From a virus: a stretch of DNA of 64,000 bases. The stretch covers positions 62,001 to 126,000 of IMG/VR virus record IMGVR_UViG_3300032298_001038. One strand, 5' to 3'. Shown one piece after another: positions 1 to 64,000 of the stretch. The position numbers and the translations under genes were made by a program. Position 1 is the first letter of the stretch; every line of letters starts with the position of its first letter. The notes under the pieces were generated by a model. It saw nothing but the letters and a program-made list of their open reading frames with translations. It had not been told where the DNA came from and ran no database searches.

Positions 1-227
1 TCGAAGAACGCCTGCACGCCGCTGGAGAGCCGGGTCAGGACGTAAACCGGCACGACGACGACCGCGAAGGCGGCCGACATCCAACAGAACTGGAAGGCGT
101 TGTGGAGCCGGCGGCCGAGCCGCTTCCAGTCCTTTGTCCTCACCATCATGAGGGCCGTCCACACGACACACATGATGACGCCGGTGACAGCGGCGATACC
201 GTAGAAGAACATTTGCTCAGTGGTCAT
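1..227 (-). CDS. Small two-helix membrane protein (3' end outside window)
   Basis: The reading frame opens at an ATG at 227 behind a strong AAGGAG site and is still open at the window edge, so the C-terminus is missing. The visible 75 residues begin MTTEQMFFYG and contain two hydrophobic stretches, about residues 7-29 and 48-67, separated by a basic loop (RTKDWKRLGRRLHN). That is a two-pass inner-membrane topology. The CTAAAT-N16-GCATAT promoter at 324-351 lies directly upstream. Such a protein next to small phage genes could be a holin or a membrane-acting host-takeover protein, but no family is recognisable and function is unknown. Confidence 0.7.
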   Translation of the reverse strand, partial: MTTEQMFFYGIAAVTGVIMCVVWTALMMVRTKDWKRLGRRLHNAFQFCWMSAAFAVVVVPVYVLTRLSSGVQAFF

Positions 228-323
228 CTCTCTGCTCCTTACCCCGTGTTGCTGGTGGCTGAAGTTAGCCGCGGCGTACGTTCCGCACAGTCCAACGCGC
301 AACAGATAATTGGACTGCATTAG

Positions 324-351
324 ATATGCCGCAGAACACGGGAGTATTTAG
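324..351 (-). promoter_or_regulatory. Phage promoter, copy A (CTAAAT-N16-GCATAT)
   Basis: On the minus strand CTAAAT (351-346) and GCATAT (329-324) are exactly 16 nt apart. The same pair with the same spacing occurs at four other intergenic sites. The downstream gene is the membrane protein at 1-227. A TTTAGATATCA element lies just upstream (355-367), also present at copy B. Confidence 0.75.
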
Positions 352-354
352 CCC

Positions 355-367
355 TGATATCTAAACG
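355..367 (-). promoter_or_regulatory. Shared upstream element CGTTTAGATATCA, copy 1
   Basis: A 13-nt minus-strand element identical to 832-844, placed 3 nt upstream of the CTAAAT box in both cases. It may be an activator site, an UP-like element, or the end of the preceding terminator. Only promoters A and B have it. Confidence 0.4.
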
Positions 368-379
368 TGACGTGCACAA

Positions 380-398
380 CCCGGGTGTGACCCCGGGC
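380..398 (-). terminator. GC hairpin after gene 419-727
   Basis: CCCGGG pairs with CCCGGG around a short loop just downstream of the stop codon of the 102-aa gene and just upstream of promoter A. No long T tract follows, so it is a weak terminator or an RNA-processing hairpin. Confidence 0.4.
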
Positions 399-418
399 TA
401 TACACGTACACGTTGTGA

Positions 419-727
419 TCAGTCGCGGAACAGCGCCTCCGGCGGGAGGTGCTTGCCCGTGACGTTATAGATCACGCCCTCAATGGCGCACTCCAACGCC
501 GACGCACTGCGGGCGGCGAGGGAGTTGGGTTCCAGTTTCTTGTTAATCAAGAACTGCAACAGTCGCGCCGCCGCGACGATGTCGCGCGGCTGAGTGCCGG
601 ACCAGTCGCTTTGATGCACGAACGCTTTAATGGCCGAACGCAGACGCTTGAGCGCCGCGTCGCCACCACCGAACAAGTCGTCGGCGCTCCCGAACAGCGA
701 ATCATCGTTGTCAAACAGGTTAGCCAT
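419..727 (-). CDS. Hypothetical protein, acidic N-terminus (102 aa)
   Basis: ATG at 727 follows a clear AAGGAG site. The N-terminal 24 residues are acidic and repeat a DD-x-LFG motif (DDSLFG, DDLFGG). The rest is predicted helical, with a patch of Arg/Lys around residues 28-36. The gene is monocistronic: promoter B (801-828) lies upstream and a hairpin (380-398) follows the stop. This isolated small gene with its own phage promoter could be a host-interaction or regulatory protein. I do not recognise a family. Confidence 0.8.
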   Translation of the reverse strand: MANLFDNDDSLFGSADDLFGGGDAALKRLRSAIKAFVHQSDWSGTQPRDIVAAARLLQFLINKKLEPNSLAARSASALECAIEGVIYNVTGKHLPPEALFRD

Positions 728-800
728 GGCTAACTCCTTATCGCGCTACCCCGGACATGGCGTTGTGTTGCTGCGCGAATAACAACACGTGCCTTATTGC

Positions 801-828
801 ATATGCGTGTAAATACCGCGCTATTTAG
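801..828 (-). promoter_or_regulatory. Phage promoter, copy B (CTAAAT-N16-GCATAT)
   Basis: Minus-strand CTAAAT (828-823), 16-nt spacer, GCATAT (806-801). It drives the 102-aa gene at 419-727. The TTTAGATATCA element (832-844) lies immediately upstream, as at copy A. Confidence 0.75.
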
Positions 829-831
829 TTG

Positions 832-844
832 TGATATCTAAACG
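832..844 (-). promoter_or_regulatory. Shared upstream element CGTTTAGATATCA, copy 2
   Basis: Identical 13-mer to 355-367, again directly upstream of a CTAAAT box. A related TTTAGATATCA follows the terminator near 31438. Confidence 0.4.
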
Positions 845-855
845 AGGCGCGAACA

Positions 856-875
856 GCCGGGGCGTTACCCCCGGC
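856..875 (-). terminator. GC hairpin after the zinc-ribbon gene
   Basis: GCCGGGG pairs with CCCCGGC around a short loop, 21 nt past the stop of the 35-aa gene. No T tract follows, so termination strength is uncertain. The order hairpin, TTTAGATATCA, CTAAAT promoter is the same as at 380-324. Confidence 0.4.
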
Positions 876-895
876 GTCGCGACACCCGTTTACTT

Positions 896-1003
896 TCACT
901 CGCGGTCCTCCGTCTGAGCGGTGAGCATCGCGTCCTCGCACTTCTCACAGCGCTCCTCGTCGATCTCCACCGTCTCCCAACCGCAGCATTCGCAACGGGG
1001 CAT
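896..1003 (-). CDS. 35-aa zinc-ribbon protein
   Basis: ATG at 1003 follows an AGAGGTG site. The 35-residue product begins MPRCECCGWETVEIDEERCE and carries Cys4, Cys6, Cys7, Cys19 and Cys22, a minimal CxxC-x11-CxxC zinc ribbon, then a polar tail. It sits alone between promoter C (1105-1132) and the hairpin at 856-875. A longer overlapping frame (865-1083) is Arg/Ser-rich, lacks a ribosome site and looks non-coding. Tiny zinc ribbons are common in phages and may bind nucleic acid or host RNA polymerase, but the role here is unknown. Confidence 0.75.
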   Translation of the reverse strand: MPRCECCGWETVEIDEERCEKCEDAMLTAQTEDRE

Positions 1004-1104
1004 GACACACCTCTTGTGTTTTCGTGCTTCCTCCGGGCACGGCCGGGACTAATGCAAAAGCAGGGAGTCACCCGGGCCGCCAATACGTATCGGCGACTTA
1101 ATAG

Positions 1105-1132
1105 ATATGCCAGAGAAGCCGGCAGAATTTAG
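1105..1132 (-). promoter_or_regulatory. Phage promoter, copy C (CTAAAT-N16-GCATAT)
   Basis: Minus-strand CTAAAT (1132-1127), 16-nt spacer, GCATAT (1110-1105). The TAA stop codon of the 216-aa gene (1129-1131) lies inside the CTAAAT box. It drives the zinc-ribbon gene at 896-1003. Confidence 0.75.
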
Positions 1133-1779
1133 TCCCACAGCCCTTCGAAGTACTTACCGAAGAGCGTCAACCCGCGCGTTTTTCTGTTTTGCCACGCGGT
1201 ATATCCGTCCTTGTCAAACTTGCCCCGGCGCATGGACTCGTCAAACGAAATGCCGGGTTCGCCGCGGGGTTTATCCGGATTCAAATCAGTGTGAAACTGG
1301 CTTTCGGCTTCGTCGTCCACAATCTGCTCGAACGCCCAGATCATTTCGCCCATCACCCAGTCCCAGCGTTTGTGGGTATTGTTATCTGTATACCCCATGT
1401 TGACCTGCGCGTCGGTCAGGGGTTCGGCGTTGGTGCTTTTGAGTTCGTCTGGCACGTCGTCATCGTCTACCAGAGCCGAACCGTGCTTGGTTTCTTTTAA
1501 CTGCTTGAGCAAGGGCAGGATGATGGGCGCGAGCGTGGAATCCATACCCCACGTGTCGTAATAATCGACGCGGATTCGAACCTTGCGCTTGTACCGTGCG
1601 TCAACCCATTCTTCGATCGCGCGCAGCCAACTAAACCGACGGCGAGCGATACGGTTGACGCGGTCGTACTCGTCGAGGTTAACGCGCTTTTCATTCAAAC
1701 CGTACCGCCAACGCAACAGTTTTTTAACCCAGCGGTAGGGTTGAAACCAGTGGTGGTACGGCCCGATGTAGACTTTCAT
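1129..1779 (-). CDS. Hypothetical phage protein (216 aa)
   Basis: Begins MKVYIGPYHHWFQPYRWVKK at 1779 and overlaps the stop of the upstream gene by 4 nt, so the two are translationally coupled. The centre has a motif I remember from other large phages (DTWGMDSTLAPIILPLLKQLKETKHG, here about residues 75-100), followed by an acidic DDDDVP stretch and a helical C-terminus. I recall it only as a conserved hypothetical family with no assigned function. Its stop codon is part of promoter C. Confidence 0.85.
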   Translation of the reverse strand: MKVYIGPYHHWFQPYRWVKKLLRWRYGLNEKRVNLDEYDRVNRIARRRFSWLRAIEEWVDARYKRKVRIRVDYYDTWGMDSTLAPIILPLLKQLKETKHGSALVDDDDVPDELKSTNAEPLTDAQVNMGYTDNNTHKRWDWVMGEMIWAFEQIVDDEAESQFHTDLNPDKPRGEPGISFDESMRRGKFDKDGYTAWQNRKTRGLTLFGKYFEGLWD

Positions 1780-2102
1780 GCCGTGGTTCTCTTTTTGGGT
1801 TGTGGTTTAAACCTGTACCAACTGTGCTTGCAGTCTGGACACATCCACTCGCTCACGCCGTCGTAATGCTGCGGGTGGTCATACGAGTATTCGACGCCCA
1901 CAAGCCTGCTGAATTTGTAGGGCGGCGCATAACACTCTCGGATAGACGCCCGGAGTTCGTCGTCAGACTTGTCTTTACACCACTCTTGGGGGCGCAGGAC
2001 ATCGAAGATATCACCGGCACTCCAATCCGAACCGCACTCCGGGCAATTTCCGTGGCTGTCGAGCGGGACTTCGGCGTAGGTGGTTTTGTCGTAGGCGTTC
2101 AT
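1776..2102 (-). CDS. Zinc-ribbon-like hypothetical protein (108 aa)
   Basis: Two CxxC knuckles, CPEC at about residues 20-23 and CPDC near residues 88-91, bracket an acidic and aromatic middle. This suggests one structural zinc site formed across the chain. The C-terminus is basic (KPQPKKRTTA). ATG at 2102 has a GAGGT site and overlaps the stop of the upstream gene by 4 nt, placing it in the 2914-1129 operon. Nucleic-acid or protein binding is plausible; no specific function can be assigned. Confidence 0.8.
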   Translation of the reverse strand: MNAYDKTTYAEVPLDSHGNCPECGSDWSAGDIFDVLRPQEWCKDKSDDELRASIRECYAPPYKFSRLVGVEYSYDHPQHYDGVSEWMCPDCKHSWYRFKPQPKKRTTA

Positions 2103-2344
2103 GCAGAAACTACCTCGTCGGGAAGGATTCGAAACTGGTCGTGGTAGGGTAAGATGCTGAGCGACCGGCCGTTATCCCAGCGCACGCTAATCTGGTGAAA
2201 TTCGCGCGGGCCGTTGAGATTTACATACGTGATTGTGCCTTCCAATCCCACAGGCATGCCGTCTTCAACTGGCTTCCACGTGGAATTGTGGTTAGTCATG
2301 GGCGCAGTTAACTTCACTCGCTGGCCGACTGTGTAGAGTTCCAT
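2099..2344 (-). CDS. DUF4314-like small beta-barrel protein (81 aa)
   Basis: The pattern VGQRVKLTAPM ... GMPVGLEGTITYVN ... QISVRWDNGRSLSILPYHDQFRI matches the layout I associate with DUF4314: a short KOW/SH3-like barrel with a G-x-x-GTI turn, an HVxWDNG strand and a terminal D-x-F-x-I strand. ATG at 2344 follows GGAAG. It overlaps its upstream neighbour by 31 nt and its downstream neighbour by 4 nt. Function of the family is not established. Confidence 0.75.
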   Translation of the reverse strand: MELYTVGQRVKLTAPMTNHNSTWKPVEDGMPVGLEGTITYVNLNGPREFHQISVRWDNGRSLSILPYHDQFRILPDEVVSA

Positions 2345-2529
2345 AATTTGCTTCCGGGTGAAACGTTGTAAAGTTCGCAGAACAGGGACGCCAAATCACC
2401 CACGCTCATGCTGGCGTACTGAGACAGGTCTTCAGTGCGCGCGTGGTTGAGCGTGTTATCGCTGACTTGGATATCTAATTCCCGCATGGCCAGAAGTTCC
2501 GCCAACAGGTCTTGGTTGCGTGGATTCAA
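2314..2529 (-). CDS. Small hypothetical protein, probable TTG start (71 aa)
   Basis: A longer frame continues upstream but overlaps a real gene. The best start is a TTG at 2529, five nt after AGGAG. The product is an acidic, leucine-rich helical peptide (LLAELLAMRELDIQ near the N-terminus), ending ...LWNSTQSASE. If the TTG is not used, the ATG of MRELDIQ is the next choice. No family recognised. Confidence 0.6.
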   Translation of the reverse strand: MNPRNQDLLAELLAMRELDIQVSDNTLNHARTEDLSQYASMSVGDLASLFCELYNVSPGSKLWNSTQSASE

Positions 2530-2545
2530 AACGGCTCCTGTTTTG

Positions 2546-2914
2546 TTAATTGTTTTCGGCGCGGGATTGCAGAAACGACGAATAGACTTTCGCCGCTGCG
2601 GCGAGTTCTTTTCCCATCGCTTTGACTTCGTCGAGGATGTCACACACTTCCTGCGCGTCGTCGTCTGAAAATTCTTCGATTTCGATCTTGGCTTTGACGA
2701 GCCGGATGTGGGCGCGTGAGCGACGGATAGTCTCAAACTGAACGTCCATGTCGATTTTTTCAAGCGCCTCTGCAATAGCCTTGGCGATCGGATTGCTGTC
2801 CTTGCTCTGCTCGACGAGAGATTCAATGTCTCGCTCGATCTGCCGAAGCCGAATCAGCCCTTCATCGATCAAATCCAAAATCTGTGTGCGCTCGTTATCG
2901 GTGAATTGCATCAT
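2546..2914 (-). CDS. Coiled-coil hypothetical protein (122 aa)
   Basis: ATG at 2914 follows an excellent AGGAGG site; a second ATG directly follows the first. The protein is almost wholly helical with heptad-like hydrophobics from residue 8 to about 115 (LDLIDEGLIRLRQIERDIES, then IRLVKAKIEIEEF), suggesting a coiled-coil dimer. It is the first gene after the 2935-2975 terminator, so it probably needs readthrough or an unseen promoter. Function unknown. Confidence 0.8.
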   Translation of the reverse strand: MMQFTDNERTQILDLIDEGLIRLRQIERDIESLVEQSKDSNPIAKAIAEALEKIDMDVQFETIRRSRAHIRLVKAKIEIEEFSDDDAQEVCDILDEVKAMGKELAAAAKVYSSFLQSRAENN

Positions 2915-2934
2915 GCAACCTCCTGAATAGATAT

Positions 2935-2975
2935 GAAAAAACCGGGGCGGGTAGATTGTTGCCTACCCGCCCCGG
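2935..2975 (-). terminator. Strong intrinsic terminator, perfect 14-bp stem
   Basis: Minus-strand stem 2975-2962 pairs perfectly with 2954-2941 around a 7-nt loop and is followed by a T6 tract (2941-2936). It closes the transcript that crosses the pentanucleotide-periodic tract at 2985-3718. Confidence 0.85.
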
Positions 2976-2984
2976 TCGCAGTTT

Positions 2985-3718
2985 GCCAATGCATGCCTCG
3001 CCGGAACAAGCCTCATCAGGCATCGCCCAGCCTGTCCAAGCCTGCCGCGGATAGCCGAACCACTCCCGGCCTCTCCTCGCCCTGCCTAACCCTGCCTGCC
3101 GAACCGAGCCTGACCCTGCCTCGCGGAGTCAAGCCCTGCCGTGCCTGCCGTGTCTATGCCTCTGCCCGCCGGTCCCGGCCACTCCCGGCCAAGCCCAGCC
3201 TCGCCTGCCGTGTCTATCCCGGCCGGGGCGCTCCCGGCCTTGCCATACCTCGCCTGCCGAGCCTATCTGGCCGCGTCGAGACGAGCCGTGCCTAACCATG
3301 CCTGCCATCCCGCGCCCGTCATACCGCGCCTTGCCACGCCTGTCCGAGCCTGCCGTGTCTAAGCGACACCGATCCTCACCAAAGCATGCCGTGCCTTGCT
3401 CTGCCTGCCTCGCCATGTCGCTGCTCGCGCGTCCACGCCGTGCCTTACCCAGCCTGCCGGTCCAAACCGAACCTTGGCTATCCACACCTCACCGCTCGTC
3501 GCCCCGCCTCGCCGTGCCATGCCTGCCCAGCCCTGTCAAGCCGAGCCATGCCTAGGCATGCCGAACCGAACCGCGTCCAGTCCAAGCCTGCCGCGTCGTG
3601 CCTAGCCGAACCTAGCGTTGCCCTACCAAGCCTGCCGTGTCTATGCAGTTGCAAGCCAATTCTTGCCCATCCCGGCCACGCCTAACCCAGCCTGCCGTGT
3701 CTAAATGCTCAGGCTCGA
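2985..3718 (-). repeat. Five-nucleotide-periodic GGNNN tract, non-coding
   Basis: On the plus strand CC recurs about every fifth base (NGCCN units such as agcct, tgcct, cgccg), with occasional phase slips. The minus strand reads as a (GGNNN)n array. A 14-mer, GCCTGCCGTGTCTA on plus, is repeated exactly at 3143, 3203, 3348, 3630 and 3690. Five-base periodicity is incompatible with a normal coding frame, and the overlapping open frames have no ribosome sites and low-complexity products. The tract lies between the stop of the 161-aa gene and the terminator at 2935-2975, so it would be transcribed as a roughly 750-nt G-rich RNA or 3' UTR. Confidence 0.85.
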
Positions 3719-3721
3719 TGC

Positions 3722-4207
3722 TCAGGCTCGCGCCACGCGCCGATTGCGCCGGCGTGTGGCGTTGCGGGCTACACGATCCAAAGCAGCGAACACAGGCGTC
3801 AACTCGCGCAGCGATTCGTACTTGCGTCGAACTCGCTGCAACTCGTCAATCGCCTGCTGCAACAACTGTGCGCGCATTTCGGCACTGCTCATCACGTCGG
3901 TGAGTGCACGATAGCCACCACCGCCGCTTTTGCGATCCGAAACGAGCGACACGAACATCGGCATACGAACACTGCCGTTCGGCGTGTCGAGTACTTCGAT
4001 GTTCAACCGGATGATCTTCCTCGCCTGCTCCAATCGAAACTGGTGCGCGGCTTCGGTGTCATCCCATTCAAACTCTGCGTGGAGCGCAGTGTTTTCATCA
4101 CGAGCAAACTCCACAACCGCTTCGGGCGGAACGCGGCCGTCGTGCTCGTTGTAAATCTGCGTCAGTTCTTCCTTGATGGAAGAGATTGCTCTACGGCGTC
4201 TCGCCAT
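3722..4207 (-). CDS. Conserved phage hypothetical protein (161 aa)
   Basis: ATG at 4207 follows AAGGAG. The motif HAEFEWDDTEAAHQFRLEQA around residues 43-62, followed by MFVSLVSDRKSGGGGYR, resembles a widespread phage family I remember with no assigned role: an acidic EWDD helix, a SLxSDR strand and a GGGYR loop. The C-terminus is an Arg-rich helix (ATRRRNRRVARA). It follows the 267-aa gene by 17 nt, and the pair may be a functional unit. Transcription past its stop enters the periodic tract. Confidence 0.8.
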   Translation of the reverse strand: MARRRRAISSIKEELTQIYNEHDGRVPPEAVVEFARDENTALHAEFEWDDTEAAHQFRLEQARKIIRLNIEVLDTPNGSVRMPMFVSLVSDRKSGGGGYRALTDVMSSAEMRAQLLQQAIDELQRVRRKYESLRELTPVFAALDRVARNATRRRNRRVARA

Positions 4208-4224
4208 AAGAACTCCTTGTTAAA

Positions 4225-5028
4225 TCAACCCTTCACACACTCGAAATGACCCCAGCCCATACCGCACGAGTTGGGCGAGTCAGCGCGGCCTTCGCCGACG
4301 CCGACCTGCATCCCGGCACGCAGCATGAGGTTGGCGATGTCAGCCGGCGTAAACATGTCGGCGTCGAAGCGCACGCGAACCTTGGCCCGCCACGATTCAA
4401 ACATGGCGCGCACACGAATATCAGCGACGCCGGTCGCATTGCGCACCGTGTGCTCGACGTGCTTCGGCTTGGCGTCCACCAACTTGCCCTTGCCATCCGC
4501 GTACAGATGAATCAGCGGCGTACCCTCGACAGCATCGAAGCCGTCGGCCTCGACGAAGATGGCCTTCTTCGCCTTGGTCTTGTGATAACCCACGACCACG
4601 CAGGAGTCAACCAGCGCGTTTCGCAGGGCACTTGCCGGGATGCCACACCAACCCTTGGTCGAGCGGTGCTGGGCTTCCTTGAAGTTCGCCTCGAAGTCCT
4701 TGGCCTCGCGCTTCTTGCCCTTGGAAGCCGTGGAGCCGGCGGCCTGCTTCTCGCGCATCATCTCGCGTGCCTTCTTGCCGAACGCCAACTGCACGTACGG
4801 CGCCGTGCCGCGGATCACGATCTCCACAGTCTTGAAGTTGGGCGCGGTGATCGTCACGCCCAGCCTTTCGGCGACGGCGATATCGATCTTATTACTCGGG
4901 TCAAGGTGAGTTTCAACGATATCTTTTACGCGCTTACGAAACACGCCATCTTCAATCTTGGATGACTTGGATTGCGCGGTCTTAGTCTTGGTCGCCGTTT
5001 TCTTCGAACCCTTGAGCATCGTTGCCAT
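4225..5028 (-). CDS. Conserved phage protein with Gly-rich C-terminal hairpin (267 aa)
   Basis: ATG at 5028 follows AAGGAA. A Lys/Thr/Ser-rich basic N-terminus (1-25) precedes a domain with TVEIVIRGTAPYVQLAFG, then a GWCGIPASALRNALVDSC motif. The C-terminal AGMQVGVGEGRADSPNSCGM is followed by GWGHFEC. The architecture of an RRM-like fold with a glycine-rich loop is reminiscent of RAMP-type folds, but that is only a pattern resemblance. I recall the family from many phages without a known role. The terminator at 5043-5075 lies just upstream, so it needs readthrough or its own promoter. Confidence 0.85.
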   Translation of the reverse strand: MATMLKGSKKTATKTKTAQSKSSKIEDGVFRKRVKDIVETHLDPSNKIDIAVAERLGVTITAPNFKTVEIVIRGTAPYVQLAFGKKAREMMREKQAAGSTASKGKKREAKDFEANFKEAQHRSTKGWCGIPASALRNALVDSCVVVGYHKTKAKKAIFVEADGFDAVEGTPLIHLYADGKGKLVDAKPKHVEHTVRNATGVADIRVRAMFESWRAKVRVRFDADMFTPADIANLMLRAGMQVGVGEGRADSPNSCGMGWGHFECVKG

Positions 5029-5042
5029 GTCTATTCCTTGGT

Positions 5043-5075
5043 AAAAGAAAAACCCACGGCGAAAGTGCCGTGGGT
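5043..5075 (-). terminator. Intrinsic terminator downstream of the tmRNA
   Basis: Perfect 8-bp stem (5074-5067 with 5060-5053, CCCACGGC/GCCGTGGG), 6-nt loop, then TTTTTCTTTT on the minus strand. It ends transcripts from the tmRNA/tRNA cluster, or a short RNA starting near 5130. Confidence 0.85.
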
Positions 5076-5094
5076 TTAAATAACAAAAGCGTGC

Positions 5095-5113
5095 CCCGGG
5101 AATTGCACCCGAG
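5095..5113 (-). other. T-arm-like hairpin between tmRNA and terminator
   Basis: Minus strand CTCGGG-TGCAATT-CCCGGG. The 7-nt loop follows the tRNA T-loop pattern except for G at position 55. No acceptor, D or anticodon arm fits around it, so it is not a complete tRNA. It could be a decayed tRNA or part of a small RNA ending at 5043. Confidence 0.35.
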
Positions 5114-5136
5114 TGGTTTTGGTACTCTAGCCTGCC

Positions 5137-5165
5137 GTATAACCCCGACAGACAACCGCGTACAA
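5137..5165 (-). promoter_or_regulatory. Possible sigma70-type promoter
   Basis: Minus-strand TTGTAC (5165-5160), 17-nt spacer, TTATAC (5142-5137), in the gap after the tmRNA. The -10 match is poor. If real, the transcript would be about 90 nt and end at the 5043-5075 terminator. Confidence 0.25.
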
Positions 5166-5248
5166 TTTTTGACGTCGGTTACGCCGACGTACGTACACGT
5201 ATCATAGAGTAGGTTATCCCAACCAGTTCGCTAGAACGCACGCATAAG

Positions 5249-5602
5249 TGGAGCCGGCGGGAATCGAACCCGCGTCCAGAAACGTTTCCAGTAAGAACGT
5301 CTACATGCGTAGCCAGTTATGTGTCACCAACTGGCAATGCTATCCGCACACTTAGCGGAGTCAGGCGGTTTACCGCCATCTCGCCCGATTACTTTGCCGG
5401 ACCGACGCAGGTGGCTTACCACCATCAACCTGATTGGGCAATGAGGCTCAGGTCGCCCCACTCGCGGTCCTGACTAGGTCAGGCAGCGAGGGCCGGAGCA
5501 GAAGCGCCGGTTAGAAACTTAATCGGCTTTTAACGTGGCCAACCGATCAACCACGGCATGCAATCCAAACCTTCTCCGTCCTGTCGATACCAGTACGGCC
5601 CC
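5249..5602 (-). ncRNA. ssrA: tmRNA (ssrA) with tag ending ALAA
   Basis: The 354-nt RNA has a tRNA-like acceptor: GGGGCCG (5602-5596) pairs with CGGCTCC (5256-5250), and the discriminator is A at 5249. The 3' part carries a standard T-arm (GCGGGTTCGATTCCCGC). The 5' part has the tmRNA signature TACTGGTATCGACAGG and GGTTGGCCACGTTAAAAGCC. The internal reading frame GGC..GCC (5508-5482) encodes GASAPALAA followed by UGA (5481-5479), possibly with a preceding Thr codon. CCA is not encoded. With SmpB it would rescue stalled ribosomes and tag nascent chains for ClpXP-like proteolysis. It ends the RNA cluster, directly after tRNA-Leu(CAA). Confidence 0.92.
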
Positions 5603-5604
5603 AA

Positions 5605-5678
5605 TAGCGCGGGTGGGATTCGAACCCACAACCTATTGATTTTGAGTCAATCGCCTCTGCCAGTTGGGCTACCACGCC
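5605..5678 (-). tRNA. tRNA-Leu (CAA)
   Basis: 74 nt. Acceptor GGCGTGG/CCGCGCT with two G-U pairs, anticodon stem ATTGA/TCAAT with loop CTCAAAA (CAA anticodon), T-arm GTGGG-TTCGAAT-CCCAC. The variable loop is only 5 nt, not the long arm normal for Leu, so identity rests on the anticodon. It ends 2 nt before the tmRNA. CCA is not encoded. Confidence 0.85.
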
Positions 5679-5690
5679 AAACTATACCAC

Positions 5691-5763
5691 TGACCCCACG
5701 GGGATTCGAACCCCGGTAAACGGAACGAAAATCCGTTGTCCTAGGCCACTAGACGATGGGGCC
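5691..5763 (-). tRNA. tRNA-Glu (TTC)
   Basis: 73 nt. Acceptor GGCCCCA/TGGGGTC, anticodon stem ACGGA/TCCGT with loop TTTTCGT (TTC), T-arm CGGGG-TTCGAAT-CCCCG. CCA is not encoded. Confidence 0.93.
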
Positions 5764-5817
5764 AAACGTATTAGAAAACCGACGCAAAACGTCGAGTTTC
5801 CAATACGAGTTGGGCAG

Positions 5818-6111
5818 TCACTTTTCGGACCAAAACATTTCAGCACGCGCGATAGCGGTTTTGATATTTTTGTGTCCGACCGGATTTGCTGAATGTACCA
5901 CGACTGTCAAGGGCGCCAATGTCTTTTTGTAAGCGGCCTCTTCAATAAATTTGGCAATATCGTAGCCGGTTTTTTCTTCGCCAAGGTCGTGATCGAGTGA
6001 CAGGTGCGTGATGCGGCCAATACGCAGCGCAGTGATTGCGGCGTCTGCGGTTTTTAGCCAGACGTCGAACTCGGGCGGCTTTGGTCGAACATCGTCTACC
6101 CAAACTTTCAT
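5818..6111 (-). CDS. Cyclic-phosphate-processing receiver domain protein (cREC, 97 aa)
   Basis: The whole protein is one compact receiver-like domain. It has MKVWVDDVRP at the N-terminus (acidic pair Asp6-Asp7), SLDHDLG at 38-44, TGYD at 48-51 and the diagnostic HSANPVG at 73-79. These match the cREC family, which comparative genomics links to processing of cyclic phosphate ends in RNA repair. ATG at 6111 overlaps the upstream stop (ATGA). The gene lies directly upstream of tRNA-Glu, tRNA-Leu and tmRNA in the same transcript, which fits an RNA-end-processing role. The biochemistry is inferred from the family, not visible here. Confidence 0.82.
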   Translation of the reverse strand: MKVWVDDVRPKPPEFDVWLKTADAAITALRIGRITHLSLDHDLGEEKTGYDIAKFIEEAAYKKTLAPLTVVVHSANPVGHKNIKTAIARAEMFWSEK

Positions 6112-6272
6112 TGTTTTTTCTTTCGTTTAGTCGCCTTGCGCGATGTTTTGCCTGTGTCGTGCGAATCCAAATCAGTCACGACGATATCAATGCGCCGGCG
6201 CAGCAAATCCAAATCGCGGCTGATTTTGCTCAGCATAGCGCGCATTTCACTCAGCGACAGTGGTGTCGACAT
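6108..6272 (-). CDS. Small basic-tail hypothetical protein (54 aa)
   Basis: The start at ATG 6272 (MSTPLSLSEMRAML) is set by a perfect AAGGAGG eight nt upstream; a longer frame upstream lacks a site. It forms one amphipathic helix (residues 7-36) and a Lys/Arg-rich tail (KTSRKATKRKKKQ), suggesting nucleic-acid or ribosome contact. It overlaps the cREC gene by 4 nt and the upstream gene by 26 nt. No family recognised. Confidence 0.7.
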   Translation of the reverse strand: MSTPLSLSEMRAMLSKISRDLDLLRRRIDIVVTDLDSHDTGKTSRKATKRKKKQ

Positions 6273-6693
6273 TTGGTTCCTCCTTGGCGCGCGACATCTG
6301 CGGGAAACCAGTTGCCGCAAGCCACGCAGCAACTTTGTCTGTATCTAACGCAAACTGGACGCCGACGATAAACCTGCCGCCAAGACCAACAATTTTAGCC
6401 GATGGCGGATCAAACTGCTCGTTAGCGATTGCGAGTAGTTCGCCGTGCTCAACGAGGTTTGGCCAATACTCGTTTTGTTCGGTTGTCCAGACGTGAGCAT
6501 CATCGACCACCAATGATGTAATCAGGTCGGTAAGGGAACCGACAGCCGGAGGGCGATCGAGCACGTCAGGCTGCGGGCCAATAAAGTTTCGTAGGTCGAC
6601 GTCATCCTGAAACGTCACGCGCTTGTCGGGATGCACGGTCAGCATCTTGGCGAACTTCTTGACCGTGTACTTGTACTTTTTCTCGTCAGTCAT
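6247..6693 (-). CDS. Hypothetical protein (148 aa)
   Basis: I choose the ATG at 6693 (MTDEKKYKYTVKKF), preceded by TGAGGA, over the upstream start that would overlap the previous gene more. The sequence is mixed alpha/beta: an N-terminal basic segment, a central LTDLITSLVVDDAHVWTTEQ segment and a GLGGRFIVGVQFALD strand near residue 115. No motif identifies a family. Confidence 0.75.
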   Translation of the reverse strand: MTDEKKYKYTVKKFAKMLTVHPDKRVTFQDDVDLRNFIGPQPDVLDRPPAVGSLTDLITSLVVDDAHVWTTEQNEYWPNLVEHGELLAIANEQFDPPSAKIVGLGGRFIVGVQFALDTDKVAAWLAATGFPQMSRAKEEPNVDTTVAE

Positions 6694-6700
6694 TGGGTCC

Positions 6701-6973
6701 TCATAGTCTTTCCAGCAAGCCGCGTAGTGCCGCTGCGATCTGCGCGCAATCCTCGTCATCGTCATTATCGGTGTAGGCGTCGCGGGCCTGCTCTAACGCC
6801 GCCCGCTCCTCGTCGGTGAGTGCGGCGTCCATCTGCACAATCACGTTGCCGTCGCAGACCGACAGCGTGGCGTCCTGATCGGCGAGGCGGCGGATGGCTT
6901 CGCGGTGCTTTTCTAATTCTGCCGCAAGAAGTTTATTTGCTGCGCGGAGATTTGTGAGTTCACAGTCCGTCAT
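6701..6973 (-). CDS. Acidic helical hypothetical protein (90 aa)
   Basis: ATG at 6973 follows GGAG. The N-terminal 30 residues form a coiled-coil-like helix (LRAANKLLAAELEKHREAIR). They are followed by a short strand, a DEERAALEQARD helix and a very acidic TDNDDDED stretch. It lies in the small-gene run between tRNA-Ile and tRNA-Glu. Function unknown. Confidence 0.75.
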   Translation of the reverse strand: MTDCELTNLRAANKLLAAELEKHREAIRRLADQDATLSVCDGNVIVQMDAALTDEERAALEQARDAYTDNDDDEDCAQIAAALRGLLERL

Positions 6974-6975
6974 CG

Positions 6976-7182
6976 TTAACTCCTTGCGCCCATGATGTGG
7001 GCAACGTGGCCGTACATTCTACTCTTGCGCTGCGCGGCCTGCACCTCGTTTTCCATGTCTTGCAAGATTCGAAACAGGCGCTCTTGCGAATCTTCGGGCA
7101 GCAGGGCGATGTCATTCGCCAGTTTCTGGTTCTGCCCGCGCTGCCGTAGGAGCATACTCTGGATGTGCCGTAAAAAACTCAT
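6976..7182 (-). CDS. Small helical hypothetical protein (68 aa)
   Basis: ATG at 7182 with AGGAGAG upstream. It is predominantly helical and basic at the N-terminus (MSFLRHIQSMLLRQRGQNQ). It overlaps the 3' end of the 154-aa gene by 71 nt, which is unusual but supported by the good ribosome site. No recognised family. Confidence 0.65.
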   Translation of the reverse strand: MSFLRHIQSMLLRQRGQNQKLANDIALLPEDSQERLFRILQDMENEVQAAQRKSRMYGHVAHIMGARS

Positions 7183-7576
7183 CGTCTCTCCTTTTCCGCG
7201 ATTCGGCCAGCAGTGTCTGAATGTCTGCGTCTGAATAGACTACGCCGTCTATTTCAAACGAACCGTCGTCGACGCCATTGACGGTTTCAGGGATGTCGTA
7301 CGGCAAGTTGTCTACGTACGAGTCGTCGTGCTGGTGCACGTGTGCGCCGACTTCGACGGTGTTGGCGAATTCCATGATGCACAGCGCTTCCGGCGGCCAT
7401 TCGCCGAAACAGCCGCGAGCGCCGGGGAAGATTAAATCTACCGGCACGAGGCAATTCAAACCCTTCATGGTTTGCCAACGCCGTTTGATATCTTCAAACT
7501 GTCCGGGCGTGTACAACGCCCACCAGTATTGATAGCCGAACTCTTCCTCGATCCGAACCAGAATGTTTTTTTCCAT
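7112..7576 (-). CDS. Hypothetical protein (154 aa)
   Basis: ATG at 7576 has AAAGGAG at good spacing and lies directly downstream of tRNA-Ile. The middle contains GCFGEWPPEALCIMEF and a His-containing HVHQHDD segment (about residues 79-85), then an acidic C-terminal half. The clustered His/Asp residues could bind a metal, but no family motif is clear. Confidence 0.75.
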   Translation of the reverse strand: MEKNILVRIEEEFGYQYWWALYTPGQFEDIKRRWQTMKGLNCLVPVDLIFPGARGCFGEWPPEALCIMEFANTVEVGAHVHQHDDSYVDNLPYDIPETVNGVDDGSFEIDGVVYSDADIQTLLAESRKRRDDEFFTAHPEYAPTAARAEPETGE

Positions 7577-7589
7577 GTGGCTCCTTTAG

Positions 7590-7665
7590 TAGGGCGGGTT
7601 GGAGTCGAACCAACCTATGGGCACCTTATAAGAGTGCTGGATGCAACCGGCTTACCTTCCGCCCC
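7590..7665 (-). tRNA. tRNA-Ile (TAT)
   Basis: 76 nt. Acceptor GGGGCGG/CCGCCCT, anticodon stem GCACT/GGTGC with loop CTTATAA (TAT, reads AUA), T-arm GTTGG-TTCGACT-CCAAC. It reads the rare AUA codon. CCA is not encoded. Confidence 0.9.
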
Positions 7666-7714
7666 AAAAGCGGGCGCCGGGGAACTTGGGCGATTCGCCC
7701 GGCGCCCGCCGTGA

Positions 7715-8098
7715 TCAGCGGTAACGCTTACAAGCGTACCACCGACCATTGCGACCGCAGGCTACGCCTTGGTCAACAACGCGCATGCCGCTATTCGAGT
7801 AGCAGCAGTTGTTAAGTGCCTGCTCGGGCGTCGCACCCATGCCAACGCCTTCGTAGCCAGAGTTGCCACCGAAATGCTGGACCACGCCGCGGCTGGCCAT
7901 CATCTCAGCAACACCCTGCGCAGACCCGGTGCCGCCAACAGCGTCGGACTGCGAGGTGTAGGCATAAACACGTTCCTGCGAAACTGGAGCCGTCGTGGCT
8001 GCCGGCGCAGAATACGTGTAGTTACGCCGCCAACGGGGAGCCGCCTCGACCGTGGACGCGGCGAGAACGACAAACAGACACATCAGAATGCGAACCAT
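7715..8098 (-). CDS. Exported planctomycete-type small protein (127 aa)
   Basis: ATG at 8098 follows GGAGGATTT. A signal peptide (MVRILMCLFVVLAASTVEAA, cleavage near 20) is followed by a low-complexity linker. The C-terminal domain reads VAEMMASRGVVQHFGG, YEGVGMG, ALNNCCYSNS, VVDQGVACG and RWYACKRY. This order of motifs (Met-Ala near a His-x-x-Gly, EGVG, CCY, GVAxG, WYAC) resembles a family of secreted proteins I associate with Planctomycetes. Its function is unknown. It is the best host clue in the window and was probably acquired from the host. Confidence 0.8.
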   Translation of the reverse strand: MVRILMCLFVVLAASTVEAAPRWRRNYTYSAPAATTAPVSQERVYAYTSQSDAVGGTGSAQGVAEMMASRGVVQHFGGNSGYEGVGMGATPEQALNNCCYSNSGMRVVDQGVACGRNGRWYACKRYR

Positions 8099-8167
8099 AA
8101 ATCCTCCGTGATTGTGCCGGTGGTGTGCCCGGCTAACGAGAATCCAAACCCCACACCGGGCAAAAAA

Positions 8168-8464
8168 CTAGCGACCGACAGGCTTGGTGAACTTGGTGAG
8201 TTCCTTCACCCTGTCACCGTTCTCGACGTAAAGCCACGTCTTGGGTCGCGGATCGTCGGGCTGATTAAACGCACGGAACTCGTCGAGGTTGTAGCAGTAC
8301 GCCGCAGCCTCGAACGGGCCGTTATCGACTACACACACGACGGCGCCCATGTCCTCCTTGATGAAGAACTCAGCCTCGTCGCGGGTGATTTCGATAGCGT
8401 CCAAGTTTTGCTTGAGCGCCGCAGCCTTGTTCTTGGGCTGCTGCGTTTCGATGTAATAACCCAT
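8168..8464 (-). CDS. Hypothetical protein (98 aa)
   Basis: The longer frame runs back into tRNA-Val, so the start is ATG 8464 (MGYYIETQQP), which has AAAGGAA upstream. The product is mixed alpha/beta with an N-terminal helix of Lys/Ala and an EFFIKEDMGAVVCVVDNGPF core. I recall similar short proteins beginning MGYYIET... in other phages with no assigned role. Confidence 0.78.
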   Translation of the reverse strand: MGYYIETQQPKNKAAALKQNLDAIEITRDEAEFFIKEDMGAVVCVVDNGPFEAAAYCYNLDEFRAFNQPDDPRPKTWLYVENGDRVKELTKFTKPVGR

Positions 8465-8490
8465 CTGGTTCCTTTCGTTAAAAGGTCCAA

Positions 8491-8564
8491 TAGGCGCAGA
8501 GGGATTCGAACCCCCGACCTTCGGTATGTAAAACCGACGCACTAACCAACTGTGCTATGCGCCT
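8491..8564 (-). tRNA. tRNA-Val (TAC)
   Basis: 74 nt. Acceptor AGGCGCA/TGCGCCT (perfect 7 bp), anticodon stem TCGGT/ACCGA with loop TTTACAT (TAC), T-arm GGGGG-TTCGAAT-CCCTC. CCA is not encoded. Confidence 0.92.
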
Positions 8565-8572
8565 ACGCGAGA

Positions 8573-8833
8573 TCAGAGGTCTTCGGCCGTCTCGCGGACG
8601 TCCTTGTCGCCATCATCGGCGTACATCGCGAACATGCTGTCTTCGCGGTAGTACGAGATCAGATCGCAGACCTTGTCGTCAAGATCAGCCACGAGATCGC
8701 CGAGATCGTCGGGCATATCTCCGCCCAGAACCTCGCCCGTCTCCGGGTCGATGTTCATGCCTTCAGCGTCGAACACGTTCTTCTTGACATTGTCCCACGC
8801 AGTAACCAGCAGTTCAATTTCAAGCGGCAGCAT
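8573..8833 (-). CDS. Acidic hypothetical protein (86 aa)
   Basis: ATG at 8833 follows CAGGAG. The product is strongly acidic throughout (PDDLGDLVADLDDKVCDLIS, then YADDGDKDVRETAEDL). Strong negative charge on a small phage protein is compatible with DNA mimicry, but nothing specific supports that. It ends 9 nt before tRNA-Val. Confidence 0.75.
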   Translation of the reverse strand: MLPLEIELLVTAWDNVKKNVFDAEGMNIDPETGEVLGGDMPDDLGDLVADLDDKVCDLISYYREDSMFAMYADDGDKDVRETAEDL

Positions 8834-8853
8834 TGTGCGCTCCTGTACGGGTG

Positions 8854-9186
8854 TTAGTCGGGAATCACGTAATCAGGCGGCAACGGCACCCAACTCTTGG
8901 CGCGCTCCGCGTCGTAAGGCATCCACCACGGCGCGTCGTCCGCGTCGCAAACGCCCCAGTCGTTGTTGATAAACTTGTTGTGATTGATAGCGTTCACAAC
9001 ATGATCCGGCAGGTCGACGATGACTTCCTCGCCGTCTTCGTTTTCGGTCAAACCCTTGGTTTCTACGGTCGGGTCAAATCGACCGATGTGCAGCCCGACA
9101 GGGTGACCGAAGTAATAGACCATTTGGCCTTCTTCCGGCAGCCGATCCGAACACCGAATCCAACCGCGTTCTTCAGCAGATCGCAT
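8854..9186 (-). CDS. DUF551-like protein (110 aa)
   Basis: The N-terminal W-I-R-C-S-D-R-LPEEGQMV and the C-terminal SWVPLPPDY match the two ends of the DUF551 pattern (WIxVsdrLPexG...V and HWMPLPexP). The middle is longer than usual and acidic. ATG at 9186 follows AAAGGAA. DUF551 proteins are common in phages and have no known function. Confidence 0.7.
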   Translation of the reverse strand: MRSAEERGWIRCSDRLPEEGQMVYYFGHPVGLHIGRFDPTVETKGLTENEDGEEVIVDLPDHVVNAINHNKFINNDWGVCDADDAPWWMPYDAERAKSWVPLPPDYVIPD

Positions 9187-9203
9187 ACGGTTCCTTTTGT
9201 TAT

Positions 9204-9479
9204 TTATTCGTCTTCTTCTTCGCCGCCGAACATTTCATTCCAGCATTTGTCGCAAATGCCAGAAATAAGAAATTCACGCTCGGCTGCGGTGAGATACGAG
9301 AAACAATCCTGCGCGAAACCGCCGTTACGGAAACGTGCCAAATCTTCAATCTTGGCGCGTACCGTCTGCTTTTCGCTGCACGAATAACAAGGCCCCGACA
9401 CCTCCGCGTAGGTGGCGTCAGCATTGTCGACGGCGCAAATGCCGTCACGGAACGCATACTTTTCGATCAGAAAGGACAT
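9204..9479 (-). CDS. Zinc-binding hypothetical protein (91 aa)
   Basis: Two CxxC pairs, CYSC at about 31-34 and CDKC at about 76-79, suggest a single zinc ribbon spanning a helical insert. The C-terminus is acidic (GGEEEDE). ATG at 9479 follows AGGAGA. The gene is directly downstream of tRNA-Leu(TAA). Confidence 0.75.
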   Translation of the reverse strand: MSFLIEKYAFRDGICAVDNADATYAEVSGPCYSCSEKQTVRAKIEDLARFRNGGFAQDCFSYLTAAEREFLISGICDKCWNEMFGGEEEDE

Positions 9480-9492
9480 TGAAATCTCCTAA

Positions 9493-9576
9493 TGGGGTCG
9501 GTGGGACTTGAACCCACACGGGATTACTCCCAACGGATTTTAAGTCCGTTGCGGCTGCCGATTACGCCACGACCCC
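9493..9576 (-). tRNA. tRNA-Leu (TAA)
   Basis: 84 nt, class II. Acceptor GGGGTCG/CGACCCC, anticodon stem ACGGA/TCCGT with loop CTTAAAA (TAA), long variable arm GGGAGTAATCCC, T-arm GTGGG-TTCAAGT-CCCAC. CCA is not encoded. Confidence 0.93.
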
Positions 9577-9625
9577 AATGCCGCCAGCCGAGTAGCCCCG
9601 GTTAGAACTGGCGGAAAGGGTCATG

Positions 9626-9925
9626 TCAGGCAAACCGGTCCTGCATACGAGCATTCATCCACTCGTTCATGTTTTCGAGTGAACCCCAGCAAGAGCCGGG
9701 CGCTTCGTTGTAGAACCACTGGACGTAGAGTTTGAGCAGCCCGATGTTCTGCTCGTCGGCGCAACCCACGGCACGCCGCAGGTCGTTGGTGATGACGCCG
9801 GTCAGGAAGTCGCCGGGCTTGATGCCCTGTACGACATAGCGCCGAATGGCTTCCTGCATGTGGGGCGGAATGGTCGCGTAATCGCCCCGAAACTCTACGT
9901 CGAATTCAAACTTGGTTGCGGTCAT
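9626..9925 (-). CDS. Hypothetical protein (99 aa)
   Basis: The real start is ATG 9925 (MTATKFEFDVEF), which overlaps the upstream stop by 4 nt; the longer frame above it only shadows the upstream gene. The sequence has the layout of a host-range or nucleotide-metabolism accessory protein I cannot name: an AIRRYVVQGIKPGDFLTGVI helix-turn, then NDLRRAVGCADEQN. I recall this GIKPGxFLxxVL...A..rAD..N pattern from several phages, without assigned function. Confidence 0.8.
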   Translation of the reverse strand: MTATKFEFDVEFRGDYATIPPHMQEAIRRYVVQGIKPGDFLTGVITNDLRRAVGCADEQNIGLLKLYVQWFYNEAPGSCWGSLENMNEWMNARMQDRFA

Positions 9926-10167
9926 CTCTGCGTCCAGACGTACCACTGATTGTTTTCGTATTTCCACCACTGCCCGTTGTGGTACATGACACGGGCCTGT
10001 GGTTGCGGCTGCGCTTGCCCCGCGGGCTGCATCATCGGCTGCTGCGCCGGAGATTGCAACTGTTGCGGTTGAACGCCTAATTTCTGCTGCATTTTGTCGG
10101 CACCGATCTGGGCGAGCGGTTGCAAAAACGGCATGAGCAGCGTGAAGAGCAAAACAAACAACTGCAT
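9922..10167 (-). CDS. Exported or membrane-anchored Gln/Pro-rich protein (81 aa)
   Basis: ATG at 10167 follows AAGGAGG. Residues 1-20 are hydrophobic (MQLFVLLFTLLMPFLQPLAQ), a signal peptide or anchor. A Gln/Pro/Met-rich linker (33-58) leads to a Trp/Tyr-rich end (YHNGQWWKYENNQWYVWTQR), the YxNGxWWxY style I associate with planctomycetal surface proteins. It is coupled by 4-nt overlap to the 99-aa gene. It probably acts at the envelope; function unknown. Confidence 0.75.
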   Translation of the reverse strand: MQLFVLLFTLLMPFLQPLAQIGADKMQQKLGVQPQQLQSPAQQPMMQPAGQAQPQPQARVMYHNGQWWKYENNQWYVWTQR

Positions 10168-10213
10168 GGAAAACCTCCTTGCACAAGAAAGCCAGCGATC
10201 CTCCGCCGGACAA

Positions 10214-10285
10214 TGGGGCCGGTGGGATTCGAACCCACAACCAAAGGATTAAAAGTCCCTTGCGCTACCGTTGCGCCACAGCCCC
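10214..10285 (-). tRNA. tRNA-Lys (TTT)
   Basis: 72 nt. Acceptor GGGGCTG/CGGCCCC, anticodon stem with loop CTTTTAA (TTT), T-arm GTGGG-TTCGAAT-CCCAC. First tRNA downstream of promoter D. CCA is not encoded. Confidence 0.92.
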
Positions 10286-10304
10286 AACCGCCGTTGTTAC
10301 ACGA

Positions 10305-10937
10305 CTACCGAGTCGTTACCCGAATTCGTGGAAACCCGCAATTTCCGTTCGGGCATTGACTGCGCACGTTCACACCGTTCTTGCGATTGATCTCGGCAGC
10401 ATTGGGACCGTGATAGACCCCGTCGTCGGTATAGCCCACGTAGGGCTTCCGCGGCTCCGTCATGACCAACCAAAGTCGCCACTTGCCGCCTTCTTTTTTG
10501 AAAGCCTGAACATACTCCGTCTCTGCTTCGGTCGGCAAGAGTTTAGAGTTTTCACGGTAGAAGGCTTCCTCTTCCGTGGGTTCAGCCGTCGGCTCACCCG
10601 TCGTGGTGCCCTGTACGACACGCGCGACGGCGTACTGTCCTCGCACCTCCAACAGTTCGAAATCGCGGACGCTAATGTACGCGTCGTTGTCTCGAAACAG
10701 CGCGGTAGATTGCTGCGCAAACTCGTCACGCCGCGGGAGCGTGGGAGACAGCGTAGTCATCATGGCCTGAACGTCTTCGCGGTTGTAAGCCTCGAAGTTC
10801 TGATCCAGCGCCGCACGAATCTTGCTTTCTTCCGGGTGATCGGCGCGCGCGAGAGCAGCGTAACCAAGGGCAAAAGCAATCAACGCAACCCACCACCAGA
10901 ACGCCGACAGAAAAACAGAGCGAATGATTTGAAACAC
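10305..10937 (-). CDS. Membrane-anchored NTF2/SnoaL-like protein (210 aa)
   Basis: I choose the GTG at 10937: it has GAGGAGG nine nt upstream and shares one base with the upstream TAG; the longer frame lacks a site. An N-terminal hydrophobic segment (about residues 8-33, FLSAFWWWVALIAFALGYAALARA) precedes an NTF2-like domain. This reads ESKIRAALDQNFEAYNREDVQAMMTTL, then YAVARVVQGTTT and KWRLWLVMTEP, the usual cone-fold order. The C-terminus is an added Asn/Arg segment with CPNGNC. Similar secreted domains occur in planctomycetes, as far as I recall. Ligand unknown. Confidence 0.75.
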   Translation of the reverse strand: MFQIIRSVFLSAFWWWVALIAFALGYAALARADHPEESKIRAALDQNFEAYNREDVQAMMTTLSPTLPRRDEFAQQSTALFRDNDAYISVRDFELLEVRGQYAVARVVQGTTTGEPTAEPTEEEAFYRENSKLLPTEAETEYVQAFKKEGGKWRLWLVMTEPRKPYVGYTDDGVYHGPNAAEINRKNGVNVRSQCPNGNCGFPRIRVTTR

Positions 10938-11116
10938 TAGTTCTTGCCTCCTCGCATGCAAAAGTCAGCAAATGCCCCCGCCAGTCCCATGCCAGTAAAA
11001 GCCAACACGACTTGCGTGGTGGATTCAAAACTTTGCCCAGCCGCGTAACCGATGGCTGAGCCGGCAATGACTGCAACGAACAACGTGACTTCGCGAATCA
11101 GACGAAGCGTGGACAT
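10937..11116 (-). CDS. Two-helix membrane protein (59 aa)
   Basis: ATG at 11116 follows GGGAGG; the longer frame above overlaps the promoter and the glycosyltransferase gene. Two hydrophobic helices, about 11-27 (TLFVAVIAGSAIGYAAG) and 35-52, are separated by a short polar turn, ending CMRGGKN. This is the first gene after promoter D and shares its last base with the start of the NTF2-like gene. A holin-like role is possible but unsupported. Confidence 0.75.
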   Translation of the reverse strand: MSTLRLIREVTLFVAVIAGSAIGYAAGQSFESTTQVVLAFTGMGLAGAFADFCMRGGKN

Positions 11117-11183
11117 GGGTTCCCTCCCGGTGTCTGGACGCGCACCAAAATCCCGTAATACAAAACCCACGGGGGTGCTAAGA

Positions 11184-11211
11184 ATATGCCCGGTTTTTGG
11201 CAAAAATTTAG
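11184..11211 (-). promoter_or_regulatory. Phage promoter, copy D (CTAAAT-N16-GCATAT)
   Basis: Minus-strand CTAAAT (11211-11206), 16-nt spacer, GCATAT (11189-11184). The TAA stop of the glycosyltransferase gene (11208-11210) is inside the CTAAAT box. Four nt after the -10-like box comes AGCACCCCC (11179-11171), the same as at copy E. It probably drives the operon carrying the small genes, tRNAs and tmRNA. Confidence 0.8.
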
Positions 11212-12338
11212 CCGGGATTCGAAACGGCCGGGGCTTCGATTTTGCGTTTTTTAAACTTTTCTGGCAGCGTGTACCAGCCGTCAGAATACAGTTCGTGAAT
11301 CTGCGTAAACGCTTTGTCGTACATCGCCCCGCAGGTTTGGAGACTGTACTTATGCCGGGCGTAGGCGGCAACTTTTCTTCTATCTAAATCGTCGACGATT
11401 TCAAGGGCTTCCAACCAATCGCGCAAAGTCTTGCACCGGTAACCACTCAGGCCGGGCACTACGGTCTCTGTAAACGCGCCGTAATCGGTCGAGACGAGCG
11501 GGGTGCCACACAGCATGCCCTCGACACCAGAGCCGCCAAATGGCTCCAGAAAGTTCGTAGGCATGAGCGAGCAGATGGCGTTGCGCATAAATTCGCTGCG
11601 CTGCTGGCCTGTAATCGGCCCCCAGTATTCGATGTTGGGGTGCGCCCACTTAGTGTGGTCGCCTTGCCCGCAAAGAATAATCTTTCTGTCGCCGGTGTAC
11701 TTGGCGATTTCTTTAAGCGTGTCCAGTCCTTTGCAGGAGTCAATACGGCCGAGAAACGCGTAATACTTGCCCGGTTCGTAACTAGGCGCCCAGTGGTCGA
11801 TATCGAAATAGTTCGGAATAACCCACTCGTAGTTTGTGCCCTGCCTGTTTTCTTTGGCGCAATGAAAGTGCCGCCACGCTTCGGATTCAAAAATACGCAT
11901 GGTGCCGGTCATGAGCGTCGGGTAGCCGATGCCGGTTTCAATGTGGATGTTCTTGGGAAACTCCTGCATGACACGGGAATGCGCGTGACCAAACGGGTGG
12001 CAAATCAAGTCTGTCGGCTTGACTCGCTTCCGCATCTCCGAGATTAACTTGGCTTCAAATATCTGATGATGCCGAGTGCCGACAGCCGCGAGATCGCCGT
12101 GGAACGATTTCTTGTCGCGATTGCCGATGTATTCGTCGTACTGCGCCTTCAGCAGCATCGTCACTTTTTCATTGGCTTGGCTTTCGCTGCCTTCGTTGGC
12201 GTACTCGATAATCTCGTAGCCAAACGGGCGCATCATCTGGGAAAAGCGCAGGGCTTTGCCGGTGAACGCACAATGAGAAAACGCCTGATTATGAATGGTG
12301 TGAAAAATACCAATCAGATGCAGCGTGGGCTTGGCCAT
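11208..12338 (-). CDS. Glycosyltransferase family 4-like (376 aa)
   Basis: ATG 12338 (MAKPTLHLIG) has AAAGGAG upstream. It is a GT-B protein: the N-terminal acceptor half has HPFGHAHS near 114-121. The C-terminal donor half has YAFLGRIDSCKGLDTL at 193-208, IILCGQGD at 220-227 and the EX7E motif as EPFGGSGVE (Glu265, Glu273). GT4 enzymes transfer sugars from nucleotide-sugars with retention. It could modify virion proteins, DNA or the host surface; its place between tail genes and promoter D does not decide which. Donor and acceptor cannot be read from sequence. Confidence 0.85.
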   Translation of the reverse strand: MAKPTLHLIGIFHTIHNQAFSHCAFTGKALRFSQMMRPFGYEIIEYANEGSESQANEKVTMLLKAQYDEYIGNRDKKSFHGDLAAVGTRHHQIFEAKLISEMRKRVKPTDLICHPFGHAHSRVMQEFPKNIHIETGIGYPTLMTGTMRIFESEAWRHFHCAKENRQGTNYEWVIPNYFDIDHWAPSYEPGKYYAFLGRIDSCKGLDTLKEIAKYTGDRKIILCGQGDHTKWAHPNIEYWGPITGQQRSEFMRNAICSLMPTNFLEPFGGSGVEGMLCGTPLVSTDYGAFTETVVPGLSGYRCKTLRDWLEALEIVDDLDRRKVAAYARHKYSLQTCGAMYDKAFTQIHELYSDGWYTLPEKFKKRKIEAPAVSNPG

Positions 12339-12359
12339 CGTCACTCCTTTGACAATGAA

Positions 12360-12815
12360 TTACTTGCTCGCGAATGGCAGAAACTTTTGCGCCATGTCCG
12401 TTTCGGCGTTAATGATTTCCAGTTTTTCAGCAGCCGCACGTAATTGGGCAATGATTTTTTTGCGGTCGTGCTTGGTTGTCAGCGGGACTTTGAGCACATA
12501 TTCGTTCTGCGGCCCAAATGTGACTTCTACATTGCCGCCTTCGGTATTGAACGAGATCGGTGAAAAAAGGTCGGTGACTTTACGCAAATACTCGTTTTCG
12601 ATTGCGAGGTCAGCAATACGCTTGGCCAGTTCGTCGATCTTGGTGTTGCCGAATCCAAACTCGCGAAGGATGGTATTAGCGCGCAAACCACCTGCGGCGA
12701 CTTGGAGCAGTTTGCCGACGAGATCGACGCTGATCCCGGACAGCGATTCCAGCAGCATGTCTTTAGGGAGATTCTGTTCTTGTTTGCACCCGGTTTGTTT
12801 GTTGCAACAACCCAT
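12360..12815 (-). CDS. Hypothetical protein with Cys-rich N-terminus (151 aa)
   Basis: ATG 12815 (MGCCNKQTGCKQEQ) follows GGAGG; the longer frame above shadows the next gene. Three cysteines lie within the first ten residues. The middle is helical (LVGKLLQVAAGGLRANTILR; LAKRIADLAIENEYLRK) and the C-terminal part has a beta segment (VEVTFGPQNEYVLKVPLT). The MGCC start resembles a metal or lipid-attachment site but no lipobox is present. Unknown. Confidence 0.75.
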   Translation of the reverse strand: MGCCNKQTGCKQEQNLPKDMLLESLSGISVDLVGKLLQVAAGGLRANTILREFGFGNTKIDELAKRIADLAIENEYLRKVTDLFSPISFNTEGGNVEVTFGPQNEYVLKVPLTTKHDRKKIIAQLRAAAEKLEIINAETDMAQKFLPFASK

Positions 12816-12837
12816 AGAAACCTCCGTGTTTAAATAA

Positions 12838-13179
12838 CTAATACAGCCGCGTGATCTTACGCCGATCACGAATATCGTCATTGCTGACCGGCACCGTAAT
12901 TGGCGACATATCTTGGCGCTGCGTCGTGACGGCTGTACGCGGCGGATTATTGCGCGTTTCGGCCATTGCAAACAGCGCCCGCGAGTACTGCTGTTTAACC
13001 TGCCAACGCCGCTCTCTGAATTCGCTACGCACGCGCCTGATTCGCGCTTCTGTCCGTACGATGAGCGTGACGAGCGCCAGTACGCCGAAGAATAAGAGCG
13101 CGACAAGAACCAGCGCCCATGTTTGCTCAGGCATTGGCTGGGGGATGGCTTCTGCCGGCGGAACGATGTTGGGATTCAT
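12838..13179 (-). CDS. Single-pass membrane protein (113 aa)
   Basis: One transmembrane helix at about 21-41 (TWALVLVALLFFGVLALVTLI) follows a Pro-rich periplasmic-type N-terminus. A strongly basic helix follows (RTEARIRRVRSEFRERRWQVKQQ), which by the positive-inside rule is cytoplasmic. It overlaps the end of the thymidine kinase gene by 53 nt and has a weak ribosome site. A spanin or holin-partner role is possible in principle; nothing specific supports it. Confidence 0.7.
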   Translation of the reverse strand: MNPNIVPPAEAIPQPMPEQTWALVLVALLFFGVLALVTLIVRTEARIRRVRSEFRERRWQVKQQYSRALFAMAETRNNPPRTAVTTQRQDMSPITVPVSNDDIRDRRKITRLY

Positions 13180-13726
13180 AACAGTCGGCGCAGACAGGTA
13201 AGTACTTTTCTTCGCACCCCAACTCGACGGACGGGCCGGAGAGTGTCGGCTGGCCGTTGAGCAGTTTAAGGTTGAACACGGCTTTTCGCAAGCAGAAGTT
13301 GCATGTGGTTTTGACCTCTTCGATACTGTCGGCCAATTCCATGAGTCGTTGCGCGGCGGGGAAGAGTTGGCGGCGGAAATCGGTGCGTAACCCGTAGCAG
13401 ATCACAGGGACGTTGGGGGCTGTGTGGACGCACCGGTGCAACTCGTCAATATCGTGCGTGGTCAAAAACTGAACTTCGTCAACTAAGACGCAGGCAAAAC
13501 CGACGAGATCAGGCAGCATGAACGGGCCTACTCGCGGCACAAAACAGTCTGCTGGCATTTCTAAGCCGGCGCGTGTCTTAATGATATCTTTGCCGAACCG
13601 CGTATCGAGTTCGGGTTTGACGAGCAGAACTTTTTTACCCTGCTGTCGGTAGTTATGCGCCACGGCCAAAAGATTGAGCGTCTTAGCGCTACCGACCGCG
13701 CCGTACCGAAAATAGAGTTTAGCCAT
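13127..13726 (-). CDS. tdk: Thymidine kinase, type II (199 aa)
   Basis: ATP-dependent phosphorylation of thymidine to dTMP. The P-loop is GAVGSAKT at 9-16 (Ala replaces the usual Gly before Lys). The Walker B/catalytic motif is DEVQF at 83-87, the lasso-domain YGLRTDF at 111-117, and the structural zinc ligands are CNFC (142, 145) and CADC (179, 182). Length is typical for the family. With the thymidylate kinase at 25561-26238 the phage covers two steps of dTTP salvage. ATG at 13726 has no clear Shine-Dalgarno site. Confidence 0.93.
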   Translation of the reverse strand: MAKLYFRYGAVGSAKTLNLLAVAHNYRQQGKKVLLVKPELDTRFGKDIIKTRAGLEMPADCFVPRVGPFMLPDLVGFACVLVDEVQFLTTHDIDELHRCVHTAPNVPVICYGLRTDFRRQLFPAAQRLMELADSIEEVKTTCNFCLRKAVFNLKLLNGQPTLSGPSVELGCEEKYLPVCADCYESQHRSAGRSHPPANA

Positions 13727-13729
13727 ACA

Positions 13730-14233
13730 TTATGGGTAATTAAATGGAAAACTCTGTTCAGCGCCCGTACCGTTGGCAGTATACGTGCCGCTAAAAAGAA
13801 CACTATCGACGACAAATTTATCCGCTTCAAAATCAAATTTCCACTTACGCACAGTGACTGTACCGAAATTGCCAAAGCCGTTTTCTTTGGTGATTTTTAT
13901 GCGTAACGTATTTTCGCCTTCTTCAAAATCGTCTTTTTTTACTGATTCTTTTGTCACGTCACCACACGACTCGCCCTCAACCTCGTCGCTTGTGCTCCAA
14001 ACTGTACCTGCAAGTTTCATCTCAGGCGCCTTGTGCGCGCCAATGCTTTTATCGTTTAAATAAACTTCCCAGTCGTCGTCGGTGATTGAGTTAACGTTAC
14101 ACATTTCAATTGTGTACTCAAATTCATTGCAGCAGCACGGGTCGTCCTCGTCGGCGAGCACAAGCGGACCACTGCAACCGACAACGCGCAATCTAGGCCC
14201 GCAACACGCATTGATGACAGTGAGTTTGGCCAC
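13730..14233 (-). CDS. Hypothetical virion-associated protein (167 aa)
   Basis: Starts at a GTG (14233) because an in-frame stop lies just upstream. The N-terminal third is Cys-rich (ACCGPRL, DPCCCNEFEY). The rest has alternating beta-type segments (NTLRIKITKENGFGNFGTVTVRKWKFDF). It directly follows the LamG-like protein gene with 6 nt between, so it may be a tail accessory or adhesin domain. No family recognised. Confidence 0.7.
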   Translation of the reverse strand: MAKLTVINACCGPRLRVVGCSGPLVLADEDDPCCCNEFEYTIEMCNVNSITDDDWEVYLNDKSIGAHKAPEMKLAGTVWSTSDEVEGESCGDVTKESVKKDDFEEGENTLRIKITKENGFGNFGTVTVRKWKFDFEADKFVVDSVLFSGTYTANGTGAEQSFPFNYP

Positions 14234-14239
14234 GATTCA

Positions 14240-15397
14240 TCACGCCGGGTCTTCTGACTTTACGCCAAACTGAAACGAATTGATTTCAGCGACCGACCAC
14301 CGATCACTCGTTTCAGGATTGTCCAGTATGTATTCCGGTCCACGTGTTTTATACGTGTTGTCTGACATGACATATTTATCGGACAGATCGTACGTCGTTT
14401 CAGAACCCGATTTTCCGATAATACGGTACGCAGAAGCCAAACTGGCGTTTTTGGCTTTCGTGCTAATGCGCACAGCACCTACAAGCGTTCCGGGCGTCAA
14501 ACTACTGGCGTCAATATTTGCCCAATTGTACAGTTGTATTTGATTAAACGCACTTGTACGAATGCCGCTCGTATCTCCGTCGTTGCTATACAGTCGTTGA
14601 TAATTACCGGTGGAGAACCATTGGTTTGCGGTAACCGCGGCGTCAAAATTATCGCTATCTACCGACACGTTTCGCACAACGGTTTCCGGGCCAAGCCATG
14701 TGTTTTCACGCGTACCAGTGTTGTCGACAAGGTAGAGATCGTCGATATAGCAGCCGCTACTTGTATATTGCCGAATACGCCCGTTAACAAATTCGATTTT
14801 TGCGATATTGCTAATTGTTGTCAGATCAGTCTTTTGCAGCGAATTCGAATTAACCAGCGGCATGCCTGCAATATGCATTGCCAATGTGTTTGTCGCGCTT
14901 TCAATATCTAATTCGAATTCGAAATAAATCCATTCATTTATCGCGACGATTTGGCCATGATATTCGCCGCTCAAACCGGCGGTGTAAGTATCAACAATTG
15001 TGTTCGCTTGCACGACATTAATGTTAACGTCTGTACCGTACTCAACTTGTGAATTGCTACTTGTCGGTGTCGTGTCAAACGTTAACGTCAACACAAGAAC
15101 GTTTGAACTGTTATAGAAACGCAAAAATGGTCGACCGCTCGGGTACAGCGCGGTATCGCTGGTTGTTGTAACGTAATTGTGCAATGCAAAACCCAGATAA
15201 AGCGTTTTTGCGGAATGCGTGCCGATGTTTGTCAACGATAGCCGATAATCCAGCGCTTCGTCCCCGTAAAGGTGCATGGAATTAGGGCCGGAGCCGGAAC
15301 GCACGTTGCTGTTCAAACCCATATTCGTTGTGTTAGTAAGCGTCCAGTGATTTTCGTCCAGATCGCGGTTGAACCCGTCAAAGAAAATAATGGCCAT
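14240..15397 (-). CDS. Concanavalin/LamG-like phage structural protein (385 aa)
   Basis: ATG at 15397 follows TGAGG. A beta-sandwich N-terminal part (about 1-230) has the order I remember from phage tail proteins: IIFFDGFNRDLDENHWT at the start, a NEWIYFEFELDI strand and SGCYIDDLYLVDNTGTREN around 214-233. The C-terminal half is a second beta domain ending SFQFGVKSEDPA. The gene lies in the fibre cluster, so it is probably a tail or appendage component that contacts a surface glycan. Confidence 0.75.
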   Translation of the reverse strand: MAIIFFDGFNRDLDENHWTLTNTTNMGLNSNVRSGSGPNSMHLYGDEALDYRLSLTNIGTHSAKTLYLGFALHNYVTTTSDTALYPSGRPFLRFYNSSNVLVLTLTFDTTPTSSNSQVEYGTDVNINVVQANTIVDTYTAGLSGEYHGQIVAINEWIYFEFELDIESATNTLAMHIAGMPLVNSNSLQKTDLTTISNIAKIEFVNGRIRQYTSSGCYIDDLYLVDNTGTRENTWLGPETVVRNVSVDSDNFDAAVTANQWFSTGNYQRLYSNDGDTSGIRTSAFNQIQLYNWANIDASSLTPGTLVGAVRISTKAKNASLASAYRIIGKSGSETTYDLSDKYVMSDNTYKTRGPEYILDNPETSDRWSVAEINSFQFGVKSEDPA

Positions 15398-15408
15398 AGC
15401 AACCTCAA

Positions 15409-15741
15409 TTACGGCTTATAGGTCAACATGTCTATTGTAACGTTTGTGATTCGTGATTCGTTTTGCGGCCCGGTATACAGCAGCACGTCATGAACGTATT
15501 GCGTTATTGCGTTTATATTTTTTGTTGGGTCTAGGTAGGTCAACGTATTCACATTGAATTGCGTAATACGCGTCGAATTTTGGTTTTGGTTCTCGTAGAT
15601 TAATCTATCGATGACCAGTTGCGTAATGCGTGCGTGCGGTTTTGTTTGGTCCGTGTAGTCGAGCCTATCCAAACTCAGTTGCGTGAGGCGCGTTTCTAGA
15701 AAAGGCTCACGCGGCGTACGAAAACCTAAATGACCGCGCAT
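15409..15741 (-). CDS. Tandem-repeat virion protein (110 aa)
   Basis: The protein is built from five degenerate repeats of about 20 residues of the form R-I/L-T-Q/N-x-x-x-D-x-L-x-Y-x-(T/D/E). Examples are ETRLTQLSLDRLDY, ARITQLVIDRLIYE, TRITQFNVNTLTYL and NAITQYVHDVLLYT. Each looks like one strand pair. It overlaps the collagen-like gene stop (TAATG) and precedes the LamG-like gene. The repeats suggest a beta-solenoid or multi-blade structural element of the tail. It contains no other motif. Confidence 0.75.
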   Translation of the reverse strand: MRGHLGFRTPREPFLETRLTQLSLDRLDYTDQTKPHARITQLVIDRLIYENQNQNSTRITQFNVNTLTYLDPTKNINAITQYVHDVLLYTGPQNESRITNVTIDMLTYKP

Positions 15742-17594
15742 TATGGCACCAAATCACCGGTGAGAATCCACTGATTATCTGCGATCATAATTAACGTCGC
15801 TGTACTGTATGTATCGCGTAAGGTTGGCCCGGGTGTAGAGAACAGCGTGCAGCCAGAACCAGCCACACACGTTACAGAACCCGAACCAATGTTAATGATA
15901 TCTATGTTTACGCCCGGCAAAATTGTGGTGTATGGACTCGGGAATGAGTACCGTTGTGGCACGGTGATTGTAATGTTTGACGCCGAGTTGCACAGGAGTA
16001 TTTTTCCCGCGTCACTCGCTACGAAAGTGTAATTAGCGCTGACATTTGTAAAACTTTGAGAAAGCGCAAAATTACCTTGAGGTCCGGCAGCGCCGCTTGG
16101 GCCTGTCGGACCTGTTGCGCCGCCGGGCAAACCCTGCGGGCCGGTCTCGCCCTGTGGGCCTGTTGCGCCTGACGGGCCAGCGGGACCTGTGGCGCCAGTT
16201 ATACCGATACCAGTCGCACCACGCAGCCCGGCTGTACCTTGCGGCCCGGTTGGTCCCAAAGGCCCTGTTGGTCCGGTCGGACCAGAAACACCAGTCGCCC
16301 CTGTCGGTCCGTTTTCGCCTTGAATTCCGTCTTCGCCCTGCGGACCTGTTGGTCCGGACGGGCCGGTGGCGCCAAGCGGACCAATTTCACCTTGCGGCCC
16401 TGTAGGCCCGTCGACACCTGTTGGACCAGTTGAACCGACGACACCAGTAGCGCCTGTTTCGCCGGTTTCTCCTTGATCGCCTGTAAGACCAATTAGACCT
16501 GTAGGTCCGGTTTCGCCTTGTGGTCCCGTCGCGCCTGTTTCTCCAGTTGGACCTGTCGGACCTTCAATGCCCGTTGGTCCTGTCGTGCCCTGCAAACCAG
16601 TTGGACCTGTGGCGCCAGATGGTCCTGTTGCGCCAGTTGGACCGGCAATGCCTTGTGGTCCCTGCTCGCCCTGCGGGCCTTCGCTGCCGTTTGTACCCGG
16701 CAAACCCTGCGCGCCCGTGGCGCCTTGAATGCCCGTTGCCCCAGTCGGCCCGGGAATACCGGTCACACCAGTCGCGCCGGTAGCGCCCTGCTCGCCGGTG
16801 TCGCCCGTCAAACCTGTGGCGCCCGTGGCGCCGTCAACACCTGTTGCGCCTGTCGGACCTTCTATACCCGTTGCGCCGCGAAGGCCAGACGCACCTGTCG
16901 GGCCGACGGGTCCATCAACACCTGTTGCGCCTGTTGCACCAGCGCCGCCTTGTACGCCCGAAGCGCCGGTCGCACCTACCGGGCCGAAAGGACCAACCGC
17001 GCCTGTCGCGCCGATTTGACCCATAGGCCCTGTTGCGCCAGTGGGGCCTGTCGTGCCTCGTGGGCCAGTAGGGCCTGTAGTTCCTTGTGTGCCAGTTACA
17101 CCCGTTGCGCCAATGACGCCTGTTGAGCCGGTTACACCTTGCGGACCCGTCGCGCCTGTAATACCTGCGGCGCCAGTAGACCCTTGAATACCAGTCGCGC
17201 CAGTTGCGCCTGTTAAACCTTTTGTACCTTGCGGCCCAGTCGCGCCGCTGGCGCCCATCGGGCCAACCATGCCAGTAACGCCGACAGCGCCGCTTGGCCC
17301 GACAGCGCCTGTAGCGCCCTGCGGTCCCGTGGCGCCACGTACGCCGGTCGCACCGACGCCGATAATCTCCGCGGGAATCTGCGCGACGGGGACTTTACCG
17401 TCGCTGCCAAGGCTCGCGACGCCATTGGGTTGGCCGCGATCGCCCCACGTCAGCGCGCCTAAAATATCTAAAAGGCGACCAACCGTGGTTTTTTTAGTTA
17501 TCGGCGGTTGTGCCTGTTGATCGACAATCGCCAGTAGGTCATCGCGATTCGGCGAATCTTTCAGCGGCAGATCGGATATGCGTTTTTTGGCCAT
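15741..17594 (-). CDS. Collagen-like tail fibre (617 aa)
   Basis: Residues 1-75 form an N-terminal attachment module ([24 protein letters not shown] ... [17 protein letters not shown]) shared with the 77-aa protein at 23955-24188. About 420 residues of Gly-x-y repeats (GATG, GPTG, GPQG) follow, predicted as a collagen-type triple helix. The C-terminal domain (about 505-617) is beta-rich and non-repetitive. The trimeric rod suggests a long fibre with a receptor-binding or trimerisation tip. ATG at 17594. The AT-rich gap and terminator upstream make this the probable first gene of the lower tail operon. Confidence 0.9.
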
Positions 17595-17671
17595 AGGCTA
17601 TTCTCGCAGCAAAGAGTTTCTGCCTCATAAAATAGCATATTTTGAACACTCAATCCACTTGCCTTATTTGT
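17595..17671 (-). promoter_or_regulatory. AT-rich gap, probable promoter for the collagen-fibre operon
   Basis: Between the terminator at 17672-17713 and the fibre ATG is an AT-rich stretch with several overlapping -10-like hexamers (TATGCT, TTATGA) and a TTGAGT. I cannot pick one pair with confidence. The CTAAAT-N16-GCATAT motif is absent. Confidence 0.3.
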
Positions 17672-17713
17672 AAAAAACAAACGCCTACCCGCCAAATAAA
17701 TGACGGGTAGGCG
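17672..17713 (-). terminator. Intrinsic terminator after gene 17752-18105
   Basis: Minus-strand stem CGCCTACCCG/CGGGTAGGCG (17713-17704 with 17691-17682), 12-nt loop, followed by TTTGTTTTTT. Confidence 0.85.
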
Positions 17714-17751
17714 CTGTAATAAACGATAAAGCCGATTAAACGCTGAAAATA

Positions 17752-18105
17752 TCAGCCGTTGTTGGCCGGCGCCGGTTCGACCGGATCGACAGCCGTCACC
17801 GTGCCGTCGTTGTTGTACGAAAACTCGCCAACAACAGCGGCGCCCGGGGCAATCGCTTCAGCCTTGACCGTAGCCAGCAGCGCGCCGATCTTGCCATGAA
17901 GTTCAAACACTTCCTTGGCGTCGGTGCCGAGGGCGGCAGCGATCTCAGACGGCTTCACGCGGGGGTTCTTCCAAAACTGTTGTGCGCCTTGGTTGAACGC
18001 CTGCACGAGTTGCTGGAACGTCATGCGGGCCTGCTGCTTGAGTTGCTGAGCCACGCGGTCAGCAGCGGCGACTTCGGGAACCTGCGGATTATCAAGAACA
18101 CCCAT
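17752..18105 (-). CDS. Helical virion-associated protein (117 aa)
   Basis: Residues 10-60 are Gln/Ala-rich helices (ADRVAQQLKQQARMTFQQLV ... FWKNPRVKPSEIAAALG). A Val-Ala rich segment and an Ala/Pro C-tail follow. ATG at 18105 follows GGAG. I remember similar small proteins (QLVxxFNxGxxxFWxNPxxxPxEIxxxLG) among fibre genes of other phages, without a defined role. It is the last gene before the terminator at 17672-17713. Confidence 0.78.
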   Translation of the reverse strand: MGVLDNPQVPEVAAADRVAQQLKQQARMTFQQLVQAFNQGAQQFWKNPRVKPSEIAAALGTDAKEVFELHGKIGALLATVKAEAIAPGAAVVGEFSYNNDGTVTAVDPVEPAPANNG

Positions 18106-18159
18106 TGTTTAAATCTCCAGAGAAAAGGGCCACACGTGTGAGAACCAGTATACACAATT

Positions 18160-18963
18160 CTATTTACGCCGCCAGACTTCCGCGTTGCTGTATTTCTGCA
18201 TAAGCGCCGGGCCAAGAATCTCAAGGGCTTTCTTCGGTACGGGCGCGACAGCCGGGCGAATTGTGTGCAAGCCCGGAATACGATGCACGTTGACATCGTC
18301 TTCTTTCGTGACCTGCTCTATGTTGACAAAGTTATGCTCAAACGGAGTCTCGCCCAAAAACTCATACACCCGCCGCATGGTCGGACCGGGGTTTTGCGTC
18401 AGGTCGTCAAACTCGACAAACAGCATGGAGTTGGCATAGCCGCGCGACAAGGCGTCTTTAACGCGGTTATAGGCAAGACCCACCGGCTGCCCTTGGCTAG
18501 CCCAGATATCGCAACGGCCGTCGAGCGTTTGGGCTTTGAAATAGTCGGCCTGCTCAAACGCCCACTGACTTTGCCCGGTAGACTTCCGCCAGAGTTGTTC
18601 GAAACTGGCAAGAATCTCAGCAACATCACGAACAGGGACAATAAACTTAGCCGGACCACCTTTGACGAACTCGACCATCTCGATGAGCGAAAGCCAGCCG
18701 CGGCCTTTGTCGACAATGATATCTTTGTCGGTGTTGTGATAAGAGTCTAGGGCGGCAACCATGACCCGTCGCAGTTGGTCGTAGTTGATACCTTCAGCCT
18801 GATGCTCGATCAATTTGTCCCACTGGTTGCGAATGTTGAATAAAACATCGTGGCAACCGGACGTAGCCGGGGACACATAGAACTTGGGATTCTGCGCTAA
18901 GATATTGCATAGCAGCGTGGACCCGGCGCGAGGCAGGCCGCTGATAAAGTAGTGCGTTTTCAT
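18160..18963 (-). CDS. Sulfotransferase-family protein (267 aa)
   Basis: The chosen start is ATG 18963 (MKTHYFISGLPRAGSTLL), where the family begins. GLPRAGST at 9-16 is the 5'-phosphosulfate-binding loop of PAPS-dependent sulfotransferases. IVPVRDVAEILASFEQLW near 110-127 is the region that holds the 3'-phosphate, and FVEFDDLTQNPGPTMRRVYEFLG near 205-227 is the third conserved block. It would transfer sulfate from PAPS to a glycan or protein. No PAPS-synthesis gene is in the window, so it would use host PAPS. Its place inside the fibre cluster suggests modification of a surface or virion glycan. Confidence 0.88.
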   Translation of the reverse strand: MKTHYFISGLPRAGSTLLCNILAQNPKFYVSPATSGCHDVLFNIRNQWDKLIEHQAEGINYDQLRRVMVAALDSYHNTDKDIIVDKGRGWLSLIEMVEFVKGGPAKFIVPVRDVAEILASFEQLWRKSTGQSQWAFEQADYFKAQTLDGRCDIWASQGQPVGLAYNRVKDALSRGYANSMLFVEFDDLTQNPGPTMRRVYEFLGETPFEHNFVNIEQVTKEDDVNVHRIPGLHTIRPAVAPVPKKALEILGPALMQKYSNAEVWRRK

Positions 18964-18995
18964 GCGGGCAAGCGTACACGACCCGACAAAAACGG

Positions 18996-19253
18996 TCAAC
19001 CCAGTTTTTCGGCGAGGAAATAACTGCCCGATTTGAGTCCGATTGACCCGCCGCCTACAGAACTAAACTTTGGAACGATGTACGTCTGGCTTCCCGAATA
19101 CAACAGGAACTCATGTGCGCCGAACGTGTATGTAGTGCCGCTCTGCATGTTGTACACGACCGTGGCCCCTCCGTCGGCTAACGAGTCCCACGAAACATAC
19201 CCACTGTCGTCGTATGAGTTGAGTCCGCCGCCGATGGCTCCGCGGGCTGCACG
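18996..19253 (-). other. In-frame open extension after a UGA stop (85 codons)
   Basis: Directly after the TGA at 19256-19254 the same frame stays open for 85 codons to a TGA at 18998-18996. The translated part (GAIGGGLNSYDDSGYVSWDS, YTFGAHEFLLYSGSQTYIV) looks like a genuine beta-rich tail domain with no ribosome site of its own. It fills an otherwise empty gap exactly. It is either a readthrough extension of the 160-aa protein or the remains of a gene split by a nonsense mutation. Confidence 0.55.
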
Positions 19254-19736
19254 TCACGCAAACGCCAGCGTAAACGATATGTTGCAATTCCCACTGCAAT
19301 CATACACCTCTACGGTATAGGTGCCATGCGAGAACACAAGTGTGTGGGTGCCATTGGATATGCCGAGAGGCGTGGCGTAGCGTTCATCGTCGTAGTTGTA
19401 CCCCGCCTGCGACCCATTGAAGGTAAATGGTGCCGAGCCGTAAATAATCATTATAGTGCTGCCGCCGGTCTTGGTAAGCGTCGCGGCGCTCAGCGTTTCT
19501 GCCGTTACGGTGAACGAACTGTATTTGCCGTTTACGCCCGAATATGTGAGCGGGCTGGCGGTAGAGCCTTGTCCGCTGACGGTGCCGCTCGTGCGGAACT
19601 GGTAATTACCAGTAGTGATGACAGGCACAGTGAGGGGAGCGACGGCCGTCCAGACCTCAGTTGTGCCAAGATAGACCTTGCTCGGCGTTGCATTGCCAAG
19701 CCGAAACGAGACTACATTCGTGTTGCCGATCTTCAT
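19254..19736 (-). CDS. Beta-rich tail-tip or adhesin protein (160 aa; possible readthrough to 18996)
   Basis: ATG at 19736 (MKIGNTNVVSFRLGNATPSK) with GAGG upstream, starting 12 nt past the end of the giant fibre gene. The N-terminal IGNTNVVSFRLGNATPSKVYLGTTEVW is a phage motif I recall from tail-associated proteins (I-G-x-x-x-V-x-x-x-x-LGxxxxxKVYLGxxxVW). A beta-rich domain of Ser/Thr/Gly follows. The product ends at a UGA (19256-19254), after which the frame remains open for 85 codons. Readthrough would give a 246-residue protein. Likely part of the receptor-binding complex. Confidence 0.8.
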   Translation of the reverse strand: MKIGNTNVVSFRLGNATPSKVYLGTTEVWTAVAPLTVPVITTGNYQFRTSGTVSGQGSTASPLTYSGVNGKYSSFTVTAETLSAATLTKTGGSTIMIIYGSAPFTFNGSQAGYNYDDERYATPLGISNGTHTLVFSHGTYTVEVYDCSGNCNISFTLAFA

Positions 19737-19747
19737 GCTGGCCTCGG

Positions 19748-22700
19748 TCAGTCGGTGATAACGTAGAACGTGCTGGCGTCCTTGGAAGCGAGCGCGTCGT
19801 ATTCGGCTTGCGTCAGGCTGACGATGTTGGTGATCTGGTCGGCACCGGCGATTCCCGTGGTGACGCTGGTGATCGCGCCGCCCGTGTAGGCTGTGGTCTG
19901 TGTTGTGCCATCGGGGAACGTAAGGCCGCCTGTGCCAGACACACCTACAATCTTGAGGTTGTTAACAAACGTGGTGTCCGCAGCGTCGGCTGTGATGGAA
20001 GAACCGATGATGTGAGCGTTTGATTGACTGTTGGTGTTGTTGCTCTGGCCGCCAAGAACCGAAGAATAGGCGCCGCTAGCGGTGTTGTCTTCGCCGCCAC
20101 TGATGGTGCTGCGGTTGCCGCTGGCGGTGTTGTTATAGCCGCCGACAACGCTGTAATTGCCGTTAGCGGTGTTGCTTCTGCCGCCGCTAACGGCGCTGTA
20201 GGCGCCGCTGGCGGTGTTGCCAAGGCCGCCGACGACGGCGCTGTAGTTGCCGCTAGCGGTGTCGCCGCTGCCGCCGCCGACGACGCTGGCGTAGCCACTG
20301 GCGTTATTTTGATTGCCGCCGACGAGGCTGGCGTAGTTACTGGCGTTGTTCTGTCTGCCGCCGCCCACAGTACCGTAGGTGCTGCTAGCAGTGTTATTAT
20401 TGCCGCCGCCGACGGTGCTGCGGTCGCCGCTGGCGGTGTTGTTATAGCCGCCGCTGACGGTGCTGTAGTTGGCGCTAGCGGTGTTCTGTCTGCCACCGCT
20501 GACGGTGCCGTAGTAGCCGCTGGCGTTGTTGTTCTGGCCGCCGCTGACGGTGCTGGAGGTGCCGCCAGCAGTGTTTTGATAGCCACCGCTCACAACGCTG
20601 TACAGGCCGCTGGCGGTGTTGTTTCTGCCGCCGCTGACGGTGCTGCGGTCGTGCGTGGTGGCGTTGTTCCTGCCGCCGCCGACTACGCTGGCGTAGCCAC
20701 TGGCGGTGTTTTGATAGCCACCGCTCACAACGCTGTAAACGCCGTAAGCCTCGTTATCAGTACCGCCACCAACAGTGCTGCCCACCTCACTGGCGGTGTT
20801 CCTCCCCCCGCTGACGGCGCTGTACAGGCCGCTGGCGGTGTTTCCCCGGCCGCCAAGTACGCCGGAGTATGTTCCGCTGGCGGTGTTTTCCCGGCCGCCG
20901 CTGACGGCGCTTCGAGTGCCGCTGGCGGTGTTGCTTTCGCCGCCGCTGACGGTGCTTCGAATGCCGTTGGCGGTGTTGCCTGTGCCGCCGCTAACGGTGC
21001 TGTAGTAGCCGCTGGCGGTGTTGGCACCGTTGACAGGCACAATGCTGTTTGACCCAGAACCGGTTGTGTACGGGCTGGACCCGCCGCCGGACGAGATTTC
21101 CCAGCGATTAGTCGACGTTGAGTAAGCAAGGGTCGCGCCGTTAGTAGCCGAACCGGCCCAGCCCTCTGAACCATACGGGTCAAGAATCCACGGAGACGTT
21201 GCGGCCGTCCACGACGACCCCATGTTGTCAGACTTCAGTACTTGATTCATGCCGGTCGGACTCGGAACAGAAGCAGAAGAAGGCTGTTCAGCCACCCACT
21301 GGTTCATCATGCTGTCCCAAGTCAGCACGTAACCGTCTGTGATACTACCTGCGGGAAAAACGCTTCCGGCTTCCCAGTTGTTATTTAAAGTATTCCACAC
21401 AAGATGCGGCGACGAACTAGAACCGCTGGGTAGGCTGCCAGAGGCGGCAGTGGTTTGAGTTGTGCCGTCGGGGAACGTGATGCCTCGATTGCTGTCCACG
21501 ATCTTCAGCGCATTGACGAATGTCGTGTTCGCAGCGTCGGCTGTGATACCAGAGCCGATGATGTGGGCGTTAGCGTTGTTGTTCGTACTGTTGTTCTGGC
21601 CGCCAAGTACGCTGGAATAGGCGCCGCTAGCGGTGCTGTTGTAGCCGCCGCTGATAACGCCGAAGACGCCGCTGGCGGTGTTGCCCCAGCCGCCGCTGAC
21701 GGTGCTGTAGTCGGTGTTGGCGGTGTTCTGTCTACCGCCGCCGACGGTGCTGATATACCCGCTGGCGGTGTTGCTAAAGCCGCCGCTGACGGTGCTGTAG
21801 TTGCCAAGTGTATCGTTGTTATCACCGCCGCCAACGAAACTGTAACTGCCGGTCGCGTTGTGCGAAAAACCGCCGCAAATAGTCGCCGCGGGGCCGTCAG
21901 CAAGATTAAATTGCCCACCGCATATCAGCGCGTGCGTACTACCAGTTGCCGAATTGTGACTGCCGCCATGTACGGCCGAGTAATTAACAGAAGCCGTGTT
22001 GTCAAAACCACCCCCGACGACGCTGGCGTAGCCACTGGCGGTGTTTTTATAGCCGCCGCTCACAACGCTGGAAACGCCGCTAGCGGTGTTCTGTCTGCCG
22101 CCGCCCACAGTACCGTAGGCGCCGCTAGCAGTGTTATTAATGCCGCCGCCGACGGTGCTGCGGTCGCCGCTGGCGGTGTTGGTACCGTTGACAGGCTGAA
22201 TGCTGTTTGTGCCAGAACCGGTTGTGTACGGGCTGGACCCGCTAGCCGTAGTCTGCGTTGTGCCGTCTGGGAACGTGATGCCTCGACCGCTGTCCACGAT
22301 CTTCAGCCCATTGACAAAGGTTGTGTCCGCAGCGTCGGCTGTGATACCAGAGCCGATGATGTGGGCGTTAGCGTTGTTGTTCGTACTGTTGTTCTGGCCG
22401 CCAAGTACGCTGGAATAGCCGCCGCTAGCGGTGTTGCCTGTGCCGCCGCTGACGGTGCTGGAGATGCCGCTGGCGGTGTTGTTTACGCCGCCGCCTACGA
22501 CGCCATAGCCGCCGGTTACCGAATTCGACCGGCCGCCCGCAACAACGGTATAGCCAGCCGACGCGCTCGACAAATTATTGGAGCCGCCGCCGACCACGGG
22601 ATACACGCCGCCCGCGGCTGTGTTGTTACGCCCGCCGCCGACAAAAGCACCGGTAGTGCCAGCGCTGTTGAGCGCGCCGCCCACCACAGCAGAAATGGCG

Positions 22701-23932
22701 CCACTAGCGACGTTGCTCTCGCCTTCGAGGTTGCTTTCGTTGATCCAGCCGCCACCGGCAACAACGGCGCCAATGCCGTTGGCGGTGTTTTCCCGGCCGC
22801 CGCTCACAGTAGAATAGGTGCCGCTGGCGGTGTTGCCCAAACCTCCGGCGACCGTTGCCTCAGACATGCCGCTAGCGAAGTTGCCGTTGCCGCCGCCGAC
22901 GGTGTTGGCGTAACCGGCTGCGGTGTTGTTTATGCCGCCCAGCACGCTGGAATAGTTTTGGTTGGCAACGTTGTTCTGGCCGCCAAGTACGCTGGAGTAT
23001 GTTCCGCTGGCGGTGTTGTTCTGGCCGCCAAGTACGCTGGAGTATGTTCCGCTGGCGGTGTTGTCTTCGCCGCCACTGATGGTGCTGCGGTTGCCGCTGG
23101 AGGCGTTGCTTTTGCCCCCGCTGACGGCGCTGCACACGCCGCTGGCGATGTTGCCCCAGCCGCCGCCGACTACGCTGGTGGAGCCGCTGGCGGTGTTGTT
23201 TCTACCGCCGCTGACGATGGTAGCGTTCTCGCTGGAGGTGTTGTTAATTCCGCTGCTGACGGCGCTGTATTGGCTGCTGGCGTTGTTGCCAAAGCCGCCG
23301 CAGACCACGCTGTAGTCGCCGCTGGCGGTGTTGTTAATTCCGCTGCTGACGGCGCTGGTGTAGCCGCTGGAGGTGTTGTTCCTGCCGCCGCTGACGGTGT
23401 TGGCGTAACCGGCTGCGGTGTTGTTCTGGCCGCCAAGTACGCTGGAGTATGTTCCGCTGGCGGTGTTGTTACCGGTGACAGGCACAATGCTGTTTGTGCC
23501 AGAACCGTCCGTATACACGCTACTCCCGGCGGTACCTTGCGCACCTGTTGCGCCTTCCGGTCCTGTGGCGCCGGTAGGACCTTCCGGTCCTGTGGCGCCC
23601 GTGGCGCCGTCTAAACCAGCAACGCCTGTGGCGCCCGTGGCGCCGTCTAAACCAGCAACGCCTGTTGCGCCCGTGACGCCGGCTGGACCAGCAACGCCTG
23701 TTGCGCCCGTGACGCCGGCTGGACCAGCAACGCCTGTGGCGCCCGTGACGCCTGTAACTCCAACGCCACTACCACCGCCGCCAGTAGACCAGTTCGCAAC
23801 ATTACCGTCCGCGTCTAACGCGTAGATTTTCTTATCCGCAAGATTCAGCGCCAACTCGCCGGGGACGAGGTCGCTGGCGGCTGGCTCTAAACCGGGAACG
23901 TCACTGCGCTTGTGGCGAATTTTGTTAGACAT
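19748..23932 (-). CDS. Giant tail fibre with collagen-like and YadA-head-like repeats (1394 aa)
   Basis: N-terminal fibre module (about 1-48; [26 protein letters not shown]) is followed by a short collagen-like GATG stretch (about 57-135). A very long array of about 14-residue repeats of the form (N)NTASGxYSxVSGG comes next. These repeats resemble the left-handed beta-roll of YadA-type trimeric adhesin heads. The array is organised as three large modules that each start [12 protein letters not shown] and end [12 protein letters not shown]. The C-terminus ([23 protein letters not shown]) is a phage-fibre tip motif. ATG 23932 follows ACAGGA. It is the main receptor-contacting fibre candidate. 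Confidence 0.9.
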
Positions 23933-23954
23933 TGTGAATTTTCCTGTTTAATAC

Positions 23955-24188
23955 TTACGAGTATGTGCCGCCGTCGATTTCGTCCGGCAGTTGTAGTGAC
24001 GGAAGTTTGCCGTTTGCATCCAAACTGGCTACACCGCCGGCCACACCACGAAACACGGCAATGATGCTTGACAGCATCGTACGTTTCGTGCTAATCGGCG
24101 TGACGCCTGTGTCAACCAGAGGAACCACATCGGTCGGCAACGGTTCGTCTTTTAGCGGAAGTTGAGATATCTTTTTGTTGGTTGCCAT
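23955..24188 (-). CDS. Stand-alone fibre attachment module (77 aa)
   Basis: Begins MATNKKISQLPLKDEPLPTD and ends ...GVASLDANGKLPSLQLPDEI. This is the same module as residues 1-75 of the collagen-like fibre ([20 protein letters not shown] ... [17 protein letters not shown]), but with no fibre shaft attached. It precedes the giant fibre gene. It overlaps the thioredoxin gene by 37 nt. It could be a truncated fibre relic or an adaptor occupying the same baseplate socket. Confidence 0.75.
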   Translation of the reverse strand: MATNKKISQLPLKDEPLPTDVVPLVDTGVTPISTKRTMLSSIIAVFRGVAGGVASLDANGKLPSLQLPDEIDGGTYS

Positions 24189-24523
24189 GAGTCACGCCTG
24201 AGTGATCTAGCCTTGTGCCGTTGCAGCCAGTTTTTCAACTTTTCTGGCCCCTGATACCCGACCTGCCGGGCAACAACAGTAGTGCCCTCTAGTATAAGAA
24301 AAGTGGGCACACTTTTAATATCGTGCAATTTGACAAGTTCTTTTTCGTTGTCGAAGTCAATATAGCCCCACTCGTAATCTTCGACAATTGAGGGGTCGGC
24401 TTTAATGTCTTCTTTGAACTGCCGACAGGGGCCGCACCAAGGGGCTGTAAAAATAAGCAACTCTGCCGCCTCTACGTTAGCCGCGGCCACCAGTAGAAGC
24501 AGGCAGAGCAACAAGTTTTTCAC
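24152..24523 (-). CDS. Exported thioredoxin-like protein (123 aa)
   Basis: GTG start at 24523 after TGAGG. Residues 1-19 (MKNLLLCLLLLVAAANVEA) are a signal peptide, so the active domain is outside the cytoplasm. The thioredoxin fold has APWCGPC with Cys30 and Cys33, the central IDFDNEKEL strand and cis-Pro in SVPTFLI. It is a dithiol-disulfide oxidoreductase of periplasmic type. It lies at the head of the fibre cluster; roles in disulfide formation in virion or host envelope proteins are possible. Phage T7-type thioredoxin use is cytoplasmic, so this is not a polymerase clamp. Confidence 0.88.
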   Translation of the reverse strand: MKNLLLCLLLLVAAANVEAAELLIFTAPWCGPCRQFKEDIKADPSIVEDYEWGYIDFDNEKELVKLHDIKSVPTFLILEGTTVVARQVGYQGPEKLKNWLQRHKARSLRRDSWQPTKRYLNFR

Positions 24524-24531
24524 GGCGGGCC

Positions 24532-24834
24532 TCAGTATTCGTCGATATCGTCCTGCTCGTAGTGGTGGCGGTGCTTGTTCTTTTTATCAGAATGCTTTAC
24601 GCCATCCAAACTGTCCGCCGCGCGATTGAGCCATTTGGCTAGTTTACGTGCGTCAATTGCTGTCAGAATGGGCGGCTGATTGCCGTAAACATCGAAAACA
24701 ATTCCTGACTCCACGTGATCGTCTACCTGCCAGTCGCCGGCTTGTATGGCCAGCGTCGGCGCGTCCTTGTTACCGGCTACGGAAGAATTTACGAACTGAA
24801 TACTATCCGGGCGATTTTCAACAATCGTGGCCAC
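24532..24834 (-). CDS. Hypothetical protein (100 aa)
   Basis: GTG start at 24834 without a good ribosome site, immediately after the upstream stop. The sequence has a QFVNSSV strand, an AIDARKLAKWLNRAADSLDG helix and a basic-then-acidic tail (KKNKHRHHYEQDDIDEY). The tail's His/Asp cluster could bind metal. Function unknown. Confidence 0.7.
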   Translation of the reverse strand: MATIVENRPDSIQFVNSSVAGNKDAPTLAIQAGDWQVDDHVESGIVFDVYGNQPPILTAIDARKLAKWLNRAADSLDGVKHSDKKNKHRHHYEQDDIDEY

Positions 24835-24837
24835 AAT

Positions 24838-25101
24838 CTACTGCTCCGAAAGGTCGTCAAGAATTACCGGGGTGTACGAGCCAGACCAGAGGTTGGCAAA
24901 TTTACCGAAATACTCGTCGGCGTCTTCTTGCGAAAACCCGTCAGAGAAAAGTTTCTCGTAAATCTTTGTCTTGCTGTACACGGCGACCGGATCGTGGTGG
25001 CCAATGTAACCAACCCCCACCAACGCCGAATGCATGTTTTCTAAAAACACGGCTTCGGGGTTGAGGTCGCCAAGCGCGGCGGCAACTCGTTGAGCGTCCA
25101 T
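24838..25101 (-). CDS. Conserved phage hypothetical protein (87 aa)
   Basis: ATG at 25101 (MDAQRVAAALGDLNPEAVFL). The pattern NPEAVFLENMHSALVGVGYIG then PVAVYSKTKIYEKL and DADEYFGKFANLW matches a small family I remember from other phages, described only as hypothetical (NPdAlLaDGfedAliGi, vavYd...ci..Lm..g). It is in a tight run between thymidylate kinase and thioredoxin. Confidence 0.78.
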   Translation of the reverse strand: MDAQRVAAALGDLNPEAVFLENMHSALVGVGYIGHHDPVAVYSKTKIYEKLFSDGFSQEDADEYFGKFANLWSGSYTPVILDDLSEQ

Positions 25102-25103
25102 GC

Positions 25104-25607
25104 TTACAAGTTTTCGTCAATGTCGTCGAGGAACAGCACGGCGATATCACTGGCGCGCCGGTATCCCTCGCGAATGCCTTTTTGATAGTCGTAGGTGCCG
25201 GGCGCCGCAGGCCGTTCCGTCAGGTCTGCAATTACCGCCAGACATGCCTTTATTTTATTGCGCAACTGTCGGTATTCAAAGGAATTGCGAATTAAATCTA
25301 CACTAACGCCGGCTACTGTCCGGTCAAGCCGGGCGAGAATTTCCGGCTTAAGCCCCATTTCCTGTAACAATTTAATGCAGTGGGCCAGACTGTTGTGGTC
25401 TGTAAAATTAGCGGGAGTATGCGGGACATATTTTTGCGCGAGGTCTAGCAGCAGAAAAGCCACGTTGCGCAGCGCAGAATTAACGGTCTTATTAGCCGGG
25501 CTGATGAGCAACTGGCGCTCGATTTGTTGCACTTCTTTGCGAGCAACAAATAACGAGTAATCACGTTCTTGATTTAATTGATCGTGATCTTGAGCGAGCA
25601 CGGGCAT
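25104..25607 (-). CDS. Hypothetical helical protein (167 aa)
   Basis: The start is ATG 25607 (MPVLAQDHDQLNQ), with AAGGGAG upstream. It is mostly helical with charged surfaces; LRNVAFLLLDLAQKYVPHTP is the most hydrophobic stretch, and an acidic end (VLFLDDIDENL) follows. Its first 47 nt overlap the thymidylate kinase gene. No motif suggests a function. Confidence 0.75.
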   Translation of the reverse strand: MPVLAQDHDQLNQERDYSLFVARKEVQQIERQLLISPANKTVNSALRNVAFLLLDLAQKYVPHTPANFTDHNSLAHCIKLLQEMGLKPEILARLDRTVAGVSVDLIRNSFEYRQLRNKIKACLAVIADLTERPAAPGTYDYQKGIREGYRRASDIAVLFLDDIDENL

Positions 25608-26238
25608 TTTTAGACTCCCTTCGGGGTTTGATACCGCGATCCTCCAGTGCAGATTCAACAATGGTGTAAATCTGGCGGTGCGTTACGTCCGGCGGCTGCG
25701 ACGCGTCAATGACTTCGGTCACTTCGGCGGTATACTGTCCGGCAAATTCGAGATAGGCTTCGCGCATGATCTTGCGATCTTCCATGCAGCGCCGCTCATA
25801 ACGATCCCGCGGCTTTCCCATGCGCTTCTTGGCTTTGGCCGGCGCAAGGTCAAGCAAAAAGCAAATGTCAGGAACGATGCAGTTTGAGAGTTCAAAGATA
25901 TCAAAAAGCACGTTTTCGGGCATGTCGTTCATGACGCCCTGATACACCAGCGTCGACAAGAACCAACGGTCGCAGATGATGACGGTTTGCTTTTTGATTT
26001 GTTTGGCTGCGTATGCCGACAACTCTGCGCGACCGGCTGAGAACAAAAGCATCTGCGCGAAGGGGGTAATCGGCCCGTCATTGTCGAGGAGCAACTGCCT
26101 GATAGCCGTGCCGATCTTGGTCGTGCCGGGATCAGCCACGAGTTCGACTTTGTAGCCAGCCGCAGCAAGAGATTGCTGAAGCATACGGGCCTGCGTGCTC
26201 TTGCCGGCACCGTCGATCCCTTCGAAGCAAATAAACAC
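25561..26238 (-). CDS. tmk: Thymidylate kinase (225 aa)
   Basis: Phosphorylates dTMP to dTDP. The P-loop is EGIDGAGKST (Gly7-Thr15), the DPG motif near 36-38 is the substrate-binding acidic-Pro segment, and IICDRWFLSTLVYQG near 87-101 contains the conserved DRW/DRY. A lid-like KKRMGKPRDRYE follows. The C-terminal tail is extended and very basic (RRESKNARARSRSRSIKSRT), unusual for the family. Starts at GTG 26238 with AGGAA upstream. It forms a two-step salvage route with the thymidine kinase at 13127-13726. Confidence 0.9.
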   Translation of the reverse strand: MFICFEGIDGAGKSTQARMLQQSLAAAGYKVELVADPGTTKIGTAIRQLLLDNDGPITPFAQMLLFSAGRAELSAYAAKQIKKQTVIICDRWFLSTLVYQGVMNDMPENVLFDIFELSNCIVPDICFLLDLAPAKAKKRMGKPRDRYERRCMEDRKIMREAYLEFAGQYTAEVTEVIDASQPPDVTHRQIYTIVESALEDRGIKPRRESKNARARSRSRSIKSRT

Positions 26239-26258
26239 AGAAAGTGTTCCTGAAGGAT

Positions 26259-26579
26259 TTAGCCAGTGATTCGAATAGAGGTGTCGGCTACCGGGCCAGA
26301 CGCGCGAATGTTTCCGCCCGCGGTTCCAGAAATCGCCATAGCCGGCTGGTTGAAAGTAGGTTCGTTGTTGTACGAAAACAGCAGGCGTTCAGTGCCGTCT
26401 TTGAATCGCAAAGCAATGCCGTTAGCCGTCGGCGACTGTGCAACCCCAATTGCGCCCTTCTCAACGAACCAGTTTTTAGCGTATGCGCAAAAATCTTGCA
26501 ATACTTTGCCCTTCGCCGCTTTGGGGTTTTGGGCAATGTAATCACTCAGCATCTGATCGAATATTTCGTTTTCTTGCAT
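26259..26579 (-). CDS. Hypothetical protein (106 aa)
   Basis: Start taken at ATG 26579 (MQENEIFDQMLSDYI), overlapping the upstream gene by 38 nt; a longer GTG frame above is Lys/Arg-rich and shadows that gene. It has an N-terminal helix, then a Gly/Ala/Thr-rich beta segment (ANGIALRFKDGTERLLFSYN ... AISGTAGGNIRASG). Function unknown. Confidence 0.65.
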   Translation of the reverse strand: MQENEIFDQMLSDYIAQNPKAAKGKVLQDFCAYAKNWFVEKGAIGVAQSPTANGIALRFKDGTERLLFSYNNEPTFNQPAMAISGTAGGNIRASGPVADTSIRITG

Positions 26580-27315
26580 AACGCACTTCGGCTTTCTTTT
26601 CTTTAGGCTTAACAGGTTTCGCTTCTTTTTCACGCGCGGCGATAGATTCTTGCACCTTCTTCGTCAACTGCATAGCCGCTTTTTCAGCCTTGGCTTTTTG
26701 CCTGCACGCTTTGATTTTTTGGCTTACGTCAGACAATAGGTTGCGCGCGGCATGCACGTAAAGGCGCAGCATGTAGTACTTGTTCGCGGCGTGCACTGAC
26801 AGCAAGTCGCCGTCTAACTGAGCCAGCATTTTTTTAGATTTGGGCACGACCGCCATGCCAAGCAAATCTAAACCTTTGGCAAGTTCTTTTGCGGTACAGA
26901 TAATGTCAGCCACGGCAACAATCTGAGTTCCAACCGCGCTCTGGCTAAGCCGCCCGCGAAACTCCATATCGCGCTTTGTCTCTACCAAGCGGAAATCGCG
27001 GCTCAAGGCGGCTACCATCGCGGCAATCTGTACGTTGGCGATCTCGGCAATATGCTCGAAGGCGCAGGCGTGGACGTTCAAGACATCATGGAGCACACTA
27101 CAATGCACAATCGCGGCCACCGTGTCTTTGACGTTTTCAGGCACATAGTCCGCGCGCAGGTCTTGATACAGTTTTTGCGCAATGACTTCGGCCTGACTAG
27201 CGACTCGTTTGCAATGGGCTAATACGTCTTCGCCAGAGTTGGTCTGCCGCGCCTCGTAGCATTGTCGGGCAAATATCAATGTTTTTTCTAACGATAAGTC
27301 GTCGGCTTTTTTCAT
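26542..27315 (-). CDS. HD-domain phosphohydrolase-like protein (257 aa)
   Basis: ATG 27315 (MKKADDLSLEKTLI) follows GGAGG. The metal-binding HD pattern is His34 (LAHCKRVA), His71, His76-Asp77 (VHCSVLHDVL) and a distal Asp107 (LSRDFR). This is the order of SpoT/RelA-type and related HD nucleotide hydrolases. The C-terminal third is a Lys-rich helix with KPVKPKEKK. Likely substrate is a nucleotide, possibly (p)ppGpp or a dNTP, but specificity cannot be read. The next gene overlaps by 38 nt. Confidence 0.7.
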   Translation of the reverse strand: MKKADDLSLEKTLIFARQCYEARQTNSGEDVLAHCKRVASQAEVIAQKLYQDLRADYVPENVKDTVAAIVHCSVLHDVLNVHACAFEHIAEIANVQIAAMVAALSRDFRLVETKRDMEFRGRLSQSAVGTQIVAVADIICTAKELAKGLDLLGMAVVPKSKKMLAQLDGDLLSVHAANKYYMLRLYVHAARNLLSDVSQKIKACRQKAKAEKAAMQLTKKVQESIAAREKEAKPVKPKEKKAEVRYARKRNIRSDAE

Positions 27316-27337
27316 GGGTGCCTCCGTGCACCGGATT

Positions 27338-28381
27338 TCATACAAGCCGCAAAACCGATTGCCAGCCCAGTTCAAACGATTTGCGGCGCGAGTTTAAGTT
27401 GTAATTGATTTTTTTGTTCATTGCGTCGATGTGTCGCGGTTCGGCGACAAGGGCTTGCAATGTTTCACCAAACAAGTCGTAATCAGCATTGGCGTGCGGA
27501 ACGCCGTTTTCGTCGTAGTCTATTTTTGTTTTTACTAGTACGCCATTTGCGTCTGGATACACAAAGTCTGTTTGCGGCGAAACTGCGAGCGTGACAACCG
27601 GCGTACCGCAGCAGATAGATGTCAGGCTACAAACACCGTAGTTATCGCACTCGGCCGGGAAGACAGTTAAATCGTGAGATGCGTAAAAACCAGCACGAGC
27701 AGGAATTGGAATGTTTCGCTTTAAAACGACGCGGCCGTCAGTTTTACGGCCAAGCCGCTGAAAAAACTTGGCGATAGACGGCGAAAACTTGCTAGACGAG
27801 ATCGCGACCGTGAGGTGAATTTCGTGCATGTGCGTCAGCAAGTATTCCAGTTGATCCAAAAAATAGTTTTGCGAGCAACGCGCGTTTCGATCGAACCACG
27901 GTAAAAATAGTTTTATCTTACGTGGGTTGACCGCCGTATCTTTCTTGGTCGGCGGTAAGCCGGCATCGAACGGAATCAGCGTTACGTTTCGAAACTTGTA
28001 AACGCCATGAAATAGTTCGCGGCACTCTGTCGACATGGCGATTAGGTGGTCTGCCTGTCGGGCCGCTTTGCGGAACGGCGGATTCAGTTCTTGCCACATG
28101 GGGGCAATCACTGTCGTAGCGCCGTGACGTTTCGCGATGTTAATTTGTTCAATCTTGGGAATATGCGTCCACACAACGACGTGATGTTTTTTCACCCAGT
28201 CGCTGTACCGTTGCTTGCTTTTGTAGACGACAACGTTATCGTAAGCGGTCTTGATCTTCGGCGGCTGATTGTCGCTATAAATAGAAAAATCTACGCCCTG
28301 ATTGCGCAGAAAATCAGCCAGACGCACTGCGAGATATGCCTGATCGCATTGTGCGTAATGCGTGTAGATGCCGACGCTCAT
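27338..28381 (-). CDS. Glycosyltransferase, GT-B type (347 aa)
   Basis: The N-terminal half has MSVGIYTHYAQCDQAYLAVR and a VVVWTHIPK strand-loop, typical of GT-B acceptor domains. The C-terminal half has LFLPWFDRN, LTVAISSSKF, DLTVFPAECDNYGVCSLTSI and CGTPVVTLAV, equivalent to the donor-binding EX7E region, where the Glu/Asn pattern AECDNYG replaces the usual E-x-FG. It directly follows the portal gene. Target unknown: virion or host surface glycans are both possible. Confidence 0.78.
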   Translation of the reverse strand: MSVGIYTHYAQCDQAYLAVRLADFLRNQGVDFSIYSDNQPPKIKTAYDNVVVYKSKQRYSDWVKKHHVVVWTHIPKIEQINIAKRHGATTVIAPMWQELNPPFRKAARQADHLIAMSTECRELFHGVYKFRNVTLIPFDAGLPPTKKDTAVNPRKIKLFLPWFDRNARCSQNYFLDQLEYLLTHMHEIHLTVAISSSKFSPSIAKFFQRLGRKTDGRVVLKRNIPIPARAGFYASHDLTVFPAECDNYGVCSLTSICCGTPVVTLAVSPQTDFVYPDANGVLVKTKIDYDENGVPHANADYDLFGETLQALVAEPRHIDAMNKKINYNLNSRRKSFELGWQSVLRLV

Positions 28382-28383
28382 TG

Positions 28384-30315
28384 TTACCCGCCTGCGGGAG
28401 CCGGCTGTCCATATTGCTGCTGCATAACCATGGCGCCGCCTTGTGACCGGGCCTGCTGCCGGATGTCATCAATAATGCTAGTTACGAGCGCGTGCATGGT
28501 GTTGTCGCCGCGCTTGAGTTTGATAAGTTCCGAATCTTTCTGCGACTCGGGCATAGACAGCAACTGATTCGCGATGAGTTGCGCTTGTTGCTGGAGGTCT
28601 TCCGGTGTACGCGGAATGCTGCCAGAGTTTTGCCGCTGCATGAGGAACTGATCGACGGACGTGGGCTGGCCCGGGGCTGGCATTCCCGGCGGACCCGCCG
28701 GTGCTGCTGGTGCGCCGCCTTGCTGCGGCATACCGGTCGCACCGGCACCGGGCTGCCCTACGCCACCTATCATCTCGGCTTGCTGCGACAGGTCCTTCAT
28801 CTGCTGAGACTGTTCCATCTCCTTCTGCATGCGCTCTTGCTCTTCGGCGTAGATACGCTCTTCTTCCAACATCCGCTTTGTCTCTTCCTCGTAATCCAAG
28901 CCGACCGACTTAAGGCCCGTCGTCTTGCTGATCTGCTGGCCCTGCATGAGTTGTAGTTTCGCCATCTGCCGGTTGAGGTCGTCGGCGTGTGTAACGCGCA
29001 TTAACTTGGCGCCCACAGGCTCCCACGACATGATCTTGGCGATGTTGCCGGCGAGATCAGTCAGGAAGCGATTCATGTTATGCGGCAGATGGCTCCAGTT
29101 GGCTTCAAACAAACGAAGCGCGGCAGGAGCAGCCTGAAGTTGCAGTGTGCCGTTAAACAACTCAACCGGCATGCCAATGCACTTCAGCAGCGTTTCCAAA
29201 CCCTGATCCAAAAGTTCGCGCGGAGCCAATTGGCTGGCGTCACCGCCGAGCGCCTGATAGTTGACCGGAAACGGCAGCACGTTCCAGCGGGCTGGGTCCG
29301 TGCGGCGGGCACGGAGCATGGAGTTCACGCGGGCCGTGAAGTTCGAAAGATTGATCGTGTGGACGGGGTCACTCGATTGTGCGTCACCACCGCGGGGCGC
29401 CGGCGTGATTACGCGGAACGGAATCACGTAGTCGAGCGCGACGGCTTCGTTGTATCGATGCAGAATTTGGTAATACCACGCCTGCCGAAAATTCGTCAGC
29501 ACGCGAGAGATACCCCAACCGCGATTGCGCATGCCTGCCAGCGCGTCTTCCTTGAGATGGTAGATCACGCCTTTGTCGAACATCAGGTTCTGTTCATTCT
29601 TGATCGCTTGGATAACTTCCCAACTCGCGCGCTCAAGGTGATGCAAGTGGCCGTTCTTGATCAGCGTGCGGTAGTCCTGCGGAATCTTCCAAACGTACGA
29701 GCACTCGTTGCTGTAGGGGTCCCATAAGATATCTATTTCGTGCGGACTCCAACGCTTGACGTGCATCTGGTCCGAGTCGCCGCTACGGCGGTCGATGTGC
29801 TTCCATTCGCCGGTTACTTTGCACTTGGGGCACGTGGCGTGAAACTGAAAGTTCTGCCACTTGAAATCACACTGCGGGGAGTTGTGTACTTTGTCGAGCG
29901 GCATTTCGAGGCCGCAGCGCTTGCACGACAGATACCGGCGAAATGGCACCAGCAAACTCGTAAACGAGTTGCCATAGGCCATGTAATCCAAGCCGATGCT
30001 GTGCAGTGTATTTTTGATGCTTAGCGTGTCGTCGAGAAACACGCGGAACTTTTCCTTCTCTTCCCGGCCGGTCGTATTTTCACCAATGTCGTAAACTTCG
30101 ACGTCCGTGATGAAGTACGACACCACCCGGTCGATGGCTTGCCGGTAAGGGCCGTTGGCGTTCATGACGTACTCAGTCCAGCGCAAGGCTGTCTGAATAC
30201 TCTCGGGCATAGACAGGCTGGCAATATCGCAGAACGGGTCCGGGAACCGCTCATCAGCGGCTACGCCTTTGCCAAGCGAGTTGTAACCTAAATCTGCGGT
30301 AGGGGCAGTACTCAC
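28384..30315 (-). CDS. Portal protein (643 aa)
   Basis: The dodecameric portal forms the capsid vertex through which DNA enters. The core is recognisable: ALRWTEYVMNANGPYRQAID, VVSYFITDVEVYDIG, a DYMAYGNSFTSL segment, ILWDPYSNECSYVWKIP, GMPVELFNG and TLQLQAAPAALRLFEANW. A four-cysteine zinc-ribbon insertion (CKRCGLEMP ... CPKC) lies at about 132-165. The C-terminal 150 residues are Gln/Met/Pro-rich with coiled-coil character. I use GTG 30315, five nt after AGGTG; a TTG three nt earlier is the alternative. The 53-aa gene just upstream is a usual portal companion. Confidence 0.88.
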   Translation of the reverse strand: MSTAPTADLGYNSLGKGVAADERFPDPFCDIASLSMPESIQTALRWTEYVMNANGPYRQAIDRVVSYFITDVEVYDIGENTTGREEKEKFRVFLDDTLSIKNTLHSIGLDYMAYGNSFTSLLVPFRRYLSCKRCGLEMPLDKVHNSPQCDFKWQNFQFHATCPKCKVTGEWKHIDRRSGDSDQMHVKRWSPHEIDILWDPYSNECSYVWKIPQDYRTLIKNGHLHHLERASWEVIQAIKNEQNLMFDKGVIYHLKEDALAGMRNRGWGISRVLTNFRQAWYYQILHRYNEAVALDYVIPFRVITPAPRGGDAQSSDPVHTINLSNFTARVNSMLRARRTDPARWNVLPFPVNYQALGGDASQLAPRELLDQGLETLLKCIGMPVELFNGTLQLQAAPAALRLFEANWSHLPHNMNRFLTDLAGNIAKIMSWEPVGAKLMRVTHADDLNRQMAKLQLMQGQQISKTTGLKSVGLDYEEETKRMLEEERIYAEEQERMQKEMEQSQQMKDLSQQAEMIGGVGQPGAGATGMPQQGGAPAAPAGPPGMPAPGQPTSVDQFLMQRQNSGSIPRTPEDLQQQAQLIANQLLSMPESQKDSELIKLKRGDNTMHALVTSIIDDIRQQARSQGGAMVMQQQYGQPAPAGG

Positions 30316-30323
30316 CAAATCAC

Positions 30324-30485
30324 CTACTTTTGGTTGGTGTTATGTGCTGCTTCAGCCGCCCGCTTGCGAAAGTCATCGTCCAGTTCGGCGGCCGACGGCT
30401 TTTTGTTATTTATTTGAGCCGCCGTCTTTTCAGGCTCGTGTTCGGGCGGGGTAATACCGGCTTTAATAACGCCGTGCTTTTCCAT
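30324..30485 (-). CDS. Small protein preceding the portal (53 aa)
   Basis: Too short for routine calling but clearly coding: MEKHGVIKAGITPPEHEPEK, then a polar helix (SAAELDDDFRKRAAEAAHNT). It begins 4 nt after the upstream gene and its stop overlaps the ribosome site of the portal gene. Small proteins of the form M-E-K-x-x-I-I-x-x-GxTPxE before the portal are, as I recall, frequent in large myovirus-like phages. Role unknown, possibly in head assembly. Confidence 0.8.
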   Translation of the reverse strand: MEKHGVIKAGITPPEHEPEKTAAQINNKKPSAAELDDDFRKRAAEAAHNTNQK

Positions 30486-30488
30486 AAG

Positions 30489-31424
30489 TTACAGCCCTGT
30501 TGACGTCACCGCGCGCTCGACCGTCAAAACACAATATTCGCGGCTGTCATAAACATACTGAAAACCGGTCGTATGCACAAGATAAAGCCGTTTGTCATCG
30601 CTGATTTGTGCGGCCCACGGGCGTTGATACGGATCATTAGCGGGCGGAAACCAGCGCGCAGCATTCTGGTCAAAACGCAAATCGTAAATTAACACAATAA
30701 ACCCGCTTTCTTCCAGCCCGTACTCGTCGGTAGCGGTCAGCGAGACGATAACGTCGTGGAAGAAGGCCGGAACAGTCCCGATACCCTCTTTTTCAAAGTA
30801 CACAAGTTTTTGCGGCGGACCGACACGTTGCGCGTGACCGATAGCGCCCGCAGCGTTTTGCGTCTGCGTCGGCGGTTTCTTTTTCAAGCCAAATGCGGCC
30901 ATCGGGCTGTAGTTGCGGTCAATTTTTTCTAGCGGCGGCCCGGGCGGAACAGGCGGAGGAGTGACGCCGCGAATCTCCTCTTCTAATTCGTTAACAATTT
31001 CAATCTCGTCAAAGTCTTCTTCTACCGGCGGCTGCGCAGGCGAGACGAGCGCGTTTGTTTTCTTCGCCGGTACGCGCTGAACGCCGGATTTTGCCATCTT
31101 TGCCATTTCTTCAAAAACCATTGCGGCACGCTCCCGTATCGAGTCAATATCGTCACCGACTATTATTTCATTGGCTTTCGCCATCGCCACGTTTAAACGA
31201 TCCGACGTAAACTCACTCAGCGCCACATCGCTAGTATTTTTGCCATTTGGGTCCACGATGTTTATACGCACTTTTGACATATCGTGAGGATCGTAGTTCA
31301 CCGGCGTGCCGCCCGCAGTGGCTTTACCGACAACTACGCCGCGCAGACCAGCCGGGCCACGGCGGATGTAGTCCGCCATTGTGCGCCCGTTTTCCATCTG
31401 GATTTCAGAAGGGTCTTTGTACAT
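30489..31424 (-). CDS. Head-associated hypothetical protein (311 aa)
   Basis: ATG at 31424 (MYKDPSEIQMENGRTMADYI). An N-terminal domain with VVVGKATAGGTP and KVRINIVDPNGKN is followed by an acidic helix. A proline linker (GVTPPPVPPGPP, about 153-164) leads to a C-terminal beta-rich domain (SLTATDEYGLEESGFIVLIYD). The position next to the portal suggests a virion-structure role. No family identified. Confidence 0.75.
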   Translation of the reverse strand: MYKDPSEIQMENGRTMADYIRRGPAGLRGVVVGKATAGGTPVNYDPHDMSKVRINIVDPNGKNTSDVALSEFTSDRLNVAMAKANEIIVGDDIDSIRERAAMVFEEMAKMAKSGVQRVPAKKTNALVSPAQPPVEEDFDEIEIVNELEEEIRGVTPPPVPPGPPLEKIDRNYSPMAAFGLKKKPPTQTQNAAGAIGHAQRVGPPQKLVYFEKEGIGTVPAFFHDVIVSLTATDEYGLEESGFIVLIYDLRFDQNAARWFPPANDPYQRPWAAQISDDKRLYLVHTTGFQYVYDSREYCVLTVERAVTSTGL

Positions 31425-31437
31425 AGTCTCTGATATC

Positions 31438-31475
31438 TAAAAAAAAAGGGGCGCGCTGCGTAGCGCTAACCCCCA
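31438..31475 (-). terminator. Intrinsic terminator after gene 31466-31747
   Basis: Minus strand GGGG..GCGCT/AGCGC..CCCC stem at the stop codon, followed by a T9 tract and TTTAGATATCA, the element also found at promoters A and B. It ends the transcript that begins at promoter E. Confidence 0.75.
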
Positions 31476-31747
31476 AAGTTTTCGGGGCGGAGTCCGTCAC
31501 ACACACTGTATAACAGACTTTTCTGAATCTGAAAATACAACCTGCCGAGTGGCACGCCGGCGCCGCACACTTCAGTGACGCGCTCCGGCGACGTAATTAC
31601 TTCGGCAAAAACTCCGCCAGACAACAGATGCGCTACCACTAAACCCGAATCGTCGTCTTCCGGAAAAACCGGCAAGATACGAGGATTTGCGTCGTAGTCG
31701 AGTAACCACGATAAAATTGGTTTTTCGGGTTTAAGGAAGTAGCGCAT
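31466..31747 (-). CDS. Hypothetical protein (93 aa)
   Basis: ATG at 31747 (MRYFLKPEKPILSWLLDYDA), 5 nt after the 354-aa gene, without a strong ribosome site. Mixed alpha/beta, with DDDSGLVVAHLLSGG and a Cys in EVCGAGVPLG. It is the last gene of the promoter-E transcript. Function unknown. Confidence 0.72.
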   Translation of the reverse strand: MRYFLKPEKPILSWLLDYDANPRILPVFPEDDDSGLVVAHLLSGGVFAEVITSPERVTEVCGAGVPLGRLYFQIQKSLLYSVCDGLRPENFGG

Positions 31748-31752
31748 GGTTG

Positions 31753-32817
31753 TTATGCGATCTTGGCCGCAGGGAACGAGGGCTTGGTGTCGGGCGCCAC
31801 TGGCGCAGCAAACGGCCCAGAGTTGTTCGGCGGCGGCGACCAGTCCACGGGCGACAGCACAGTTCCGGCGTAATCTTCCGGCATGTCCTGCACCGTTTCG
31901 AGCGGAAACACCTGTAAGGCAGACAATCGACTGACGCGCACCGGTTGCGAAGGATTCTTCGCTGCCAGCAGCAGGTCATTAAAAGACGCCTCCCACTGAT
32001 ACTTTGGCGGAAGCGCTGCGCGCATCGCCGCTACGGCCGCGTCCGGTACCGCGACGACAGCCTCGTCAAACGGCAACGAAAACGTGCAGTGGTCGCGCTG
32101 GAAGAGCAACGCGTCAACAGCAGTTGCCCATTCAACCTCGACGCCGCCGAACTCCGCGCGGAATTCAGAGACAAGGTTGTCCAGTTCAGCCGTACCAACC
32201 GACATCGGGAACTCGATGCCGTGTCGCGCCAAAATCTTCGCGGCTGGATTGGGCCGTCTGACGGACACCTGACCCAAAGTCGCCGCCGGGTTTTCCAACT
32301 CAAAGCCAAGCACGCCAGAATAGTCTTCAGCGACAATCTTGCCGTGCTCATTGCGAACAACTTCCGGAAACCGAAACACCGACAGATTCTCGTGTACGCC
32401 AAACGACACGCGCTGCCCGTACGCGACAAGATTCGCGAGCAGTTCGTTTGCGCGGCGGGCAAGTACGACGTTGTTCGCCGGTAGCGTACGGCCGCCACCT
32501 CGCGGCGTGTAGGGCATCGTCAGGTCGTAACTAAAGATCGGCGTGTACACAAGCCGGTCGTTCTGCTGTCGGCTGATGGCGCCGGTGAAGTTCAACGACT
32601 CGCCTTCGAGCGTCAGCAGCGGGGGTCGGCGGCCGGTGATACGCCGCACAGGTTTGTCGAACGTCTGGTCGATGCCGGGCAGATACAACCCGGCAACAAC
32701 GCCGTCAAGATAGTGGGAAACGTTCTCCCACCGTTTCAGCAGTCGACGCTGCTGAGCGATTACCGCGGTCACCTTCTGGGCGGTTCCAGTATTCGTATTT
32801 TCTGCTGCAATTGTCAT
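31753..32817 (-). CDS. Hypothetical structural protein (354 aa)
   Basis: ATG 32817 (MTIAAENTNTGTAQKVTAVI) follows AAAGGA. The sequence is beta-rich with PIFSYDLTMPYTPRGGGRTL, GVLGFELENPAATLG and a Pro-rich C-terminus (VDWSPPPNNSGPF). It lies between promoter E and the portal group and is one of the larger unassigned genes there, so a head or neck component is likely. I cannot name a family. Confidence 0.75.
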   Translation of the reverse strand: MTIAAENTNTGTAQKVTAVIAQQRRLLKRWENVSHYLDGVVAGLYLPGIDQTFDKPVRRITGRRPPLLTLEGESLNFTGAISRQQNDRLVYTPIFSYDLTMPYTPRGGGRTLPANNVVLARRANELLANLVAYGQRVSFGVHENLSVFRFPEVVRNEHGKIVAEDYSGVLGFELENPAATLGQVSVRRPNPAAKILARHGIEFPMSVGTAELDNLVSEFRAEFGGVEVEWATAVDALLFQRDHCTFSLPFDEAVVAVPDAAVAAMRAALPPKYQWEASFNDLLLAAKNPSQPVRVSRLSALQVFPLETVQDMPEDYAGTVLSPVDWSPPPNNSGPFAAPVAPDTKPSFPAAKIA

Positions 32818-32826
32818 GGGCGTCCT

Positions 32827-33012
32827 TTACAGGCTTCGGACTACATCGCGGCGACGTACGCCAGCGTCATAATAAGTGTTCTGTTTTTCTACTTCCCATT
32901 CTTGTGGAGTGACGACAATTGGTGGTCGCGAGTAGAACACCAATAGAATTTTGTCGTCCCCAATCTTTCGCTGGCGCTTGACCGCGCTACCACGAAAAGT
33001 AACAACACGCAT
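32827..33012 (-). CDS. Small basic hypothetical protein (61 aa)
   Basis: Start taken at ATG 33012 (MRVVTFRGSAVKRQRKIG), preceded by AGAGGG; the 33066 start lies inside the promoter E region. It is basic with a FRGSAVKRQRK patch. It is the first gene after promoter E. Unknown. Confidence 0.68.
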   Translation of the reverse strand: MRVVTFRGSAVKRQRKIGDDKILLVFYSRPPIVVTPQEWEVEKQNTYYDAGVRRRDVVRSL

Positions 33013-33057
33013 GTGACCCTCTTTACTAGCACGCCCTAGAAAATGGGGGTGCTGTAA

Positions 33058-33085
33058 ATATGCCACGTTTTTGCGAAAAATTTAG
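33058..33085 (-). promoter_or_regulatory. Phage promoter, copy E (CTAAAT-N16-GCATAT)
   Basis: Minus-strand CTAAAT (33085-33080), 16-nt spacer, GCATAT (33063-33058). The TAA stop of the 137-aa gene (33082-33084) is inside the box. Four nt further comes AGCACCCCC (33053-33045), identical to copy D. It drives the genes from 33012 to the terminator at 31438. Confidence 0.8.
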
Positions 33086-33495
33086 TTGTCTGGATCGGGC
33101 AGCGCGCTGTCGAAAATGTTGATCGTTTCGCCGTCTTCGTCGGAGAAAAACTCATCCGGAGAGACACCCGACTTTTGCGGTGACGGGGCGTTCAGTTGCG
33201 GCGGGTCTTCAAGGTGTGTTGGGTCGACGCCGAGGTAGCCGGTGTCGTCTGGTTCGATCTCCTGCGCCGTGTCGAAGAGCGGGATGTTGCCAGTCGGCGT
33301 CATCAGGTGGCGCATCGGGGGTTTTGATATGTTTAACCGCTTACCTTGGTAGCAGGCTACGGATACGTCGTGATTGATGAGCGCTTTCAGGCGGGCGGCA
33401 AGTTCTTCAGCAGTGTTGAACACTTCTGCGGCAAAAGAACCGTCGGCCTGAAGGACGACGACGTGAAACAAGTCTGTGTTGTTTTCTTCAGTCAT
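33082..33495 (-). CDS. Hypothetical protein with acidic C-terminus (137 aa)
   Basis: Start at ATG 33495 (MTEENNTDLFHVVVLQADGS). The N-terminal half folds as a small alpha/beta unit with ADGSFAAEVFNTAEELAARL. The C-terminal half is acidic and Pro-rich, ending SALPDPDN. Its TAA stop lies in promoter E. Overlap with the stop of the upstream gene suggests translational coupling. Confidence 0.75.
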   Translation of the reverse strand: MTEENNTDLFHVVVLQADGSFAAEVFNTAEELAARLKALINHDVSVACYQGKRLNISKPPMRHLMTPTGNIPLFDTAQEIEPDDTGYLGVDPTHLEDPPQLNAPSPQKSGVSPDEFFSDEDGETINIFDSALPDPDN

Positions 33496-33496
33496 G

Positions 33497-34141
33497 TTAC
33501 TCGCACACGATGAGGGGGTCGTTGCCGTCAAACGGACTGAGAATTCCGTTTTGCTGCAAGAAGTTTAAAGCGGCTTGTTCGTTCGGTACGGGTACGTGGC
33601 GCACAACTGGCGGGCCGGCCATGCGTTTCTCCAGCATGGCAATGAATCGATTTGAAATGATACCGAACACCTTTACTTGCAGTATCTCGTTAAACCGCGA
33701 CGTGGGGTCCGGAATAGAGATATCGTAAGCAAAGGTGCTCGCGAAATATCCGCTGCGCGATTCAGAAAACGCAATGCCAGATAAAAAGGCAAAGCATTCT
33801 TCTTCGCGCTGCTGGGCGATGCCGTACAACCTCTTGTCCCAGTTCACCGGGCGCTGGCGGCCGGGGAGCGCGTGCTGCCCAAGACCAGAAAAGAACACTT
33901 CGTTAGTGTCAGGTTTCAAGTCAATGCAGAACGGCCGCAGATCAGCGGACTCGGCCGGGAAGCGCGCGTCGAACTCAATTATGGGGTCTCGATCAAAGCG
34001 CCCGGATGTGATCAGCAGCGCAGGGGTGAACAAAGATATTTGTTTGTTCAGCCCGCGAAGCGACTCGGAGCATGACCGCGCTGCGATATCGTCAGCGTTT
34101 GTGACTTCATCGACACGCGTAAAAGAGGGCGGAAGAACCAT
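33497..34141 (-). CDS. Hypothetical protein (214 aa)
   Basis: ATG at 34141 (MVLPPSFTRVDEVTNADDIA). Beta-rich with PALLITSGRFDRDPIIEFDA and CFAFLSGIAFSESRSGYF; PVVRHVPVPNEQAALNFLQQ is near the C-terminus. It starts 1 nt after the resolvase gene ends. No motif fixes its role. Confidence 0.75.
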   Translation of the reverse strand: MVLPPSFTRVDEVTNADDIAARSCSESLRGLNKQISLFTPALLITSGRFDRDPIIEFDARFPAESADLRPFCIDLKPDTNEVFFSGLGQHALPGRQRPVNWDKRLYGIAQQREEECFAFLSGIAFSESRSGYFASTFAYDISIPDPTSRFNEILQVKVFGIISNRFIAMLEKRMAGPPVVRHVPVPNEQAALNFLQQNGILSPFDGNDPLIVCE

Positions 34142-34142
34142 G

Positions 34143-34781
34143 TCATTTCTTTGGTTGCGGCATGCCGGCGTGAACTTTTTGAATAAGCAACAGTAACACG
34201 AACGCCGCGTCCACTACGTTGTCGATACCCGTAGATTTGTACTTCGACGTGTCGAACGCAGCGCCTAACGCTTTGTTGGCGGCAATGATCATTTCTTCTT
34301 TGCTCGCCTTGCCGTTACCCGTCGCGTACTTCTTGATTGTTGAAATAGCATAACCGTTCGACACCAAGTTGTGTTCTTCCGCCCATGTAGCCACCGTCAC
34401 CTTCATACCGCCCAATACCTCAGACGCCGTGGCGACGCGAGACAATACGGCTGGAATGCCAAATTTTTTGTTAACGAAGAATTCCTTGGGTGGAGAATAT
34501 TTGACATCTTCGTAACCGATTACTTCAGGTTTCGTTACGTTTAAAAACGCACGCAGCCGCACAAACCGTGCGGCGCCGGACTCAAGGCCCTGCGGCGACA
34601 AGTCCCACTGAAACAGTTGCAGTTTTTCCTGCAACAACTTTTTGCCCGGAATGTAGTCGTACACTGCCACGCCACAATTACTGCCCAAGTCGAGGCCAAG
34701 GAATCGCGTTGCGTCATCCGGACACGGACCCACTTTGGAGGCAAACGTCTCCGGGTCCTTGTACATCCTGTACTTCGGCAT
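34143..34781 (-). CDS. ruvC: RuvC-like Holliday junction resolvase (212 aa)
   Basis: RNase H-fold nuclease that cleaves recombination junctions or packaging intermediates. The four acidic active-site residues are Asp31 (FLGLDLGSNCG), Glu91 (VIGYEDVKY), Asp187 and Asp191 (TGIDNVVDAAFV). IKKYATGNGKASKEEM at 149-164 is the conserved DNA-binding stretch of phage and bacterial RuvC. Length is slightly above the usual 170 residues because of an N-terminal extension. It works with the RecA-like protein and SbcCD-like pair in this phage. Confidence 0.88.
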   Translation of the reverse strand: MPKYRMYKDPETFASKVGPCPDDATRFLGLDLGSNCGVAVYDYIPGKKLLQEKLQLFQWDLSPQGLESGAARFVRLRAFLNVTKPEVIGYEDVKYSPPKEFFVNKKFGIPAVLSRVATASEVLGGMKVTVATWAEEHNLVSNGYAISTIKKYATGNGKASKEEMIIAANKALGAAFDTSKYKSTGIDNVVDAAFVLLLLIQKVHAGMPQPKK

Positions 34782-35449
34782 TACTTCGTCTTTCTAAAAA
34801 CGTTAAACAAACGGCGGAGCCACGATTTTTTAACTGGCGGCTCTAAGGTCGCTGTAAGTTTGCGAACCTCTTCGCTGCATTTGCCCAACTCCGAAGAGCG
34901 AGCCTTCAGTTCGGTCAGCAATTTCTGAATTCGAGTTTGCAATACATCTTGATACATGCGCAGATGTTCTGCCATAAAATTGGCGTCATACGTGACGCCT
35001 TTTGTGTGGTTTACAAACTCACGCACCGTCGCGCAAAACCGCGCCATATCCGTGTGGGCGGGAGATTCTTCACCAACAATAGATACCTCACGCACGGCGA
35101 TAAACCACGCCGCACAAAACACTTCTCCAATCGTCGCGAAGATAAACTGCCGCACGGCGTAACGCGAGTTATGAAAATCGTACCGAAGCAACGCCTGCTC
35201 AAAACTTAACACCGGGTCAGCGCCGTTGACGAAATCACGCTGAGCGCTCGCGAACGCGGTCAATGCGGCGTTGATTTCGTCAGCCGTGATATTTTGCTTC
35301 TCGCGCCACTGTGCTCGATCAGCCGGCTCGTTGACTTCTAGGTTTTCAACCGCAATGCGCATGAGCGTCGGCGTAATGTATGCGTAATCCCGCTCGGGAT
35401 TGTACATAGGGCCGGTGTCACCCTTTTGCCGATAGCCGATGTCACCCAT
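34781..35449 (-). CDS. Coiled-coil hypothetical protein (222 aa)
   Basis: ATG at 35449 after AGGAGG. Mostly helical: an INAALTAFASAQRDFVN region, a hydrophobic FIFATIGEVFCAAWFIA stretch near 103-119, and a C-terminal coiled coil (LLTELKARSSELGKCSEEVR) ending in a Lys/Arg-rich tail (SWLRRLFNVFRKTK). Possibly membrane- or DNA-associated. Unknown. Confidence 0.75.
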   Translation of the reverse strand: MGDIGYRQKGDTGPMYNPERDYAYITPTLMRIAVENLEVNEPADRAQWREKQNITADEINAALTAFASAQRDFVNGADPVLSFEQALLRYDFHNSRYAVRQFIFATIGEVFCAAWFIAVREVSIVGEESPAHTDMARFCATVREFVNHTKGVTYDANFMAEHLRMYQDVLQTRIQKLLTELKARSSELGKCSEEVRKLTATLEPPVKKSWLRRLFNVFRKTK

Positions 35450-35473
35450 CTGTTCCTCCTTGAACTGGCTGCG

Positions 35474-36319
35474 CTAATTGGCAATGTGCCTATTTGATTT
35501 GCAACAGTTGACGCACATCGCCGCCGGGTTTTCTGGATCAAAAAACGCGATGGTGTTGCATATCCGGCAGTGCGTTTCAACGTACGTCTTGGCGTGCGTC
35601 GCGTAAGAACACTCGTTATATCCGACGGGGCAATTGACGCAAGAGTGCTGAAATTCATTCGGGCAGGGTTTGACCCGGCAGCGCACCTCTAGCAACGACT
35701 TGTTAGCCTTGAGCATGCTACTGGTAATGCTTACGCGATGAAACGACGGCCTGTCACGGGAGCGGTCGGCTTCGACGTGGGCGAAGAACATCAAGTTAAC
35801 AAAGTGCATGCCAATGCCGGCATACTGGTACGGCCCCCACGAGTTCGTCGAGAAACCGACGATTCGCGAGATGGCGCGACAACTGTTAGCAGAGAAAAAC
35901 TGCGTAAATAACTCGGCGCATGGCGTACCGGCCAGCGCGCGGCAATGAAACAAAAATCCGTGCTTGTCTTTCCGTTTCATCGGCACAACTTTTTCGACGC
36001 AGATGGGCACGATCTCGTCGCGCATCTGCCGCGTCCAAGGCACAACGGGTTCGCCGGCGATCAGGAGGTCTATATTGCCGGCCAGCCGCCACGCAAGTTT
36101 TGCCGCAGGCTTAGCGGTTAACTGCGTTCCCGCCATTAAACGTATCGTCTCAAAAACAGCGTTCCGCGACACCGTTGGCGGCAGCGCGGAACACAAACTG
36201 TCAGTGATTTCGTAAATAGTGTTTCCGACAATCGATTGATCAATGTGCCCGCGGAGTATTTCAAACAACTGCGCTCGGCGGGTAAAAATCTGTTTCCGGC
36301 TAAATTTTTTCGCCGTCAT
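35474..36319 (-). CDS. Cys-rich hypothetical protein (281 aa)
   Basis: The C-terminal 70 residues contain many cysteines (CRVKPC, HSCVNCPVGYNEC, HCRICNT, CVNCC), enough for two zinc clusters. The N-terminal part is helical with basic character, and AGIGMHFVNLMFFAHVEADR lies before the Cys region. The arrangement resembles a zinc-binding nucleic-acid or enzyme domain, but the family is not recognised. It overlaps the upstream gene by 4 nt. Confidence 0.75.
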   Translation of the reverse strand: MTAKKFSRKQIFTRRAQLFEILRGHIDQSIVGNTIYEITDSLCSALPPTVSRNAVFETIRLMAGTQLTAKPAAKLAWRLAGNIDLLIAGEPVVPWTRQMRDEIVPICVEKVVPMKRKDKHGFLFHCRALAGTPCAELFTQFFSANSCRAISRIVGFSTNSWGPYQYAGIGMHFVNLMFFAHVEADRSRDRPSFHRVSITSSMLKANKSLLEVRCRVKPCPNEFQHSCVNCPVGYNECSYATHAKTYVETHCRICNTIAFFDPENPAAMCVNCCKSNRHIAN

Positions 36320-36957
36320 TGTGTCTGTAGGGTAACGGGGGCAGCCGACGAAATGTCGGGCGAGTTATCTGCTGGTGCGGTTGTCGTGTCAGTCACAACC
36401 TGCTTGTTTTTATTAGCGGTTTCCCACTCCTTGAACGCAGTGACACAACGATCGTTGGTCTTTTGCGCCAAGTCAGCAACCTGCTTGGACAACTCACGAA
36501 GGGAGACAATAATAAAACCAAACTCGTTCGTAATCAGTGTCGACAGGTCGCCAATGCACGAAAGCGTCTGCATCTTGACGCTGTGGTCAACTGTCTTGTC
36601 GCCTTTGCTGATAGCAAAATCGAGCGTCAGACCTTTGAAGATAACCTGCGGCGGCAGCGGCTCGTCGGTTGAACGCCCGTTGAGTTCCGCAGCCAAAATC
36701 TTCAGCGTGTCAAAACGCTGATACAAACGCTCCATCTCTTGCGTCATGTCTCGCATAAACGTCGAGGGATTGATGCGCTCGACCGACGGTGTTTCCATTT
36801 GAATGCCCGGGACGCTGGCGGCAGTCATCGCTTTGGCAGCCATTTCCTTGATGGCCTGCTCCATCTGTGCAGTATTTAAGCGCACAGGGACGTTCTGCAC
36901 GTTCGGGCCGGTAGTGGTCACAGATTGAGCGTCAACAATTGTGGGCTTATCGGCCAT
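36316..36957 (-). CDS. Hypothetical coiled-coil protein (213 aa)
   Basis: ATG 36957 after GGAGAG. N- and C-terminal Thr/Asn/Pro-rich tails flank a helical centre (FMRDMTQEMERLYQRFDTLK; SLRELSKQVADLAQKTNDRC). No catalytic motif. It may be a structural or scaffold-type protein; I do not recognise it. Confidence 0.75.
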   Translation of the reverse strand: MADKPTIVDAQSVTTTGPNVQNVPVRLNTAQMEQAIKEMAAKAMTAASVPGIQMETPSVERINPSTFMRDMTQEMERLYQRFDTLKILAAELNGRSTDEPLPPQVIFKGLTLDFAISKGDKTVDHSVKMQTLSCIGDLSTLITNEFGFIIVSLRELSKQVADLAQKTNDRCVTAFKEWETANKNKQVVTDTTTAPADNSPDISSAAPVTLQTQ

Positions 36958-36959
36958 GT

Positions 36960-37367
36960 TTATCTCTCCGTAGCGATGGCGAATCCAAACCAGTAGCGAA
37001 GTCCTACTGCCGTATTTATATCGTCTCCGTAAATTAAGTCAACAGGGTTTCCAGTGACCACGTGCAACGTTCTAACCGGTTTCGCCACATACCCAACGCA
37101 GGCGATACCGATTTGAATGACAGCGGCAAACGCGAGGTCTGCTTTGGGGCTTAGCAGGTACTCAAATACCGGTATCCGTAAATACTGATCGTTGGTAGTC
37201 AAGGCAATGCTCGGCGGAGAGGCAGCGTCTACGCGAGCATCAATAACAAACCAGTCTTCTGGCAGCCCGGGTTGTTTTGCGTGAATAAGCGCGGGCGAGA
37301 ACGGCTTATCAGACGGCCAGTTCTCTCGCGTGGCTTTCATATCTAAACGCGATACAACAATTTTCAT
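36960..37367 (-). CDS. Hypothetical protein (135 aa)
   Basis: ATG at 37367 overlaps the stop of the glycosyltransferase gene by 4 nt. Beta-rich with a LRIPVFEYLLSPKADLAFAA centre. The two genes are translationally coupled and may cooperate, but nothing in the sequence points to a function. Confidence 0.75.
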   Translation of the reverse strand: MKIVVSRLDMKATRENWPSDKPFSPALIHAKQPGLPEDWFVIDARVDAASPPSIALTTNDQYLRIPVFEYLLSPKADLAFAAVIQIGIACVGYVAKPVRTLHVVTGNPVDLIYGDDINTAVGLRYWFGFAIATER

Positions 37368-38065
37368 AGTTCAATTGTCCGGGCTACAACAGCCTCGACG
37401 CCGCTGTCGTTAACGTTGATTCGCACACCGTCGCGGAAATGACACAGAGGAATGTTTTGATGCTTTAGGGCTGCCCCGAGAATACGGTCGCCGTTCTTCT
37501 GCTGGAAGTCTGGAGACGGAAAGTCAAAGCGACGCAGCAACTCTGTCTTAATCGCCCACCAACCGCTGATGACGTATGGCAAGTAAGTGTTGTCCTGCTC
37601 AGGGTTGAACCACGTTTGCTGCGACGCCCACGCCAGTTGCGCATCCGGTAGTTTCGCCTTCTGGACAGACCCAATCAGGTTGCAGCCATTGACGCTTTTT
37701 ATGACGCGTTCCAGCCAGTCTTCAACCGTACACTCTTTCGGCTCCAGATACGAGTCGTGATCAAACCACATTGTAATCGGCGCCCTGATCGCCGGCTCGT
37801 GAAACATTTGACGCATCATGGGGTATTTCATGATGTTGTTCGCGCTATGGAACAAGACGGTGCTGTGAAAGTGATCCGCAATCTGCCGCTGCAAAAATGA
37901 CGCCGTGTCTGGCCCCACAGCGTTGCAGCCAAAACGGAATTCAATATTCCGCTTGGCTAGGCAACGCATAGGGTCATTCAGCACCCGCTGCGCGAGTTTG
38001 AAGTGTTGTTCTTCTGCGCCGTAAAACAACACGCAGATACAGACGTCAGCGGCTCCATCCGCCAT
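37364..38065 (-). CDS. Glycosyltransferase family 2-like (233 aa)
   Basis: GT-A fold: the N-terminal VCICVLFYGAEEQHF is the nucleotide-sugar-binding strand. APITMWFDHDSYLEP near 93-107 holds the metal-binding DxD-type motif (DHD), and PYVISGWWAIKTELLRRFDFP near 163-183 is the acceptor-region motif. It inverts the donor sugar onto an unknown acceptor. I recall the MWFDDDSY pattern from other large-phage glycosyltransferases. It is the third glycosyltransferase of the window. Confidence 0.82.
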   Translation of the reverse strand: MADGAADVCICVLFYGAEEQHFKLAQRVLNDPMRCLAKRNIEFRFGCNAVGPDTASFLQRQIADHFHSTVLFHSANNIMKYPMMRQMFHEPAIRAPITMWFDHDSYLEPKECTVEDWLERVIKSVNGCNLIGSVQKAKLPDAQLAWASQQTWFNPEQDNTYLPYVISGWWAIKTELLRRFDFPSPDFQQKNGDRILGAALKHQNIPLCHFRDGVRINVNDSGVEAVVARTIEL

Positions 38066-38080
38066 ATCGAATCCGTTCGA

Positions 38081-38509
38081 TTAGAGGGCTTTAAAATGTT
38101 CCTCAATCACGGCAGCAATCTTCGCAAACGACGTGCCGCTGTCGTTTAACGCCATAAGCGTGGTTTCTTGTTTGATGGCAACTTCGTGGCCAAAGTAACC
38201 ATCATCTGACTCCATCCCAGACCAACGCCGCACGGGGTCGGGCAAAGAGTATTCTTCAGGCGTCCAAACATTTCGTGCGTCGAATCCAAAAATCGTATGG
38301 CCGGCAGAAACATTTTCGCCGGCGCCGGCTTTACGCGCGCGAACGCGAATTTTGTGTTCGTGTTCTTTCTGATAAAGATCGCACAGCACGCCCAAACAAC
38401 AATGCTTGGTAATGCCGGTTTTTGTTTTTACCTTCAACGCCCCGCGGCCCTGCTTGTACCGCTTCGACCGCAGGGCTTTGACCCACTTTTTGGCAATCGC
38501 GGCTTTCAT
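38081..38509 (-). CDS. Conserved phage hypothetical protein (142 aa)
   Basis: The layout KKWVKALRSKRYKQGRGALK, KHCCLGVLCDLY, SLPDPVRRWSGM, LMALNDSGTSFAKIAAVIEE matches a family I recall across many phages and some bacteria, without a known role. The CCLGV motif and the LNDxGxSF helix are its most conserved parts. It is coupled by 4-nt overlap to its upstream gene. Confidence 0.82.
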   Translation of the reverse strand: MKAAIAKKWVKALRSKRYKQGRGALKVKTKTGITKHCCLGVLCDLYQKEHEHKIRVRARKAGAGENVSAGHTIFGFDARNVWTPEEYSLPDPVRRWSGMESDDGYFGHEVAIKQETTLMALNDSGTSFAKIAAVIEEHFKAL

Positions 38510-39054
38510 ATCTTTACCTGCTTGAGACTGTTCTTGGCTACCGCAACCGGCAGCACTACCGGGGCTACGCGGGAGAGCGACAAAAGTTTAAATATCGTAT
38601 TCACATCGTTCTTGTTAGGCGGCACATCAGAGTGCATCTGCGATAACACGCGATCGATGGCCAGCATAAAGTCATCACGAGACCGTTCAGAGCCAAAAGA
38701 AAACCGAACTGAAAACTGCGTGACAGTCTTTCCGGCGTGCTCGTCGGCAACGTCTCGTCGTTCCCATGCTTTGCCTGTTTCGTCACGAATGTAAATTACC
38801 GCAAGCCGGCCGTGATTGTCGTATACAACGAGCGTCACAGATTCGTCCGGGTCTTGCGTGAGTGAAAACACATGGGGCATTTTTGTTGCCGGAATAAACG
38901 GCAGTTTCGATAACTTGTCGCCGTCCAACGCAACGCGAAACAACTGTACCGGAAAAGACCGCCGTTTCTTGGGCGGCCCCATTACGGCGAACTCGGCTTC
39001 AATGGCTGGAACGCCGGGTTCGACGACTACGGGTACATTGCGGATTGCAAGCAT
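38506..39054 (-). CDS. Hypothetical protein (182 aa)
   Basis: Start at ATG 39054 (MLAIRNVPVVVEPGVPAIEA), with AAAGGC upstream. The longer frame above is Arg/Ser/Pro-rich and shadows the next gene. Beta-rich N-terminal half (SFPVQLFRVALDGDKLSKLP; VTLVVYDNHGRLAVIYIRDE), helical C-terminus. Unknown. Confidence 0.75.
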   Translation of the reverse strand: MLAIRNVPVVVEPGVPAIEAEFAVMGPPKKRRSFPVQLFRVALDGDKLSKLPFIPATKMPHVFSLTQDPDESVTLVVYDNHGRLAVIYIRDETGKAWERRDVADEHAGKTVTQFSVRFSFGSERSRDDFMLAIDRVLSQMHSDVPPNKNDVNTIFKLLSLSRVAPVVLPVAVAKNSLKQVKI

Positions 39055-39064
39055 TGGTGCCTTT

Positions 39065-39973
39065 CTATCGTGTAATATCGGACTTGCGCTTGGGGGTGGT
39101 CGACTCTTCTTCTTCGTCATCCGCCTCGTCGGCACTGTCCAATTGCGAGATAACTTCCTCGTGAACCTTGTTGCACATGGCAATGTGATCCGCCACCATG
39201 TCCGACATCATGTCAAAGTTCTGCCGCATTTCAGCGAACAGGCCAATGATGATTTCGTCAAGGCGCTCGGGGGACGCGTTTGCCACGTCGTCGTAAATGT
39301 TATCTGTATCTTCCGCCAGCCAGAGTTTTTCGGAACGGGCGATAAACCGCTTCTGGTGGTTAATCAGATCGAGCAGTTGCTGCTTCAGGCCCTTGGGCGC
39401 CTGATGCGTACGGCCGCTGTTCTTCTTCTTGCCGCGAATCTCTTGAAGTTCAAGCGCCAGATTGCGCGCTGTCAGGGCTTCCTCTGCGCACTTACCCTCC
39501 AGCACGTTTCGCTGGTCTTCGTCGGCCACCTGCGACAGCAGTTGGACGTGCGACACCGTCATCCGCCAACGCGGCCGTTCCGGACAACGTAACGCCAGCA
39601 AGCGGGTGATCTCCTGCTCGCTGGGGTACCGCTCGTGAAAATTCACGGCGCCACGCAACTGGTCGGCGGTGTAGACGGGCGCGAAGATTGAAATAATGAG
39701 CGACGCGCCGTCAATGTGCGACGCCCGCTGCTCGTCGGTCAAATACGTTTCGGGGTCGTTCTTGACGTCGGTAATCAGTTTGCCGACCCGCCAAAACGCC
39801 GTCAGGCTCGCAACCTGTACGTCGCCGAAAATCTGATCGATCTCCGCGACGACGTCGCGCAGTTCGTTTGTCAGCGTGTGCTCATTCAGGCGGTCAGCAA
39901 CGTTCTCCGCGCCTTCAGCGCCTTGAACAAAGTCAGCCTGCATAATCGACATCGCATTGGATTTGCGACCCAT
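39065..39973 (-). CDS. DUF1016-N-like helical protein (302 aa)
   Basis: TAFWRVGKLITDVKNDPETY, LRGAVNFHERYPSEQEI, MTVSHVQLLSQVADEDQRNV and EEALTARNLALELQEIRG follow the order of the DUF1016 (YhcG) N-terminal domain: YWxIGxxI, an F-x-x-xYP helix, SHxxxLLxvxDxxxR and WSvRxLexxI. The catalytic C-terminal nuclease domain of YhcG is absent; an acidic tail (DEADDEEEESTTPKRKS) ends the protein. A DNA- or protein-binding role is likely. ATG 39973 has AGGAGG upstream. Confidence 0.6.
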   Translation of the reverse strand: MGRKSNAMSIMQADFVQGAEGAENVADRLNEHTLTNELRDVVAEIDQIFGDVQVASLTAFWRVGKLITDVKNDPETYLTDEQRASHIDGASLIISIFAPVYTADQLRGAVNFHERYPSEQEITRLLALRCPERPRWRMTVSHVQLLSQVADEDQRNVLEGKCAEEALTARNLALELQEIRGKKKNSGRTHQAPKGLKQQLLDLINHQKRFIARSEKLWLAEDTDNIYDDVANASPERLDEIIIGLFAEMRQNFDMMSDMVADHIAMCNKVHEEVISQLDSADEADDEEEESTTPKRKSDITR

Positions 39974-39991
39974 AACTTCCTCCTGTGATGG

Positions 39992-41131
39992 TTAACTGTT
40001 TGGAATCAATAACTTCATGGCAGCGCTCTGTAACGCGTCTCGTGTCGTGTAATACTGGTTGCGGGAATACCGCAGAATTGAACAAAACATGTCGTACAGC
40101 GATCGCGAGTTCATGACTTCACGCGTGTACACGTCAATTGGATTTCGCGGATCAATGTCGGCGCCGACCATAGCCGCGTTTTTGCATATCTGCCGCGCAT
40201 CATCCCGTGTAACTTTGAACCGCCCAAGGTAGTCGATCCAGTTCGCTGTGGCTGCGTCCAGCACGGTTTTTGAATCCGAGAAATTCAACGACGTAGCCAT
40301 CAACCTATTGACGTTTTTGGCTACAACGCCCATGTCAATTTCTCGGGTTACCGTCTTGCTAATCATGATCGCCGCGCGGCCTAGCAGGTCGGCGCCGATG
40401 TGCCGCATATGAAAGCCCTTCCGGCGATGCTCGATTGCCGGCCCGAACTTGGTCATGATGCACAGCGCAGCCCGCATGGCGAAGCCGCTGTCTTCGCGAT
40501 TCGAGAAATACCATCCACCGGCAAAGATGTGCCGCCGGTCGGTATAGATATCATTGCGCTTGCTATTTGTGTCGATGTAGTAAATGCGCAACTCGCGGCC
40601 GACCAACTCAGCCCGGTAAAACTCTGCCGCAGGTTGCTTGGCTTGAATCTCGTCAGCCACCATGTTGAAAAAGACAGCGTTGTCGAGCAGGCGGTGGTCA
40701 AGACCAAGGAAACCTTCGATTGTCTTGGAGTTGTGATCGACGAGCAGCGTACGCTCACGAAGCAGTTCAAAGCGTGACCGCAGCACAGCGTTGTAGATGC
40801 CCACGGCCGTGGCGATGTCGCCGTTGTCGAGGCTAACGCTGTATTTGCCGCGCGTCTCGCCGGCGAGTTCGTTGAACACGCTGTTCAGCCCGGCGGCGAG
40901 GGCGTTCGCCACGGCCGAAAACCCGATCGCGTTGAACCGGTAGTTGTTCTCGGCAATCCGGCCGTCGGCGGCCATGGACAACTGCGCCTCGTCGACAATC
41001 GGGATCGACTCGGTGTCGGCGCTGCGCTTGGCGAGGAAGTCGCGGCAATCGGCGAACTGCGCTGCGTTAAACGCCAGCGCGGGTACAGGCGCAAACACGC
41101 TGCGCGACTGCTGTGCCGACGGCCTAACCAC
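39992..41131 (-). CDS. DUF932-like phage protein (379 aa)
   Basis: GTG start at 41131 with GGAGG upstream. The middle (FYRAELVGRELRIYYIDTNS ... GWYFSNREDSGFAMRAALCI) and KGFHMRHIGADLLGRA resemble, loosely, the phage/plasmid DUF932 layout: a beta core with NSExGxxAxxxxxxL followed by a Cys/His-type turn. Length is right. The match is by pattern only. It sits beside the DUF1016-like gene. Confidence 0.5.
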   Translation of the reverse strand: MVRPSAQQSRSVFAPVPALAFNAAQFADCRDFLAKRSADTESIPIVDEAQLSMAADGRIAENNYRFNAIGFSAVANALAAGLNSVFNELAGETRGKYSVSLDNGDIATAVGIYNAVLRSRFELLRERTLLVDHNSKTIEGFLGLDHRLLDNAVFFNMVADEIQAKQPAAEFYRAELVGRELRIYYIDTNSKRNDIYTDRRHIFAGGWYFSNREDSGFAMRAALCIMTKFGPAIEHRRKGFHMRHIGADLLGRAAIMISKTVTREIDMGVVAKNVNRLMATSLNFSDSKTVLDAATANWIDYLGRFKVTRDDARQICKNAAMVGADIDPRNPIDVYTREVMNSRSLYDMFCSILRYSRNQYYTTRDALQSAAMKLLIPNS

Positions 41132-41143
41132 GACGCGAGCCTC

Positions 41144-41740
41144 CTACTCTTCGAACCAGTCGCCGCCTATGCCCCCGAAGAAGGCCGCAGACGGCTCAAC
41201 ATGGATCACGCCGCCTTCCGGCGCGCCGAACGTCCAGCGTACGCATGGGACGTCGGTGGCTGGCCGTACGGGAAGGTCCATATTATGCGCCACGAAGAAC
41301 TTTCTGACAACCGGAAAAACGAACACAAATGGGCGGTCTAGGCTGACTGCAAAACCATGCAGGGCTTTTGACAACGTGCGCATCAAGATGTTGTTTTTTG
41401 TAGATAACAAATCGCTAATCGTTAACTGATACAGCGACAGGCTGGCTTTATTTCCAGCGTCGTCGCGCCGATAACCGCAATAACCGATTCGCTTGCCGCA
41501 CAGCGTCGCGGGGAACTGGGGGAACGCTGAGTTGAACCACGCGCAACTCATCTCGTGCGTCCCGGTCGCGTCTCGGCATAGGTTGACGAGCCGGCCCCAA
41601 CTTCTGGGTTTGACGCCGCACTCGTTGAATACGCGGCGGACGATGCGGCTCTCGTACGATAACTGCCGCTGAAACCCATCGGTCTGCGCCCGCGAGTTTT
41701 CGTCAAACAAATTGTTAAAGAACTGATCGCGATCCATCAC
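41144..41740 (-). CDS. Hypothetical protein (198 aa)
   Basis: ATG at 41740 (MMDRDQFFNNLFDENSRAQT) overlaps the upstream stop by 4 nt. Mixed alpha/beta with MSCAWFNSAFPQFPATLCGK and a hydrophobic FAVSLDRPFVFVFPVVRKFF segment near 130-149. Function unknown. Confidence 0.75.
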   Translation of the reverse strand: MMDRDQFFNNLFDENSRAQTDGFQRQLSYESRIVRRVFNECGVKPRSWGRLVNLCRDATGTHEMSCAWFNSAFPQFPATLCGKRIGYCGYRRDDAGNKASLSLYQLTISDLLSTKNNILMRTLSKALHGFAVSLDRPFVFVFPVVRKFFVAHNMDLPVRPATDVPCVRWTFGAPEGGVIHVEPSAAFFGGIGGDWFEE

Positions 41741-42186
41741 GCACGTTTATTTTTCTTGATGTGTTTTTTGATTGCCTTGACAGCCTTGGTCAACTCGAAC
41801 AGCCGCTCGTCATCGTCGAATATCCCGTCACCTTTGGTTTCAGACTCGTAGACAGTTTCGCCGCCGCAGTCCGGAACATCGGCCCGGAAATAGCCATGCC
41901 GCAACCGCAGATAACCAACCTGATCATTATTTTTATCAAACACGTCGTACTGCTCCGGGCAGGCACTGCACGTGCAGACAAGCCGCAACCCGTCAATGTC
42001 GATGTCTGCCATGTTGTATCTCGTGGTTTGCCACAACTCCAGTTCAGCCCGTAGGCCCGCAATCACTTCGCGTAATTGACGAATTTCGGCGGCTGCTGCG
42101 CGAAGCAGTTCAGATCGGTCTAGTGCGCGACACTGAGTAACCGACGCCTCTAATTGCACTATGATGTCAATACCGCGGGAAGACAT
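41737..42186 (-). CDS. Hypothetical protein, coiled coil plus beta domain (149 aa)
   Basis: An N-terminal coiled coil (LLRAAAAEIRQLREVIAGLR, about 27-46) is joined to a domain beginning near MADIDIDGLRLVCTCSACPE. I remember that domain alone in other phages (CxCxAcPEQYDVxxxxxxQvgYLRLRhG...), so this looks like a fusion. The C-terminus is Lys-rich (AIKKHIKKNKRA). Confidence 0.75.
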   Translation of the reverse strand: MSSRGIDIIVQLEASVTQCRALDRSELLRAAAAEIRQLREVIAGLRAELELWQTTRYNMADIDIDGLRLVCTCSACPEQYDVFDKNNDQVGYLRLRHGYFRADVPDCGGETVYESETKGDGIFDDDERLFELTKAVKAIKKHIKKNKRA

Positions 42187-42692
42187 TTTGTCACTTTTTG
42201 CGTCGGCGGGTTGAGTTTATCTATTGAAAACAACCGAGTTAAACGTTTTTTATCGTAATCGGCGTACACCCCGTCGCGCCACCCGATTTCTTGATGTACC
42301 CAGCCAAGAATCTCGACCTGCCTAAACTCGCGTGGCCTCGGAAACGCGGCCCACACGATTAAGTCAGAAATAGAATTTTGATGATAGCGAATCGGCACGC
42401 CTTCGCTCACACGAATTCTTCGGACTTCAGTGTTGTTTCCAACGTCAGGATACATGTCGTATTTGTAGTGCTCTGACGCGTGCCAGACGTGGCCGTGCCA
42501 ATACCTGTTTAAATATTTAGCAACAGCAAGTTCACTAATTGCTGCGGCGACACTCGCAGTTCGGTCGTCTTCTAACCGCGTCGGGTCTTGGTACCACGGC
42601 GCGTCTTCTCGTCCCCAGTTCGCCGTGTACCGCCGAATGCCTACGTCTGACGCGCGCTCATATTCCCATGTTTCTAAATCAATAACAATCAC
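42159..42692 (-). CDS. Possible PD-(D/E)XK-like nuclease (177 aa)
   Basis: AAISELAVAKYLNRYWHGHV resembles the helix that precedes the nuclease core. YKYDMYPDVGNNTEVRRIR gives an Asp and then Glu-x-Arg where the family has D...ExK, and a DLIVWAAFPRPREFRQVEIL beta-hairpin and GWVHQEIGW follow. The nuclease reading is by pattern, and Lys is replaced by Arg. It lies directly downstream of the RecA-like gene, which fits recombination. Confidence 0.5.
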   Translation of the reverse strand: MIVIDLETWEYERASDVGIRRYTANWGREDAPWYQDPTRLEDDRTASVAAAISELAVAKYLNRYWHGHVWHASEHYKYDMYPDVGNNTEVRRIRVSEGVPIRYHQNSISDLIVWAAFPRPREFRQVEILGWVHQEIGWRDGVYADYDKKRLTRLFSIDKLNPPTQKVTKCLPAVLTS

Positions 42693-42716
42693 TGACGAAT
42701 CCTTTCGTAAATAACG

Positions 42717-44093
42717 TCAGTCTACCTGCCCAAGCGGATCGAAATCTTCTGGGATGATGCTGTCGCCCGACATGCTGGCCGCAGCCATCAACTCGGGCAC
42801 GTCTGTCATCTGCTGCGTCTTCAACTGCTCCATAACTTGAGCGCGATACTTTTTAGCCGGGTCACAAATAACGTACTCGTTGACGCCGAGCAATCCGTGG
42901 AGAACACCGAGCACCTTTTTGTTTTCTTCGAGCGCCACTGAGGCTTCAACTTCGGAGAGCGCACTCTGCTTCGAGATACCGAGAGCCGTGGAATAGACGA
43001 GCGGCGTGTCTGCATTTTTAGTGCCGTGTTTATACTCCAAGTCACAAACCTGTCGTACCAACGCTGGCAGTTTCGGATCAATGCCCGGCTGCGGCTTCTT
43101 GTCGGCCGCCTGCAAGTCCATGAGCAGGCGGATAGACGCCGTATGCCAGTCCCAGTAGTGATACTGCTGATTTCTGTAGTTTTCATTTCCTTCAGCGTCC
43201 TTTGCTGAAATGATGTCGTTGTACCACATAAGATTGACAACCAGTTTGCGGCCCGGCGCGCCAAGGTTGTTCTTGGTCGCGATAAGCCGTACTGCCTGTC
43301 CTTCGGCACGGCCAGCCACGATGTTGTTACGCGACGCCTTTTGCATGTCGATGATGAGCGTCGGATAGTAATCGAGGCTGGCGCCGCCCGGAGCGTACTT
43401 CTTCGGCGGACCGAAGCCCATGCTGTTGATTTCTTCTTTGAGATGATTTGTCGCAATAAGTGCGATTGGGTAGTGCCGAAGAGTGGGCACTAACGCCGTG
43501 CGCATAAAATCCGACAAGTTGCGCGCCAAATACGGATGGCCCGCGGCTGCATGACCCTCTTCCGCCACCTTTTCAACGCGACGATCTACCTCGACAGCAG
43601 AGATAGAGTCGACGCCGATACAAATAGGAATAACCCGGTCCGGGGCGTTGGCCGCGTCAATCTGCGAGTGAATAGCCTTGCAGAAACCCATGTACTTGCT
43701 CTGCCACTCTTCCACGCTGGCCGCAGTCGTGACCTTGGTGCGGGCGATGTGCTGCGGGTTATGCCCCAGCATGCCCGCCAGCATTGTCGGGCTGCCCTTG
43801 TTCTCGGTGTCGATAAGAATGGCACCGCCACCGTAAACGTGGAACCACCGCATGATTTCCAACAGCAACGCCGACTTGCCGGCGCTGAACTCGCCACGGA
43901 GTTGCGTAAACCGCGACAACGGAAAGATATTGGCTTGCAGCAAATAACGCGCGGCTAAAGTCGGCAACGGCAACCCGATGAGCGGGTCGTTGTCCTCGGC
44001 GTTCGCTTTGAGGACTTCGGTGATTACAGGGTGCTCGCCGTTAACGTCGAACACGCTGACATCATTATCTTCGTTCTTTTTCTTACGACCCAT
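42717..44093 (-). CDS. RecA-like recombinase (458 aa)
   Basis: Strand-exchange ATPase. The Walker A motif is GEFSAGKS at 67-74, followed by an ILIDTENKGS segment (catalytic Glu region), CIGVDSISAVEVD (Walker B) near 159-171 and IALIATNHLKEEIN near 210-223. It lacks the classical RecA C-terminal domain but has a 150-residue extension ending SMSGDSIIPEDFDPLGQVD. It is bounded by the terminator at 44112-44150 and followed by the nuclease-like gene. It acts with SbcC/SbcD-like and RuvC-like proteins of the window. Confidence 0.88.
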   Translation of the reverse strand: MGRKKKNEDNDVSVFDVNGEHPVITEVLKANAEDNDPLIGLPLPTLAARYLLQANIFPLSRFTQLRGEFSAGKSALLLEIMRWFHVYGGGAILIDTENKGSPTMLAGMLGHNPQHIARTKVTTAASVEEWQSKYMGFCKAIHSQIDAANAPDRVIPICIGVDSISAVEVDRRVEKVAEEGHAAAGHPYLARNLSDFMRTALVPTLRHYPIALIATNHLKEEINSMGFGPPKKYAPGGASLDYYPTLIIDMQKASRNNIVAGRAEGQAVRLIATKNNLGAPGRKLVVNLMWYNDIISAKDAEGNENYRNQQYHYWDWHTASIRLLMDLQAADKKPQPGIDPKLPALVRQVCDLEYKHGTKNADTPLVYSTALGISKQSALSEVEASVALEENKKVLGVLHGLLGVNEYVICDPAKKYRAQVMEQLKTQQMTDVPELMAAASMSGDSIIPEDFDPLGQVD

Positions 44094-44111
44094 GTGTTCT
44101 TCCTATAGTTA

Positions 44112-44150
44112 AAATGCCCGGGCGGTAGCAACATTACTGCCGCCCGGGCT
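44112..44150 (-). terminator. Terminator hairpin upstream of the recombinase gene
   Basis: Minus-strand stem GCCCGGGCGGCAG/CTACCGCCCGGGC (44149-44137 with 44128-44116, one wobble pair) followed by ATTTTAA. It separates the ParB-like and RecA-like transcripts. Confidence 0.7.
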
Positions 44151-44156
44151 AATTGA

Positions 44157-45158
44157 TCAGCGAATAATACGACTACGGCCGCGGCCTGCACCAGTACGCT
44201 TCGACTTTTCGGCAAGCAGGTATTGCCTCAAATCCACGGACATGATTCGCTGCATGTTCACTTTCGGCTCGTAATCCGGCTGTTCAAACCGGCCGAGCAT
44301 GTAAGTGTCGAGTGCGCCCAGAATCTGCGCCACGCACTCAAGATGCTCCTCGCGAGCCGTGCCGCGGCGCTCGGCGAGCATCTTTTCAACAGCAAAAACG
44401 GGGTCCATCTTGCGGCCGCGCTTTACGCCGGCCTTTTTGCAAACTCGCTCGAAGAACGGGACTATTTTGTCGCCGTGCTTCATGTGTGCGAGCACGAACG
44501 CCGCAATCATCGGCGATTTAATAGTGCCGCAGCGGTACGCAAAATCGTCGAGCGCGGCCAGTTGTTCCTTGAACGCACTGATGTGGTCATACACGGTCGC
44601 CTTTGAGGTGGCAACGTGTGTTGTAGTGCTGGTTGCAGCATTGAATATTTCAAACGCGTAACCGAGCGGTGTGGCGATGCCGGTGCTGCTTTGAAACAAA
44701 GCAGAATTTGTCGGAACACGGTGGTGCTTGAGCGCGCCGTGTACGTTATCCGACGCGTTCTTTTTGGCCTCAAGACTATCATAATAGCGGAAGTGTTTTT
44801 CCGCTTCGGCATCGTTGCGAACGGGCACAATAAAGACCTGCACACGCCGCGGGATAAAGTCACTCAGACCGTTCTCCCAAACATGTGACCGGCCGTGGCC
44901 GTCTAATTTGCACCGGCGGCCGTCGGGATACTCGGCCATGTGGACACGAGCGTGCGAATCATTGAACGTACGCAAGTGATCGGTACGGCGGCGCGTCGCT
45001 CGATTTGATTTTTGAATTGGATTTGGCGGAACCTTGATCCAGTCCGCAGCCGACATGTAAACACTCTTAAGACCCGTGACGTCAATCATCTTGGGCTTAA
45101 GTTTTAAATTCTTCGCACTCTTGACCGTCTTGGTCGCAGAGGAGCGGGACTTGGCCAT
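44157..45158 (-). CDS. ParB/sulfiredoxin-like protein (333 aa)
   Basis: ATG 45158 (MAKSRSSATKTVKSAKNLKL) after AAGGAT. The N-terminus is basic. ADWIKVPPNPIQKSNRATRR then YPDGRRCKLDGHGRSHVWEN matches the ParB-type fold, where a proline strand is followed by DGxxRLxDGHTRxxAW. RVQVFIVPVRNDAEAEKHFR and DNVHGAL follow, as in phage relatives. The C-terminal half is helical with a CKKAGVKRGRKMD loop. Possibly DNA-binding; it lies between the polymerase region and RecA. Confidence 0.7.
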   Translation of the reverse strand: MAKSRSSATKTVKSAKNLKLKPKMIDVTGLKSVYMSAADWIKVPPNPIQKSNRATRRRTDHLRTFNDSHARVHMAEYPDGRRCKLDGHGRSHVWENGLSDFIPRRVQVFIVPVRNDAEAEKHFRYYDSLEAKKNASDNVHGALKHHRVPTNSALFQSSTGIATPLGYAFEIFNAATSTTTHVATSKATVYDHISAFKEQLAALDDFAYRCGTIKSPMIAAFVLAHMKHGDKIVPFFERVCKKAGVKRGRKMDPVFAVEKMLAERRGTAREEHLECVAQILGALDTYMLGRFEQPDYEPKVNMQRIMSVDLRQYLLAEKSKRTGAGRGRSRIIR

Positions 45159-45201
45159 AACGCTGCAATCCTTTATGAAGGGGGGTAAGAACAACCGAAT
45201 A

Positions 45202-45252
45202 ACCGTCACGAGGCCGGGGCGAAAAGCGCGCGCTGCCCTCGGCCCCGTGACG
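45202..45252 (-). other. GC-rich hairpin in the gap after gene 45263-46642
   Basis: CCGTCACG pairs with CGTGACGG, extended by GGCC pairs, around a G/C-rich loop. No T tract follows on the minus strand, so it is not a canonical terminator; it may be an RNA-processing or stability element. Confidence 0.45.
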
Positions 45253-45262
45253 GCAAAAGAAA

Positions 45263-46642
45263 CTACTTCTTCAACTTGGCCGCTTTAGCGCGAGCACGCG
45301 CAAGAATGTCAGCGGGCTTCAACTTGTCACCCGCCGGCTCCTGCGCGGGAGCCTCGGCTGGGGCGCCAGAAAACAGATCACCGACACCGGCGGCCTCTTC
45401 TGGACTGATCTCGCCCGTGGGCGACTCAGCCTCCCACGGAGCCACAGGCGCCGCCGCCTTGGGCGCCGGCGGCGTCACGGGCTTCGGAGCCGCTGGGCGC
45501 TGCTGGAAAGCCTGTACGGCCTCGTCGTTCTCGTCGTCAATAAACTCGGACGCCGAAGCGGCCGGCGCAGAAGACGAAGAACTACGACCAAGCGTCCGCA
45601 AATACTGCGGATACTCACGCCACGCGAACTCAAGCGCCTCGCGCGGGAAAGCCCCGGCCAACTTTTCAGCCTGCTCTTCGTACGACAGCACGTTGAGCAT
45701 CTGGTCCCACGACTGACCTTCCTCCGCAATACGATCCGCATACGGCTCCAGCGAAATCTGCTGGCCGTTATACGTGTCGTGCACAATCGCGAAGTGGGTG
45801 AAGGCGCTGCGCCGGTCAGGCGGCGGGTAGCCGACGATGTACTGCGAGTCCTTCGGGCCACGAGCGTACTTCGGGCAGAAGAACGTCTCGGGGCCGTCGG
45901 CGCCGATGCCCATCACTTTCTGCTCCTTGCTCTGATAAGCCTCGGGCAGGATGGTGAGCAACTTAGCCGAATCGAACGACAGCATATCGCCGGTCAGGTA
46001 CTCGTTAGTATCCGGGTCACGAACCTTCAGAATCGAGAACAGCGACTGGAGCGCGCTGAACTTGAGGCCGATTACGCGAGCGTTCTTCTTCGGATCATCG
46101 AGGAATTGGCTCAACACAATCTGCCCGCGGTCGTCAGTGCCGACGATACTGGCCGAAACAAACAGAATCTTCTCAGGCTTGGTCAACGAGCCGATGTGCG
46201 ACTTCATGACCTTCGGCTTCTGAAGCAGTTCGCTGTAGAGCCGGCCGATACCCGGGGTCTCCTTGTTCTTCCACGCGACGTTGTACAACAAGTTGTACGG
46301 ATTCTCGCGCAGGTCCATTTCTGGCGACCCGTCCGTCAGAATTACGCACACGCCGGGATTACCGACCCAGTGCGCAACGGTCCGCAAACGGCACCAGTCA
46401 CCGATAGCAACGTCGTCAGCGCCCTCTCGGAAGTTGACAAACTGGCGCTGGCCGTTGCCCTCTTCGTACATGGGCATCAGCCGCAGGCACAAGCCGTTGG
46501 CCATGAGTTCGTTACCCGCAGCGATTAGAACATTTTTGCCGTACGTGTACGGGCTGTTCTTGCGGGGACCGTTGTCAAGATTGTGCTGCCGGCGGAACTC
46601 GGGGTCGATGGCAGCAAGATTTTCAGAATCATAACGGGGCAT
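45263..46642 (-). CDS. Replication-module protein, possible ssDNA-binding protein (459 aa)
   Basis: The N-terminal 300 residues form an alpha/beta domain (MPRYDSENLAAIDPEFRRQH, then VCVILTDGSPEMDLRENPYN and MKSHIGSLTKPEKILFVSAS). An FIDDENDEAVQAFQQRPAAP linker, rich in Ala/Pro, spans about 360-440. The last 20 residues are basic (ADILARARAKAAKLKK). A globular domain with a long disordered tail between primase/polymerase and RecA is the layout of several phage ssDNA-binding proteins, but no OB-fold motif is visible. Preceded by a candidate promoter at 46734-46761. Confidence 0.75.
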   Translation of the reverse strand: MPRYDSENLAAIDPEFRRQHNLDNGPRKNSPYTYGKNVLIAAGNELMANGLCLRLMPMYEEGNGQRQFVNFREGADDVAIGDWCRLRTVAHWVGNPGVCVILTDGSPEMDLRENPYNLLYNVAWKNKETPGIGRLYSELLQKPKVMKSHIGSLTKPEKILFVSASIVGTDDRGQIVLSQFLDDPKKNARVIGLKFSALQSLFSILKVRDPDTNEYLTGDMLSFDSAKLLTILPEAYQSKEQKVMGIGADGPETFFCPKYARGPKDSQYIVGYPPPDRRSAFTHFAIVHDTYNGQQISLEPYADRIAEEGQSWDQMLNVLSYEEQAEKLAGAFPREALEFAWREYPQYLRTLGRSSSSSAPAASASEFIDDENDEAVQAFQQRPAAPKPVTPPAPKAAAPVAPWEAESPTGEISPEEAAGVGDLFSGAPAEAPAQEPAGDKLKPADILARARAKAAKLKK

Positions 46643-46733
46643 TTTAAGCCTCTTTCTTTGTTGTGCTAGGTATCGTACCCAGCGTTGTTAATAAAGTACG
46701 GGATGCTGATTAGGCTCCCGCGTTGTTGCTTGC

Positions 46734-46761
46734 AGTGTAGCAGACCGCGCGGAAGAATCAA
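46734..46761 (-). promoter_or_regulatory. Candidate sigma70-like promoter
   Basis: In the 124-bp gap after the polymerase gene, minus-strand TTGATT (46761-46756), 16-nt spacer, TACACT (46739-46734). Four of six bases match in each box. It would express the 459-aa gene independently of the polymerase. Confidence 0.4.
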
Positions 46762-46766
46762 GCCCC

Positions 46767-49700
46767 CTATTTCTCGGCCAACCAGTGCAATCCGAGCGCC
46801 TTGGCTTCGTCATCGCTCAGTGTCTCGCCCCAGTGGACGAACACCTCGCGAGAAGACCCGAAGCGATACGGACCAGCATCAATCAAACCACCATCCAACC
46901 GTCGCGGATAAAACGGCACAGCATCGATCATGCATTTGGGCACCACCTCTTTGTACACCTGTTCAGCGTGCTCAATCGGCACAATTAACACAATGGCGTC
47001 GTGAATCTGCAACCCAATTCGGTAATCGATTTCTGGGTGCTCGTCGCGGTAACGCTGGAAATTAGACAAGGCAATAGACACGGCATCGGCCACGCCGCCT
47101 TGAATCGGGAAGTTCTGCGCTTGCCGCTCCTGCTCGCCTCTGATGGCGCGATCTTTTGACGGCACAAACCGCCGCATGCGCCCGTACGGTCCCATGAGCC
47201 AACCCGGGTCTTGCGATCGGGCGCGGCACTCAGCCAAGAAATGACGCGTGCGAGGATAGGACGCAAAATACGCCTCGATCATCGCTTGGCACTGATCGGC
47301 CGTAACATCGACGCCTTCTTCTTTACACTGTCGCGCAAGGGCTTCGGCGCCGCGACCGTAGGGAATACCGAAGTTCACGTTTTTGGCCGCGATACGTAAA
47401 CCTTTCTTGCCGGCTTTCTCCAGCCCCTTCTTTGTCGGCTCAACGTCGCTAATGCCGAACGTTTTAATTGCCTGTTGGCTGTGGATGTCGTAATGGTCGG
47501 GGTGGCTTTCCGGCAGCAGGTTACGCCGCACGTGTTCGATCATGTCTGCGTCTTGACTCAACCACGCGAGGACCGCCAATTCCGCACCAGTGAGGTCTGT
47601 TTCAATCCCGACGTAGCCGGGCGGGACGCGCAATATTGAGCGAACCGGATGTTGGTATTGTTCGCCAAGAATTCGTTCGTAGTCGTTTTCTCGTCTGGAA
47701 CTGAGGTTTTGCAGTGGGGGTCGCGAGGAAGACGCACGACCAGTTTCTTTAGTTTGGAAAAAGTGAGTACGGACCCGACCGTCGGCGTGAACGCAGCCGA
47801 CAAGACCTTTTTCATACGAGTAATTACCGTTTTCATCGACTTCGTAGTCTCCGTCATCCGTGATAGAAGGCTTACGCAACACCGACTGCAAAACCTGACT
47901 GATAAACTTGTAGTCCCGGATTTTAGCCGCGGTGGGATTTATGTGCCCGAGAATGCCAAGGCTTTCCTTGTCGGTGCTGGGCGTAGCCGTATCAGGATTC
48001 ACACCCCGCCAACTCATTTCGTTCCACAGAACCGGCCGCTTACCGGTTGTCTTAACTGGCCGCAGGTTCAGCAACTGCGCGCCTTCCGGGACGTTTGGCG
48101 GATTGGTATATCTATTTGAAAACGCTTCGCCAAATAAAGCGACCGACAACTGCGGCTGGCTCTTTGGGTTGAAATCCGGCCAGTTTAATTCTGCGCGAAT
48201 CTCTGCCAACAGTCGTTCTTGAGTATTCATGAATAACGTTGTCAGTTCGTCGGCGCGTGTGCGGTCGATCACAAGCCCGGTCATTTCCATTTCCAGAAAC
48301 GACAACGACGCCCGGTGCGCTGTCCAGTACGGCAACCAGCAATCGTGGCCGTGTTGGTCACGGGCGAGAGCGCCGTCTTTACCGTTAGTGCCGTAAAAAT
48401 GCATCATGATTCGGCGCGTGACGTCAGCGTCGTATGCGCCGTAAGGATGCAGCACGTGGGCAGGGCAATCTCCGTAGCCCTCCATATCGCCGGCTTTTAA
48501 CTTGTTCTCGGCGCGATAGCGTTTACGCCACTCGTTCAGTTCGTCCCAGTATGTAGGCGCACTGGTGAATCGCATGGAGCAGACGTCGAGGCCATATTTG
48601 GCGCACTCATTAACCGCGTGGTACATGAGGCTGGTGTCCCAGCCGCCGTGGGTTCGGTCGTCCGGGTCGGTGGCGGGAGCATACTCCGGGCGCACATCCA
48701 CGCCAAAAGCAAACAGCCATGGCAAGTCAGCACGGAAAAAGTGACCGCCGACACGGACATGCCTTTCCGGCGTACTTTTGAGCAACCGGGCGAGTTGCAA
48801 CCGTGCCGCCTCCAGATTAGGTTTAAAAGCATCTGCACCTCCTTGATGGCGCAGAACAATTGTGCGCGCCCACTTATCCTTATTTGATATCTGAACAGTA
48901 CGAAGATACGCACTTTCTTCTGTCGGGTAGTCGCCGTGCCACTCGCAGTCGACGGCGATAATGTTGGCACTCGGGTCTGGATCGGCCAGCATTGCGTCCA
49001 CGGTTTCACGCAGGGCGTCTTCCGTGTAGATGTCGGCGTGATCGACCTCTTCAACGATTGTCTCGCGGTTTTCGACCAAGTCTTTGAACCGCGCCAACTG
49101 CCCGCAAAAGTCTTCGTACACCTCGGGCTTGCGGAGAACGTAGCCCGGATGCATCACAGACATGACGCGAATTTCACGCTCGTGGCCGTCGGCGTCGTAT
49201 GTCTTCAGCGGCGTCGCTCGGCCGGCAAGATCAGACACGCTGGCATTAGTATTTAAAACAGCCTTCGTGGCCTCGTTACCAAGACACAGAATATAGTCCG
49301 GTTTGACAAGCCTGATTTCCTGCGCTAGTAAAACCGCGCAGTTTTTAATCCACGCCGCAGGAACTGCGGTAGTGTCGGGCGTCGGAGAGCCGAACTTGCA
49401 CGCGTGCGTAATGTACCACTCGCGGTAGTCTTGCGTATTGAACCCGCACTGCCGCAGCGCTTTGAACAGCGGTTCCATCACAGGGCCGGTGATCGCGCTG
49501 CGGTCGCTCAACTCGTTAATGCCCGGAATCTTGCCGACGATCATTACGCGCGCCGGCTTCGGGCCGTAGACGGGGTCGTCACCGGTGCCGTACTTCATCA
49601 AATGACCGGGCAGGAACTGCACAATCTCAGCGCCGCCCTTGAGCGTGATCGGCATCGAGAACGCCGGGTCATACAGCGCGGCTCGGTAAAGATGGACGAG

Positions 49701-49916
49701 TTTTTCGCCCACCGGTAGTTTCTTTTTGTTTTTGACGTTCACAACCGTGGGGTCGTCACCTAGTGCCACGGCGTGAGCAATAAAGTCGGCGCCTGCTGGA
49801 GGCATGCCGACAGAATCAAGCGCAACCATCGGAAACAGGTCGGCGGTTAGTTCCGCCCCTGTGTCGTCGTAAAGTGCGCTGGCATGCCTGTGATTTAAAG
49901 ACACAGCGTGGGCCAT
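46767..49916 (-). CDS. DNA polymerase A fused to uracil-DNA-glycosylase-like domain (1049 aa)
   Basis: Three domains. Residues about 120-285: family 4 uracil-DNA-glycosylase-like, with VMIVGKIPGINE (GKIPG 128-132 replacing GExPG) and HPGYVLR 256-262. Residues about 315-510: 3'-5' exonuclease with VDCEW (Asp323, Glu325), GHFFRAD 391-397 and YGAYDAD 492-498. Residues about 530-1049: polymerase with motif A DLTGAELAVLAW (Asp774), motif B RIAAKNVNFGIPYG (Arg841, Lys845, Phe849, Tyr853) and motif C QIHDA (His972, Asp973, Ala974). Motif C has Ala where Glu is usual. UDG-polymerase fusions are known from phages. It is the replicative polymerase, downstream of primase and helicase. Confidence 0.93.
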   Translation of the reverse strand: MAHAVSLNHRHASALYDDTGAELTADLFPMVALDSVGMPPAGADFIAHAVALGDDPTVVNVKNKKKLPVGEKLVHLYRAALYDPAFSMPITLKGGAEIVQFLPGHLMKYGTGDDPVYGPKPARVMIVGKIPGINELSDRSAITGPVMEPLFKALRQCGFNTQDYREWYITHACKFGSPTPDTTAVPAAWIKNCAVLLAQEIRLVKPDYILCLGNEATKAVLNTNASVSDLAGRATPLKTYDADGHEREIRVMSVMHPGYVLRKPEVYEDFCGQLARFKDLVENRETIVEEVDHADIYTEDALRETVDAMLADPDPSANIIAVDCEWHGDYPTEESAYLRTVQISNKDKWARTIVLRHQGGADAFKPNLEAARLQLARLLKSTPERHVRVGGHFFRADLPWLFAFGVDVRPEYAPATDPDDRTHGGWDTSLMYHAVNECAKYGLDVCSMRFTSAPTYWDELNEWRKRYRAENKLKAGDMEGYGDCPAHVLHPYGAYDADVTRRIMMHFYGTNGKDGALARDQHGHDCWLPYWTAHRASLSFLEMEMTGLVIDRTRADELTTLFMNTQERLLAEIRAELNWPDFNPKSQPQLSVALFGEAFSNRYTNPPNVPEGAQLLNLRPVKTTGKRPVLWNEMSWRGVNPDTATPSTDKESLGILGHINPTAAKIRDYKFISQVLQSVLRKPSITDDGDYEVDENGNYSYEKGLVGCVHADGRVRTHFFQTKETGRASSSRPPLQNLSSRRENDYERILGEQYQHPVRSILRVPPGYVGIETDLTGAELAVLAWLSQDADMIEHVRRNLLPESHPDHYDIHSQQAIKTFGISDVEPTKKGLEKAGKKGLRIAAKNVNFGIPYGRGAEALARQCKEEGVDVTADQCQAMIEAYFASYPRTRHFLAECRARSQDPGWLMGPYGRMRRFVPSKDRAIRGEQERQAQNFPIQGGVADAVSIALSNFQRYRDEHPEIDYRIGLQIHDAIVLIVPIEHAEQVYKEVVPKCMIDAVPFYPRRLDGGLIDAGPYRFGSSREVFVHWGETLSDDEAKALGLHWLAEK

Positions 49917-49919
49917 TGT

Positions 49920-50999
49920 TCACTCTAAGAAAGACAAATCAGCCTTGACGTTTACTGCGGAAGCCGCAGCCGAAAGAATGTCACGCAAATCACCCCGCGA
50001 GTAGTCGGCCGGATCGCGTTCGTCCGGCAGCACTACGGGCACGACATGCAAATTGTGTTGACACAACTGCGTGACCACGTGCTCCAACTCCTTTTGGGCG
50101 TCGCAATCTAGCACAACGAAGACCGGCTTTCCAGCCCACGTCGTTGCAATCGTGTTTTCCTGCCAGTAGGACAAAGTTTTACCGAAGATAGACACCCCAG
50201 CCCGCCCAATCCGCCAGACGCTTGGAGCGCCCTCGACAATCACGGCAGTGCGTTCGCGGCAAGCGTTGTCGTAGTTATACAGTGCGCGGCTTTTGCGCCC
50301 CTGCGTGTAGTACTTGGGTTCCTGCTTGCTCGCTGGGTTGCGAGTTAAACGGCCCTGCCACGCCAGCAACTTCCCGTTAAAGAACGACGGAATATAGATT
50401 CGACCGTTCATGATTCGGTAGCGTGTCGTGGCGGCGGTGCAGACGCCGACCTGAAAAACATCTGACAGTTCATTGATATCAAATCCGCGGTCGGTTAAGT
50501 ACTCGACTGCGGGGTGTTGCGCCGGCAAATCTTTCAGCGGAATGATTTCACCGGGAACATCAATCGTTTCCGGGGCTATCGACAAATCGCCGGAGCGAAT
50601 CGCCATTTTGCGGTTCGCCCATTTGCCGGGGCCAAAAATCATGTCTTCTAATTGTTCCGCTCGGCCCGGGGTCGCTATGCAGCCGTTTTTGTAGCATGTC
50701 GCGAGAAACGTGTCAGTCCGTCTGCCGGTTCGCTGATCGTAATCTGCGCCGTACAGATGATTAATCCACAACTTGTTGCCGACATCGTTACAGAACGGGC
50801 AGTTCACGCAGTAGTATTCGCCCCACCAGTGCGCTTGGGTGATAATGCGCCCGGGACGGAGCGGGTCTGGAAACCGCTGGATATTCGCCGATGATCCGGC
50901 GTTTGCGATCTTCACTTCGCCAAACTTGTGTTCCAGCAGCGCATACAAGTTGGGGTTTAACGGATTTACTCTAGGCATTGACGAGTGTGTCATTGCCAT
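49920..50999 (-). CDS. DnaG-type primase (359 aa)
   Basis: Synthesises RNA primers for the replication fork. The N-terminal zinc domain has CVNCPFC (64, 67, 70) and Cys102/Cys107. The TOPRIM catalytic core has VIVEGAPSVW (Glu256) and VFVVLDCDA (Asp298, Asp300). The residue after EGAP is Ser, where the family often has Asp. RNA-polymerase-basic-type motif PKYYTQGRKS lies at 228-237. No C-terminal helicase-interaction domain is apparent, so it may bind the separate DnaB-like helicase differently. ATG 50999 has AGGAG upstream. Confidence 0.87.
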   Translation of the reverse strand: MAMTHSSMPRVNPLNPNLYALLEHKFGEVKIANAGSSANIQRFPDPLRPGRIITQAHWWGEYYCVNCPFCNDVGNKLWINHLYGADYDQRTGRRTDTFLATCYKNGCIATPGRAEQLEDMIFGPGKWANRKMAIRSGDLSIAPETIDVPGEIIPLKDLPAQHPAVEYLTDRGFDINELSDVFQVGVCTAATTRYRIMNGRIYIPSFFNGKLLAWQGRLTRNPASKQEPKYYTQGRKSRALYNYDNACRERTAVIVEGAPSVWRIGRAGVSIFGKTLSYWQENTIATTWAGKPVFVVLDCDAQKELEHVVTQLCQHNLHVVPVVLPDERDPADYSRGDLRDILSAAASAVNVKADLSFLE

Positions 51000-51007
51000 A
51001 AAAACTC

Positions 51008-52705
51008 CTACAGCATGTCGCTTCCGAACGTATCAATGTTTGGCATCACGCGGCGGCGCTGAACATCGCCCGGCGCCACAACGACGTTGTTGTGTGACGT
51101 CGGAGCCGTGTCATCGCGACGCATGATCTTTTTGCCTAATTCATTGACGTAATATTCGTCGTCGACCGATCGTACATCGACAACGTTTTCATCTATCTGA
51201 ACCAGCCCGTACGGTGACGCTGGCCGCCCGAAACGAATCTTCGACCAGTTGATCGTCGACACGCGCGATTCCGGATCGGGCCGGTTGAGGCAGATGCAGG
51301 CGTGCAAATTCTCGGCAAAGGCTTTTGAACCCTGCGCGTCAAAATGCGTCACGTGCCGATAAGGCGGGATGTTCTTGATGTCGCTACCCGCCAACTGATG
51401 CGCCAAGAAAATCGCGCACTGGAACGGGATAGCAACCGCAGTCTTCAACTCGTCGGGCAACATTTGCAACTGTCGCCAAATCTGTTCTTGGTACTTTGTC
51501 GCTGTGTTCTGCGCCATTTCACGATTGAGCATGATGCTGGCATAGTCGATGCACACCACGCCAATCTGCATCCCAGTCTGCGCGACGAGGTTTTCCAGCG
51601 TGGCCACGATTTCGTGGACGCCGCCGTTGCCGCGACCGCCGGTGTCCGGGTTTGCTGAAAAATCGAGAAACACAAAGTTTGAGTTGTACCACTGCTGCAC
51701 CGCAGACCAACGGTCCCGCTCGCACAACAGGATTTCAGAATTTGCGTTAACTGGAATGTGCCGCTCGTACGGTTTCAATGTCTCGCGCGTCGACAGCCCA
51801 GCCCACACCTCTTCGGACGACTTGTTGATAAACGCCGCACGTTCGATGTGCGCCGCGGCAGAGTAGAACGTGTAGTTCAACTTTTGCGCGCCGTCCTCGT
51901 AGCAGATGTAAACCGCCAGTTTGTTCTGGTTGTTCGCCGCATACTGCTGGGCCATCCGAATTGCGACGGTGGTAAGCATGGTGGTCTTTCCGCCGGCATA
52001 CGGGCCAAGCATGCCGATCACGTCGCCCTCGCGAAAGCCGCTTATAAAGTTATCAATCCACGCAATCGTGGTGGGTTCAAACTTGGGCGGCAAAACAAGT
52101 TCGTCGCCGAAATCGGGCATGACGGCGGAATTCACCGCCTCGTTGCCGAGAAATTTAATCGCCTGCGCTTGCGTGTTAAACTCTGACAACAACTGCTGGA
52201 ACTCCAGCGGCGACGTGTTGTCGTTGCTCTGCCCGATCAACGTTCTGAGCCGTTGCTTCAAAAACCGAGCATTTAAAAACCGACGAATAATGTTTGTGAC
52301 GTACGTTCGTTCGGCTCTGTGCTCCGCAGGTTCTAGTTCGCGGGCCGGCGGCGCAAAGGCAAAATCAATAAAACCTTCCGCTTCGGGGCTTTCACCAAAG
52401 AGGAAGTCCGCTTCGTTCGGCCCCATCGCAATCGTATGCAATTGCGACATCGATTCGATTTCGGACAAGAACATGTCCTTCGTCACGACTCCGTGCCGGT
52501 CGTGCAGGCTGACGTAGATCAGCATGAACAGGTGCAGACCCTGCTCGTCTGCCCCGTTGAATAGCGCTGGCGCAAAACTCACCCGTAACGCCGACTTAAG
52601 CAGGCTTGGAAACCGGATCAAACCCCGCACAAGTGCTTTGATTTCGGCGAACGTGAGGGCGATATCGTCAGTGGGTGTGTCGTTGAATCTTCCATAACTA
52701 GGCAT
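51008..52705 (-). CDS. DnaB-like replicative helicase (565 aa)
   Basis: Start at ATG 52705 (MPSYGRFNDT), behind TGGAGG. A 200-residue helical N-terminal domain precedes the RecA-like motor: Walker A GPYAGGKT at 234-241, VYICYEDGAQK near 265-275 (equivalent to the H1a Glu), VVCIDYAS 383-390 (Walker B) and FLAHQLAGS near 437-445. Hexameric helicase of the DnaB superfamily. It differs from E. coli DnaB in motif details but the order is clear. It is followed by the primase gene, 8 nt apart. Confidence 0.85.
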   Translation of the reverse strand: MPSYGRFNDTPTDDIALTFAEIKALVRGLIRFPSLLKSALRVSFAPALFNGADEQGLHLFMLIYVSLHDRHGVVTKDMFLSEIESMSQLHTIAMGPNEADFLFGESPEAEGFIDFAFAPPARELEPAEHRAERTYVTNIIRRFLNARFLKQRLRTLIGQSNDNTSPLEFQQLLSEFNTQAQAIKFLGNEAVNSAVMPDFGDELVLPPKFEPTTIAWIDNFISGFREGDVIGMLGPYAGGKTTMLTTVAIRMAQQYAANNQNKLAVYICYEDGAQKLNYTFYSAAAHIERAAFINKSSEEVWAGLSTRETLKPYERHIPVNANSEILLCERDRWSAVQQWYNSNFVFLDFSANPDTGGRGNGGVHEIVATLENLVAQTGMQIGVVCIDYASIMLNREMAQNTATKYQEQIWRQLQMLPDELKTAVAIPFQCAIFLAHQLAGSDIKNIPPYRHVTHFDAQGSKAFAENLHACICLNRPDPESRVSTINWSKIRFGRPASPYGLVQIDENVVDVRSVDDEYYVNELGKKIMRRDDTAPTSHNNVVVAPGDVQRRRVMPNIDTFGSDML

Positions 52706-53450
52706 ACCGCCTCCAATGCTTCCGAATACCTGCGACAAACTTTTTTAGACTGGGCGGGACAAACCAATCGAGTTCCGGGTTGGCCTCAATGAACTTGTCG
52801 TATAGCGCTTGTTTCGTTTCGTACTCTATCGCAGCAGGCCAGATAAACTTGTTTACAGCCCGCTGGCACTGCAATTCAGCCGCAAAGGCGTGCCGCAAAA
52901 ACGGCGGCGCATTTACGTGAGACTTGTCGCACAGTACGAGCAGCACCTGATCGTCTTCAGGCAGATTAAACGCCTCAGTGATTGCGTAACGAGTAGAAAT
53001 AGACGCCTCAGCCGAAGCATATTGTTGTTGAACCTGCGTGTCAAAGGTTCGTAAATAATCGTTGTAAACATCAAACGAAATTGGACTGCTAAGAATTTCC
53101 GGCTTGTTGTTAATAACATTTTTGCCGGCTGCGATCCTCGCTGCGTGCAGTGACGGCGAGAAGTGCGCGGCAACCCAAATACCCGGGCTGGCGTCGTGAC
53201 GCTTGATCAGCGGTACGATTTTGCTCCAAACCGATTTGTGGTTGGTGCCGTACCTGTCGCGCCCGCCGTCCCAGTGCGGCCGATCAATTGTGTGGGCGTC
53301 TGCGTCCCAGTCGATCGTGCCTTCGCAAAAATAGATAAACAAGTAGCGCACGTAAGCCGCTAGTTGTTTGTCGCTCAATTGCCGATACCACTCCGGATCA
53401 AGCGGTGGTCCGTTATCGGTCTTTTGTTCGCCAACTCCTTGCGGCATCAT
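52698..53450 (-). CDS. Hypothetical replication-module protein (250 aa)
   Basis: MMPQGVGEQKTDNGPPLDPE start (53450), overlapping the helicase gene upstream by 38 nt and the DnaB-like gene by 8 nt. QLAAYVRYLFIYFCEGTIDW and ADAHTIDRPHWDGGRDRYGT are followed by a long helical region. SLKKFVAGIRKHWRR ends the protein. The strict location between SF2 helicase and replicative helicase suggests a helicase-loader or fork factor, but no AAA+ motif is present. Confidence 0.75.
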   Translation of the reverse strand: MMPQGVGEQKTDNGPPLDPEWYRQLSDKQLAAYVRYLFIYFCEGTIDWDADAHTIDRPHWDGGRDRYGTNHKSVWSKIVPLIKRHDASPGIWVAAHFSPSLHAARIAAGKNVINNKPEILSSPISFDVYNDYLRTFDTQVQQQYASAEASISTRYAITEAFNLPEDDQVLLVLCDKSHVNAPPFLRHAFAAELQCQRAVNKFIWPAAIEYETKQALYDKFIEANPELDWFVPPSLKKFVAGIRKHWRRYA

Positions 53451-54945
53451 TCCAATCTTGCTCCCATCCCAACAGTTTGTAACTATCGCGGCGGCCGGTG
53501 CTCTTGCGATAGAACGTCGGGTCGAATGTGTCCATACAGTCGATAACTTCGCCGAACTCTTTCTTGACCCCGTCAGGTGATGTGTAAGTTCGACTTACGC
53601 GCCCCGGCCCCTGTACGTCCACGATGTCGCTGTCGCGGTCGTCGGCCCGTACAAGAACGTTTAACTGCTCAAAGTCAACGCCGGTCGACCACACGTCGGT
53701 GGCGATGACGCGTCGCAAAGCGCCGCTTTCAAACGCAGATCGCATATCGTGCTTTTGTACGTCTGTAAGCGGTTTATAGTCTTGCGGCAAAAGTTTAAGC
53801 CGCTTGTACGCTGTGCAATCGTACGGCGCCATCTGCGAATACATGAGTGTGAATTCGGGCAGAAGCGAACCAAGATGCACCGCATGTTCAATGGTCTCAA
53901 CCAGAATGAGAATCTGGTAGTCTTCGGGGTATTCGCGCACAGCGTCGGCGATAAGGCTGTTGCGGGCGTGATTCGTCCAGATGCCGTAGCGCTTGCGCGC
54001 GACGCGGTGCTTGTACCTCTCCGCGGGGTTGTGTGTCAAGCGGATTGGCAGCCAGCGCACTTTGACCGGCACCACGAGGCCCAGTTCGACCGCTTGCTGG
54101 TACGGGAGGTCGAAGATCATCGGCCCGAACAGCGGCTCCAAAATCGCGTGAGCGTTGTCCATGCGCGCATACGGCGTGGCAGACATGCCGAAGTTGCGGC
54201 TGTTTCTATACCGCGCCGCCAACGCCGTCGAAAAGTTAATTGTGGCAAGTTGGTGAACTTCATCGGCAAACATGAAGTCTGCTTCGCCGTCAGCGTGTTG
54301 CAGGCTTCCAGCCGTAATGACGGTGACTCGCTCGCGCTGTTTCCACCCGTCACCGATCATGCCCACCTTCGGTACAAACCGCCGGAGGCTGCGCACGATA
54401 CGCTCCGCCACGTCGACGGACTTGGTGACTACGTCGATGCGGGCGTCTGGAAACAATTGCGAGGCGGCGCCAATCAGGGTCGTCTTGCCGAAGCCCGTCA
54501 CGGCTTTGATGATGCCGCACGGAACACGCGAAATTAGTCGCAGGCATTCTTCCTGTCGAGCGCGGAACTCGATCTTGCCGGACAGGTTCTCCCACCGCGG
54601 CACATAACAATCGGGGCGTTTGCGTTGCGGAGACGAATCGATAATGGTCAGCGCGCAGCCCAGTTTCTTGAGCCTGTTAACCATGCGCGCCATGTAGCCG
54701 CTGAGCAGCACAACATGACCGTTTTCAACGCGATACAGTTTGTACTCGCGCGTTTGAAAGAAAATCCGCTGCCCAGTAATCGGATTCTTGCGAGACTGCC
54801 CATGAAGTTGTTCGACGTGCTCGTAGCGGAGGTCTTTCGTCAGCCGAGTGGTCAGTTCTGGATTCAGGGCAGTTCCGCCGGCGCCCGTAATCTTGAGCAC
54901 GTTTCCGGTGCGGTTAATAACCACCGGATATCCAGCGAAATTCAT
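53413..54945 (-). CDS. SF2 DNA helicase, UvsW-like (510 aa)
   Basis: Start at ATG 54945 (MNFAGYPVVINRTGNVLKIT) with GGGAAG upstream. Superfamily II motifs: Q-like FRARQEECLRLI at 127-138, Walker A TGFGKTT at 150-156, Walker B DEVH at 228-231, motif III SAT at 255-257, motif V VIATDVWSTGVDFE and motif VI VQGPGRVSRT. The N-terminal 100 residues resemble a small accessory domain as in UvsW/RadD-like branch-migration helicases. Likely role is recombination fork remodelling. Confidence 0.87.
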   Translation of the reverse strand: MNFAGYPVVINRTGNVLKITGAGGTALNPELTTRLTKDLRYEHVEQLHGQSRKNPITGQRIFFQTREYKLYRVENGHVVLLSGYMARMVNRLKKLGCALTIIDSSPQRKRPDCYVPRWENLSGKIEFRARQEECLRLISRVPCGIIKAVTGFGKTTLIGAASQLFPDARIDVVTKSVDVAERIVRSLRRFVPKVGMIGDGWKQRERVTVITAGSLQHADGEADFMFADEVHQLATINFSTALAARYRNSRNFGMSATPYARMDNAHAILEPLFGPMIFDLPYQQAVELGLVVPVKVRWLPIRLTHNPAERYKHRVARKRYGIWTNHARNSLIADAVREYPEDYQILILVETIEHAVHLGSLLPEFTLMYSQMAPYDCTAYKRLKLLPQDYKPLTDVQKHDMRSAFESGALRRVIATDVWSTGVDFEQLNVLVRADDRDSDIVDVQGPGRVSRTYTSPDGVKKEFGEVIDCMDTFDPTFYRKSTGRRDSYKLLGWEQDWNDAARSWRTKDR

Positions 54946-54946
54946 G

Positions 54947-55444
54947 TTAGTCGCTTCCCGGGCCTGCGACTGGTTCGATTGATATGACTTCAAATGTCCC
55001 ATATTTATCTTGTGCGTTGTTAAATGGCGAAAATCCTCTGTACTTGCCGATGAGTGTGAGCAAGTGGTTGAAGTCCGCCAATGATATCTCATCGGGGAGC
55101 ACGGCGGAAACGACTACCGTGTCCCCCGGGCGAAACGCCTCATGCAGCGCGTAGTGACTGCGCATACCGTCGTTGTTTTGATTCGGTGTCAGGATCGTTC
55201 GACGCCAGTCATTGCGCGGCTCGCCGACAATCACAGGACACCAATCAATCTTTTTGACCTCCGAATGGTGACGATTAGCGATCTTCGCCGCGTGACGCAT
55301 GCAGGCCAACCACGCTGACGACATGAACATTACGCGGTCACTCGGGTCGCGCTCGAAGCAGAATATGACCTGTCCGTGCCGCCGCTTTTTAGCCGCACCA
55401 AGGCATACGCGATTGAAGCGAATTGTGACCGTAATTTCTTGCAT
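54947..55444 (-). CDS. Conserved phage protein, possible RAMP-like fold (165 aa)
   Basis: The order RFNRVCLGAAKKRR (basic), MFMSSAWLACMRHAAKIANR, VKKIDWCPVIVG, YALHEAFRPGDTVVVSAVLP and a Gly-rich end (IGKYRGFSPFNNAQDKYGTF) matches a family I recall in replication modules of many phages. The terminal G-x-x-x-G-(F/I)-SP...G-x-F-E-V looks like the same structural idea as the 267-aa protein at 4225-5028. Function is not established. Confidence 0.8.
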   Translation of the reverse strand: MQEITVTIRFNRVCLGAAKKRRHGQVIFCFERDPSDRVMFMSSAWLACMRHAAKIANRHHSEVKKIDWCPVIVGEPRNDWRRTILTPNQNNDGMRSHYALHEAFRPGDTVVVSAVLPDEISLADFNHLLTLIGKYRGFSPFNNAQDKYGTFEVISIEPVAGPGSD

Positions 55445-55445
55445 G

Positions 55446-56387
55446 CTATTTCTTTGGCGGATTCATGTGGTATTCGTACGACCCACATTCCGCCGGCGTC
55501 TTGAAAAACAGGTTTGGCGCAAACAGCCCGTCGCGCGCACCCTTGCGGTTTTCCAGCCCTGACAGCCAGTTGTCGTTGACGTAACGAATAAACGCTTGTG
55601 ATGCCCGTAAGTCGCCCTTTGGGCCACTTCCCGCCGCCTGATGAATGCGATACAAAAAGTTAGCCGGGTTTTTTAAATCGACGCGCCCTACCGGCTGCGT
55701 CTTCCAACTATTCAAAACAGAAGCGCAACGAAACTCGCGCGCCTTGGTCAGCAGTTTTTTGCTATTTGAAACTTTTTGCTGGATTGCCGGCGTAAGGCCG
55801 AGAAACAGTTCAAGTTTCTTGATACGTTCCGGCCGGCGGCGATCGATATACCACCGCGGGTCGACAATGTAGATGAGCATCTTGGCCGCGGACGCCGGAT
55901 CAAGCGTAGGGATAAAACCTAGCGCTTTGTGCGCGGGATGCATCTGGAAATACTGCTGGACGGATTCGTCGTAGTCGTAATTCGTGCGCAGCATCCGCGC
56001 AAGCATCGCGTACGCCGGGTAGTCGTGCATTGTTAATTGATGCCAACCGCCGCACGCGGGGGCTACAGTAGCCGTCCGCATGCGTTGCAAGACCAGTTCC
56101 GGACTGCTCAGTTCATACTGGCTGTCCAGAATGTTCGGTCCGGCAATTTCAACCGACCGGACTTCGCCCCTGTATCGGCGATGGTAGAGCGCACAAATTA
56201 GTTCTGCATTTTGTTTAACGCCCAGCACGCGGAACGTCAGTCCAATTCCAGAAACAATAGGCGACAACAAAAAACTGTCGGCTATCTGTTCTGAGTTTTT
56301 TACAGAACTAATACCGCGGGCGTACCAGACTTTGCCGTCATCCGCAGTGTGAAGTTTAATAATATTTTCATCCTGCGGTACGAACAT
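55446..56387 (-). CDS. Hypothetical replication-module protein (313 aa)
   Basis: Start at ATG 56387 (MFVPQDENIIKLHTADDGKV) with CCGGAG upstream; the longer frame overlaps the SbcC-like gene. Beta-rich N-terminal 125 residues, then a helical C-terminal domain with PRWYIDRRRPERIKKLELFL and a basic surface. Placed between SbcC-like and SF2 helicase genes. No recognised family. Confidence 0.78.
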   Translation of the reverse strand: MFVPQDENIIKLHTADDGKVWYARGISSVKNSEQIADSFLLSPIVSGIGLTFRVLGVKQNAELICALYHRRYRGEVRSVEIAGPNILDSQYELSSPELVLQRMRTATVAPACGGWHQLTMHDYPAYAMLARMLRTNYDYDESVQQYFQMHPAHKALGFIPTLDPASAAKMLIYIVDPRWYIDRRRPERIKKLELFLGLTPAIQQKVSNSKKLLTKAREFRCASVLNSWKTQPVGRVDLKNPANFLYRIHQAAGSGPKGDLRASQAFIRYVNDNWLSGLENRKGARDGLFAPNLFFKTPAECGSYEYHMNPPKK

Positions 56388-58524
56388 TGCGCAACTCCGG
56401 CGGTTCCAACTCGATAGTTGATTCAAACAAATGCGACAGGCTTGAAGCGTGGGTTACAAGTAGACATTGTAACCCTTTTGCTGTCGAGAGGTCTCTTAAC
56501 TTTTCGAGCACGGGCGCTAACGCTTGGATGCGCGGTTGATCCAACGACGCAGTCGGCTCATCCAAAGCGAGTAGACCGATCTCTTCTGCAAACATCGCGT
56601 TGACGGCGACTCGAAACGCAAGTGCCAAGACTGTCTTTTGTCCAATGGACAATCGTTGCGCGGGTTGTCGTCGACCATCGTAAAACTCGGCGATAAAGTT
56701 TGGGGCACCATCTCCGGCCACTCTTACCTGAAAGTTTACACTGAATATCTGCAACAATTCATTAATAGCCGTTTCCAGCCGCTGCAAATTTCGCTGGGCA
56801 ACAATCCGGGGCGCATTTTTCAAGGCCTCCCGGGCTTGCTCAGCCAAAGTCGACCACTTACGCAGTTTAACAGCGTCACTTTCTTGCTTAACTGCCGCTT
56901 CGTATTGCTCCTGTAGCCGCCGGTGGTCTGCGGTCAATTCAATCTTTTGCCGTTCGAGAACCTGCCTGTTTGAGCACTGCGTCCGCAGTTCGGTCAGCCG
57001 CGCCGTCGCCAAGTGGGCGTCGGCTTCGGTTGTCGTGATGGCTTTGATATCTTCAGCCAACTTTTCCATGCGCTCACGAACAGCGGTTACCGCGCCGTTC
57101 AGTTTGGCGATGTGCTCGCGAGTCTTTTGCATCAGCGGCGCCAACTCATTCTGGGCCGCTTCAAAATCCTCGTAGTCAGAGACCGCCTGCTGAAGTTCCT
57201 CTTCGGTAGATTCCGGCGGCTTGACAATTGTCAGGTCGCGCTCGGAGTCGTCGAGATGGCGTTCGCGGGCAGTCAATTTCTCGTTTAACGTTTCCCACTG
57301 GCTGCGGAGTTTTTCTGCCGCGGCGGCGTTTGCCACCGCAGTTTGAAGTTCAGATAACTGTTCACGCAATTTAGGAATTTGCGCCTGTTGCTCACTAACC
57401 TGCGACGCTAATTGGGATGAGGGGGTGTGGCAAGTGGGACACTCGACCACGCCGGCCTCAGTAAACATGGCAACGAACCGTTCGGCGTCTTTGATTTGAC
57501 GTTGCACTGCCTCCACATTCCGCTGCCAATCGGCAGCCGACTGGCCACTTGGGGTTGGCGGTTCTGGATTCCTAGCGCGCTCTTCAGCAATCTCGTCGCG
57601 CTGCGATTGAATCTTGGTCTTAACCTTTGCAATGTTCTTGTAGTTTTCCCAATGACCTAGCGCAATCTTGGCTTCACGATGATTGGCTTCTTTACCGTTG
57701 ATAGCCGCCGAGAATGCGTCTAGGTCTTTTTCGTACTGTCGACAGGTTTCTTCCGACTCTTCAATTTCACGCTCGTACTCAGTTGCTTGCTGGGTTAGCC
57801 GTTGCAGTTCTGCGCCTGCTTTTTCTCGGGCTTCCCATTGCTGGATAAGTTTCTGATCACGCTCCTGTACCTGTAGAAAGGCATCGAGTGACGGCAGTTT
57901 TTTGATCTGGTCCGTCAGGTCGTCGATTTGTTTGGTGATCTCCGCTTGTTCCAGAAGTATTTGCGAACTGGACTTTACGATTTCAGGCACGTTGAGTTTC
58001 AGCAGCCCTTTGCCAATTACGTCTTGGCACTTGTCGGCTTTTGACGTATTGAACAGCCGCTGAAAAAACTTGTCCGTGTCCGTCTGGTTGTCGTCAATAA
58101 ATGAGAATATTTCGGTCTGGGAGACGATGATAAACCGGCTGATGAACTTGGCGTCCACACCCAGCAGTTTTTCGACCCCAGCCGTTACCGCCTTATCCCC
58201 GCGCGCAACTTCCTTGCCGTCAACAGTCAAAATAGACTGCTCTTTCTCCGGCAGCAGGTATCGCGTCACGACGGCAATGTGGCCGTTGTGCTCGAACTCA
58301 AGGGTCGCGTAGGACGGCTCACCTTCCTTGGCGTACTGGCTGATGTTGTCAGCCTTCACGCCGAAGTTGGGATTCTCGCCCGTAAGGAGCCAGCGGATGG
58401 CACCGAAAAGACTGCTTTTGCCAGAACCGTTTTCACCAAGAATGGCAACGAGGCCGCGTGTAAATTCACACGTCCGCTGTCGATGGTGAACCCAGTTCCT
58501 CACTTCCAGTTTCAGAAGTTGCAT
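56368..58524 (-). CDS. sbcC: SbcC/Rad50-like ATPase (718 aa)
   Basis: SMC-type repair ATPase that tethers DNA ends. Walker A GENGSGKSS at 30-38. Two coiled coils flank the zinc hook CPTC (362-365), which dimerises through zinc. The C-terminal lobe has LSIGQKTVLALA (signature), ALDEPTASLD with Asp655-Glu656, and a VTHAS H-loop near 690. Length is short for SbcC, as usual for phage gp46-like forms. It overlaps the SbcD-like gene by 59 nt, consistent with a complex. Confidence 0.9.
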   Translation of the reverse strand: MQLLKLEVRNWVHHRQRTCEFTRGLVAILGENGSGKSSLFGAIRWLLTGENPNFGVKADNISQYAKEGEPSYATLEFEHNGHIAVVTRYLLPEKEQSILTVDGKEVARGDKAVTAGVEKLLGVDAKFISRFIIVSQTEIFSFIDDNQTDTDKFFQRLFNTSKADKCQDVIGKGLLKLNVPEIVKSSSQILLEQAEITKQIDDLTDQIKKLPSLDAFLQVQERDQKLIQQWEAREKAGAELQRLTQQATEYEREIEESEETCRQYEKDLDAFSAAINGKEANHREAKIALGHWENYKNIAKVKTKIQSQRDEIAEERARNPEPPTPSGQSAADWQRNVEAVQRQIKDAERFVAMFTEAGVVECPTCHTPSSQLASQVSEQQAQIPKLREQLSELQTAVANAAAAEKLRSQWETLNEKLTARERHLDDSERDLTIVKPPESTEEELQQAVSDYEDFEAAQNELAPLMQKTREHIAKLNGAVTAVRERMEKLAEDIKAITTTEADAHLATARLTELRTQCSNRQVLERQKIELTADHRRLQEQYEAAVKQESDAVKLRKWSTLAEQAREALKNAPRIVAQRNLQRLETAINELLQIFSVNFQVRVAGDGAPNFIAEFYDGRRQPAQRLSIGQKTVLALAFRVAVNAMFAEEIGLLALDEPTASLDQPRIQALAPVLEKLRDLSTAKGLQCLLVTHASSLSHLFESTIELEPPELRNVRTAG

Positions 58525-59644
58525 TGGGTTCCTCGTTCATGAACTTAGAAAACTGCGCTTCCAATTCCTTTGCCGGGTCGTCCGCCGTCAAAAGAGCAGA
58601 AGCCAATTTGTATGACTCGTTATCGTCGCCGATTAAATCGGACAACGCGGACAATAGATCGTTCTTAACCGAATCGCGGTTTTGGGATTGCCGCGGAGCC
58701 ATCTTGTCGGTCAGCGCCTCGCAAAACAAGTGCGCCGAATCAGACACCACGGTTGTGATGCGCAAAAAAGCATCAGGGAGCCGTTTGTCAAACTTAACTC
58801 GAACAAGCGGCTTGTGGATATCATGGTGGTGCCCGGCGGACTTACTGTCTGAGATCAACTTTTCAATCTCTCGCGCCAGTCTGCCCGCGCACAATTCGTC
58901 AAGCAACTCAACGTCTTTTACGACGTAACTCAACGTGCCGCGAGTTTTCAGCGGCTTGTCTTCAAAAATAATCTCGCCGTTGTGCGCGGAGATAACAAAG
59001 AAAAACTTCGCCGGCTGCTCGCCCATATCTTGCATAGCCGTCGAGCCGGGCGAAAGCATCTTGATTGACTTGCCCTGCGCGTTGACACCTTCAGCCACTT
59101 TGGTCACGTGAAAGTCGCCCGCAAGCACGGTCTGCACATGATGCACATCGGTCAGTTCGCATTCCGTGCGGCCGATCTCGCCCATGAAGTCTTTCCAGAC
59201 CTGATGGGTCACCAAGATATCTGTATCCTCGGGTACGGCTTGAAACGCCGCCTGAATCTCGCCGCGAGGAAGCCAGTCGAGTCCCCGCACGCTAATGCTG
59301 GTAGCGCCAAAATCGGCGCTAATGTTGTGCAAGTGAATCGGCCACGGGTGGATGCTCAGCCACGGCGCGTTGCGATCGTATTCGTGATTGCCCTGAATGT
59401 AGTACACGTTCAGTTGCGCCGCCTGCATGCGCGATAGCCCCTCGCACAACTTGGCGATAGGGCGGGCAAGGTTTTGTTTCTTCTCTAGTACGTCGCCGCC
59501 AAGAATCAGCGGCAACCGGTGCGCAATGCAGTAGTCAATAATCTGCGCAAAACTGTAATAGGCATCGCCGTAAATGCCCGGCTTGGTTGACCAAGCCCCG
59601 TCCTCCAGATGGAGGTCGGCGCTAAACACAAAAAGCGGCTCCAC
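58466..59644 (-). CDS. sbcD: SbcD/Mre11-like nuclease (392 aa)
   Basis: Calcineurin-fold phosphoesterase partner of SbcC. The metal-binding motifs are SADLHL (Asp10, His12), GGD at 49-51, GNHE at 85-88, THQ near 166-168 and AGDFHV near 195-200, where Asp replaces His in the usual GHxH. The C-terminal 100 residues are an extra helical region probably contacting SbcC. ATG at 59644. It processes double-strand ends for recombination. Confidence 0.88.
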   Translation of the reverse strand: MEPLFVFSADLHLEDGAWSTKPGIYGDAYYSFAQIIDYCIAHRLPLILGGDVLEKKQNLARPIAKLCEGLSRMQAAQLNVYYIQGNHEYDRNAPWLSIHPWPIHLHNISADFGATSISVRGLDWLPRGEIQAAFQAVPEDTDILVTHQVWKDFMGEIGRTECELTDVHHVQTVLAGDFHVTKVAEGVNAQGKSIKMLSPGSTAMQDMGEQPAKFFFVISAHNGEIIFEDKPLKTRGTLSYVVKDVELLDELCAGRLAREIEKLISDSKSAGHHHDIHKPLVRVKFDKRLPDAFLRITTVVSDSAHLFCEALTDKMAPRQSQNRDSVKNDLLSALSDLIGDDNESYKLASALLTADDPAKELEAQFSKFMNEEPNATSETGSEELGSPSTADV

Positions 59645-59655
59645 GCAAAAACCTC

Positions 59656-60306
59656 CTATTCATCATTGTCTGGTTTAAAAAACATGTCGAACTGCGACAT
59701 GCCATTATCATCGTCATCGTCGTCAAAATACTGGGCGTCTTCATCATAATTATTTTCGGGCGGCCAGAGTTTTTTGGTCGGACCGAACGGACCTTCGTGC
59801 CAGTTCTTGTGGTATTTCTCAAACGGGAAAAACTTCAGCAGCGTGTTGAAAAAGTTTGACACCAAGTCCGGCAGAGAATGTAAATCGTTTTTGGGCGTGT
59901 TCTTGTACAGCGCCAGCGTCTTTTTCCACTCTGTCGGTTTTCCGCTAAACCAGCCGTCGTCAGTCTTGATTTTTTTACTGGTTTCCGGCCCCTCCTCGAC
60001 TGTCACCAGTTTGAAGAACGACAACGAAAACATGTCGGCTAACTCGTCCATCGTAGGACCAGTCGCGACTTTGATTTTTCGAATCTTGTCTTTTTTCTGA
60101 ACCCGACTGAGCGCGCTATCGAAATCCTGATGCATCCCCTCCAGCGCCAAAGCCATTTTTGTTGCGTCAATAAAACTTTTCACACCCAAACCGTTCGGGT
60201 GCATCAAGTCCAGCACCGACCGCAGCAAATAGTATTCGCGGCGAAGTGTGGTGACGTACAGCCGGATGAATTGCATCTCCGACGGCGTCATAGCCGAAAA
60301 TTGCAT
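59656..60306 (-). CDS. Hypothetical protein (216 aa)
   Basis: ATG at 60306 (MQFSAMTPSEMQFIRLYVTT). An N-terminal helical part with FIDATKMALALEGMHQDFDS is followed by a charged region rich in Lys/Phe/Asp. The last 35 residues are extremely acidic (EDAQYFDDDDDDNGMSQFDM). Acidic tails are common in ssDNA-binding or DNA-mimic proteins, but no fold can be named. First gene upstream of the SbcD-like gene. Confidence 0.75.
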   Translation of the reverse strand: MQFSAMTPSEMQFIRLYVTTLRREYYLLRSVLDLMHPNGLGVKSFIDATKMALALEGMHQDFDSALSRVQKKDKIRKIKVATGPTMDELADMFSLSFFKLVTVEEGPETSKKIKTDDGWFSGKPTEWKKTLALYKNTPKNDLHSLPDLVSNFFNTLLKFFPFEKYHKNWHEGPFGPTKKLWPPENNYDEDAQYFDDDDDDNGMSQFDMFFKPDNDE

Positions 60307-60319
60307 GCCGCACCGCGCA

Positions 60320-60517
60320 CTACAGGGCTGGGCCGACGATCGAAACCTCGGGGATCGCTACCGTGTTTAAGATAGCATTAAATCCGTGTTCCGCCCAGTC
60401 GAATTTGTAGTGTGGGTTTTTTCTGTTTACACACTCCACTATCGTGAAATGAATTAACGGCCGGTCGCCGATACGCACCAGAACTTTGTCGCCGACACGG
60501 TACTTTCCGTCAAACAT
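60320..60517 (-). CDS. Small beta-barrel hypothetical protein (65 aa)
   Basis: MFDGKYRVGDKVLVRIGDRP, then HFTIVECVNRKNPHYKFDWA: the G-D-K-V-x-V and R-x-P-H-Y-K-F-D-W pattern suggests an SH3-like barrel. ATG at 60517 after GGAGG-like CACGGAGG. Function unknown. Confidence 0.7.
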   Translation of the reverse strand: MFDGKYRVGDKVLVRIGDRPLIHFTIVECVNRKNPHYKFDWAEHGFNAILNTVAIPEVSIVGPAL

Positions 60518-60544
60518 GTCGGCCTCCGTGCCGCAACCAGCAGG

Positions 60545-60781
60545 TTATCTATTTTTCTGCTTCCAAACTCTAAGCCGACGCTTCATCGACTCGGCGCTGT
60601 TGACAACCTCGTTCAGCACAGCAAGCAACTGGTCTGCCTGCTGGTCTGGCGAATACGTCTCCTCGTCGCTGGCCATGTCGTGCAAAACGTCATCCAGCAA
60701 TTCGTAAAGAATCCGGTATTCCGACTCGCCAATAATGTCGGGATCAATAAATATCTCACTGAGGTGCGGCATAGTGTTCAT
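60545..60781 (-). CDS. Small acidic helical protein (78 aa)
   Basis: ATG at 60781 overlaps the MazG-like gene stop by 4 nt. Helical and acidic (YRILYELLDDVLHDMASDEE), with a basic C-terminus (SMKRRLRVWKQKNR). Unknown. Confidence 0.72.
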   Translation of the reverse strand: MNTMPHLSEIFIDPDIIGESEYRILYELLDDVLHDMASDEETYSPDQQADQLLAVLNEVVNSAESMKRRLRVWKQKNR

Positions 60782-61083
60782 GTTTCTTTTACAAAAATAC
60801 CCTCGGGTGTCAGCGTGCCTTTACGATCTTTAATCGTGTCGTACGCGTAAGTAAGACATTCCGTCAAATCGGTCCCGTACAGTTCGCAATACAAGATCAG
60901 CGTCACAAGCACATCACCAATGCCGTCAATAATGCCGTCGTCGTCGCGTTTGAGCGTGGCGTCCGCCAGTTCGCCCAACTCGGACATTGTCTTCATGAGT
61001 TGCGCGGTCGTATTGCTGTTCGAAATAATTTGACGGTCTCGCGCCCACTGCAAAACTTTCTCTTCCAGTTCTTGAAACGTCAT
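60778..61083 (-). CDS. MazG-like nucleotide pyrophosphohydrolase (101 aa)
   Basis: All-alpha NTP pyrophosphatase. QLMKTMSELGELADATLK at 28-45 gives the metal-binding ExxxE pair (Glu35, Glu38), and DGIGDVLVTLILYCELYG at 53-70 gives the Asp-x-x-x-Asp pair (Asp53, Asp57). Size fits a single-domain phage MazG. It would hydrolyse NTPs or dNTPs and may adjust the host nucleotide or alarmone pool. ATG at 61083 with coupling to the upstream gene. Confidence 0.85.
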   Translation of the reverse strand: MTFQELEEKVLQWARDRQIISNSNTTAQLMKTMSELGELADATLKRDDDGIIDGIGDVLVTLILYCELYGTDLTECLTYAYDTIKDRKGTLTPEGIFVKET

Positions 61084-61301
61084 TTATCCTCCAATGAAAT
61101 AATTCCGTGCTCTGGCGGATTGTCCGTATCTAATATCGCGTTGCGTACGCTGATGTGCTGCGCAATCTCTGCACGTTGAGTTCGTACCTCGCGGCGAAGA
61201 GATTCAATGTGCGCTGCGGCTTCTAACGCTAATTGCGCTCCGTCAGCACGCGGCCGGCCGGCAGCCCACAGCGTCAATCGGTGCACAATGTCGGCGCTCA
61301 T
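61080..61301 (-). CDS. Small helical protein (73 aa)
   Basis: ATG at 61301 overlaps the upstream TGA by 2 nt (ATGA). The pattern IVHRLTLWAAGRPRADGAQL then AAAHIESLRREVRTQRAEIA is a short phage motif I recall (LR..A.....a.L.EAA..IE.LR.EV), without known function. Confidence 0.75.
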   Translation of the reverse strand: MSADIVHRLTLWAAGRPRADGAQLALEAAAHIESLRREVRTQRAEIAQHISVRNAILDTDNPPEHGIISLEDK

Positions 61302-61462
61302 TTCTCGTCTTCCATTGACACCAACTGCCCGTCGGCGTTTTCGACCAGCCCGGTGCGAATTACGATCTCGCCGTCGTCTTCCTGCTCAATCTCAAACCAT
61401 ACAGGCATAAAGTTATTTAGTGACTTGCGCAAATCGTCAAGCGTCATGTGCATGTTGGCCAT
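61298..61462 (-). CDS. Small acidic protein (54 aa)
   Basis: ATG 61462 (MANMHMTLDDLRKSLNNFMP) follows GGAGTAATTT. VWFEIEQEDDGEIVIRTGLV forms a probable beta-hairpin, and the C-terminus is acidic (SMEDEK). Its stop overlaps the next start (ATGA). It is the first gene downstream of tRNA-Gln. Confidence 0.75.
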   Translation of the reverse strand: MANMHMTLDDLRKSLNNFMPVWFEIEQEDDGEIVIRTGLVENADGQLVSMEDEK

Positions 61463-61495
61463 AAATTACTCCGTAACTCATACGTCAGCCTCCGA

Positions 61496-61566
61496 ATGCC
61501 CGACTAGGATTCGAACCTAGACAAAGGGAACCAAAATCCCTTGTGCTACCGTTACACCATCGGGCA
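61496..61566 (-). tRNA. tRNA-Gln (TTG)
   Basis: 71 nt. Acceptor TGCCCGA/TCGGGCA (perfect), anticodon stem AGGGA/TCCCT with loop TTTTGGT (TTG), T-arm CTAGG-TTCGAAT-CCTAG. The discriminator is T, which is unusual. It is 51 kb from the other tRNA genes. CCA is not encoded. Confidence 0.9.
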
Positions 61567-61746
61567 ACTGCGCTTGCATCCCTGCGTTGACGACTTCCGA
61601 CACACGCTCGAAAGGAGTCCTCTTTGTTTAAACGTTGTCGGCTTCGGCGTTACAAACCCACGGCCGACTAGGGTGTTGGACCGCCGTCGATTAGAGCGGC
61701 TTTCAACGCCTTGCGACGTCGCGACGCTGGGCACCAACCTGCCCTG

Positions 61747-62325
61747 CTATTTTTGTCTCGCTACGGCTGTCACGAATCTCTTAGCCAACTCGATTGTCGT
61801 TAAATTGTCTACCTCCGCGTTGTGCAACTGTCCGCCCATGTGCGGCGCATACAAATCACGCAACCGCGTCAGCGAATAACCGCCGGAGTGTTTTCCCGCC
61901 GCGTTCAAAAACCGCGCAATTGCCGCGGTGTCAAACGCCGGGTACGTAAAGTACATGTCCCACGTGCTGTTGTCGAGTAAATAAGCCCGCAAGAAACTGA
62001 CGTCAAACGCGACGTTGTGTCCGGCCGGAATTAACCGCGCCTTGCCAGACTTGCGAATCATCGCCTCGATGTACGAGCAGAGTTGATTGCTGGCCTCTTG
62101 CGCGGGGATCGCCGTGGCGTCGTGTTCAGCGATGTTGATTTTGTTCACGGAGAGCGCGCCTGCTGTAAGCGCATACTCTTCGTGCTTGATCTTCAAATAA
62201 AGCCCGTGTTCGCCGTTATCGCGGGGAATGATATTAAAATCTGGATCGACGCAAATCGCAGACACAGTAAGCAAACTGTGCTGCGGCGTCAGACCGCCTG
62301 TTTCCGTGTCGACGAACAGGTACAT
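61747..62325 (-). CDS. DnaQ-type 3'-5' exonuclease (192 aa)
   Basis: RNase-T/DnaQ (DEDDh) fold: FVDTETGG at 4-11 (Asp6, Glu8), GHNVAFDVSFL at 102-112 (Asp108) and HNAEVDNLTTIEL at 168-180 (His168, Asp173). It degrades single-stranded ends or RNA from the 3' end. Length fits a free-standing proofreading-type exonuclease. The polymerase has its own exonuclease domain, so this one probably acts in repair or RNA processing. About 180 bp between it and tRNA-Gln hold no gene I can support. Confidence 0.88.
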   Translation of the reverse strand: MYLFVDTETGGLTPQHSLLTVSAICVDPDFNIIPRDNGEHGLYLKIKHEEYALTAGALSVNKINIAEHDATAIPAQEASNQLCSYIEAMIRKSGKARLIPAGHNVAFDVSFLRAYLLDNSTWDMYFTYPAFDTAAIARFLNAAGKHSGGYSLTRLRDLYAPHMGGQLHNAEVDNLTTIELAKRFVTAVARQK

Positions 62326-62600
62326 TAGTTGAAGTGCTCTTCGGTTTCTTCGGGGTTGCCCTCAAACCCCACAAACTCACCACCTTCTTCGTTGAAGATG
62401 ATGCCGGGCGTTGTCTGCGCCGGGATGTCTTCCGCGGCAGCGTGGGCGGCACGAAGCAGCAACGCGTATATCTCGTCACCATGCTCCTTGCCGAACCTCA
62501 TGCATAAAAGCCCACGTACAGACAGATAAGCCTCGTACGGCTCAAAACCGTCGGCTGTCGGTTCGTAGTCATCAAAATCAGCAAAATCTGCGTTTGTCAT
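62325..62600 (-). CDS. Acidic hypothetical protein (91 aa)
   Basis: I choose ATG 62600 (MTNADFADFDDYEPTADGFE), just after GAGTGG; a GTG two codons earlier is possible. The N-terminus is acidic and aromatic, the middle helical (IYALLLRAAHAAAEDIPAQT), and the end acidic (NPEETEEHFN). It shares one base with the exonuclease start. Unknown. Confidence 0.72.
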   Translation of the reverse strand: MTNADFADFDDYEPTADGFEPYEAYLSVRGLLCMRFGKEHGDEIYALLLRAAHAAAEDIPAQTTPGIIFNEEGGEFVGFEGNPEETEEHFN

Positions 62601-62606
62601 AACCAC

Positions 62607-63746
62607 TCAAAAAATAACGGTGAGTGAAATCAATCGGTCTTTCAACGGGAACAAATACACTCCGCGCAAAGAGTAGAGGCGCGGAGTTTCGTGGCGCATG
62701 AGCACGATGTCTTCACCCGTCTCGGTTTCCCGAACAAGGCGTGCAGTGCTGTATGGGCCGAGAGTATCTTGGTTGGCGTCTAACACAACAAGAAGATCAG
62801 TCTCGGGAATCGGAAACCGAACTGTCGCCCCTACGGGACCAGTTGCGCCGGTGACGCCGATCCTAACAGATTCTCGACCCATGTCAAACACGTGTTCAAG
62901 TGCCGCGATGTCTTCAACATCAGCAACCGCTTGCACGATTGGCTTGAGCGGTTTGCCTAAGTTACCAGCCGCAATGTATTCAAACTGCGGCTTTGAAATC
63001 ACAGCGTAAATATCCAGTTGCTGTGCAACTACGCACAACGCAAGAAACAACGCCGTCGGAATATCTGGGCACAGTACTTCTGTTTTTACAATGCGCAGAT
63101 GTTCGTAGTCTTTGGGCACACAAACAAACTCGCCGCTTTCGAGCAGCACGAAATACCGGTTCGTGCCGTTGTCAAAAGCCAGCCCGCGAATTTCTGGCCC
63201 GCGCTGCGAGTTGCCAAGTGTCGCCGAAAAGTACACCAACTTTGCGTCTAACTTAGAAAGCACGTCGTCGGTAATATTTTCCGGTTCAAATACTCGCTTC
63301 ACGAGCCAGTGGTTAAAAAGTTCCGGGGGCGCCGCCGGTTTCTTAGCCGGGGCAGCATCCTCGGCTAGTTCGTCCGCAAGGCTCTGTACCAGTTCTTGCA
63401 GCGTTTCTTCGGTCAGCGGCTTCTCGCGCCCCATCAGGCCGATAAACGCCAACAGACTTGCCAGCAAGATTTCCGGGACCATTTCAGCCGGCACGCCGCT
63501 CTTGGTCACGATGGCTTTGTACTTTTCAGATAACAAAGCCTTGGTAATAGAAAAGGGAATTCGACTCCATTCGATCTCGGGCAGGCTCGCCAATAACTCG
63601 GCGATTGCAAACCCGGTGTTGCAGGACTTCGAGTGCCGAAGAAGTTCTACAAGGCCGGCCGTCAGAAATAACTTGTCCGCCGGCGGATGGCCAGAGATGT
63701 TCTCTAGAAAACTGTTAAACGGTTCTGTCAGGTGATTGTCGCTCAT
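62607..63746 (-). CDS. Hypothetical protein (379 aa)
   Basis: ATG at 63746 (MSDNHLTEPFNSFLENISGH). N-terminal helical half with LLASLLAFIGLMGREKPLTE and a Pro/Ala linker (APAKKPAAPPE, near 131-141). The C-terminal half is beta-rich (YFVLLESGEFVCVPKDYEHL). A short collagen-like GVTGATGPVGA appears near 299-309, reminiscent of the fibre repeats. Function unknown. Confidence 0.75.
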   Translation of the reverse strand: MSDNHLTEPFNSFLENISGHPPADKLFLTAGLVELLRHSKSCNTGFAIAELLASLPEIEWSRIPFSITKALLSEKYKAIVTKSGVPAEMVPEILLASLLAFIGLMGREKPLTEETLQELVQSLADELAEDAAPAKKPAAPPELFNHWLVKRVFEPENITDDVLSKLDAKLVYFSATLGNSQRGPEIRGLAFDNGTNRYFVLLESGEFVCVPKDYEHLRIVKTEVLCPDIPTALFLALCVVAQQLDIYAVISKPQFEYIAAGNLGKPLKPIVQAVADVEDIAALEHVFDMGRESVRIGVTGATGPVGATVRFPIPETDLLVVLDANQDTLGPYSTARLVRETETGEDIVLMRHETPRLYSLRGVYLFPLKDRLISLTVIF

Positions 63747-64000
63747 TGGTAATTTTGCCCGCGTACACGTCGTTGCATGTTTGAAATAACTGACTGAACG
63801 TCGTTATTGTTGGTTGGTCTAAAAAGATGACGTGACCGCCGCGGATTTGAATCTCTGTTTGAAGGGTGTCGTCCGGCTTTGAAAACAGAACGAATGTGAA
63901 TCCAGTCTGGTGCGGCTCGACCATCCGAAGCGTTTCAAGGCGCTCCAAAAACAGTCGCACTCCGCGCTGACACTCGCCGGCGACGATCATCACGCCGCCG
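63715..64000 (-). CDS. Hypothetical protein, 5' end uncertain or outside the window
   Basis: The frame is open to the window edge. A GTG at 63993 and an ATG at 63990 are possible starts but no ribosome site is visible, so the gene may begin outside. The visible part includes VRLFLERLETLRMVEPHQTG, FTFVLFSKPDD and IRGGHVIFLDQPTITTFSQL, an alpha/beta pattern. It overlaps the next gene by 32 nt. Confidence 0.6.
   Translation of the reverse strand, partial: GGVMIVAGECQRGVRLFLERLETLRMVEPHQTGFTFVLFSKPDDTLQTEIQIRGGHVIFLDQPTITTFSQLFQTCNDVYAGKITNERQSPDRTV

What the first reader, a model, noticed from the sequence alone, without database searches (positions are those of the whole stretch)
2985..3718. 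A 730-bp five-nucleotide-periodic non-coding tract with a repeated 14-mer
The plus strand has CC about every fifth base over the whole tract, with units such as agcct, tgcct, cgccg. The minus strand is (GGNNN)n. GCCTGCCGTGTCTA recurs five times exactly. Neither a coding frame nor a known phage repeat explains a 5-nt period. Transcribed as RNA, (GGNNN)n could form stacked two-tier G-quadruplexes. It ends at a perfect 14-bp terminator, so a discrete RNA is likely. This is the strongest candidate for an undescribed element in the window.
Basis: partly seen in the sequence, partly recalled or inferred. Interest (0 to 1): 0.8.

Follow-up and report, generated by a model that had tools for sequence, protein, structure and literature searches.

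The report
Phage-encoded RNA-guide array (VIPR system)
The odd five-base pattern is a row of about a dozen guide-RNA segments of a VIPR system, a CRISPR-like RNA-guided DNA-binding system that phages are thought to use against rival phages; the kind was described in 2026 and this is a new member, with its partner protein gene next door.

Summary
Window 2962-3703, minus strand, is a strict GG-Y-N-N array (lag-5 z = 12.9; G 89%, G 82%, Y 81%, NN nearly random). It is not an undescribed element. It matches the guide-RNA array (vrRNA) of a VIPR system (Doudna-lab preprint, PMC13142463, 2026). The Vipr protein gene lies upstream at 4225-5028(-). A profile of its close relatives finds the solved SUSP1 Vipr (PDB 36pp, E=2.4e-6), a wider one at E=2.2e-41, and its predicted fold matches CRISPR Cas7/Csm3 RAMP proteins. 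Of 120 viral contigs found by the DNA pattern alone, 81 carry a Vipr gene; of 154 tract-free contigs none does. A conserved companion gene (3722-4207) sits between vipr and array, and a 16-pair terminator (2940-2977) ends the transcript. The recurring GGCAGGC, including the five 14-mers, is a guide delimiter: a one-base register slip every 5n-1 bases, typical of this Vipr lineage. Inferred mechanism: vrRNAs on Vipr bind DNA by gapped pairing of the NN dinucleotides (1-nt skip) and repress a competing element. No target of this array could be established; expression and processing are untested. Verdict: new member of a known kind, probably of the 'staggered array' architecture.

The parts
4225..5028 (-). 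vipr: RAMP-fold guide-RNA-binding protein (267 aa; low-confidence N-terminal tail plus RAMP core, G-loop-like GVGEGRADSPNSCGMGWGHFEC)
   Evidence: PHROG 4652 E=8e-17; 8-sequence lineage profile vs PDB 36pp 'SUSP1 Vipr protein' E=2.4e-6; wider profile E=2.2e-41; AlphaFold pLDDT 84.6, Foldseek tops are Csm3 / type VII Cas7 E=3e-5, prob 1.00
3722..4207 (-). conserved companion gene, candidate vap (VIPR accessory protein), phrog_15946
   Evidence: E=1.3e-24 to phrog_15946; homologues in 32 of 95 Vipr loci, and the 2 hits without Vipr carry GGYNN tracts; in annotated phages it follows nearly the same strains as the tract (vs 6); confident fold without PDB match
2962..3703 (-). vrRNA array, about 13 GGCAGGC-headed guide segments of GGYNN units
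   Evidence: period-5 tract; phase composition and 11 phase slips all of one type
3637..3696 (-). guide g1: NN = TG TA GT CG TG AA TT TT AC AT, then AGACAC linker
   Evidence: GGCAGGC-delimited segment
3593..3636 (-). guide g2: TT AG AA TA TC TA AC GC
3528..3592 (-). guide g3 (one register slip): TC TC AT TA AT TC TT AG TG core
3459..3527 (-). guide g4: AT AC GA GG GA GC GA GT TA AA (shared with relative L249), then TC TT CC
3410..3458 (-). guide g5: TG AA AC GT CG GA GC AT GA (identical in L249)
3355..3409 (-). guide g6: AG AA AC AT TT GA TC GT TT, then AGACAC (identical in L249 except one linker base)
3307..3354 (-). guide g7, replaced in L249
3259..3306 (-). guide g8, mostly shared with L249
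3210..3258 (-). guide g9: GA AT AA CG GC CC CG TA, shared with L249
3150..3209 (-). guide g10: GA TG TT CG GT CG CC GG GA AT, replaced in L249
3101..3149 (-). guide g11: AC AG TT TC GA AG CA TC TC, replaced in L249
3047..3100 (-). guide g12: AG TA AG GA GA CG GT TC TA GC (first 8 NN shared with L249; the only core difference is Y: T/C)
2978..3046 (-). last segment g13, decaying into the terminator
3690..3703 (-). first of five 14-mer delimiters TAGACACGGCAGGC (others start at 3630, 3348, 3203, 3143 on the + strand)
2940..2977 (-). intrinsic terminator of the array transcript (16 pairs, T-run)
   Evidence: the relative L249 has a GC-rich hairpin plus T-run at the same place
5050..5077 (-). terminator between tmRNA gene and vipr, so the VIPR operon starts after it

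Best explanation
The tract is the guide (vrRNA) array of a phage-borne VIPR system: operon vipr (4225-5028) - companion gene (3722-4207) - array (2962-3703) - terminator (2940-2977), all on the minus strand. The transcript holds about a dozen guides of roughly 8-13 GGYNN units, separated by GGCAGGC, where the 5-nt register slips by one base. Vipr subunits would each hold one GGY. The NN dinucleotides would pair with double-stranded DNA with one target base skipped between dinucleotides, and the complex would silence a competing phage or satellite. Shown here: the sequence grammar, the Vipr homology and fold, the tract-protein linkage, and guide turnover between relatives. Taken from the published system: the gapped pairing rule and silencing. 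Inferred: expression, processing into separate or overlapping vrRNAs, and function in this phage.
For: Grammar: phase composition G 89%, G 82%, C/T 81%, N and N near uniform, the GGY/NN motif of PMC13142463. Protein: a 5-seed profile without SUSP1 finds SUSP1 Vipr at E=8.9e-7 among 15,269 ORFs; PDB 36pp 'SUSP1 Vipr protein' E=2.4e-6 and 2.2e-41; fold matches Csm3/Cas7. Linkage: Vipr in 81 of 120 pattern-found contigs, 0 of 154 tract-free ones; same strand in 80 of 82, median distance 12.5 nt. Among annotated phages nearly the same strains (cluster-F mycobacteriophages, Gordonia phages, cyanophage Cy-LDV1) carry tract, Vipr and companion. Positive control: the same detector finds three GGY tracts at the published VIPR locus of SUSP1. 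Guides are partly shared and partly replaced between window and L249, with many indels of exactly 5 nt, and in conserved blocks Y changes most (7/81, 6 of them C/T).
Against: No natural target was established: 8-NN seed scans of viral contigs with g4, g5, g10, g11, g12 and a 9-NN genome scan with g1 gave hit numbers that I judge compatible with chance. No RNA data. The window array has more imperfect GGY units than SUSP1 and lacks a recognisable invariant 3' tail. A single-sequence phmmer search of the window protein does not reach SUSP1 Vipr; the link needs a family profile.
Confidence: 0.95

Rival explanations
1. A long non-coding RNA whose (GGNNN)n forms stacked two-tier G-quadruplexes that act by structure.
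For: GG every 5 nt permits two-tier quadruplexes; the ordinary fold is slightly more stable than shuffles (z -2.9).
Against: Does not explain the fixed third base Y (81%), the free NN pair, the 5n-1 delimiter spacing or the strict linkage to a RAMP protein gene.
Confidence: 0.02
2. A binding platform for an RNA-binding protein without targeting, like the TRAP protein's NAGNN repeats, or a sponge RNA.
For: 5-nt period as in TRAP sites (own knowledge); a protein partner gene adjacent.
Against: NN positions are hypervariable and turn over in blocks between close relatives, as guides do; the homologous SUSP1 system is a DNA-targeting one.
Confidence: 0.02
3. A translated pentapeptide-repeat protein (three frames give the same G-x-A-x-x pattern); Donkeykong gp48 and UmaThurman gp40 are annotated so.
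For: Annotated CDSs over such tracts.
Against: 2-10 stops in every frame of the window tract; indels between relatives are often 5 nt, which breaks any frame.
Confidence: 0.005
4. A decayed vrRNA array: VIPR-derived but no longer functional here.
For: 11-18% of the GG letters in the window array are off consensus, and several units are imperfect.
Against: Intact vipr and companion frames, 84% and about 60% identical to those of relatives; whole guides kept letter for letter in L249 while others were exchanged.
Confidence: 0.06

Closest known systems
VIPR (Viral Interference Programmable Repeat) systems, PMC13142463, type II of phage SUSP1
   Same: RAMP-like Vipr gene, accessory gene, adjacent intergenic GGY/NN repeat RNA on the same strand, phage-borne, hypervariable NN
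   Different: Vipr of another branch of the family tree; companion gene with no detectable sequence relation to SUSP1 vap1; one continuous punctuated array of about 13 guides in 740 nt instead of about 100-nt vrRNAs with a structured tail
VIPR 'staggered arrays with overlapping vrRNAs' mentioned in the same preprint (its fig. S18)
   Same: Back-to-back guides without separate tails; a one-base register shift at each GGCAGGC
   Different: Cannot be compared in detail: the supplement could not be read here, so the type number is open
Class 1 CRISPR-Cas RAMP effectors (Csm3, type VII Cas7)
   Same: Predicted fold of the Vipr core; subunits that would line up along a guide RNA
   Different: No CRISPR array, no cas genes nearby, guides are periodic GGYNN rather than unique spacers
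VIPR-bearing cluster-F mycobacteriophages (Donkeykong, Brocalys), Gordonia UmaThurman/ODay/Ecliptus, cyanophage Cy-LDV1
   Same: Vipr, companion gene and GGCAGGC-punctuated array
   Different: Gene order varies (array between vipr and companion in several of these phages, after the companion in the window)

Membership tests
VIPR system | Vipr protein homologous to SUSP1 Vipr | tested here: met
   profile without SUSP1 hits SUSP1 Vipr E=8.9e-7 and PDB 36pp E=2.4e-6
VIPR system | RAMP fold (RRM core, G-loop, thumb) in Vipr | tested here: met
   AlphaFold model; the best-ranked PDB matches are all CRISPR RAMP complexes; G-loop-like GxGxxRP motif conserved; the thumb was not examined separately
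VIPR system | RNA of tandem YNNGG repeats, GGY conserved, NN hypervariable | tested here: met
   (at DNA level; the RNA itself was not observed)
VIPR system | 9-16 repeats per vrRNA | tested here: inconclusive
   GGCAGGC-delimited segments hold about 8-13 NN; true RNA ends unknown
VIPR system | invariant structured 3' tail on each vrRNA | tested here: inconclusive
   No separate tail seen; some segments end in AGACAC; the preprint also describes overlapping arrays
VIPR system | accessory vap gene | tested here: inconclusive
   a conserved companion gene exists, but whether it is one of vap1-6 could not be checked
VIPR system | targets DNA by the 1-nt skip rule | tested here: inconclusive
   no target found for window guides; elsewhere in the family one guide (L244) matches 26 of 30 letters with 1-nt skip in an HNH gene beside the vipr of L149, in frame with the skips at wobble positions
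VIPR system | vrRNA expressed and bound to Vipr | not testable with these tools
   needs small-RNA sequencing and pull-down
Class 1 CRISPR-Cas | CRISPR repeat-spacer array and cas genes | tested here: not met
   no Pfam, NCBIfam or PADLOC hit for the window Vipr; no repeat-spacer array in the locus
Hammerhead-interspersed VIPR arrays | hammerhead ribozymes in the array | tested here: not met
   no hammerhead match in 2900-3800 even at E<=1

The most novel reading that the evidence does not exclude
In this Vipr lineage (38 of 91 rows, support 99, marked by the phrog_15946 companion) the guides are written in one continuous GGYNN track, and the one-base slip GGCA|GGC every 5n-1 bases is the punctuation at which Vipr filaments start or stop. 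Overlapping vrRNAs would then be read out of a single long RNA without separate tails, and the companion would be an undescribed accessory factor for this read-out.
Probability: 0.35. Interest if true: 0.65.

Novelty: new member of a known kind. Interest (0 to 1): 0.55.

Why it matters
VIPR is a very recently described RNA-guided DNA recognition system and is argued to predate CRISPR. A complete locus in a 198-kb phage record with about 13 guides adds a natural set of decodable targets. The lineage survey gives simple recognition marks (GGYNN track, GGCAGGC every 5n-1, phrog_4652 plus phrog_15946). With these, unannotated or mis-annotated arrays can be found in well-studied, easily grown phages such as cluster-F mycobacteriophages, where the function can be tested directly.

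Tried and rejected
(1) 14-mer as a shared element: its 119 or more hits in viral contigs are mostly chance, though it also fished out some GGYNN arrays. (2) Coding: no open frame. (3) Rfam: no match above its cut-off. (4) Companion gene by PDB fold and sequence: no match; among viral models only two uncharacterised proteins, so 'DNA-binding' would be a guess. (5) Targets: six collection scans with decoded guides. g5 reads as (W/C)(K/N)TVR(D/E)A(I/M)(D/E), resembling a motif I recall from C5 DNA methyltransferases, and two of its hits (L287, L293) look like that motif (TLPWKTVRDAIADLPDPE), but the hit numbers are not above my rough chance estimate and the last dinucleotide fails there. (6) Self-targets in the own genome: best 1-nt-skip matches are no better than those of skips 0, 2 and 3. 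(7) A general skip-rule test over 363 guides is dominated by low-complexity guides; only L244 against L149 stands out.

Full report
Observation. The lag-5 signal is strong (C autocorrelation 0.48, z 12.9) and restricted to 2962-3703. The rest of the 198-kb record has nothing like it. The 14-mer occurs five times, only here. By phase the minus strand reads G (89%), G (82%), Y (81%), N, N. All 11 register slips found by Viterbi are of one kind, minus one base, and 9 of them fall in GGCAGGC. No frame is open.

It is not alone. A DNA search found the same kind of tract, alike in pattern at 65-75% identity, in cluster-F mycobacteriophages, Gordonia phages and cyanophage Cy-LDV1. Where genes are annotated, the GG strand is the coding strand.

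Identification. A text search returned the preprint PMC13142463. It describes VIPR systems: a small RAMP protein (Vipr), an accessory gene, and vrRNAs of YNNGG repeats whose NN dinucleotides pair with DNA with one base skipped. In the window the gene two places upstream, 4225-5028(-), is the Vipr. By tblastn it hits nearly the same phages that the tract hits. A profile of five window-lineage proteins finds SUSP1 Vipr at 8.9e-7. Eight-sequence and 46-sequence profiles find the deposited structure 36pp, 'SUSP1 Vipr protein', at 2.4e-6 and 2.2e-41, with nothing else significant. The AlphaFold model (pLDDT 84.6) matches Csm3 and type VII Cas7 subunits (E about 3e-5, probability 1.00). My tract detector also recovers three GGY tracts beside vipr in SUSP1.

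Independent linkage test. Contigs chosen by DNA pattern alone: 81 of 120 carry a Vipr homologue, although many are truncated and some are plain microsatellites. Contigs from other scans without a tract: 0 of 154. Tract and gene share the strand in 80 of 82 cases, at a median distance of 12.5 nt.

Lineage. The companion gene 3722-4207 (phrog_15946) occurs in 32 of 95 Vipr loci; the two hits without Vipr have GGYNN tracts on short stretches. Those loci form nearly all of one well-supported Vipr clade (38 rows, SH-aLRT 99), away from SUSP1. In arrays of loci with the companion, GGCAGGC occurs 11.3 times per kb against 1.0 in other Vipr arrays, mostly at spacings 44, 49, 54, 59, 64, 69 and 74, that is 5n-1. 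The five 14-mers are the long form of this delimiter. This fits the preprint's 'staggered arrays with overlapping vrRNAs', but I could not read its supplement.

Turnover. Between the window and its close relative L249 (Vipr 84% identical) some guides are identical over 50-100 nt and others are replaced, with frequent 5-nt indels. In conserved blocks the Y position changes most (7 of 81, six C/T) while NN changes little (6 of 155), as expected if NN carries the information. The numbers are small.

Targets. Decoded guides g4, g5, g10, g11 and g12 (8-NN seeds, viral contigs) and g1 (9-NN, genomes) gave 35, 11, 3, 24, 8 and 2 stretches. Few extend, and I judge the numbers compatible with chance. 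No self-target stands out. In a test of 363 guides from all held arrays against 2.4 Mb of held DNA, one complex guide stands out: L244 against an HNH gene just upstream of vipr in L149, 26 of 30 letters with 1-nt skip, in frame with skips at wobble positions. I put its chance expectation at roughly 0.003-0.03. It is suggestive only.

Mechanism and limits. Shown: grammar, partner protein, linkage, operon with terminator, guide turnover. From the preprint: gapped pairing and transcriptional silencing. Inferred: expression, processing, the role of GGCAGGC as a guide boundary, and the target class.

Noticed in passing
window 5246-10286: tmRNA gene (tag GASAPALAA) and six tRNA genes directly upstream of the VIPR operon; the VIPR locus sits in this RNA-gene-rich stretch.
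   Followed up: no
window 19748-23932 (-) and 15741-17594 (-): A 1394-aa protein of VSGGxxNTASG-type repeats with a collagen-like ([10 protein letters not shown]) N-terminal part, and a 617-aa collagen-like protein; probably tail-fibre or virion-surface proteins. They account for the tandem repeats that the repeat finder reports at 16-24 kb.
   Followed up: partly
L343 1665-1988 (Gordonia phage UmaThurman gp40) and L125 2437-2823 (Donkeykong gp48): GenBank 'hypothetical proteins' that lie on GGYNN vrRNA arrays and are probably not genes; UmaThurman gp39 is a Vipr (E=1e-54).
   Followed up: yes
L149 3667-4149 (-): HNH endonuclease-like gene beside vipr, matched by a guide of another VIPR contig (L244): possible VIPR-against-VIPR targeting.
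   Followed up: partly
window 3705-3730: Perfect 13-bp tandem duplication ATGCTCAGGCTCG covering the end of the companion gene, just before the first guide.
   Followed up: no
window 5818-6111 (-): cREC_REC cyclic-phosphate-processing receiver domain protein (Pfam E=1e-25).
   Followed up: no
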